Origin: a virus | Length of the DNA stretch: 31,138 nt | IMG/VR virus record: IMGVR_UViG_3300046727_000202 | Location: 1-31,138 of that record | Direction: 5' to 3' (one strand) | Shown here: positions 1 through 31,138 of the stretch, piece by piece | Layout of the letters: each line of letters starts with the position of its first letter | Numbering within the stretch: the stretch's first letter is position 1 | Translations under genes and position numbers: made by a program | The notes under the pieces: generated by a model | What the model was told of the DNA's origin: nothing | Databases searched by the model: none | The model's input: only the letters and a program-made list of their open reading frames with translations

Positions 1-2
1 CA

Positions 3-37
3 GCCGAGGCAAGGCGAGCCGGGGCATGGTGTGGTCT
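3..37 (+). repeat. Left GGYNN pentamer array (partial, runs off window edge)
   Basis: Seven consecutive pentamers can be read in one phase: GCCGA, GGCAA, GGCGA, GCCGG, GGCAT, GGTGT, GGTCT. Each starts with GG or GC, followed by a pyrimidine and two free bases. The array begins at or before the window edge and stops just ahead of the ribosome binding site (AGGGGG, 43-48) of the gene at 54. It is the same pattern and the same strand as the long array after that gene, so the two arrays bracket one ORF. Confidence 0.85.
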
Positions 38-53
38 TTCACAGGGGGAATAA

Positions 54-671
54 ATGGCGAAGGTCGTACGAATAACAGATAACGTAACGAATGGCGGCAA
101 GGAGGCGATCAACGCGGAGTTGCCGTATGTCGCGAATGTCTCGATCCGAGGGTCAGCCGATGTTCTGTTCCACAGGTGGAACGCGGAAAGCGTTGAGACC
201 AAAGGGAAAGCCGCGAAAAACAGCGCGGCGAAAAAGACCGACGATGTCGAGTCGTATGTCTATCGCGACGAAAATGGAATGATCTGCATGCCCGGGGAAT
301 ACCTGCGTGGCGCGATCATCCAGGCTTCGAAGTTCAGGCAAGATCCGCGCTCTCCAAGAAAGTCCGCCATGGATCTCTACAAGGCGGCGATCGTTTCGCT
401 GACGCCGCTGGCGTCTTTTGGGACAAAGGACTGGGATTACGAGGACAGGCGCCGCGTTGTCATTCAGCGTGCTGGCATCAACAGAATCCGCCCGGCGATG
501 CGGGTCGGCTGGACCTGTGACTTCAGGTTTTTGGTGACGCTACCGGAATATGTCAATCAGGATCAGTTGCACGAGGTCGTCACGCTCGCTGGCAGGATCG
601 GCGGCGTTGGCGATTTTCGACCAACCTACGGACGGTTTAGCGTCGTGAAATACAGCGTTTCCGAGGCGTAA
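54..671 (+). CDS. Conserved-looking phage protein bracketed by pentamer arrays; possible Cas7-like/RAMP fold
   Basis: This 205-residue protein starts at ATG 54, with AGGGGG (43-48) at good spacing, and ends in TAA. It is the only gene at this end on the plus strand. I do not recognise a characterised family by name. Visible features are a beta-strand-like start around residues 24-42, a Lys/Ala-rich segment around 49-62, a 'MPGEYLRGAIIQASKF' segment around 79-94, an Arg-rich strand ('RRRVVIQRAGINRIRP') around 132-147, and a C-terminal Gly-rich 'GGVGDFRPTYGRFSVV' segment around 183-198. The middle and C-terminal segments recall the 'PGSSLKGA' helix start and the Gly-rich loop of Cas7-like RAMP proteins. 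This is a remote resemblance judged by eye. The gene lies between two GGYNN arrays in the same transcription direction, which suggests that the protein binds the repeat RNA or DNA. No membrane segment or signal peptide is seen. Confidence 0.9.
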   Translation: MAKVVRITDNVTNGGKEAINAELPYVANVSIRGSADVLFHRWNAESVETKGKAAKNSAAKKTDDVESYVYRDENGMICMPGEYLRGAIIQASKFRQDPRSPRKSAMDLYKAAIVSLTPLASFGTKDWDYEDRRRVVIQRAGINRIRPAMRVGWTCDFRFLVTLPEYVNQDQLHEVVTLAGRIGGVGDFRPTYGRFSVVKYSVSEA

Positions 672-673
672 CA

Positions 674-913
674 GGTTCGGCGTGGCGCGCCGAGGTGGGG
701 TGTGGCCCGGCGGGGCACGGTCCGGTTAGGCAAGGTGTGGCTTGGCGCGGCCCGCCGTGGTTAGGCGAGGCGCGGCGAGGCAGGGCGTGGTCAGGTCAGG
801 CGAGGCGCGGTCGGGTTTGCCGGGGTGAGGCGTGGCAGGGCCGGGCGGGGTAGGGCGCGGCGGGGCTAGGCGGGGTCCGGCGTGGCGGGGCTTGGTAGGG
901 CGAGGCGAGGTGG
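674..913 (+). repeat. Right GGYNN pentamer array, 48 units in perfect phase
   Basis: Starting two bases after the stop codon, 48 pentamers follow without a single insertion or deletion (240 bp). Positions 1-2 are GG in 45 units and GC in three (689, 754, 819). Position 3 is a pyrimidine in all 48 (32 C, 16 T). Positions 4-5 vary, with 13 of the 16 dinucleotides present and GG, GA and GT the most common. The units are not identical copies, so this is not a recent slippage product; what is conserved is the 5-base phase. The last unit overlaps the foot of the terminator hairpin, so the array forms the whole 3' untranslated part of the upstream gene's transcript. No ORF with plausible coding character crosses it. 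Confidence 0.95.
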
Positions 914-944
914 GCGCGCATCCAGGTCGGGTGCGCGCCCTTTT
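912..944 (+). terminator. Rho-independent terminator ending the array transcript
   Basis: GGGCGCGCA (912-920) and TGCGCGCCC (932-940) form a perfect 9-bp stem with an 11-base loop. They are followed on the plus strand by TTTTCGTTATTATTT. On the minus strand the stem is followed by GC-rich array sequence without a T-tract, so the terminator should work only for the plus-strand gene and array. The minus-strand operon stops at 950, directly beside it. Confidence 0.85.
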
Positions 945-949
945 CGTTA

Positions 950-1456
950 TTATTTAGGCTCGGGCGTCGGCATCGGCGGCAGCGGCATTCCCGGCTGAAG
1001 CGAGGGGTCGACGCACACGTAGCGCCAACCGACACCGGGGATTCCACAGACCACCCAATACATCTGAGATGGCAACGAATTGTCGGGGCGCGGCGGCTGC
1101 GTCGGCAGCGTGTTGTCCGGGGTCGCGGGCTGACCCGGCAGGGTGTTGTCCGGTCCCGGCTGGCTGCCAGGAAGTCCCTGATCGGGCCGGTTGCCGCTGC
1201 CCCAGCCCCCGCCCCAGGACGGCGGACGACCGATCGGTGGCCAGATCACGCCAGGCGGCGTGGACGGTGGCGCGGGGACGATCGGATGCGCCGGGCTGGG
1301 TGGCGGAAACGTGCCAGGCGGCGGCATCGGCAACCCCTGGTCCGGGTAGGCGGGCATCCCGGGCAAAGAATTATCGATTCCCGGCTGTTCGCCCGGCAGT
1401 CCCTGGTCCGGGTGTCCGCCGTGGCGCACCTGTAGGAATCCACTGACGAAAGGCAT
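950..1456 (-). CDS. Proline-rich repeat protein (PD-x-x-LP repeats)
   Basis: This 168-residue protein is the last gene of the minus-strand operon. I chose the internal ATG at 1456 (MPFVSGFLQ...) because AGGAGA lies 7 bases upstream; the longer frame to 1498 has no such site. The sequence holds seven copies of a short repeat of form D-(Q/N)-(G/S/T)-L-P, for example PDQGLPG, IDNSLPG and PDNTLPT, in two clusters separated by a Pro/Gly/Trp linker. A hydrophobic tail 'YWVVCGIPGVGWRYVCV' with two cysteines follows. It looks like an extended, non-globular virion or accessory protein. Its function is unknown, and no signal peptide is evident. The stop codon abuts the terminator of the converging plus-strand unit. 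Confidence 0.85.
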   Translation of the reverse strand: MPFVSGFLQVRHGGHPDQGLPGEQPGIDNSLPGMPAYPDQGLPMPPPGTFPPPSPAHPIVPAPPSTPPGVIWPPIGRPPSWGGGWGSGNRPDQGLPGSQPGPDNTLPGQPATPDNTLPTQPPRPDNSLPSQMYWVVCGIPGVGWRYVCVDPSLQPGMPLPPMPTPEPK

Positions 1457-1528
1457 GCTGCGTCTCCTGTTTGTTGGGGTGGCGAGCGTGGCTAGCACGC
1501 CCAGTGACGCGGCGCTCCCTCGCCCGCG

Positions 1529-1843
1529 TTACGGTTTGGCTCGTTCCAGAGCCTTGAGCCGCTCCTCGGCGCGGGCGATGGCCTCGCGGTGGGCGGCGTC
1601 GTTGGCCTCCAGCGCGCGGCGCACGTCCTGCACGGTCGTCCGGTTCGTGGCCATTGCGCCCTGCATGGTGGTTATTTCGCCACGCAGCACGTCGACGCGC
1701 CGCTCCAGGTGGTGCATCGAGGCGAGCCATGTGCTGGCCGCGGCGACCCCGCCGAGGATCGTGCCGGCGAGCGCGAGGAGCGTGGCGGCGATGCCGAGGT
1801 TGGCGCGTATCCAGCCTGACGGTGTGTCAGCCAGACGATCGGC
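1529..1843 (-). CDS. Membrane-anchored coiled-coil ORF with no normal start (follows an in-frame amber codon)
   Basis: An open frame of 104 codons follows directly, and in the same frame, after the TAG (1844-1846) that ends the upstream coiled-coil gene. It starts ADRLADTPSG and contains one hydrophobic segment ('LGIAATLLALAGTILGGVAA', about residues 15-34). A charged helical tail follows (ERRVDVLRGEITTM ... EERLKALERAKP). No ATG, GTG or TTG lies before the membrane segment. The first ATG (1717) would remove the segment and has no ribosome binding site. Possible readings are a CTG start at 1834, amber readthrough giving a 281-residue fusion, or a mutated start (TAG GCC GAT where ATG GCC GAT would be expected). 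The layout of one membrane helix plus coiled coil suits a small phage membrane protein such as a lysis accessory, but this is not shown. Confidence 0.6.
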   Translation of the reverse strand, partial: ADRLADTPSGWIRANLGIAATLLALAGTILGGVAAASTWLASMHHLERRVDVLRGEITTMQGAMATNRTTVQDVRRALEANDAAHREAIARAEERLKALERAKP

Positions 1844-2374
1844 CTAGTCCGCCATGACACGCCCGGCGAGGCGTCGCATGTTGGCGATCGTCTCGACCAG
1901 GGCTTCGTGTTCTTGCCGGGCGGCGGTCAGTGTTTGTTGCATGTCGCTCAGTTCCGCGCTTTTCGCCGCGAACGCCCGTTCCAGTTCCGCCATGCGTTGC
2001 GCGTTCGCCTCGCGCATGCGTTCCGCCTCGGCGTTCGCGCTGGCGATCGTGGCGTCCGCGCCCGCGCGTGCCTGGTCCAGCGCCTCGCCGCCCGCCGCTT
2101 TGGCGTCGGCCAGGATCTGTCGCGCCGCGGCCTCGTGGTCCTTCAGGTCTTTGGCGCGCGTGGCGAGAAACGTCTTGTGCGCGTCGGTGGTTTTCTGAAG
2201 TTCCTCTTTCGCCGCCGCGACCTGGATGGCGAGTTTATCGCGCGCCTCCTCGTGTTCCTTCGCGGCGTGGTCGATGCGCCCGATGGTCTGCAACGCCTCG
2301 CCCAGCGCGATGACATCGCGTTGTTTCTCAACCCAGCGGCGTACGAATTCCGCTGCTTCGCTGAAGTCCGCCAT
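1844..2374 (-). CDS. Coiled-coil virion-region protein
   Basis: This 176-residue protein starts at ATG 2374, with GAGG upstream, two bases after the TGA of the previous gene. Almost the whole protein is charged, Ala/Glu/Lys-rich helix with heptad character (for example KEHEEARDKLAIQVAAAKEEL and AQRMAELERAFAAKSAELSD). Cysteine and proline are absent. It is best described as a long coiled coil, possibly an oligomerisation or scaffold-like part. It ends RVMAD-TAG, and the frame stays open for another 104 codons that encode a membrane helix, so a readthrough product is possible. The function is not identifiable from sequence. Confidence 0.85.
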   Translation of the reverse strand: MADFSEAAEFVRRWVEKQRDVIALGEALQTIGRIDHAAKEHEEARDKLAIQVAAAKEELQKTTDAHKTFLATRAKDLKDHEAAARQILADAKAAGGEALDQARAGADATIASANAEAERMREANAQRMAELERAFAAKSAELSDMQQTLTAARQEHEALVETIANMRRLAGRVMAD

Positions 2375-2376
2375 TG

Positions 2377-2745
2377 TCAGGTCCTCAAGGGGTTGGTGAG
2401 ATGGAACAGCATCGAAATGGTCAGCGTCTGCCCGCCCGTGCCGGCGGTGGCGACCGGCTGGACGTAGACGGTGTTTTCCAGCACCGCCTGAATCGTTTCG
2501 GTCGTCATCGCGATGATCGTGCGGGTCGGGTCGTTCAGCGGCGCGTAGGTCGTACCGTTGTTCGACCCGCGCACCGCGACGGAGGCGCTAGAGAACGTGC
2601 CCGACACATGCACCGATCGATCGGAGTATTCCGGGTATGAAACCGGCTGACAGGTGTCCGCGTTGGTCAACGGCGACCACGTCACGAGCAGTGTCGATCC
2701 ATCGCCCCGGCCAACCGCCGTGATCACCGGATTTATTGTCGCCAT
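2377..2745 (-). CDS. Small beta-rich phage structural protein
   Basis: This 122-residue protein starts at ATG 2745, with GGAGA 6 bases upstream that lies within the end of the preceding gene. It begins 'MATINPVITAVGRGDGSTLL' and alternates short hydrophobic and Thr/Ser/Gly-rich strands, including 'SVHVSGTFSSASVAVRGSN'. This is the pattern of small beta-sandwich decoration or tail proteins that occur beside structural genes in many phages. It has no enzyme motif. The role (head decoration, tail or fibre accessory) is inferred from composition and position only. Confidence 0.85.
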   Translation of the reverse strand: MATINPVITAVGRGDGSTLLVTWSPLTNADTCQPVSYPEYSDRSVHVSGTFSSASVAVRGSNNGTTYAPLNDPTRTIIAMTTETIQAVLENTVYVQPVATAGTGGQTLTISMLFHLTNPLRT

Positions 2746-2747
2746 TG

Positions 2748-5639
2748 TTATCTCCTCATTCGTCGGCGGTAATAGTACTGCGTCTCCATGATTCCCGTGT
2801 CGTTCGCGGGCACGGTGCCGGTGGCGCTCAACACATGGTCATCCTGCGTCAGGTTGAGGTTGCCGACGATGACGCCAGGCGAGACGACCGTGCCGAACGC
2901 GGACAGCGTCTGAGGCGCCTGCGCGATCGACAACGTGCCCGTCACCAGGATCTGCCCCGCCGCCAGCAACGTCTGGGACTGTTGCGTCAGGCCCAGCGCG
3001 CCACCGACCAGCACACGCCCGACCGCCGCGAGTGTCTGCGGCTGCTGGGTCAGGCCCAGCGTGCCGGTGACGGTGACCCCGCCCGCGGCGGCGATCGTCT
3101 GTGGTGCCTGTGTGAGGCCCAGCGTGGCGCCGAGGGCCACACCGCCGGTCGCGGCCAGCGTTTGCGGCTGTTGAGTGAGGCCCAGCGTGCCGTCGACCGC
3201 GACCTTCGCGGTGCCGAACAGCGTCTGCGACGCCTGCGTGAGATTGAGCGTGCCGACGTTGCCGCTGACCGGATCAGCGACCGTGCCCGTGGCCGCGAGG
3301 GTCTGCGCGCCCTGGACCATGTAGCCGGGGTCGGAGAAAGCCCGATACGGTTTATAAGGCGGGATGAAATCGGCAATATAGCGGCACGTACCGATGGTGA
3401 TCGCCAGTTCATCGATGTAGCCGTCGAAATTAGCGGACGCGCCGTCACCGGGGTCGTTGCCGATTCCGGTTATGGAGGAACTCAAATAAAATGGTGTGTT
3501 ACGATAACCAAAGCCCGCGATAGAACCGTTGACAAAGGCTCTAAAGTTGGTGGCGTCTCCGGCGAGCGCGAAATGTATCCACTTCCCGATATCTGTCGAC
3601 GCGAGTATGGTTAAGCCGACGAGCTGGTAGTCACTTCCGTTTGTTGTGTAGACGAAAGTAAAGGTGCCGGAATTGACGAGGGCCAATACCCATTCGTTGC
3701 CGCCTGGCCCCCATTTACCCGTGAAAATGCGGGTTCTGGCGGTGGGATCGGTGTTAAACCAGGCCCAGAATTCGATCGTGAACGGCGTAAAGCCAGGGAT
3801 GTGGAAGTCACCCGGCCCGCCTATCGCCAATTGCGAGATCGTTGACGAAGGCGGGCCGAACGCCATGGACCCGGTGCCGAATTTCGCCGCGCTTCCGACA
3901 TGGGCATCGCCCAGTGTCGTGATCGGCCAGTTGTTGCCGGATGCGTCGGTGAACACCGTTGTTCCGGCGGCGGCGTCCGCGTGAACCAGAAGATCCACCG
4001 GGATCGGGATGGAGGCGTTGGGGTCGCCAAGCCCTCCGCTGATACCGGAGTCGGGACCGACCGTTGCCGCCGCCGAGATCGTGTCGCTGATCTCGGTCAG
4101 CGCGAGGATCGCCGTGGGAGGCAGAAGCGGCACATCGCCCGTGGCGGCGATGGTGTGGTTGGCCTGCGCCAGCGGCGCGGCGATAGTGAAGGGCGCGGTT
4201 GGCGGGGTAAAAGCGCCACCGTAGCGAGCCACGCCCTTGGTGACCCGGACCTCGTCGAGGTAGCCGGTGAAGCCGTTCCCGGCGTTCACATGATCGCCAC
4301 CGACGGTACAGGTTCCGCCATTCGCGGAGAAAAAGTCGGTGATGCTTTGTGATGCGTAGACCGCGCCGTTGATGTACATCCGCAGCATGCCGGAGGCGTC
4401 CCGGTCAGCCGCGATGTGATACCAGGTGTTGAGTGTGGGAGTGAAACCACCGGGCTGAAGAACCTTGCCGCCGTCGTAAACACCGGTCGTTGACCACAAG
4501 AACATCAGGCCGTTGTTACTGTTTCCTAACCACCATGAATCGTTGCCTTCCGGTCCCCACACGGCGGTGATTGCTTTGGTGGCGCTCCCAGGCGCCGACG
4601 TGTAATAAGCCCACGCCTCGATCGTGAACGGCGCCGATCCGAACTGAAAATCCGTGACGTTCCCGGTGTCGATGAAGGCACCGGAATCGCCGTCGAATTT
4701 CGCGCTGCCAGTCCCGAACTTCGACGCGGCGGTGGTGACCTGGGCGCTGTTGATGACCGACAACGTGTGCGCGTAAGAAGAAGCATCGGTGAATGTCGTC
4801 GAGCCGTTGGCGCCATCGGCGTGAATCAACAACACCGTGTTTGTATCTGGAGATCCTCCAACTCCTCCGGTGATGGGTGGTAGTCCGCCGCCCGCGGCGG
4901 CCAGCGTTTGCGCCGCCTGGGTGAGAGAGAGCGTGCCGTTGACTCTGACCTGACCAACGGACGACAGGGTCTGGCTGGCCTGGGTGAGCGATAGCGTGCC
5001 CAGCGCGGCGGCGACGTAATCCGCCGTGGTGATCGAGGCCGTGCCGATGCGAAAGAAGACGTTGTCGTTGTTGCTTGATCCGGCGGTGGTCTCCTGCCAC
5101 TCGACCTGAAAGAACAGGTACTGGGCGTTGAGGTCGAGCGCGCCTGGCGACCAGGTGATTGAACTGTTAACGTCTGCCGTGGTGGACAGCGTGACCGTCG
5201 CGCCCACGGTGTTGGCGGTGATTTGAGTCGCGCTCGAGCCGTCCGCGTTGGCGGATCGCCAAAAGCGCATGTTGATGTGGCCGACGGCGCCGGCCGTGCT
5301 CGCGCGGATATTACAATTGAAGGTCCAGGCGGTGGCGGCGAAGGTGCCGGAGAACGGACCCGCGATGAAACTGTCGCCCGCCGTGGCGGCGCCCGTGCCG
5401 GTGCCTCTGGTCGGTCCTGACGTGCCCGCGTTGTAGGAACTGGCGACGGCGGCATCACTGCCTGTCGTCGTGGCGCCCAAACGGCCCCGAAAATACGGCG
5501 TGGTGACAGCGGTCTTGGCCGGACCCCAACCGAACGCCGTGTTGGCCGCGGTCGGCGCGCTGCCGTTAAGCTGCGTATTGCCGAAGAAGTTCGGCGTGAC
5601 ACCCGCCGTCCCCAGCAGCCAGATGGTCTGGACGGCCAT
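2748..5639 (-). CDS. LamG-like two-domain repeat protein, probable virion/fibre protein
   Basis: This 963-residue protein starts at ATG 5639, four bases after the upstream stop. The N-terminal part (about 1-210) is Ala/Thr/Gly-rich and beta-like. Two LamG/concanavalin-A-like domains follow, at about residues 265-480 and 545-760. Both have the pattern (L)(I/V)HAD..G.TTFTDAS, PFTIE.W, W.H.A.....R.(Y/F)(I/V)NG and DE(V/L)..T. They are preceded and followed by roughly 20-residue repeats of form TLxLTQxxQTLxAxGxV. LamG folds often bind carbohydrate, so attachment to a surface glycan is a reasonable inference. The protein ends in a basic tail (YYRRRMRR). It sits in the operon between the Cys-rich gene and the small beta-rich gene, and it may be a decoration or fibre protein. 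Confidence 0.9.
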   Translation of the reverse strand: MAVQTIWLLGTAGVTPNFFGNTQLNGSAPTAANTAFGWGPAKTAVTTPYFRGRLGATTTGSDAAVASSYNAGTSGPTRGTGTGAATAGDSFIAGPFSGTFAATAWTFNCNIRASTAGAVGHINMRFWRSANADGSSATQITANTVGATVTLSTTADVNSSITWSPGALDLNAQYLFFQVEWQETTAGSSNNDNVFFRIGTASITTADYVAAALGTLSLTQASQTLSSVGQVRVNGTLSLTQAAQTLAAAGGGLPPITGGVGGSPDTNTVLLIHADGANGSTTFTDASSYAHTLSVINSAQVTTAASKFGTGSAKFDGDSGAFIDTGNVTDFQFGSAPFTIEAWAYYTSAPGSATKAITAVWGPEGNDSWWLGNSNNGLMFLWSTTGVYDGGKVLQPGGFTPTLNTWYHIAADRDASGMLRMYINGAVYASQSITDFFSANGGTCTVGGDHVNAGNGFTGYLDEVRVTKGVARYGGAFTPPTAPFTIAAPLAQANHTIAATGDVPLLPPTAILALTEISDTISAAATVGPDSGISGGLGDPNASIPIPVDLLVHADAAAGTTVFTDASGNNWPITTLGDAHVGSAAKFGTGSMAFGPPSSTISQLAIGGPGDFHIPGFTPFTIEFWAWFNTDPTARTRIFTGKWGPGGNEWVLALVNSGTFTFVYTTNGSDYQLVGLTILASTDIGKWIHFALAGDATNFRAFVNGSIAGFGYRNTPFYLSSSITGIGNDPGDGASANFDGYIDELAITIGTCRYIADFIPPYKPYRAFSDPGYMVQGAQTLAATGTVADPVSGNVGTLNLTQASQTLFGTAKVAVDGTLGLTQQPQTLAATGGVALGATLGLTQAPQTIAAAGGVTVTGTLGLTQQPQTLAAVGRVLVGGALGLTQQSQTLLAAGQILVTGTLSIAQAPQTLSAFGTVVSPGVIVGNLNLTQDDHVLSATGTVPANDTGIMETQYYYRRRMRR
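2812..3262 (-). repeat. Coding tandem repeat, about 20-residue TLxLTQxxQTL units
   Basis: Seven adjacent units in the C-terminal part of the LamG protein (about residues 792-942) share the pattern (T/N/A)L.(L/I)(T/A)Q...(T/V)L.A.G.V. Two clear copies and several degraded ones lie further upstream in the same gene. The DNA copies, about 60-66 bp each, are similar but not identical. The number of units could change by recombination. Confidence 0.8.
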
Positions 5640-5642
5640 CCG

Positions 5643-5954
5643 TCAGTCCACGTCGGACCACGTAAAGGTGTAAGAACAACCCGGCTTGTCGGCGATTTGC
5701 TCCGGATTATCCGGCCAGATGTTACAGCCGCTCAGGTAATAGCCGTGCTGGTTCGGTGGTTCGTGACCGATACAAAAGCCTTCGCCCTCTGGCGCCCCGG
5801 CATGCACCTCGTAAAGTGGACACATTCCCTGGACCGGCGGATCGCGCAGCATCGGATCGTCGGGCGAAAGCACGGGTGGCGGCACCATCCAAAGCAATGG
5901 CGTGCCGACGCAGCACTGGCCGCAGCGGCAGCACGAACCGGAACGAACCCACAT
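5643..5954 (-). CDS. Cys-rich YkgJ-like metal-binding protein
   Basis: This 103-residue protein starts at ATG 5954, overlapping the TAA of the HNH gene (TAATG). Its N-terminus carries CCRCGQCC (Cys8, 9, 11, 14 and 15). More cysteines follow in MCPLYE, GFCIGHE, SGCNIW and KPGCSY. The CxxCGxCC-plus-spaced-Cys pattern resembles the YkgJ/Fe-S-cluster or zinc-chelate family (CxxCCxxC-type proteins). The protein therefore probably binds a metal or metal cluster; what it does in a phage late operon is unknown. It is short compared with bacterial members, and the cysteines span almost the whole chain. Confidence 0.85.
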   Translation of the reverse strand: MWVRSGSCCRCGQCCVGTPLLWMVPPPVLSPDDPMLRDPPVQGMCPLYEVHAGAPEGEGFCIGHEPPNQHGYYLSGCNIWPDNPEQIADKPGCSYTFTWSDVD

Positions 5955-6649
5955 TAGGTTGTTCTTTTCGAAGCAAGTCGCGCTCGATAACGCCGCGTCC
6001 TTTCGGCTGCCTTGGAGTTAGAATTACCCAGTCTTGGCGGCGGTGGCTCTGCAGTAATTGCTTGACCAACACTCCATCCGAGATCGTTTAGTCGCGTTGC
6101 GACGGCAGTCGGATGTTGTCCATATCGTCTAGCCCATTCGATCATTGGAAGAGTTTCCCCTTGGTATTCAATCAAACGAACATTTCTGGGCTTGCGTAGC
6201 GGCGGCGGCTCGTATCCAAGCGCCTGACCAGTTGTCCACTTGTCGCGGTCGAGGCGCATGAGGATGGTCAATCTCTTGATGCCGGTTTCAGTCGCCCAAT
6301 CGGCAAGAATCATTGACCGTCCATTGTAATTGACATAGCGGTTGACGGTGGTGTTCCTCGATTGCTCAACGGGTGTCGCCCAGACACAATTGTCGGGTCC
6401 GTAATCGCCATGCACATCGCGCCGTTCGAGCGTCGTCCCTGGCGGACGAGGCCCCATATCCTCGTAGAATGCGCGAAACGCGGTTCGCCAATGCTCACAC
6501 ACCTTGATGCCGCGAGCGCCGTAATTTGTGTAATGATCAGACTTAGAGTTATAGCAACGGGTGAGCATGTTGCGCCACGCCATATACTCCGGCGTCCTCG
6601 ACATGCCGTGAATGTCGCGGATTTTGTTCGGACGATTGTCCTGCTTCAT
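5954..6649 (-). CDS. HNH-type homing endonuclease with C-terminal DNA-binding repeats
   Basis: This 231-residue protein starts at ATG 6649, with AAGGAG 9 bases upstream. The N-terminal half has the phage HNH pattern: 'PEYMAWRNMLTRCYN', 'NYGARGIKVCEHW', then 'LERRDVHGDYGPDNCVWAT' and 'QSRNT' (His80, Asn87 and Asn99 are candidate active-site residues). Two helix-turn-helix-like repeats follow, each starting Y-x-G and ending GQA (about residues 109-143 and 160-198). They recall the NUMOD-type DNA-binding modules of homing enzymes. The tail is basic. The gene separates a small structural gene from the YkgJ-like gene and looks like an inserted selfish element. It should cut DNA at a site in phages lacking the insert. 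Confidence 0.9.
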   Translation of the reverse strand: MKQDNRPNKIRDIHGMSRTPEYMAWRNMLTRCYNSKSDHYTNYGARGIKVCEHWRTAFRAFYEDMGPRPPGTTLERRDVHGDYGPDNCVWATPVEQSRNTTVNRYVNYNGRSMILADWATETGIKRLTILMRLDRDKWTTGQALGYEPPPLRKPRNVRLIEYQGETLPMIEWARRYGQHPTAVATRLNDLGWSVGQAITAEPPPPRLGNSNSKAAERTRRYRARLASKRTT

Positions 6650-6674
6650 GACCGCAAATCTCCTTCGCGATCAT

Positions 6675-6686
6675 GATCACCTCCCC
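6675..6686 (-). promoter_or_regulatory. Very strong ribosome binding site in front of the HNH insertion
   Basis: On the minus strand GGGGAGGTGATC matches the anti-Shine-Dalgarno consensus almost fully and is followed directly by ATG (6672-6674). That ATG opens only a 41-codon frame (6549-6674) with no protein-like character. The HNH gene uses its own AAGGAG and the next ATG (6649). The site may be the original ribosome binding site of the downstream YkgJ-like gene, separated from it by the HNH insertion. Confidence 0.55.
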
Positions 6687-6708
6687 CTCAACAAATAGCA
6701 ATACAGTT

Positions 6709-7104
6709 CTACGCATTGCCTGCTGTGACCGAGAATGAAGTTACTGTAACCGTCTGCCCGCTGGTGATGCTCTGGTTGTTCAGCACCAGATCGGTCACCG
6801 TGCTGCCCTGCACATGGCACGTCCCGGCCTGGTCGTACATGCGCCAGCAGACCGCGGTGCCGGTGCCGCTGGCCGCGACACTCCACGTCCCCGCGATGGT
6901 CGTCACCCCGCCGCTACTGGTCAGGAACGAGGCTGGCAGCACGATGGTCGCCAGCGTCCCGGTGGGTTCCGTCGCGGCGCAGTTCGCCGGTTCGGCGCCG
7001 CTATAGATGCGAAGCTGCATCGTCGCCGTACCCGAGACCGCCATTCGGGTCTGGATCTGCGACACCTGGTCGTTGCGAAGCACGGCACCGTAACGGAATG
7101 TCAT
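6709..7104 (-). CDS. Small beta-rich phage structural protein
   Basis: This 131-residue protein starts at ATG 7104, with GGGAG upstream, and ends in TAG, with a backup TGA seven codons on. The sequence is rich in Thr, Ser, Val and Ala, with alternating strands. Three cysteines fall within 'ANCAATE', 'TAVCWRMYDQAGTCHV'. The overall pattern resembles small beta-sandwich virion proteins such as decoration or tail accessory proteins. It follows the large ejection-type protein gene and precedes the HNH insertion. No enzymatic motif is seen, and the role is inferred from context. Confidence 0.8.
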   Translation of the reverse strand: MTFRYGAVLRNDQVSQIQTRMAVSGTATMQLRIYSGAEPANCAATEPTGTLATIVLPASFLTSSGGVTTIAGTWSVAASGTGTAVCWRMYDQAGTCHVQGSTVTDLVLNNQSITSGQTVTVTSFSVTAGNA

Positions 7105-7107
7105 GGG

Positions 7108-7143
7108 TCAGGCTCCCTGGTCAGCGGCGAGGAGGTAGCGCAT
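7108..7143 (-). CDS. Possible 11-codon minigene between two virion genes
   Basis: In the short gap between the 933-residue gene and the 131-residue gene an ATG opens an 11-codon frame (MRYLLAADQGA) ending in TGA. AGGACA lies upstream of the ATG. The frame ends four bases before the next gene's start and contains that gene's ribosome binding site. It may support translational coupling, or it may be chance. Confidence 0.2.
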   Translation of the reverse strand: MRYLLAADQGA

Positions 7144-7158
7144 GGGGATGTCCTTTCG

Positions 7159-9960
7159 TTATTCGCTAAGATCCGGATACAGAAATCGCTGCATTTCTTT
7201 CTCGGCGCGACGGTTTCGCAGATACGACGTGCCCATTTTGACGCCGATATTGCCAAAGACGGGAACCGCGTGCCCCACCACCGCATGCGCCGCCGCTTCA
7301 CCGAAACGCTCGCCCATTTCCTGCATCATTGAGGTCCATGAACCTCTGGGTTTCCCGGTCTCAAGGAACATCTGCCGCTTCACATGGTCGGTTATGTTCC
7401 ACAACCGATCCATCTGCGCCTCGGACAGTCCATAAGCCGGGTCCATCGGATCGCCTCGCCCCTCGATCACGTCACGCATGAAGCCGAACCATTTCGCTGG
7501 GGTTATTCGCAAATTAGCGTTTAGCAACCTCAGTCTGTTCTCTTGCAGGAAGCGCATCGCGGCGATCTCGCTCGCCGCCCTGGCGTAGTTGGCGCGATAT
7601 TCCGCGAACCCCGGCGCCACGTCCTCGATGCGGTTATAGAGATCGTTCTTGATCATCGTCAGTTCGCGTTTCAGCACGCGTGCTGAACCGACCGTTTCAG
7701 TATCGCCGACTCCGTTCAACAGGTCGTTGATATGCTCACCGATGCCATAGAGCGTGTAGGGATCGGTCTTTAGATTGCCGTCCGCGTCGTAAAACTTGTC
7801 TCTCAGGGGCTGAAGTATCTTGACGACGGAATTGCGTTCCGCATGCCGTGGATCGTCCAGAAAGTCGTCCATCAGTCTGAGGGTAGACGATGGGTCCGCC
7901 GGGGGCCGTTGCGATCCCGGCTCGCCGAATACCTTTTTGATATCCGCCTGCGCCTGAAGGTCCTGCTTCTCTTCCATGCGATCGAGCGTGATCTTCGCGC
8001 CCGCCGTGTTGGCGTACTCCTCTGTTATCGCGTCAGCGGCTCTGGTCTCCCGTTCGACGTGGTGCGGGTTCGCCACCGGCTGTTGGCGGTTATAGGCCTG
8101 CTCCATGGCGACGACCGGGTCGCCCGTGACCTCGGCCAGGGTCGGGTCGGCGCCTTTGATGTAGACCGTTTTGTCGCCGGGGCGGGGTGGCGTGGCGAGC
8201 CGCTCGATCTCGCCTTGCTGGCGGATGCTGTCCGCTTCGGATGCGGTCGGCAACAGATCGGCGGCGGGTGTCCCCTCGCGCGAGGCGGCGGCGCCGACTG
8301 ATCCGGTCATGTCGGGTGTGGGGACAGGCGGCGGCGCGACCGGCGATCGCGTTCCCGGGATCGGCATGGTCTGTTCTGGCGGCGGCGGCGTGATCGAGGT
8401 CGTCCGCCCGGTGAGCGGATCGGTGGTCGAGGTCGGCGGCACCATGGCCGGTCGCTCGGCTTCCTGGCGGTCGGTCTCGCGCAACAGGTCCATGATGCGC
8501 GGCAGCAGGGGTGGCGGGGTGCCGGGCGGCACCATGGCTGGCTGGTTGGCCGCGCCCGCGGCGTTTTCCCGGCGGGCGGTTATGAACGCTTCCTCGATCG
8601 TGCCGCCGTCGCGCGCCTGCACCTCGGCGGCGGTCATGGGCCTGTAGGGCACGGGTGGCGGCTCTTCTCTGCCCGCCGCCACCTCGCGCGCCTGGGCGGT
8701 CGCCGCCGTCGCCGCCGCCGTATCCCTGGCCTCGGTGGCCGGGCCGGGCGCCGTGGCCTGATTCACCCGCTGGTAGAGATCCGACGCCCGCGCGTCGGTG
8801 GCCGGGTCCGCGCTGACCACGTCCGACGCTGCCCTGACGGCTGTCTCGACATCGGGCGCGTCGAGAACCGGCTTGATCACGTCGGCGATGGGCGGCGGCG
8901 CCGTCCGCGCGCTCTCCGCGATGCGTTGGGCGGCGTTGACCGTCGAGGGGATGACGAGGCCGGCGACGAATCCCTCCAGCGCCGCGTCCTGGGTGCCGTC
9001 CATCAGGCCGCGCTTCGGGTCGAAACTCTGCTGTGCGACGTAGTTGTTGACGACCGTGCCCAGCGTGTTGCCGGCGCTGAACTCCACGCCGTTCTGGCCG
9101 AGGTTCACCAATGTTTTGACCAACCCCTCGCGTAGATCCATCGGCACGCGCGGGATGATCCTGGCCAGCGGCACGGTCATGATGATCGCCTGGCCCATCG
9201 CGGCCTTGCCCGCGGCGTCGTCTGCCTGTTCGGGGGTCTGACCTTTGCCGATCGCTTCCTGGTAGGTGGCATCGTAGGTCTGCGAGCCGACCGCCGCCAT
9301 GCTCGCCAGCATGCCGCCGCCGGGTCCACCCACGGCGGTCCCGAGGGCACCCGCGGCCAGCACGGGACCGGCGCCGCCGATCATGCGGGCGATGCCCGTC
9401 TGCCGCCCCTCCAGCGCCGGGTCGACCGGGAACGCGCTCTGGCCAAAGCCCTGCACCGCGCGACCGGCGCGCATCAGGGCATTAGGCTCGCGTGCCTCCA
9501 GTTCATCCTTCGCGCCACCGAGATCCGCGCGTGCCTTGGCGCGTTGCTCGGGGGACAGGTACTGGTAGCCGATAGGGTCTTGCTGGTCGGGGACGGTCTC
9601 GCCGCGATCGATGGCGTCCATCGTCGCCGTCTGCGCCCTGGCCATACGCGGGCCAGCTTCCTGATACGTGCGGCCCACGCCGCTGACGATGCCGCCCGTG
9701 CCGCCCACGGCGCCCTGCGCGAGAGCGTTCACGTCGGCGCCGATCTGGGTTTGCGGCCCGCCGATCGTGGGGAACCCGACCATGCCCTCGACGCCCATCG
9801 TGGGCGGGGGCGCCTGCGAATAGCCGATCTTCGACGCGAACGTATCGAACGGCATGTCTTTGTAGAACTTGTCGTGCAGTCCCTGCGCGAGTTGATCGTC
9901 CGACAGGTCGTTATACTGCGGGAATTGCTGCCGAACCGTCGCCATGTTGAGGTCTGGCAT
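7159..9960 (-). CDS. Large internal (ejection-type) virion protein, 933 aa
   Basis: The start is ATG 9960, six bases after the preceding stop, with AGG at suitable spacing. Residues 1-47 ('ATVRQQFPQYNDLSDDQLAQ' and 'MPFDTFASKIGY') form a short module that I know from the N-termini of phage internal virion proteins. A hydrophobic Gly/Ala segment lies at about 190-225. A stretch 'EAIGKGQTPEQADDAA' at about 235-250 is also typical of such proteins. The middle (about 400-620) is a low-complexity Pro/Ala/Arg linker, and the C-terminal 250 residues are helical. It is probably carried in the capsid and injected, helping the genome cross the envelope. No catalytic motif is evident. Confidence 0.9.
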   Translation of the reverse strand: MPDLNMATVRQQFPQYNDLSDDQLAQGLHDKFYKDMPFDTFASKIGYSQAPPPTMGVEGMVGFPTIGGPQTQIGADVNALAQGAVGGTGGIVSGVGRTYQEAGPRMARAQTATMDAIDRGETVPDQQDPIGYQYLSPEQRAKARADLGGAKDELEAREPNALMRAGRAVQGFGQSAFPVDPALEGRQTGIARMIGGAGPVLAAGALGTAVGGPGGGMLASMAAVGSQTYDATYQEAIGKGQTPEQADDAAGKAAMGQAIIMTVPLARIIPRVPMDLREGLVKTLVNLGQNGVEFSAGNTLGTVVNNYVAQQSFDPKRGLMDGTQDAALEGFVAGLVIPSTVNAAQRIAESARTAPPPIADVIKPVLDAPDVETAVRAASDVVSADPATDARASDLYQRVNQATAPGPATEARDTAAATAATAQAREVAAGREEPPPVPYRPMTAAEVQARDGGTIEEAFITARRENAAGAANQPAMVPPGTPPPLLPRIMDLLRETDRQEAERPAMVPPTSTTDPLTGRTTSITPPPPEQTMPIPGTRSPVAPPPVPTPDMTGSVGAAASREGTPAADLLPTASEADSIRQQGEIERLATPPRPGDKTVYIKGADPTLAEVTGDPVVAMEQAYNRQQPVANPHHVERETRAADAITEEYANTAGAKITLDRMEEKQDLQAQADIKKVFGEPGSQRPPADPSSTLRLMDDFLDDPRHAERNSVVKILQPLRDKFYDADGNLKTDPYTLYGIGEHINDLLNGVGDTETVGSARVLKRELTMIKNDLYNRIEDVAPGFAEYRANYARAASEIAAMRFLQENRLRLLNANLRITPAKWFGFMRDVIEGRGDPMDPAYGLSEAQMDRLWNITDHVKRQMFLETGKPRGSWTSMMQEMGERFGEAAAHAVVGHAVPVFGNIGVKMGTSYLRNRRAEKEMQRFLYPDLSE

Positions 9961-9965
9961 GGGCG

Positions 9966-11486
9966 TTACCTGATCCCGAGGGGGTCTGATTTGGCGTCTC
10001 CACCCGGTTTCTGCCCGAGGCCCTTCTGGTTCATGACATCATTCAGCGTCTCGGTGCCCTTGCCATACTGCAACACATTGATATCATGATGCGTGAACGG
10101 AATGACTGTCGCCAACTTGTCCAGGCTTTCCTTAAGCGCCGACTTTTGCACGTCGGGGATTTTGGGGTCGGCCATGTTGGCCTTCATGCCCTCGGTGACG
10201 ATCTGGCGCAGTTCCGCCATCTTCCGCAGCTTGGTGAAGTACGTGTCGCCCGCGGTCAGCAGGATGGCGTCCATCGACTTGGTGAAGCTGGCGGGTGGCG
10301 CGAGACCGGACGACTCGATCGCCGCGAGGTTCCGCCCGAGGCCTGCCGCCATCACGTTGTAGTCCTGCACTTCCTGCGGCGAGAGCGCCTGGCTGAGTGT
10401 CGATTTCAACGCGCCCAGCAGGCTGGTGCCGGGATGATATCCACTAAGGATGCCTTCCGACGACGAGGACGGCATTTCCATGATGTTGGCAGCCGCCGCC
10501 GTGGCCATGTCGGTCGCCGCGGCGAGGCGCTTATACATCAGTTCCGCCCGGTTCCCCATGCCGCCCGCGCCGGGTTTGTTCGGGTTCGTATTGGTCGGAA
10601 TGAATGTGCTGCTGCCGTCCCGCATATTGAACCGCATGAAGCCCGGGATGGTGTTTTTGCCGCTCGGGTCGTCCGGATCTGGCGCGGTCGCCGCCTCAAA
10701 CTTGTAGGTGCCGGTGCGCTCGATCGCTTTCAGGCCGGAGATCCTTGCTTCGACCATCGCCGCGCGCTGACCGGGCGTCAGATCCTTATTCGCCGGGTCG
10801 TTGACGATGTCCTGGATGATGGCGGTGCGATTGGCCGCTTCCGACCCCTCCTGCGGGATGTGGTATTTCTCGTGGATAAAGCCCGACAGGATCTGTTCTT
10901 TGCTCAGACCGGCGATCGTTGGCCCGCCAGGTGCCGCCGTCGCCGTTGGCGGCGAAGTCGCGGCTGGCGGTGAAGTCGCGGCGTCCGTCGCCGGGCCGGT
11001 CGATACCGGCGGCGGCGCGGGACCGGTGCCCGTGTCCCAACCGCCCTGATCGACCGTTCCGGTGCCCCCGCCCGTGGCGGGTGGTGTCGGGCCGGTCGCG
11101 GGGGTGGCCGGAGACGTTCCCGTGATACTGCCGCCAAGCAGGCGCGTGAGGAACCGCTCGTCGGGTGTCGGCAAACCCGCCGTGAATGTCGCCAGGTCTT
11201 TCTGCGCCTGAAGCGTAGCCGCCCTGGCGGCGGCTTCACGCTGCATGATCTGCGTGTTTTCCAGGCCCTTCAGTTGCGTGCTGTAGCGGAACGTGTCGGC
11301 GCGCCCCGCTGCCTCCCGTGTCGTGGCCATGGCGTCGGCCTGCCGCGCCGCCTCGGCCTCCAGCGCCGATCTGGCCTGGAGGAGGTTCATCGCGCCTTCG
11401 TTGGCCTGCGCCTGCGCGCCGTAGTGCGCCGCGTAGTCGGACACCGCGCCACCCATGCCGGCTAACGCGTTCAACAAGCTTGCCAT
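9966..11486 (-). CDS. Helical virion protein, probable ejection protein, 506 aa
   Basis: The start is ATG 11486, with AGAGG about 10 bases upstream. The first 115 residues are Ala/Gln/Glu-rich helix ('MASLLNALAGMGGAVSDYAA' and so on). A Pro/Thr/Gly-rich linker spans about 125-195, and a mixed helical C-terminal part follows. There is no catalytic motif or clear membrane segment. The N-terminus MASLLNALAG resembles that of the neighbouring transglycosylase (MSLLNALGGA) and, more weakly, of two other proteins in this cluster. Position between the transglycosylase gene and the 933-residue gene supports a role as an internal virion protein. Confidence 0.88.
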   Translation of the reverse strand: MASLLNALAGMGGAVSDYAAHYGAQAQANEGAMNLLQARSALEAEAARQADAMATTREAAGRADTFRYSTQLKGLENTQIMQREAAARAATLQAQKDLATFTAGLPTPDERFLTRLLGGSITGTSPATPATGPTPPATGGGTGTVDQGGWDTGTGPAPPPVSTGPATDAATSPPAATSPPTATAAPGGPTIAGLSKEQILSGFIHEKYHIPQEGSEAANRTAIIQDIVNDPANKDLTPGQRAAMVEARISGLKAIERTGTYKFEAATAPDPDDPSGKNTIPGFMRFNMRDGSSTFIPTNTNPNKPGAGGMGNRAELMYKRLAAATDMATAAAANIMEMPSSSSEGILSGYHPGTSLLGALKSTLSQALSPQEVQDYNVMAAGLGRNLAAIESSGLAPPASFTKSMDAILLTAGDTYFTKLRKMAELRQIVTEGMKANMADPKIPDVQKSALKESLDKLATVIPFTHHDINVLQYGKGTETLNDVMNQKGLGQKPGGDAKSDPLGIR

Positions 11487-11498
11487 GCCCGTTCGCCT

Positions 11499-12062
11499 CT
11501 ATTTTGCCTGCGCGGCCAGCCGCACGATGCGTTGAAGCACGTCGCCCACATAGCCGGATGTCGACTTGCCGTTCGTGTCGACCCGGTCCTCTTTCCACGG
11601 CGTGTTGAAGGCCAGCGGGGACATGTTGCCCTGGCCGGAGAAGTAACCCACCGCCGTTCGGGCTGCGTCGCCGTTCGCCCGACGATAGAGATCCTCGATG
11701 ATACGGCGCCCAACGGCGCGATTATCATCGGGATTATCGATCTTCTCGCCCGGGAGCGCGTAGGCGTTGAAGGTCGCGGGGATGATCTGCATGCCGCCGC
11801 GCGCTCCCGCCGTGCTGGTCGCCGGGTTGGCGCCACCACCGCTCTCCTGGCCGTAGATCGCCTGCACGACATGCTCCAGCTTCGCGTCCCGCGGCCCGGC
11901 TGGCGGCGCGGCGGGTGCCGGTGGCGGCGTGTCGGGGGGTGCCACCGGGTCACGCGGCGGCGTGGCGTTCAGCAACGCCAGCTTGCGCTCGGTGTTGACC
12001 GCGTCGGCGTAGCCCGTGCCGAACCCCTCCATGGCGCCGCCGAGGGCGTTCAGCAGGGACAT
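11499..12062 (-). CDS. Virion-associated lytic transglycosylase (SLT-like)
   Basis: This 187-residue protein has a variable N-terminus (about 1-58, Pro-rich from 34) and then an SLT/lysozyme-like domain. 'YGQESGGG' carries the expected catalytic glutamate (Glu73) and 'GARGGMQIIPATF' matches the GxxGxMQ-x-x-P-x-T/S-F motif of soluble lytic transglycosylases. These enzymes cleave the glycan strand of peptidoglycan, here probably to open a local hole during DNA ejection. The gene lies among ejection-type genes rather than in a lysis cassette, which supports an entry role. ATG 12062 has only a weak ribosome binding site. It is separated from the upstream minus gene by about 300 bases that carry a plus-strand gene. 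Confidence 0.88.
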   Translation of the reverse strand: MSLLNALGGAMEGFGTGYADAVNTERKLALLNATPPRDPVAPPDTPPPAPAAPPAGPRDAKLEHVVQAIYGQESGGGANPATSTAGARGGMQIIPATFNAYALPGEKIDNPDDNRAVGRRIIEDLYRRANGDAARTAVGYFSGQGNMSPLAFNTPWKEDRVDTNGKSTSGYVGDVLQRIVRLAAQAK

Positions 12063-12078
12063 GTCTGGCGTTTCATCC

Positions 12079-12084
12079 TATAAT
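12079..12084 (+). promoter_or_regulatory. Possible -10 promoter box (TATAAT) for the lone plus-strand gene
   Basis: A perfect TATAAT stands in otherwise GC-rich sequence, 42 bases before the ATG at 12126 and pointing towards it. No good -35 box is visible at the usual spacing (the best is around GGGACA, 12055-12060). It may be an extended or activator-dependent promoter, or chance. Confidence 0.35.
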
Positions 12085-12125
12085 GTCCTATATTCCCGAT
12101 GAGATTGTTCGGAGACCCGCGCGTC

Positions 12126-12491
12126 ATGGCCCCAAAGTTCTTCAACGCGAGACGCGTGCCATCCTGGCGCGACCCCGAGTTCCCTGATGTACCCACAGGC
12201 ACGGGAAGAATGTCGAACCTGGGTCTCATGTGGGAGCTGCAATCCAAACGAGGCCTGCCGCCGATCACCAATATGATGAACCCGTATATGGGCAGGCCTT
12301 TCATGCGCCTGTCCTGGTGGGACAAGAAACAGAAGAAGACGCGCGGGGTCGATATCTGGTCCGATGTCGTCATGACCCCGCATCAGTGGAATTCTCTCCA
12401 CCCTGAAGCGCGCCGCCTAGTCCCACACCGCCTGCTGCCGCGGGCAATCCTTTGTAGCCGTTTGCTCGCGCCCACGCCAAAGCGTCCCTGA
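12126..12491 (+). CDS. Lone plus-strand protein of unknown function inside the minus operon
   Basis: This 121-residue protein has its start at ATG 12126, with GGAGA 9 bases upstream; an earlier in-frame ATG (12099) lacks a site. The frame uses GC-rich third positions and has a normal, Trp-rich composition ('PSWRDPEFPDVP', 'MRLSWWDKKQKKTRG', 'DIWSDVVMTPHQWNSLHPEA'). The competing minus-strand frames in the same region look random. The last 40 codons overlap the 3' end of the converging 961-residue gene. I do not recognise the family. Orientation, own TATAAT and isolation suggest a separately expressed accessory gene (moron-like). Confidence 0.7.
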   Translation: MAPKFFNARRVPSWRDPEFPDVPTGTGRMSNLGLMWELQSKRGLPPITNMMNPYMGRPFMRLSWWDKKQKKTRGVDIWSDVVMTPHQWNSLHPEARRLVPHRLLPRAILCSRLLAPTPKRP

Positions 12492-15255
12492 GACGCCCCT
12501 CCGCGATCAGGCGGTGCCATAGTTCGTAGTCGGGACGCTGGCCAAGCTGCCCGCTGTCACGCAGCAACCGCAGGATCTCCTGCGAATGCGCGGCCTCGTT
12601 GGGGTCGTCCATCAGGCTGCGGTAAGCACCTGGCGCGGTGGCGCGACCGGCCTGTAGCCGCTCGTCCATGTAACGCGTGGCCTGACCCTGACCCTGCCTT
12701 GCCGCCTCAAGGCGGTTGTTCGACCCGAAATCGGTATAGTCGGCGTATTTGCTGTGGCTGAGAGTGTCCGCTCGCCCGATCGTGGCGTCTGGAACGATCT
12801 TTTTGATCTCGTCGGCCATACCGGTGTCCAGCTTCTTTTGGACGACACCGCCCTTTAACGCCGGATCCAGATTGAGGAACCCGGCTCCCTCCCCAGTATT
12901 GGCGAACGTGAACCCATATTTGTCAGCGAGCCTGACCAACGCCGCGGCTTCGGCTTCCGTCGTGGCTCTGCCGAGGTCGATCGTCACGCTGGTCGCGTTG
13001 CCGCTCGGCGCGCGGCGGTCCCAGTAGGTCACCGGACTCCCCGCCTGGAAGTCGCTCAGGCCTCGCACATGCGCGGCCATGTCCAGCGCCGTCATGGTGG
13101 CCGGGTCAGCGATCCGGCGCGGTGGCGATTCAGGCGTCCGAGGCGTTGTTCGGGTCCCTACCTGTGGTCTGGCGACACTCACCGGATTGATCTGCGGTGG
13201 CCCAGGCGGCTCGATCCAGCCGCCATAGCCGCCTTGCTGGGTCGCGCGGTTGATGATCCCCATGTGGGTCAGTTGCGGATCGACGCCGCCGGGGTTCACG
13301 CGCCTCATGGCGGCGGTCCAGTCCTCGGGGGACATGCTGCCCGTCGTCAGGCCGATGCCGCCGCCGGGCACCCCCTCATACGGCATCGAGGCCTCATAGA
13401 AGCGCCCGAGGTCCGGATAGGTCGCGTTGGCGCGTCGTAACGCCTCCTCCGGGGACAGGTTAAACCGGCGCTGGAGGCTCTCCATCTTGCCGGCCACCCA
13501 CGGCGCCGCCTGGATCTCGGCGGCGGTCCAGTTGTTTCGACCTCCCAGGTTTTTGGCGTTGGCGCGGTTCACCGCCTGGATCGTCTCATAGTCGAGCCAG
13601 TTATGCTGCGCCGGCCCGAATGCCTTGCTCCACTCCGCGCCGGTCACCGGGTCAGCGAAACCAAACGCCCTGCCATGCCAGATATCGTTCGTTCCGGTGG
13701 AACCGTAGGGGGCGGTCGGGTCCATGTGCTGGCGGTAAATGTCGGTCTTTTTGCCCAGCGGCATGCGCGGGAGCAACTCAGGGGTAAGCGTCTGTTCCGG
13801 GTCGTTCGGCAGCGAATTGCGGCCCGGGGTCTGATTGGCGAGGAACTCTTCCTGGGCGTCTCGCGCGGCGTTGAGCGTGCGCGCCTGCTGCCCGGTTCGC
13901 ACGATGTCGGCTGGCGTGCCAGCCGCGCGGGAATTCCGCCCGAACGCGGCGAAGCCCGTGTTGGTGCCTGGATCGGCCTGCGCCGACGTGAGCGCCCATT
14001 CTTCCGCGATCTGGCGCGCCAGGATCGGATCGCCGCCGGAGAGTTCATTGATGTAGGCGTGGACCCTGAAATACCAGTCGCTGCCGCCGGCCCCGCGCTC
14101 GACCTGGGCGTCGAAGGCATCGCGCAGGCGCTGCACGTCCTCCATCGTCTTCGTGTTGGGCGGCGCGCCAACGAAATTCCCGTCCGGACGTTTGAACGCC
14201 AGGTGCGGGTCGGTCGACGCGACCACGGACGCTTCCTCGGGGGGGATGTTGCGAAGGCTGGGCAGGCTGGCGCTGCCGCGCTCACCCTTGCCGACCCTGT
14301 TCAGCGCCGCCACGCCGCTGTCCAACAGGCGCCCGCGCCCGGCCATGAGTTCATCATAGGCTTCCGGCGTCAGACCCAGCGTGGCGCCTCTGGCGGCTTC
14401 CACGCCGCGGCCCTGGTCGAACAGCTCTCCCGGCCCGAGGCGGGACAGTACAGGCGGGGCGCCGGGTTCGACAAAAGCGGGACGCGCCGCGGGCGCGAAG
14501 TCGACATGCGGCGCGAACTCAGCGGGAGGAACGAATTCCGGCACCGCTGGCGCGAATTTCCTGGCTGCCAGAGGCCCGGCCCGGCGGAACGCGTTGGCGG
14601 CGAGAGCGCCCTCCGGCGCGGCCCCGCCCGTGCTCGCCGCCGGCACCACGTCGAGGGCGCCGGGCATCGCCAGAGAAGAATCCCCGCCAAAATATGGTTG
14701 CGTCTCGATCGGCAGGAAAGCGGCGCGGCGGTTAAGTTGTTCCGGATAGATGACTTTCCCATCCGGCATCTGAACCGCGCTGCCGCTGTCGGTTTCGATC
14801 CACTTCCCGCCTTCCGGCAGGGACACGCCTGGATGGCTGAGAGCGTCGGCGATCGGCGTCATGACATCGGCGGTCAGGAAGTCGCCAACAGCCCCCGCGC
14901 CGCGCTGGATGTTGGGCAGGATGTCACGCGCCGTGTCGCCCCAGGTGCGCTCCGTTGGCCCCTGAGACACCGATTGCAGCGTCTCGGTACCCACCGGGTT
15001 ATCCGGATTCCATATGGGCCGGGTCTCCCGTGGCCCGCCGCCGAACATGCCGCCCAGCCAGTCCATCACCGACTGCGCCGCACCGCCCACGTCAACGCCG
15101 GGTTTGGGCGCCGCCTCGGCGGTGCCGTCACGGGGCCGCGCGTTGGGTCCCTGGAACCCCTCGGTCGACTGCCCGATCCACTGCCCGTTCGCGTCGTACT
15201 CATCGTAGGCCCGGGGCGGCGGCGCTTCGTTGGCGCCATTGATGATGCTCGCCAT
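12370..15255 (-). CDS. Large internal (ejection-type) virion protein, 961 aa
   Basis: The start is ATG 15255, two bases after the upstream stop. The N-terminal 250 residues are Pro/Gly/Ala-rich and poorly ordered. A helical domain covers about 360-650, with motifs such as 'WYFRVHAYINELSGGDPILA', 'ADPGTNTGFAAFGRN' and 'FNLSPEEALRRANATYPD'. It resembles domains of the large polyvalent or internal proteins of phages. A second module with 'SHSKYADYTDFGSNN' lies at about 820-870. No catalytic site is certain. It is probably packaged in the capsid with its neighbours. The 3' end is overlapped by the converging plus-strand gene. Confidence 0.9.
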   Translation of the reverse strand: MASIINGANEAPPPRAYDEYDANGQWIGQSTEGFQGPNARPRDGTAEAAPKPGVDVGGAAQSVMDWLGGMFGGGPRETRPIWNPDNPVGTETLQSVSQGPTERTWGDTARDILPNIQRGAGAVGDFLTADVMTPIADALSHPGVSLPEGGKWIETDSGSAVQMPDGKVIYPEQLNRRAAFLPIETQPYFGGDSSLAMPGALDVVPAASTGGAAPEGALAANAFRRAGPLAARKFAPAVPEFVPPAEFAPHVDFAPAARPAFVEPGAPPVLSRLGPGELFDQGRGVEAARGATLGLTPEAYDELMAGRGRLLDSGVAALNRVGKGERGSASLPSLRNIPPEEASVVASTDPHLAFKRPDGNFVGAPPNTKTMEDVQRLRDAFDAQVERGAGGSDWYFRVHAYINELSGGDPILARQIAEEWALTSAQADPGTNTGFAAFGRNSRAAGTPADIVRTGQQARTLNAARDAQEEFLANQTPGRNSLPNDPEQTLTPELLPRMPLGKKTDIYRQHMDPTAPYGSTGTNDIWHGRAFGFADPVTGAEWSKAFGPAQHNWLDYETIQAVNRANAKNLGGRNNWTAAEIQAAPWVAGKMESLQRRFNLSPEEALRRANATYPDLGRFYEASMPYEGVPGGGIGLTTGSMSPEDWTAAMRRVNPGGVDPQLTHMGIINRATQQGGYGGWIEPPGPPQINPVSVARPQVGTRTTPRTPESPPRRIADPATMTALDMAAHVRGLSDFQAGSPVTYWDRRAPSGNATSVTIDLGRATTEAEAAALVRLADKYGFTFANTGEGAGFLNLDPALKGGVVQKKLDTGMADEIKKIVPDATIGRADTLSHSKYADYTDFGSNNRLEAARQGQGQATRYMDERLQAGRATAPGAYRSLMDDPNEAAHSQEILRLLRDSGQLGQRPDYELWHRLIAEGRLRDALAWARANGYKGLPAAAGGVGLGGALQGGENSTDAGS

Positions 15256-15256
15256 C

Positions 15257-15883
15257 TCAGCGGTTCATCATCCCGGGGCGACCGTTCAGCGGCGTGCCGA
15301 TCGGCGGGCCTGGCGGCGGCGGTTTCATCCCCGTCGTGTCGCGGATGGCGCCGGAATGGATCAATATCTTGCGTTGCGCGTCGGGGTCCTGAATGGCGGC
15401 ATGCACCTTTTGTGTCGCGTTCTGGATGCCCTGCGGCGTGATATGGAACGCCTTGAAAATCTGGTCTGTGTAAGCGTGCGTCGCGCGATCGACATCCGGC
15501 TCCGCGATTTGCGGCACCATCCGCGTGCGTTGCAAAAAGTCCAACGCCTTAAGTAGCAACGACATGCCAGCCGGTATCAGCGCCTGCGGCAGCGCGGCGC
15601 CGTTGGCCTTGTGATACAGCATCATCATGATGCCAGCAGAACCAATGGCGGCGTCGTTGATGGGGTCTTTACTCTGGCGGAACTGCGCGACGAGCGGCGG
15701 CTGTCCGTTCGGTTGCGGATCGAGCGCCGCGTGCATGCCAGCGACGAGGAGCCGCATGTAGGGGTCGCGCTGATCCGGCGGCAGCACGCTCTCGATCTCG
15801 GTTTCGATCTGTTGCAGCAACGGGTTGCGGAGCGGGGTTTTGGGGTCGACCGCCGCGCCCGGCGGCTGCTGGGTCTGGCTCAT
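15257..15883 (-). CDS. Helical virion-cluster protein, 208 aa
   Basis: The ATG at 15883 overlaps the TGA of the upstream gene (ATGA), indicating translational coupling. The protein is mostly helical, with Met-rich hydrophobic stretches around 'AAIGSAGIMMMLYHKA' and 'LIPAGMSLLLKALDFL' and a Pro-rich C-terminal tail ('MKPPPPGPPIGTP'). It lacks a signal peptide, and the hydrophobic stretches are short for membrane helices. It lies between the Gly-rich membrane-active candidate and the 961-residue protein, so it is probably another internal or neck protein. Family not recognised. Confidence 0.88.
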   Translation of the reverse strand: MSQTQQPPGAAVDPKTPLRNPLLQQIETEIESVLPPDQRDPYMRLLVAGMHAALDPQPNGQPPLVAQFRQSKDPINDAAIGSAGIMMMLYHKANGAALPQALIPAGMSLLLKALDFLQRTRMVPQIAEPDVDRATHAYTDQIFKAFHITPQGIQNATQKVHAAIQDPDAQRKILIHSGAIRDTTGMKPPPPGPPIGTPLNGRPGMMNR

Positions 15884-17001
15884 GCTGTCGCTCCCGTAAC
15901 GGCTGATGTGGGCGCGCGGTTGATCAGGCCCGCCGCGCCCGGCAGTTGCGTACCCAAGGCTGGCACGCTGCCGACCGGCGGCGAGTAGGCGACGGCTTTC
16001 GGCGCGGCGATATTGGCGTATTGTTGATCGCGCAGTTTCGCGAGGTCGAGGTTGGCCTGTGCGTTGGCGTTATAATAATTGTTCTGCGCGTCGGTGGTGC
16101 CGCCGAGGCCTTTGAGCAGGCCGAAACCACCGTTCACGAGGCCCGAGGCGAGCGTCTGGTTGTCCTTGGCCCAGGACGTTATTCCGGCGAACTGTCTGCC
16201 CAACCAGCCCGGCGGGTCCGCTGGAGTTCCCGAGGTTGCGGTCGCGTTCGCCGTGGTCTGCCCGGGTGCCCCGGTGACCGCGCCGGGTTTAACGGCGTTC
16301 GGATCGGACGGACCCATGGGCGAGGTGGTATCGACGTTCTTTGAGAGAGGCCCGCCGTCCTGACCCGCCTGGACCGGATCGGCCTTCGGCTGCCCTGGTA
16401 CCTGCGCGGAGGGTGCGTTGGGGTCGGGAGCGGCCCCGCTGACGACGCCCTTACTGTCCCCGACCGTCGCGTTGCTTGTGTCCACCTGGGCGGATATCTG
16501 ATTCGTCGCGGTCGCCGGGTTCGTGGCCATGGACAGTTGCGCGTTCGGCGCCCATGCCGCCTGCGCCGCGAGATCCGGCGCGCCCGTCGCCGTCGTCGGC
16601 GCGACATCCCACGACCCGCTGTCGACAAACCCTTCGCCGCCCGTGCCAGCGCCACCGGTCGTGGCCGGGGTCATGCTGTCGGCGAACGTCGCACCGGTAT
16701 CACCGGTCAGGCTCGCGCCGCCGGAACTGGCCGGCGTGAAGATCGATCCGGCTTCGGAACCGAACACGCCCGCGCTCGACGCGATGCCGCCGACTCCACC
16801 GACCACGCCCAGGCCCAACCCGATCATTTGCAAGGTCTTGTTCTTGGTGATAGCGCCGACCGCGCCGATCGTCGCGCCGACCGCGCCAAGCACGGCGAAG
16901 CCAGCCGTCGCGATGGCCACCGTGCCAGCGATGGCGCCGGCTGTCGCGGCACCAGCCGCGGCGACGGCGAACACCGCCGCGAAAGCGGGGACTGCGGGCA
17001 T
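15880..17001 (-). CDS. Gly/Ala-rich membrane-active virion protein, probable ejection pore component
   Basis: This 373-residue protein starts at ATG 17001, with GAGGGG upstream. Residues 5-51 are a long Ala/Gly/Val run and residues 58-78 a second one ('MIGLGLGVVGGVGGIASS'), with a short Lys-containing break ('TKNKTLQ'). This is a pattern of membrane-inserting glycine-zipper helices. The centre is a Thr/Gly/Ala/Pro-rich linker, and the C-terminal part has a short helical segment ending 'LAKLRDQQYANIAAPKA'. The protein could form or line the channel for DNA ejection, as proposed for podovirus ejection proteins. This is inference from composition and position. Confidence 0.87.
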   Translation of the reverse strand: MPAVPAFAAVFAVAAAGAATAGAIAGTVAIATAGFAVLGAVGATIGAVGAITKNKTLQMIGLGLGVVGGVGGIASSAGVFGSEAGSIFTPASSGGASLTGDTGATFADSMTPATTGGAGTGGEGFVDSGSWDVAPTTATGAPDLAAQAAWAPNAQLSMATNPATATNQISAQVDTSNATVGDSKGVVSGAAPDPNAPSAQVPGQPKADPVQAGQDGGPLSKNVDTTSPMGPSDPNAVKPGAVTGAPGQTTANATATSGTPADPPGWLGRQFAGITSWAKDNQTLASGLVNGGFGLLKGLGGTTDAQNNYYNANAQANLDLAKLRDQQYANIAAPKAVAYSPPVGSVPALGTQLPGAAGLINRAPTSAVTGATA

Positions 17002-17024
17002 TCAGGTTTTCCCCTCGGAGTTGA

Positions 17025-17522
17025 TCAGCGGGGCACGCCCCGTGTCGCGCGATCGATGAAGTCGCCAGTGTCTTTCTCAAGGTAATGATGCATCGCGTCG
17101 TAGCGCGCCTCGGCTTCATCACCGCTCTGATAAGCCGGGAATTGCTCGATGCCGAACCGGTGCGCCGCCGCGATGGCGGCATCCGGCTCCAGCGCCTTGC
17201 CACCCCACACGGTGGGGATGTTGTAGGTCTTGCCGTCGTCGTTTTCGAAAGACATTTGCAACAAGGACGACACGCCACCATCCGGATGGACGATCTTGCC
17301 GGTGCCGTAAAGGTTGTTGAGATGCACGTTGTAGAGAAACTTTTCCTCCGGCGTGAGCGACATCGCCGCGTCGGCCTCGGCCATGTGGTTGGCGCGCGGG
17401 CCGGGATCGATCCGCTTCAGCGCGTCGAGGTATTCGGGCGACGGCGGCGGTTCCTCGGCCAGCGGTGGCCGCGGCACCATCGGCGCCGGTCCCATGTCCA
17501 GGTTGTTGATCAGCGAAGCCAC
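17025..17522 (-). CDS. Virion-cluster protein with 'LNNLYGTGK' module
   Basis: This 165-residue protein starts at GTG 17522, 13 bases inside the end of the upstream gene. After a Pro-rich N-terminus, residues 60-158 form a compact module: 'LYNVHLNNLYGTGKI', 'LLQMSFE', 'TYNIPTVWGGK', 'FPAYQSGDEAEARYDAMHHY', 'LEKDTGDFI'. I recognise this module from phage proteins encoded near internal virion genes, where it can occur alone or within longer chains; its function is unknown. The N-terminus MASLINNL resembles those of other proteins of this cluster. No catalytic triad can be assigned. Confidence 0.88.
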   Translation of the reverse strand: MASLINNLDMGPAPMVPRPPLAEEPPPSPEYLDALKRIDPGPRANHMAEADAAMSLTPEEKFLYNVHLNNLYGTGKIVHPDGGVSSLLQMSFENDDGKTYNIPTVWGGKALEPDAAIAAAHRFGIEQFPAYQSGDEAEARYDAMHHYLEKDTGDFIDRATRGVPR

Positions 17523-17884
17523 CGCGACCCCGCCGCTTCCATCCGGTAAATCACGTTGAATTCATCGCCGCCGATCTGACGAAAGCCCGCGAGGCGATTG
17601 AATCTGTGCTGTCGCGTGTCGTGGTGCGGCGTGCGCGTGATGACGTGCCCGTTGGCCGCGAGGACCGGGGCGAGGCAGTGGCGGACATCGGTCAGGGTGA
17701 TCGGCTTGTCCGGATTGAACAGCACGAAGTGAAACTCTGGCCCGTTGACCAGCGTGGCCCCGACCAGTTCGCCGCCGCGCTCGTAACCCTCGATCGTCCA
17801 GCCCCGCCAACAGCGTTCGTAATGCTCGCGCGTGAGGTAGATCGTTGGCCCGACGACCTCCCAGATGCGGTCCATGAGCGTCAA
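17510..17884 (-). CDS. GNAT-like acyltransferase-fold protein
   Basis: This 124-residue protein has its ATG at 17884 overlapping the upstream TGA (ATGA). The order of elements fits a small GNAT fold: strand pair 'ELVGATLVNGPEFHFVLF', helix 'TDVRHCLAPVLAANG', strand 'HVITRTPHHD', then 'RFNRLAGFRQIGGDEFNVIYRM', which matches the C-terminal N-x-x-x-GF-x-x strand-helix of GNAT proteins. The acetyl-CoA pyrophosphate loop (Q/RxxGxG/A) is not clear, so activity is uncertain. Small GNAT-like proteins occur among structural genes of some podoviruses. Substrate and role are unknown. Confidence 0.85.
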   Translation of the reverse strand: MTLMDRIWEVVGPTIYLTREHYERCWRGWTIEGYERGGELVGATLVNGPEFHFVLFNPDKPITLTDVRHCLAPVLAANGHVITRTPHHDTRQHRFNRLAGFRQIGGDEFNVIYRMEAAGSRWLR

Positions 17885-19281
17885 CCTTCACCGCCCCCGC
17901 CGCCTGGGTTGGTATTGGTCGGGTTATCCGGAGTGCCGGTGCTGTACGTCGGAGATCCTGACGCCGGGGTCGCGGTCGAACCCGGCGGGCCAAGCTGCCG
18001 CTGATCACCGAGGTTCGACGGTGGCCCCGTCGAAGAATTCGCATCTGAGGACGGCTGTCCGAACCGCAGCACGGAGTTGATGTTCGTGTTGGCGTCGATG
18101 TTGCCGAACATTTTGAGACCCTCGTTGAGGGTATCCATGGTGTTGTTCATCGCCGTCGCCTGCTGGTCGGTATTCAGGTTCGGGTTGGTCATGAACGCCT
18201 GAATGTTCTGCAACGCGGAGGAGTAAAGCTGCTGCGCCCCGGCGGAGTTTTGCAGCACGCGCTTGTTGTCTTCCTGGATCTGCGTGATGCGCTGTTGCGC
18301 GGTCGAATTGGCCGCGATGTTGGCCAGCGCGCCAGCGTTGACGAGGTTCTGCGCGGCCAGCGTCGTCGCGTTGTTGCCCTGCGCGATGATCTGCGCCGAC
18401 GCGGTTTGCTTGTCGGTCACCGACAGGCTGGTGTCGGCCTGGATCTGGGCGATCCGCTGCGCGCTCGTGTTGTTCAGCGTGGCGAGGATCTGCGCCGCTG
18501 ACGAAGCCTTGTCCTGCAACGTCAGTTGCGTGTTGGCGCTCAACTGCCCAAGGGCCAATTGTGCGTTTGTCTGAATATTCTGCGCGGCCAATGTGGTCGC
18601 GTCCTGCTTCTCCTGGTTCGTCAGGCTGGTGTCGGACTGGATCTTGGCGATCTGCTGGCTGGTCTGACTGATCTTGTCCTGCACCGACAGGCTGGTGTTG
18701 GACTGGATGTTCGCGATGTCCTTCTGCGACTGCGTCTGGATCTGGGCGATGTTGGTCTGGCCGGAGATCTGTTGCGCCTGCAATTTCGCCGTGTTCTGCG
18801 CCGTGGTGGTGTCCGTCGCCGCCTTGGCGTAGGTCGCGGCGTCGGCGGTGGCGATCGGCGTGGCCGCGCTGTAGAGCGCGCTCTGCCCGGCGGTGATCGC
18901 CTGCGACGAATTGATCAGCCCGCGTTGCTGCATGAGGTTGCGGGCGTTCGCCTCGGCCTGCTGCATGAGCGGCGAGCCGGAAGCGATGATGTTGCCGATC
19001 TGATGTGAAACGGTCTGATCCGGAGTGACGTTGAACGCGTTCGGCGCGTTCGGGTCCGGTGTGACGGGCGGCGTGACCGGAGGAGGCGTCGGCGGCGTCG
19101 GCGTGGCGCCTGGCGCCGCCGCGGGGGCGGTGTTCGGCGGCGTGGCCGGCGCGCTGGTGCCGTCCGGTGCCGGCGCGCTGTTGATCAGGCCGTTCGCGGG
19201 CGGCGTGGTGGCTGGCGCGGTGCCGGGGATCGGCGGCGGGATGGTCGGGGTATTAAGCCCCGGGCTGAGGGACGCGGACAT
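17881..19281 (-). CDS. Gln/Asn-rich repeat helical virion protein, 466 aa
   Basis: The ATG at 19281 overlaps the upstream stop (TGATG). An N-terminal Pro/Ala/Thr-rich stretch (1-80) is followed by a long Gln/Ala/Thr helical region (about 90-370). That region carries repeated units of form IAxIQx(D/N)TSLS-x-x-(D/E)K-Q, with at least three clear copies. A Pro/Gly/Ser-rich tail ends in GGGGGEG. The composition suggests a long helical or coiled-coil rod flanked by flexible ends. It is the first of the ejection-type gene group, following the S74 fibre gene. No enzyme motif or membrane helix is seen. Confidence 0.87.
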   Translation of the reverse strand: MSASLSPGLNTPTIPPPIPGTAPATTPPANGLINSAPAPDGTSAPATPPNTAPAAAPGATPTPPTPPPVTPPVTPDPNAPNAFNVTPDQTVSHQIGNIIASGSPLMQQAEANARNLMQQRGLINSSQAITAGQSALYSAATPIATADAATYAKAATDTTTAQNTAKLQAQQISGQTNIAQIQTQSQKDIANIQSNTSLSVQDKISQTSQQIAKIQSDTSLTNQEKQDATTLAAQNIQTNAQLALGQLSANTQLTLQDKASSAAQILATLNNTSAQRIAQIQADTSLSVTDKQTASAQIIAQGNNATTLAAQNLVNAGALANIAANSTAQQRITQIQEDNKRVLQNSAGAQQLYSSALQNIQAFMTNPNLNTDQQATAMNNTMDTLNEGLKMFGNIDANTNINSVLRFGQPSSDANSSTGPPSNLGDQRQLGPPGSTATPASGSPTYSTGTPDNPTNTNPGGGGGEG

Positions 19282-20930
19282 CAGCCGGCCTTCCCTTCCA
19301 ACGCCGCGAGGCGCGTGTTGAGCGTCTTCATGCCGTTTACGATCGCCGCCACGACCGGATCGAGCATAAGTCCGAGAACCGGGTCGTCGCTTTTAAGTGA
19401 GCCAGGCTTGTCCGGGTCGGGACCGCCGACCTGGATCACCGCGTCAGGGATGACCATGCGGAGTTCCTGGGCGGAAAAGCCGATATCGTAACGACCATGA
19501 ACAACGCCGTCATAACTCATGCGGCGGAATCGGATCGGGCTGATCGCCAACACCTCGGCGAGGCCCACGGTGGCGTCCTCGATGTCGGTTTTCATCCGTT
19601 CGTCGGATGTGCCGATATACGCGCCGTTGCCCTGCCAGGGTCCCAGCCAGTTCACGCCGATACTGCCAGGTCCGCTGTAAGCGAAGGTGACGAACAACGT
19701 GTTACCGGGCACCACCCATGTCAGCGAGCCATCGAGGGAACTCCAGTCCAAGGACCACTGGTTCGCGAACGCGAACCGGCGGTTATTGCCGGTGAAAGTA
19801 TAGAACTGCAACGAGCCGTCGGGGCCGGCCTGGACCGCGGTGTTTCCGCGCACCCAATCTCCGGTGATCGTACCAGAAGCGACGAGGGCGACGGTCGACA
19901 CCGACGCGTTGGCGGTGAAGGTGGCGGCGGTCACCGAACCGGTGATCGTCGCGTTGCCGCCGAATGTCGCGCTGCCGCCAAATGCCGCGTTGCCGGTGAT
20001 CGTCGCGTCGGCGCTCACCGTCAGGATGCCGCTGATCTTCGCCTGGCCGTTGAGGTCGATCTCCGTCGCCGTCAGGCCCACGCTGTTGGTCGTCATGCCG
20101 GAGCGGCTGACCGTCAGCCAGTTGACCACGCTGAGGAAGCTATCGTTCATCAGTCGCCCGCGAAGTTGGGCACTGGTTGACACGAAGTCGAACGCCTTGG
20201 CGTCGGTCCCCGCGGCGGGATCGTGAAGCACGACCCGGCCACCACCTGAGAGGGTCGCGACGTAAGTCGACGCGGTGACCGTCGTGCCGGTGAGCGGCCC
20301 CGTGAGAATGCCGCCACCAAGGGGCAGGAAGCCGTTTAGCTGGGTGCCGACATAGGCCTGGGTGGCGAGCGCGCCGACAGAAGCGCCGTCGTGATAGGCC
20401 TGCACCGCGGCCCCGTCCCAGCCGAACGCCATGGCATGGCCAAACCCGACGCCCGTGTAGGTCACGCCATTGCCCGCCACCGACAGCGGTCCTGAGAGGA
20501 CGCCTCCGGCGAGAGATAAGTACGGACCGCCCAGAGGCGGATGGGTGTCGACATAGCGCCTGGTCACCGCCATCAGGTCACTGGTCGGATCGCCCCGTAA
20601 CGTCAGATCCCCCGTCATGGCGCCGCCGCCGAACGTCATCAGCGTGCCATCCACCATCGGCAGCGTGAGATTGGTCGGGGCGTTCGCGAGCAATGTCGTG
20701 GGGAACGTCCCGGAGACGGAGAGGTCTCCACCCAGCGTCAACCGACCGGTGGTAAGCGTCAGCGCCGTGCCCGCCGGGTTCACGACCACGGCGCGCCCAC
20801 CGCTGCCCGCGAGCGACGGGAACAGGTCGAACGCCGCCGAAATAAGCTGGAATTCCGCCCTGATCGGCGCGGACGCGCCTGGAGTCGCCGTCCCTGGCGT
20901 TCCGGTGGGCGTGTAGAAGAAGTTGCTCAC
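19281..20930 (-). CDS. Tail fibre with C-terminal S74 intramolecular chaperone
   Basis: This 549-residue protein starts at GTG 20930, overlapping the upstream TGA (GTGA). The N-terminal part carries fibre repeats of the 'GGxLSGPLxVAG' and 'DPTSDLMAVTRRYVDTH' kind. The middle is a Thr/Ala/Val-rich beta stretch ('ITGNAAFGGSATFGGNATI'). From about residue 440 there is a peptidase S74 domain: 'TSDERMKTDI' followed by 'ISPIRFRRM' and 'DIGFSAQEL'. In this family the chaperone trimerises the fibre and cleaves itself off before the Ser of the S-D pair, predicted at Ser442. The protein probably contacts the host receptor. Confidence 0.92.
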   Translation of the reverse strand: MSNFFYTPTGTPGTATPGASAPIRAEFQLISAAFDLFPSLAGSGGRAVVVNPAGTALTLTTGRLTLGGDLSVSGTFPTTLLANAPTNLTLPMVDGTLMTFGGGAMTGDLTLRGDPTSDLMAVTRRYVDTHPPLGGPYLSLAGGVLSGPLSVAGNGVTYTGVGFGHAMAFGWDGAAVQAYHDGASVGALATQAYVGTQLNGFLPLGGGILTGPLTGTTVTASTYVATLSGGGRVVLHDPAAGTDAKAFDFVSTSAQLRGRLMNDSFLSVVNWLTVSRSGMTTNSVGLTATEIDLNGQAKISGILTVSADATITGNAAFGGSATFGGNATITGSVTAATFTANASVSTVALVASGTITGDWVRGNTAVQAGPDGSLQFYTFTGNNRRFAFANQWSLDWSSLDGSLTWVVPGNTLFVTFAYSGPGSIGVNWLGPWQGNGAYIGTSDERMKTDIEDATVGLAEVLAISPIRFRRMSYDGVVHGRYDIGFSAQELRMVIPDAVIQVGGPDPDKPGSLKSDDPVLGLMLDPVVAAIVNGMKTLNTRLAALEGKAG

Positions 20931-23104
20931 ACGCGCATTCCTCTTCTTAAACTGTAATGATATATGAACGAATTCACGGTGTATGGCTCCATGTAGTTCG
21001 TTCCTGATGCGATCTGAAACCGCAGGTTCTCCGCGACCCCCGTCATGTCGAGTTCAGAAGGCAACAAAGTCGCCCCGTCCCACACGAACTGCTCCCATAT
21101 AAATGTGTCCCAGGCCGCGATGCTGGTGAGGTTAAGAACCGTGGCTACATCCGGGAGTTGCGCGATCTGGGCGCTATTGTAACCAAGTTGATAGCCAAAT
21201 CGCGCCTCGGCGTATCCTTCGCCCTGAAACTCAATTGACACGGCTCGAAACCGCTTTAACACGCGCGGCGCGCGGACGGAGTCCCAGGCCGTGGTGAAAT
21301 ACGCCTCGAGATCCGCGCCATCGAGGCTCGTCCCGACATCGAGGTGATAAACATACCCATCCACGCCGCCAGCGTAGGTCGCCTCGATCTGTGATGTCTG
21401 GTTCGTCGTGTCGGTGCAGAATATCGGATGCGCGTAGCGAACCAGCGTGGCGCCGAGGTATTCCTGATTCAGCACCGAAACATACAGCGCATAGCCATCA
21501 TTGAAATACAGCCGATACTGGCTTTTCTCCCGATTGACCGAGGACGCCAGCAAATGCCCGCGCTGGCGCTGGATGAACGGCAGAATGTTCTTGGTCAGCG
21601 TCGCGGGTTCGAAGTTGCCGTAGTTAAGGGATGTCTTCAACGCGATCACGCCGAGATCGTCCAGAATGAACAAATCGAACATATTCTGAATGCTATATTT
21701 CTGCGCGCCCACTCCGGTGCTGAAACCGACGAAATTGAAGGTGGTGGGGTCAGTCCCATACAGCACCGAGAACGATCCGCGCAGCAGCACCGCGAGCGCC
21801 GCCGAGGTCTGGTCGCCCGGCAGCGTGATCATGCCGTTGACCACGTCCCCGGTGGCGATTTCCCCGCCGCCGTCGACCGCCGACCACCGGAACGGCAGCC
21901 CGGCGGCGCAAAACATGATCGAGGAACCCTGCGCCAGGAACAGGTAATTTTTGTGATAAGTGATATGCGACGGCTGATCGGGCACGGCGCCGGTTCGGAT
22001 CGGCGCGTAAGTCACGCCGTCGAATTCAAACGCCGGATTGACGCCGTCCGCGCCGTAGATCCGTCGCGTGGCCACCTGACCGGCGAAATTGGCCTTGGCG
22101 AATTCATATCGTCCACCCGGCAACGGCGCGATCGGAGCCTGCGGGCCGGTCAGGGTAACGGTGTAGCCGCCGGCCACCGTCGCCGCCCCGGCCAGGAACG
22201 CGCCGGTCGCGCCGACGATCACGAAATCGCCCACCGCCGAACCGGCCCAGGAGCCGCTCTGCCACATCACCCGTTGGATCGTGGCGGTCACGCCGCCCTG
22301 CGTCAGAATGGCGCCCTCGGGCGGTGGGGCGCCGCCGGAGCCGGCGGTGAACGAGACGAGGCCACCGAACGGCACCGCCGTCCAGCCGCCCGGGGTAGCC
22401 TTCCAGAGGCCACAGGCGGTCGCGCCGACGTTATCGCGGAACGCGAACACCTGGTCGACGCCGTCGAACACCATGCCGACCACACCGCGCACCGGGCCGG
22501 AGCCGGGCACCTGGTGAATCAGCGCCCGATACGAGTCCGCCGCCAGTGCCTTGTAGATCGCCGCCTGCTTCAGGCTGAGACGCACCGTCAGGGGCACCGC
22601 CTGACCGATGAGTTCGCCGCCCGGTGAAGCGCGTATGGCATGTATCTCGTCAAACGACCCCGTGACCTGGGTCAGCACCATGTAGGCCGGCGGACCTGTC
22701 TCCACGGCGATGACAACGCCCGTGGCGTTGGTCACATCCTGAATGACGGTTGAACCGACCGGCGGCACGATGCCGGCGAAACCGGCGATATCGAAGTCGG
22801 CTGAGAAGTCCGCGTTGAAATCGCCGGTCGAGGTCGTGGCCTCAATCTGCACCAGCGTGAACGAGGCGTTGGACGGCGAGAAGCGGCCATCGTACCGTTC
22901 ATAACCGTCGATCCGACGATAGCCGCCCTGCTGCGCGCATTCGAAGTTTATGGCATCACGCAACACGCCAGGTTGCAGGCGCAGCGTCGGGGTAAGCAGA
23001 TCGAGACCGCCGGGCTGAAAGGCGCCCTGCACCACGACCCCGCCAAGCTGCGTCTGCGAGTATTTTACCGCGGGCAGACGGGACCTGGCGGCGGCGCCAC
23101 TCAC
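20927..23104 (-). CDS. Large beta-rich virion protein, probable tail hub/nozzle type
   Basis: This is 725 residues from a GTG at 23104 that overlaps the upstream TGA (GTGA). A longer frame to 23326 exists, but its extra 74 residues are Arg/Ala-rich noise overlapping another gene. The mature-looking sequence starts near 'KYSQTQLGGVVVQGAF' and continues 'LRDAINFECAQQGGYRRIDG', an arrangement seen in phage hub-type proteins. Many beta strands follow, without a catalytic motif. By position (with the tail genes, before the S74 fibre) and size it may be the counterpart of the P22 gp10-like hub. That equivalence is inferred. Confidence 0.85.
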   Translation of the reverse strand: MSGAAARSRLPAVKYSQTQLGGVVVQGAFQPGGLDLLTPTLRLQPGVLRDAINFECAQQGGYRRIDGYERYDGRFSPSNASFTLVQIEATTSTGDFNADFSADFDIAGFAGIVPPVGSTVIQDVTNATGVVIAVETGPPAYMVLTQVTGSFDEIHAIRASPGGELIGQAVPLTVRLSLKQAAIYKALAADSYRALIHQVPGSGPVRGVVGMVFDGVDQVFAFRDNVGATACGLWKATPGGWTAVPFGGLVSFTAGSGGAPPPEGAILTQGGVTATIQRVMWQSGSWAGSAVGDFVIVGATGAFLAGAATVAGGYTVTLTGPQAPIAPLPGGRYEFAKANFAGQVATRRIYGADGVNPAFEFDGVTYAPIRTGAVPDQPSHITYHKNYLFLAQGSSIMFCAAGLPFRWSAVDGGGEIATGDVVNGMITLPGDQTSAALAVLLRGSFSVLYGTDPTTFNFVGFSTGVGAQKYSIQNMFDLFILDDLGVIALKTSLNYGNFEPATLTKNILPFIQRQRGHLLASSVNREKSQYRLYFNDGYALYVSVLNQEYLGATLVRYAHPIFCTDTTNQTSQIEATYAGGVDGYVYHLDVGTSLDGADLEAYFTTAWDSVRAPRVLKRFRAVSIEFQGEGYAEARFGYQLGYNSAQIAQLPDVATVLNLTSIAAWDTFIWEQFVWDGATLLPSELDMTGVAENLRFQIASGTNYMEPYTVNSFIYHYSLRRGMRV

Positions 23105-23319
23105 ACGGGGTTTACCTGTTTGAGCCGCGCCTCGCCGTGTTGCGACCCGGATTGCTGCGCGTTGACGGCGTCCTGGATCTGCCGGTGGACATCGACGATC
23201 AGTGGATTGACCTCTCGCCAGGGTTGGCCACCCAGCACCTCCAGCACCTGATTCCACCGCGCGATCGGCAACGTCACCGTCGCCGGTAGGGTCGATACGT
23301 CTTGCTGTGTTCCGCTCAA
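23101..23319 (-). CDS. Small phage protein of unknown function
   Basis: This is 72 residues if started at TTG 23319, which has GGGAG 8 bases upstream. A GTG at 23328 gives three more residues but sits too close to that site. Visible pattern: 'VTLPIARWNQVLEVLGGQPW' then a helix 'LIVDVHRQIQDAVNAQQSG'. Small proteins with this 'LP.A.WN.VL..L....' pattern are common near tail genes. The function is not known. Its TGA overlaps the GTG start of the large hub-type gene, so the two are probably coupled in translation. Confidence 0.75.
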   Translation of the reverse strand: MSGTQQDVSTLPATVTLPIARWNQVLEVLGGQPWREVNPLIVDVHRQIQDAVNAQQSGSQHGEARLKQVNPV

Positions 23320-23362
23320 TTCGCACACTCCCGTTGTTGAGTTGATCGATGGACGCTCCGGC

Positions 23363-23713
23363 TCACATCGCCGCCTGGCCGTTGTCGAGCGTTTTGATGT
23401 AGGGCGCGGCGAGCGCCCAGAACGCCGCCCACTGGGTCGCCAGTTGGCCCACCGCGTCGGCGTAGTTTGTTCCGTTCACGCCGGGTGACGCCGGGTCCGG
23501 TTGCACGCCGAAATTGTTCGGCGCGTAAGGTCCCATGCCGCCCATCGAGCCGGATTCGAATTCCGTGCCCGGCACGCCGCCATAGTCGGCCGAGGCGGTG
23601 GCCACCGCCTCGTTGAGACGCAGCACGGTGGTGTTGAGACCGGCGAGGCGGGAGACGACACTGTTGGTCATCTGACCGAAAGTCGTCTGATTAGGGATGA
23701 TCAACGCGGCCAT
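23363..23713 (-). CDS. Small virion-region protein, 116 aa
   Basis: The start is ATG 23713, with GGAG 7 bases upstream. The N-terminal half is helical ('FGQMTNSVVSRLAGLNTTVL'), followed by a Gly/Pro-rich middle ('GSMGGMGPYAPNNFGVQPDP') and a C-terminal helix ('AVGQLATQWAAFWALAAPYI'). No motif identifies its role. It is the gene directly after the giant spike and may be a chaperone or assembly factor for it, as is common for genes following tail fibres, or a small tail component. Confidence 0.82.
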   Translation of the reverse strand: MAALIIPNQTTFGQMTNSVVSRLAGLNTTVLRLNEAVATASADYGGVPGTEFESGSMGGMGPYAPNNFGVQPDPASPGVNGTNYADAVGQLATQWAAFWALAAPYIKTLDNGQAAM

Positions 23714-23735
23714 CAGGTTGCTCCATTTGTTGCGG

Positions 23736-26700
23736 TCATAGCATCGGTATCCAGGTCCAGGTCGGCGGGCTGGTGTAGGCGACCGCGATGGCGTGTTGCG
23801 GCCGTAGCGTCAGAATGATCGGCGCCGTCCACTGCGCCCCGCCCGTGAGTTGGAGACCAACGCCATTGACCGTGATCCCGTAGACGACGCCACCCGTGAT
23901 CAGAATTTCATTCGGATACGGCGCGAGATTGGTGACCTCGACGCCGGTCGCCGGAAGGGCGGGCGTGCCCGAGATCCAGGGGACGCCGATATTGTCCTGG
24001 AGGATGGAGAAAATCGGCGCGGGGCCGCCAAAATCGATATTGTTTATGTAGAGATTGTTGTGCGTGATGATCATGTTGGCGCAGTTCGCGTCGAGGCAAT
24101 ACATCCCGATGTTCAGGCTGTTACAACGGTTTCCCGAGATGATGATGTTCAAAACGCTTTGCACGACGATACCGGCGCCATAACGGTTGCCGCCGTAACC
24201 CAGGCAAAAGTTACCTTTGACGCTAGAGTTGTTGGCGTAAAGCAGCAACATGCAATAACCGGCGGTCGAATATGTCAGGTTGAACCGGGCGCCGGAACCG
24301 CTCCCTCCGGTGAACGCGACGGGGTTGGCGGGCGGTGTCTGCGTCAGACCTCTGTTGTAGACGCTTACGCCCGAGATGACGCCGCCGCTGACCGCCGTCA
24401 CCTGAAGCAATACCTGCGCGCCTTCCTGCGCGGCGGGCACGGCGGGCCCGGTCAGGATGTTCCCCACCGTGTAACCCGTGCCCCCGGCTGAGATCGCGGC
24501 GGCGGTGCATTCGGACTGCGGCTCGGTGAAATAGTTATCAATGATGGTGATGGACTCGGCCTGAAGGCTCGCGGTGCCCGCCACGAAGCACGCGATGGAG
24601 CCGAACGAGTCGATGGCGTTTTGCGTAACCGTGATGTAGGCGGGCATCACGGCGTTCGCCATCGCTCCCGGCTGGATCAAAATGCCGAAGTCCATGCCCA
24701 GAGCGATGTTTTCCGCGATAATGTTGCCCTGGCACTGGTTCTCGATGATGATGAAACTGACCGGCCCGGCGCCGTAAGCGCCCCAGGCGCAGTAACATTC
24801 CCTGACATTGGTCGTCGGCTGCGAACTCAGGCGGATGCAGGCGTCGCGCTGGCCGTAGGGCGACCCGGTCATCGGTGCGAAGCGGACGCGGGTGATGGTG
24901 CCGTTGCCGCCGATCGCGCTGCCGTTGGCGCTGGTGGTATCCTGACAGATCACCGGCCCGCCGAGGTAGTTCATACTTGAGGTGACGAAACAATCCTCGA
25001 TCGCATACCAGGCGCAACGGTCCAGATTGATCGCGTTGGCGGCGGTGCCGGCGAATGTGACGTCGTGGATGCTCACGAAATTCGCCAGCGTGGCGCCGAC
25101 GCCGACGCAATTCGCGGCGGTGGGGGCGATGGTCAGGTGGCTGATCTCGACATGCGCGTCGGTGGCGGTGGAGAAACTGAGCACGAACGTCCACTGGGTC
25201 GCCGCGACCGCGATGACCGACGCCGGACCCACGCCCAGCACTGAGACGCCAGCCGCCAGATAGATCGACGCGGTCGTGCGATAGGTGCCCGCCGGGAAGA
25301 AGACCGTGTGCGCCCCGGCGACGTTGACCGCGTTCTGGATCGCGGTGGTGTCGTCGGTCGAGCCGTTGCCCGTGGCGCCGTAGTCTTTGACGTTGGTATA
25401 GAGCCGCGCGCGGCTATCGACGTATTGTTTTGTCGCCGCTTCCATCGCGGCGGATGGATCGCGGCCCAGCACAACCGTGGTGCCGCTCACGAAGCTTAGT
25501 CCAACGTTGTTGAAAGCCGCGATCTGGGTGCCAGCCGGATAGAACCAGACCGCGCCACCAGCGATGATATTGAGCGTGCCACCAGTGATGCTGAAGCCAT
25601 AGCTGCCGCCATACATGTCGATGCCGCCGGTCAGATCGGTGGCGGTGTTCGACACGTGGTTGTTCAGCCAGATGCCGTTGAGCGTCGAGCGCGCGGCAAC
25701 CGTCAGACCGCCATTGAGCGTGGTGTTGCCTGACGTGTCGATGGTCAACCGTAACTGTGCCGCGCTCTCATCGCCGATGGAATAGCTGCCATCCGTCCAT
25801 GTCCCAGCGCTCCATGTGCGCAGCCCGTTGATCGTGCTGCGGTAACGCGCGCCGGTCCCGGCTGGACTGAGGATTTCCATCGGGTCGTTGCCCGACTGCA
25901 AATACATCCGCCCGGAGTTCCGCATGATCCTCAGTGGCGCGTCGATTGGACTGCCGTTGTCTCCCATGCGGCTGATCGTGAAGTCACTGCCGACGTTGCC
26001 GGTGCTCTCTCCTGCCGTGACGGTGAAATGCCAACGCCATAGCCCGTTGGTCTCAAATGAGAGCGAACGATAATCACCTGTCGTGCTGTTCAGGGATATT
26101 TGCGGGTTGGCACCGGAGAAGGTTGTGTGTCCGGTGACGTTGCCGCCTGTTAGCCTGAGGTAGGCCCCATCGACCCATGCCGTGGTCGCGAGGTCGCTCG
26201 TGTAAGCACCGTCGATGTAGAGGTTCAGGGCGCCGTTGTAACCAAAACCCACCCATCTTTGTGTGGCGCCAGAGAGGCCGCGATAGATGATCCCCATATT
26301 GCCGTCGAGGAAGACGTTGTGCAGGCCCGAGTCTCCCCCGACCGACAGCCCGTTCGCGAGAGTAAGCCCGTTCAGATTGAACCGCGCGACCCGTGACTGA
26401 TTGGCGTCTGTGTTGGCGTCGTTGGTCTGGTTGCTGACCCAGATGTCGAGGTGCTCACTGCCCCACGCGCCGCCCTGGAACCCGCCCCGGATCGAGGCGG
26501 CGAAACGCGGCGTCGTGTCGCCCGCGTAATCGAACGAGCCGTAGAAGCGGATTTTACTCTCAAGCCTGACCGCGCCGGTCGCGGTCGGGTTGAGCACCAG
26601 TTGCGCGGTCGTGGGCGTATCCGGCGCCGCGATGCCCAACAACCCCGTCATCGTGTCGCCGGTCACGTTGACCCAGCGCGCGTCCCCACCGCCCGCGCTG

Positions 26701-28292
26701 ATCGTGTTGGCCGTGAGGTATTGCAGCGTGACCGCTTCCATCGCGGCGATCGGGTCGCGGGCCAGTATCATGGGCCGATAGAGTTGGACCTGATCACCAC
26801 CCACCCTGAACAGCAGATCGGTGTCCGAGTAAAAGTCGTGTCGGCTCTGACTGCCGCCCTGCACGGCATAGTTCAGCGTGTAGGCGGTGACCGCGAAACC
26901 GTAACCAGTGCCGACCGTCGGACCCCAGAGCGTGATGCCGCGCGAGCGGTCATTGGGGTCGTTGCCGACGCCGTTGTTCAGGTTGATGCTGGAGTTCGAG
27001 GTAAGTGTTCCCCATAGCGTCACATCTTTTGAGAACGTCGTGGACTGGCTAAAGGTCACCAGCGGGCTGTCGTTACGAGCGTAGAAGTCCAGTATGACCA
27101 CGTTGGTCGCGCCAGCGGACCCCGTGCTATAAACGCCGAGATGATTGTCGGAGCCGACGATAAACCTGACATCGCCGCCGCTGGCGTCTTTGAAACTCAG
27201 GGCGCTGTTGTTGTTGGCGATGTTGAGTTGGCCGGTCATCGTGTCGCCGGAAACATTCACCCAGCGCGCGTCGCCCTGCGCGTTCGTGCTGTAATTATTG
27301 TCGAGGTATTGTTTTGGCACCGCCTGAAGGGGCTGCGTTGGATCACCAACCTGTAACAATAATGCGCCGGCATCAGTCAACCGCAGCCGCTCCAGCGGCG
27401 TCGCGGTCCCGATGGCCGTGGTGAGGAAGCTAAAATAAACACCTTGCGCGGCATCGGTGAAGGTTTCCGCCGCGAACGCCTGGATGACCGCACGCGCCGT
27501 ACCGTAACCCGTAGTGCCATAACCGGAGAACCGTAACCCGCCCATGCGCTGGCCGGCGGCGACGGCGCCTGGCGCGCCCGCATCGCCTCCCGTGGAGCGA
27601 GCCATGAAGAACCCACCGCCGCCTGACCCGCCGTTGCCAAAAGCATCGACAAGAAACATGCCGTCGTTGTTGTGCGCCCCGATGAAGCGGACGCTTGGCG
27701 CGGGCGGCGGAATACCCGGCATCACCGGGTTGCCCAGGATGACCAACGGACTTGATGAAGTATCGGCGATGCCCAGAGGGCCAGTCATCGTGTCGCCGGT
27801 CACGTTGACCCAACGGGCGTCACCCTGCGTATTCGTGCTGTAATTATTGTCGAGGTATTGTTTCGGCACCGCTTCTGTCGCGTTGACCGGATCGTGATCG
27901 AGATACAGGCCGACGCCCGTCCCCATGGTGGCGGTGGCACCTTGGAACAACATCGTGAGCATGCCGCCAGAGACGAGGTTGAGCGTGCCACCCGTGATGC
28001 TGAAGCCGCCCCAGCCGTCGAACAGCGAGATATGCCGCGACATGTCGGTGGGGTTCGACACCGTGGCCACGCCGAAACTCAGCCCGCCGCTTAACCGTCC
28101 TCCCGACAGCGGCAGGAACGCGCCGGAACCGGCGATCGGGATAATGTTGGTCGTGACCCCACCGGCATTGTCGAGGCCATAGTAGAGCGTCCGGTCAACC
28201 TCATTGAAAGCGACCTCGGACGACAGCAGCGAGGCGGGCGCCCCGGCGGCGCCCCCGGCGGGTCGCCGCTTGATGCGTAGCAGATCAGCCAC
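23736..28292 (-). CDS. Giant tail fibre/spike with C-terminal pectate-lyase-like beta helix
   Basis: This 1518-residue protein has its start at GTG 28292, with AGAGG upstream, giving MADLLRIKRR. That matches the N-terminus of the fibre at 28855-30141. The longer frame to 28319 is not needed. The N-terminal half holds repeats 'GDARWVNVTGDTMTGPLGI' plus 'AVPKQYLDNNYSTN', typical of fibre shafts. From about residue 960 there is a right-handed beta-helix start: 'VKDYGATGNGSTDDTTAI' then 'VFFPAGTYRTT', the signature of pectate-lyase-like tailspikes, running to near the end. Such domains often degrade host polysaccharide; catalytic acids cannot be placed by eye. The shared N-terminus probably docks it to the tail. 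Confidence 0.92.
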   Translation of the reverse strand: MADLLRIKRRPAGGAAGAPASLLSSEVAFNEVDRTLYYGLDNAGGVTTNIIPIAGSGAFLPLSGGRLSGGLSFGVATVSNPTDMSRHISLFDGWGGFSITGGTLNLVSGGMLTMLFQGATATMGTGVGLYLDHDPVNATEAVPKQYLDNNYSTNTQGDARWVNVTGDTMTGPLGIADTSSSPLVILGNPVMPGIPPPAPSVRFIGAHNNDGMFLVDAFGNGGSGGGGFFMARSTGGDAGAPGAVAAGQRMGGLRFSGYGTTGYGTARAVIQAFAAETFTDAAQGVYFSFLTTAIGTATPLERLRLTDAGALLLQVGDPTQPLQAVPKQYLDNNYSTNAQGDARWVNVSGDTMTGQLNIANNNSALSFKDASGGDVRFIVGSDNHLGVYSTGSAGATNVVILDFYARNDSPLVTFSQSTTFSKDVTLWGTLTSNSSINLNNGVGNDPNDRSRGITLWGPTVGTGYGFAVTAYTLNYAVQGGSQSRHDFYSDTDLLFRVGGDQVQLYRPMILARDPIAAMEAVTLQYLTANTISAGGGDARWVNVTGDTMTGLLGIAAPDTPTTAQLVLNPTATGAVRLESKIRFYGSFDYAGDTTPRFAASIRGGFQGGAWGSEHLDIWVSNQTNDANTDANQSRVARFNLNGLTLANGLSVGGDSGLHNVFLDGNMGIIYRGLSGATQRWVGFGYNGALNLYIDGAYTSDLATTAWVDGAYLRLTGGNVTGHTTFSGANPQISLNSTTGDYRSLSFETNGLWRWHFTVTAGESTGNVGSDFTISRMGDNGSPIDAPLRIMRNSGRMYLQSGNDPMEILSPAGTGARYRSTINGLRTWSAGTWTDGSYSIGDESAAQLRLTIDTSGNTTLNGGLTVAARSTLNGIWLNNHVSNTATDLTGGIDMYGGSYGFSITGGTLNIIAGGAVWFYPAGTQIAAFNNVGLSFVSGTTVVLGRDPSAAMEAATKQYVDSRARLYTNVKDYGATGNGSTDDTTAIQNAVNVAGAHTVFFPAGTYRTTASIYLAAGVSVLGVGPASVIAVAATQWTFVLSFSTATDAHVEISHLTIAPTAANCVGVGATLANFVSIHDVTFAGTAANAINLDRCAWYAIEDCFVTSSMNYLGGPVICQDTTSANGSAIGGNGTITRVRFAPMTGSPYGQRDACIRLSSQPTTNVRECYCAWGAYGAGPVSFIIIENQCQGNIIAENIALGMDFGILIQPGAMANAVMPAYITVTQNAIDSFGSIACFVAGTASLQAESITIIDNYFTEPQSECTAAAISAGGTGYTVGNILTGPAVPAAQEGAQVLLQVTAVSGGVISGVSVYNRGLTQTPPANPVAFTGGSGSGARFNLTYSTAGYCMLLLYANNSSVKGNFCLGYGGNRYGAGIVVQSVLNIIISGNRCNSLNIGMYCLDANCANMIITHNNLYINNIDFGGPAPIFSILQDNIGVPWISGTPALPATGVEVTNLAPYPNEILITGGVVYGITVNGVGLQLTGGAQWTAPIILTLRPQHAIAVAYTSPPTWTWIPML
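26647..27872 (-). repeat. Three 89-bp direct repeats inside the spike gene
   Basis: Copies lie at 26647-26735, 27235-27323 and 27784-27872. The last two are about 89% identical by eye, with a 32-base perfect stretch around the AATTATTGTCGAGGTATTG core. The first is more diverged. They encode the GDARWVNV-TGDTMTG plus KQYLDNNY unit. They could recombine and delete or duplicate shaft modules. Confidence 0.8.
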
Positions 28293-28321
28293 TACAACGT
28301 GCCTCTCGAAGGGAGACACAA

Positions 28322-28834
28322 ATGCCGACGCCTGAACGTATGAAACAATGGCGCGCCCGGAACAGCCGGACCCCCAGGTTTCTCTTTGCCGCGCACAAAT
28401 CGAATGCCAGAGCGCGCGATATCCCCTTTGCCCTGACCTTCGATCAATGGTGGACCCTGTGGCAGGAAAGCGGCCAATGGGAGAGGCGTGGCTGGAGACG
28501 CGGTCAATATGTCATGGCGCGTCAAGGCGACCGTGGAGGGTATGAACCCGGCAATGTGTCGATAACCCTCGCTGAACAGAACCGCGCTGATCGCGCCCGT
28601 AACTACCCCCCAAAAGGCTCCAAGAATCCGGCGTATGGCAAAAACTACTGGGCCACACAGGATGAACAGGGACGCGAGGCCCGCAGGGCAAAGACCATCG
28701 CGTTCCAGTCCGGCAGACCAAAGGGACCGCAAATGGCCGACCGGCTGTCCGCCACGGCAACCGGACGCAGAAGAGTCATCCGAGACGGACGAACCACATG
28801 GGCCTACCCTGGCGAACAAGACTATCCCGGCTGA
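28322..28834 (+). CDS. HNH/homing-endonuclease-like protein on the opposite strand
   Basis: This 170-residue protein starts at ATG 28322, with GGGAG 6 bases upstream. The basic N-terminal half has 'FLFAAHKSNARARDIPFALT', 'FDQWWTLW' and 'GDRGGYEPGNVSITLAEQNR'. This GYxPxNVxI-x-x-x-xxN pattern is found in phage HNH-type proteins. The C-terminal half contains 'GSKNPAYGKNYW', like a NUMOD3-type DNA-binding motif, and a basic segment 'RRRVIRDGRTTWAYPGE'. A full HNH triad is not certain, so it may be a degenerate or variant nuclease. It lies between two fibre genes with related N-termini and opposes the operon. Confidence 0.8.
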   Translation: MPTPERMKQWRARNSRTPRFLFAAHKSNARARDIPFALTFDQWWTLWQESGQWERRGWRRGQYVMARQGDRGGYEPGNVSITLAEQNRADRARNYPPKGSKNPAYGKNYWATQDEQGREARRAKTIAFQSGRPKGPQMADRLSATATGRRRVIRDGRTTWAYPGEQDYPG

Positions 28835-28854
28835 TTGTCGTTTCAACATCGTCT

Positions 28855-30141
28855 CTAAAAAACGCCGCAGTCGAACGTCACGTTGTTGATCGAGCCGCCG
28901 ACGATCGCGACGTTGGTCGCGTCCTGCGTGGCCATCGTTCCGAGGCCTGAGATGCCGCTGTTGGGGATGCTGGCGACCGAGGACAGCACCGACCCGTTGC
29001 TGGTCACGTAGCCCGTGGGGATGCTCGTGGCGCCCGTGCCGCCACGCGCCATGGCGATGGTCGTCGCGTTCCACGTCCCCGTGCCCACCGTCCCCAGCGT
29101 GACGATGCTGATCTGACCGACATAGTTGGTGTCGATGTCCACCGCCGCGCCGACTGCGATGCGCCCGGCGGTGCCGATGACATCGAAGCGATTGCCGACC
29201 TTGCTGAGGCCCGCGCCCGCCGTCGCGACCGCCGCCTGCGAGAACTGCACCCAGGTCACCGCGGTGACGCCGATCGTGCCGCCGGTCAGCGTCGAGGTGC
29301 AGACCCAGGAACTGTTCTGGTTGACCGTGCCCTGCGAAACGAACACGTAAGCGTTGGGCACCTGTGCCCAGGTGGCCATGTCGGTCGCGCGATTCCAGCC
29401 GGTGGCCGAGGCCACATAGATCCCGTTGTTGGCCTGCGTCGTCTGGTCTTTGACCAGGATGCGGTCGCCCGCGCCGGTCGGGTAGCCGTCAATGCTCTGT
29501 AACCCCGACAGCGCGATATTGACCGTCGTCGCGGCCTGCACGGCGGCCTTGGATGCCAGTCCCTGCGACGCGCCGTCCACGTAGTGCTTCGTGGCGGCGT
29601 CCGAATTGTTGCTTGGCTCCGCCAGATTTTGCAGCGGTTGGTTGTTCCAGTTGACCGGCGCGGTGGGCGCGGCGAACTGGTCCAGCCTGACCGCCACGAC
29701 CTGTGCCGCCGTCTGGTATCCTGACGGATTGCTCGCGGCGTAGCGGCTGGTATCGGTCGGATGGATGTGGTCGCCGTGCGCGTAGGTCGCCAGCACCCCG
29801 ATCGTCTGGGTTCCATCCATGGCCGGCGGGGTGACCGACGGCCCGGGGACCGAGGATGCCGCCGCGCGCGTGGTGTCGGTGGGATGCACATGATCGCCGC
29901 GCGACCACAGCGAGGCTCCTCCCGCGAACGCGGTGCCGTCCATCGCCGGCAGCGACGTGTAGGCGAGACCCTGCCCGCCGATGGCCGCGACGATCGAAGC
30001 GGTTCCCCCACCGCCGCCCGTTCCCTCGCCGTAATAAAGGATGTGGTCGACCTCGTTGTAGGCGATTTCCGCGTTCGCCAGCCCGGAGGGGGCGCCCGGG
30101 GCACCGGTCACGCGTCGTTTGATGCGGAGGATATCGGCCAC
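28855..30141 (-). CDS. Tail fibre protein with HxH motifs
   Basis: This 428-residue protein starts at GTG 30141, with AGGGG upstream. The N-terminus 'MADILRIKRRVTGAPGAPSG' followed by 'EIAYNEVDHILYYG' matches that of the giant spike. Two 'GDHVHPTDT'/'GDHIHPTDT' units (His84/86 and His125/127) resemble the HxH metal-binding repeats of trimeric phage fibres. The rest is Ala/Thr/Val-rich beta sequence with 'GDRILVKDQTTQANNGIYVA', a module common in tail fibres, and ends 'SINNVTFDCGVF' and TAG. It is probably a trimeric fibre or an adaptor for the spike. The gene's 3' end faces the plus-strand HNH-like gene 20 bases away. Confidence 0.9.
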   Translation of the reverse strand: MADILRIKRRVTGAPGAPSGLANAEIAYNEVDHILYYGEGTGGGGGTASIVAAIGGQGLAYTSLPAMDGTAFAGGASLWSRGDHVHPTDTTRAAASSVPGPSVTPPAMDGTQTIGVLATYAHGDHIHPTDTSRYAASNPSGYQTAAQVVAVRLDQFAAPTAPVNWNNQPLQNLAEPSNNSDAATKHYVDGASQGLASKAAVQAATTVNIALSGLQSIDGYPTGAGDRILVKDQTTQANNGIYVASATGWNRATDMATWAQVPNAYVFVSQGTVNQNSSWVCTSTLTGGTIGVTAVTWVQFSQAAVATAGAGLSKVGNRFDVIGTAGRIAVGAAVDIDTNYVGQISIVTLGTVGTGTWNATTIAMARGGTGATSIPTGYVTSNGSVLSSVASIPNSGISGLGTMATQDATNVAIVGGSINNVTFDCGVF

Positions 30142-30172
30142 TAGAAGATACCCCTATGTTCTGATGTCGTAA

Positions 30173-30730
30173 TCAAAAATTACCGCCATCGACGATGTCG
30201 TTGTTCGCGGCGATCACCTGATTCCAGGCCGCGGACTGTCTGCCGTAGGTCAGGCCGGTCATCGGCGCCTCAGACAGGCCCGCTCCGGACTTGTGATCGA
30301 CGTATTGCTTCGTCGCCGCCTGCATGTCCGCGAGCGGATCAGCCGGCAGTGTCAGCGGCCCGGTCATCGTGTCGCCGTTCTTCAGCACATACACGCCGAC
30401 CGGGGCGTAATTGGCCTGAAGGTAACGCAGCGGGACGGCGTGTAGCGGCATCAGCGGGTCGCCGGCCAGTGTCAGACCGCCCTGCATGCTGCCCCCGGCG
30501 AGCGGAAGGTAGGGACCGCCCAGCGGCGCCCGATTGTCGACGTATCGCTTGCTCGCCGCCTCAAGCGGCACCAAGGGGTCGACGGAGAGCAGCAGCCTGC
30601 CGACGATCGTGCCGCCGGCCAGTGGCAGCCAAAAAGACGTTAGTTCGGTGTTGATGTCCTCGGACAGCGCGATCGGCGTGATGACCGGGGCGTCCGGGTC
30701 GGTGGACGGACCTTCCAGAATGAGCGTCAT
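30173..30730 (-). CDS. Short tail fibre/adaptor protein with TMTG repeats
   Basis: This 185-residue protein has its ATG at 30730 overlapping the upstream TGA (ATGA). It consists mainly of three to four fibre-shaft units of form 'LPLAGGxxxGxLxLxxDPLxPLxAxxKRYVD', including 'NGDTMTGPLTLPADPLADMQ' and 'AATKQYVDHKS'. The units resemble those in the S74 fibre and the giant spike, so the genes share ancestry in part. No receptor-binding domain is seen after the repeats. The chain ends 'NNDIVDGGNF'. It is probably a short fibre or a connector to the longer ones. Confidence 0.87.
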   Translation of the reverse strand: MTLILEGPSTDPDAPVITPIALSEDINTELTSFWLPLAGGTIVGRLLLSVDPLVPLEAASKRYVDNRAPLGGPYLPLAGGSMQGGLTLAGDPLMPLHAVPLRYLQANYAPVGVYVLKNGDTMTGPLTLPADPLADMQAATKQYVDHKSGAGLSEAPMTGLTYGRQSAAWNQVIAANNDIVDGGNF

Positions 30731-31138
30731 GCCAGCGCGGCTCCCCAGCTCACCCGCGGCGCGCGAAGAAGCTGCAAGCGCGAATACATGCCCGCGTTCT
30801 CCTCCTGGCCGCGCGTGTAAACCTCTTGCGCGGACTCATACTGGCCGTATTTCATCATCGTCCTGTAGACGATCAGCATGTGAAACCGCGTCGGCAGGCC
30901 GAACGGCACGTCCGCGTCAGCCGTCAGATCCGGCGGCACGACGAAATAATCTCCGGTGACGGTGTATTGATCGTTCGGCGGCGGACCCAGATTGAGGCTC
31001 AGATCCGGGCCAATGGCGATGACGATCGGGCGCGTCTTCACGTTGCGCTGCGCCCCATACATGTAATCGTTGCGCCATTGATCGTAGGGGATGTCATCGA
31101 GGTAGTTTTCGTTGACAAACCCGACTGATGTCGTGTGA
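30727..31138 (-). CDS. Tail/adaptor-type virion protein, N-terminus outside window
   Basis: The frame stays open to the right window edge; 136 residues are visible and the start lies beyond it. The internal ATG at 31062 is not needed as a start. Visible motifs are 'FVNENYLDDIPYDQWRNDYM', 'GDYFVVPPDLTADADVPFGL', 'RFHMLIVYRTMMKYGQYESA' and 'EVYTRGQEENAGMYSRLQLL'. This last helical part is known from phage proteins encoded between head-completion and tail fibre genes, which suggests an adaptor or tail tube protein. Coupling to the next gene by ATGA fits one operon. Confidence 0.8.
   Translation of the reverse strand, partial: HTTSVGFVNENYLDDIPYDQWRNDYMYGAQRNVKTRPIVIAIGPDLSLNLGPPPNDQYTVTGDYFVVPPDLTADADVPFGLPTRFHMLIVYRTMMKYGQYESAQEVYTRGQEENAGMYSRLQLLRAPRVSWGAALA

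Follow-up and report, generated by a model that had tools for sequence, protein, structure and literature searches.

A short gene on the plus strand of a stretch of viral DNA (the window, all 31,138 nucleotides of IMG/VR record IMGVR_UViG_3300046727_000202) very probably occupies a resident antisense slot at the 3′ end of a gene in the virion region, which here encodes a 961-residue protein. What appeared to be a stray gene becomes a rule: one wrong-strand position stays occupied across deeply diverged phages, and its occupant changes. Comparison of related sequences leaves little room for doubt that 12126-12491 is a real protein-coding gene under purifying selection. The best explanation as a whole, whose chances we put at about even, would be a small basic protein that this resident slot expresses early, from a host-type promoter, and that is directed at the host. 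The features of the region are the following, L004 being a related record:

11499-12062, minus strand: flanking gene for a 187-aa protein with an SLT transglycosylase domain
12050-12373, minus strand: open frame of 107 aa antisense to the slot gene, overlapping the stop of the 961-aa gene by ATGA
12056-12061, plus strand: weak -35-like hexamer GGGACA, with a 17-base spacer to TATAAT
12079-12084, plus strand: -10-like box TATAAT, sigma-70-like
12111-12115, plus strand: Shine-Dalgarno-like GGAGA, ten bases ahead of the ATG at 12126
12112-12400, no strand: stretch in which the window and L004 have diverged (0.35-0.90 in 20-base bins), with nearly identical flanks
12126-12491, plus strand: slot gene of family A (121 aa, pI 11.5, six Trp)
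12370-12491, no strand: 122 bases shared tail-to-tail by the slot gene and the 961-aa gene
12370-15255, minus strand: 961-aa partner gene, some of whose relatives match Pfam DUF7178; predicted DNA-glycosylase-like domain

The antisense slot opposite the 961-like gene

Two other records (L002 and L003) carry the slot gene at 100%, further relatives were found at 78, 65, 63, 59, 50, and 49% protein identity, the distinct ones being L004, L005, L010, L011, L012, and L020, and a profile search added L034 and L031. Family A thus has nine distinct sequences including the window, all matched at E 4e-43 or better by a profile that was built from seven of the same nine, and the eight distinct relatives besides the window are all in uncultivated phages. 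Profile searches with the slot protein gave no match in PHROGs or the PDB and a single sub-threshold hit in Pfam (GldC-like, 13.5 bits against a cut-off of 25), and the cultured phages searched gave one weak partial hit (E 0.9). The preliminary description had not recognized the family, in line with these searches, and had proposed a profile search for homologues in other contexts; none was found in the cultured phages or, by single-sequence and profile scans, in 84,980 bacterial and archaeal species genomes. The other slot proteins gave noise-level hits only in Pfam, PDB, PHROGs, and PADLOC.

In every one of the eight judgeable family A members (counting the window) the slot gene runs toward the 3′ end of the same 961-like gene; L010, the ninth, is truncated where its contig stops. 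The slot gene was never met without a 961-like neighbor where the contig was long enough. The overlap with the 961-residue gene on the other strand, which had been noted from the window, measures 122 bases there, and the same tail-to-tail arrangement is present in L004, L005, L011, L012, L020, L031, and L034. The other flank is variable, with the SLT gene in the window and a gene of 102-123 aa in L011 and L020.

The 961-like proteins form a large family of uncultivated phages, whose profile retrieved 46 loci. An antisense ORF was present in 33 of the 38 distinct 961-like genes with a readable 3′ end, a count in which the ORFs of L061 and L083 are probably chance frames, the start used for L035 lies too far upstream, and L056 and L067, which hold an antisense frame, go uncounted along with L063, L065, and L071; among the controls, 130 other long genes from the same loci, 17 had such an ORF. 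To be counted, an ORF had to have at least 50 aa, a start and a Shine-Dalgarno sequence (SD), and to end inside the 3′ end of the gene. The window meets this definition and is represented among the 33 by its identical copy L028. Under a stricter rule, with the ORF ending at least 30 bases inside the gene and a shorter search range, L061 and L083 dropped out, and the slot was occupied in 31/38 genes and in 25/31 clusters at 70% identity, compared with 15/130 controls.

The occupants belong to several families. Families A and B (L037, L042, and L047) are homologous, with an hhalign score of 38.1, where the best of 150 column shuffles reached 22.7; when the 961-like overlap is removed, the corresponding values are 20.4 and 15.9. 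Family B is linked in turn to B2 (96.7%), D (88.8%), and more weakly C (64.6%), and C to E (86.9%), so A is connected to C, D, and E solely through B; for families F and H, no relationship to A could be detected by sequence. A maximum-likelihood tree built from 32 961-like proteins groups the neighbors of A, B, B2, C, D, E, and L058 in a set of 14 rows (100/100), those of F in a set of 8 (80/67), and those of H in a set of 3. The types of slot gene follow the 961-like tree, and therefore the slot gene has been inherited with its neighbor, as a resident; no other finding weighs as much against a moron.

Allelic exchange seems to renew the slot protein itself, while the promoter on one side and the overlapped tail on the other stay constant. 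Over most of a 12-kb alignment, identity between the window and L004 is 91-100%, interrupted by divergent patches. Identity drops from 12101-12120 and recovers by 12401-12420, whereas 95-100% identity is kept in the promoter (12061-12100) and in the overlapped tail (12421-12491). On this alignment, 12112-12400 is a slot-gene allele that has been exchanged. Such patchiness is not confined to the slot gene, since divergence from L004 is also seen elsewhere in the window (10001-10600, 11201-11500, 11601-11700, 12801-13000, 15901-17500, 18001-18600, and 19001-20500); strong divergence amid near-identity at 10001-10600, 15901-17500, and 19001-20500 represents mosaic exchange.

Promoter-like signals and a SAM-V riboswitch in distant relatives

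The preliminary description had given the gene a TATAAT of its own that stands out from its surroundings. The box is present at 12079-12084, and its role as a promoter element is supported by placement and conservation, not by rarity, as the window contains two TATAAT against 1.64 expected, a number that by itself is not beyond chance. GGGACA and TATAAT together match the consensus at 10 of 12 positions, and one such promoter-like site was found in 1.6 kb where 0.2 were expected. A -10-like box (TATAAT, TAAACT, TATTAA, or TATGCT) with a shuffle p of at most 0.037, using approximate weights and mononucleotide shuffles, lies 28-41 bases 5′ of the start in six of the eight family A leaders, which amount to five independent cases because the leaders of the window and L004 share near-identical DNA; a convincing box was not found in the leaders of L034 (p 0.73) or L031 (p 0.14).

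It is somewhat probable from these signals that the slot gene is expressed early from a host-type promoter. Soon after infection, host RNA polymerase would start at the sigma-70-like promoter (12056-12084) and transcribe the gene without depending on the late operon; late transcription would later cross the region from the other side, and polymerase collision and antisense pairing could then damp the slot gene. A near-identical record of 50 kb encodes an antiterminator-like protein (phrog_6386), which is consistent with late transcription by the host polymerase.

In some distant relatives, a different kind of signal precedes the slot gene. The Rfam model of the SAM-V riboswitch (RF01826) matches directly 5′ of the slot gene in L043 and L044 at 43.2 bits, above the gathering cut-off of 41; scores that miss this cut-off were obtained for L040 and L041 (40.4 bits), L058 (30.2), and L062 (18.3). 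When the whole viral collection was scanned for a 26-base pattern of the aptamer core, 16 contigs were retrieved, several of which are the same phage; the 961-like gene adjoins on the opposite strand in 14 of them, and in the remaining two, L077 and L081, the aptamer is 40 and 77 bases away from the contig end. Counted as distinct full aptamers there are ten, nine of which lie beside a 961-like gene. SAM-V leaders of slot genes are present in L040, L041, L043, L044, L058, L059, L062, L073, L075, L080, L083, and L084, every resolvable one facing the same 961-like gene, and the aptamer occurs in three of the ten longer records, in one copy each. The SD lies at the 3′ end of the aptamer, as seen in the sequence, and SAM-V acts by holding the ribosome-binding site. 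In some distant relatives, SAM would thus additionally gate the equivalent gene at this site.

Rfam made no call on the leader of L042, and a SAM-II reading of it, made by eye, was dropped. Our own model (R1) adds L042 and L046, before a family B gene, at 22.4 bits (E 0.02 in 498 kb); its matches to its own aptamers are by construction, as it was built from ten pattern-selected aptamers. Covariation supporting the helices is scant among the aptamers, with one compensated pair, and aptamer DNA in cultured phages was limited to a 21-base chance match. The riboswitch is absent from the window's own family: RF01826 has no match at 11900-12500 of the window, and R1 has none in the window or in family A.

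Two architectures behind the aptamer were also observed. In L043 (2637-2765, minus strand, as in L085) and L044 (6019-6423, minus strand) the riboswitch is followed by a two-gene slot, whose first gene has 134 aa in L044 and is shortened to 42 aa in L043 and L085. In L075, a 92-aa gene (630-908, minus strand) stands behind SAM-V and is followed by a family-F-like slot gene, which links the F type to the riboswitch.

According to PMC9004378, riboswitches are a rare feature in phages, and the marine methylophage Melnitz carries a glutamine riboswitch; the likeness lies in a phage using a riboswitch, and the difference in another ligand and another gene (tmRNA). A tandem SAM-II/SAM-V before bhmT is described, in the relevant passages of PMC11508383, in Pelagibacter and not in phages. 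Our literature search, in which looser matches were judged by title and abstract, found no paper joining the SAM-V riboswitch and phages, and as far as this search reached, SAM-V before the slot gene would represent an undescribed use in phages. If that use holds, phage sensing of host SAM becomes a question for the bench. A broader and tentative proposal, on balance unlikely to hold in all its parts, is that this uncultivated phage group keeps a fast-changing early antisense gene, SAM-gated in many lineages, through which the phage would read the SAM (methylation or methionine) state of the host to set the dose of a small host-directed protein, opposite the gene of a DNA-glycosylase-like protein, and that the window's gene shed the riboswitch.

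The partner protein and the role of the slot protein

Three 961-like proteins, used in tblastn, found nothing in the cultured phage collection, and Pfam DUF7178, which was not found in our literature search, matches 10 of 24 members at E up to 0.1 (best 2.2e-5), the window's own protein being unmatched. A model of the last 631 residues, predicted from a 24-sequence alignment, reached a pLDDT of 86.9. Foldseek gave no match in the PDB at E ≤ 0.001 and 14 viral models within that limit, two of them named as polyvalent-associated. The structural relatives thus include viral "large polyvalent protein associated domain" proteins, a likeness to the phage polyvalent proteins of PMC5512222 that concerns the partner only; the word glycosylase is absent from the main text of that paper.

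A second look over the Foldseek candidates was led by DUF2419 (Z 8.2, 213 aligned) on the helical domain. The DNA glycosylases ROS1 and OGG1 fit the same domain at Z 5.8-6.9. Comparable Z values were obtained for RND transporters on a different part of the model, and values under 8 may reflect a mere common arrangement. A GKKT...TND motif has an invariant Lys and Asp at positions 173 and 194, which we take to resemble the Lys/Asp pair of helix-hairpin-helix glycosylases. As a weaker structural lead, the helical domain is predicted to be DNA-glycosylase-like.

The function of the slot protein has to be read from its anatomy, since its predicted structure is a poor model (mean pLDDT 49.4, with a low-confidence helix, two-strand hairpin, and short C-terminal helices) and no library names the protein. 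The product would be a small, basic, Trp-rich intracellular protein, most likely acting on the host in takeover or counter-defense. We consider a host-directed function plausible, at somewhat less than even chances, and the host-changing or anti-defense role suggested in the preliminary description is possible. It is favored over a role as partner of the 961-like protein because alleles change without the partner and because relatives carry a metabolite sensor.

As such a partner (inhibitor, chaperone, or antidote), the slot protein would restrain a DNA-glycosylase-like, perhaps injected 961-like protein during assembly. The two genes are never apart where this can be judged, slot types co-vary with the 961-like tree, and in its conserved part the 961-like protein is similar to DNA glycosylases (Z up to 8.2), whose activity might have to be controlled. 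The overlap by itself would lock both genes together, though, and the 961-like proteins of the window and L004 are 97% identical while the unshared part of the slot gene has strongly diverged, which argues against a strict lock-and-key partner and leaves this explanation unlikely.

The preliminary description took the gene for a moron, that is, for what we take to be an accessory gene with its own promoter among late genes; a foreign gene of this kind would be expressed from that promoter in lysogens. The likeness lies in a lone gene set against the orientation of its neighbors, with a promoter-like box of its own that is recognized by consensus only, and in a slightly lower GC content (GC3 0.77 in the unshared part, 0.80-0.85 in four neighboring genes). 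The difference is that morons are sporadic, whereas the slot gene is a resident, found at the same place in all eight judgeable family members, of types that track the 961-like phylogeny. Neither sporadic presence nor an empty site was found in close relatives, homologues elsewhere that would indicate a foreign origin were not found either in the cultured phages and genomes searched, and the SAM-V in front of the slot in some distant relatives does not give the look of a passing accessory gene. No integrase was found among 20 tested ORFs of the near-identical 50-kb record, and one ORF, L017:2840-3637, has weak regulator and repressor matches that would be compatible with a temperate life. A moron is thus improbable here. 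Elsewhere in the window, a 165-aa frame (17025-17522, minus strand) is largely missing from the corresponding site of L004; this insertion or deletion is more moron-like than the slot gene.

Equally improbable is a small late or virion assembly protein that is encoded on the other strand by chance. Conservation within the virion gene region and a basic, Trp-rich composition would suit it, but the promoter-like box of the gene faces the late operon, and a SAM riboswitch, present 5′ of the slot gene in several relatives, would be unusual for a structural protein.

Coding signal in the plus frame

The 121-residue, Trp-rich plus-strand gene with a ribosome-binding site, as first described, proved to be real, with its six Trp, GGAGA, and the frame 12126-12491; an alternative in-frame ATG at 12099 would yield a product of 130 aa. 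GGAG-type sequences also lie 5′ of the start in relatives, and start and SD are conserved. The gene had been called a lone plus-strand gene, and it is indeed opposite to both flanking genes, but a second plus-strand gene with a PHROG match (54-671, phrog_4652, E 4.7e-16) lies at the left end of the window. Loss of the frame in related phages had been named beforehand as a reason to abandon the gene, and the frame is conserved in them.

Values of dN/dS in the plus frame, for the window against each relative, are 0.07 (L004), 0.14 (L005), 0.15 (L010), 0.21 (L020), 0.35 (L012), and 0.45 (L011), and some pairs against L005, L011, and L012 reach 0.53; taken plainly, they are weak evidence because the wobble positions of the plus frame and of the minus ORF coincide. 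We therefore classed each difference by its effect in both frames, in seven aligned sequences (21 pairs) and outside the overlap with the 961 gene. Changes silent in the plus frame and replacing in the minus frame occurred at 1.99 times expectation and the converse class at 1.02 times; for the window and L004, the values were 3.22 and 0.46.

This selection also bears on whether the gene could work through antisense RNA, or through transcription interference, against the 961-like gene, its open frame being incidental. Such a transcript would span the 3′ end of the 961-like mRNA, and the arrangement is conserved among proteins of widely different sequence; clear purifying selection on plus-frame amino acids outside the overlap, along with the conserved start and SD, makes it very improbable. 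The 107-aa minus ORF needed to be excluded because it covers the same gap in the minus operon, is coupled to the 961-aa gene by ATGA, and is open in L005, L010, L011, L012, and L020, but with coinciding wobble positions, frame-separating classes that favor the plus frame, and a stop after five codons in L004, we give it practically no chance as the real gene, and on these comparisons it is a shadow of the plus gene.

Two other minus-strand genes of the window deserve mention. A 933-aa protein (7159-9960) weakly resembles a virion RNA polymerase profile (phrog_2206, E 9.5e-8) in the N-terminal part of that profile, and an HNH endonuclease (5954-6649; phrog_3377, E 4.7e-55), possibly a homing gene, is encoded among the structural genes.
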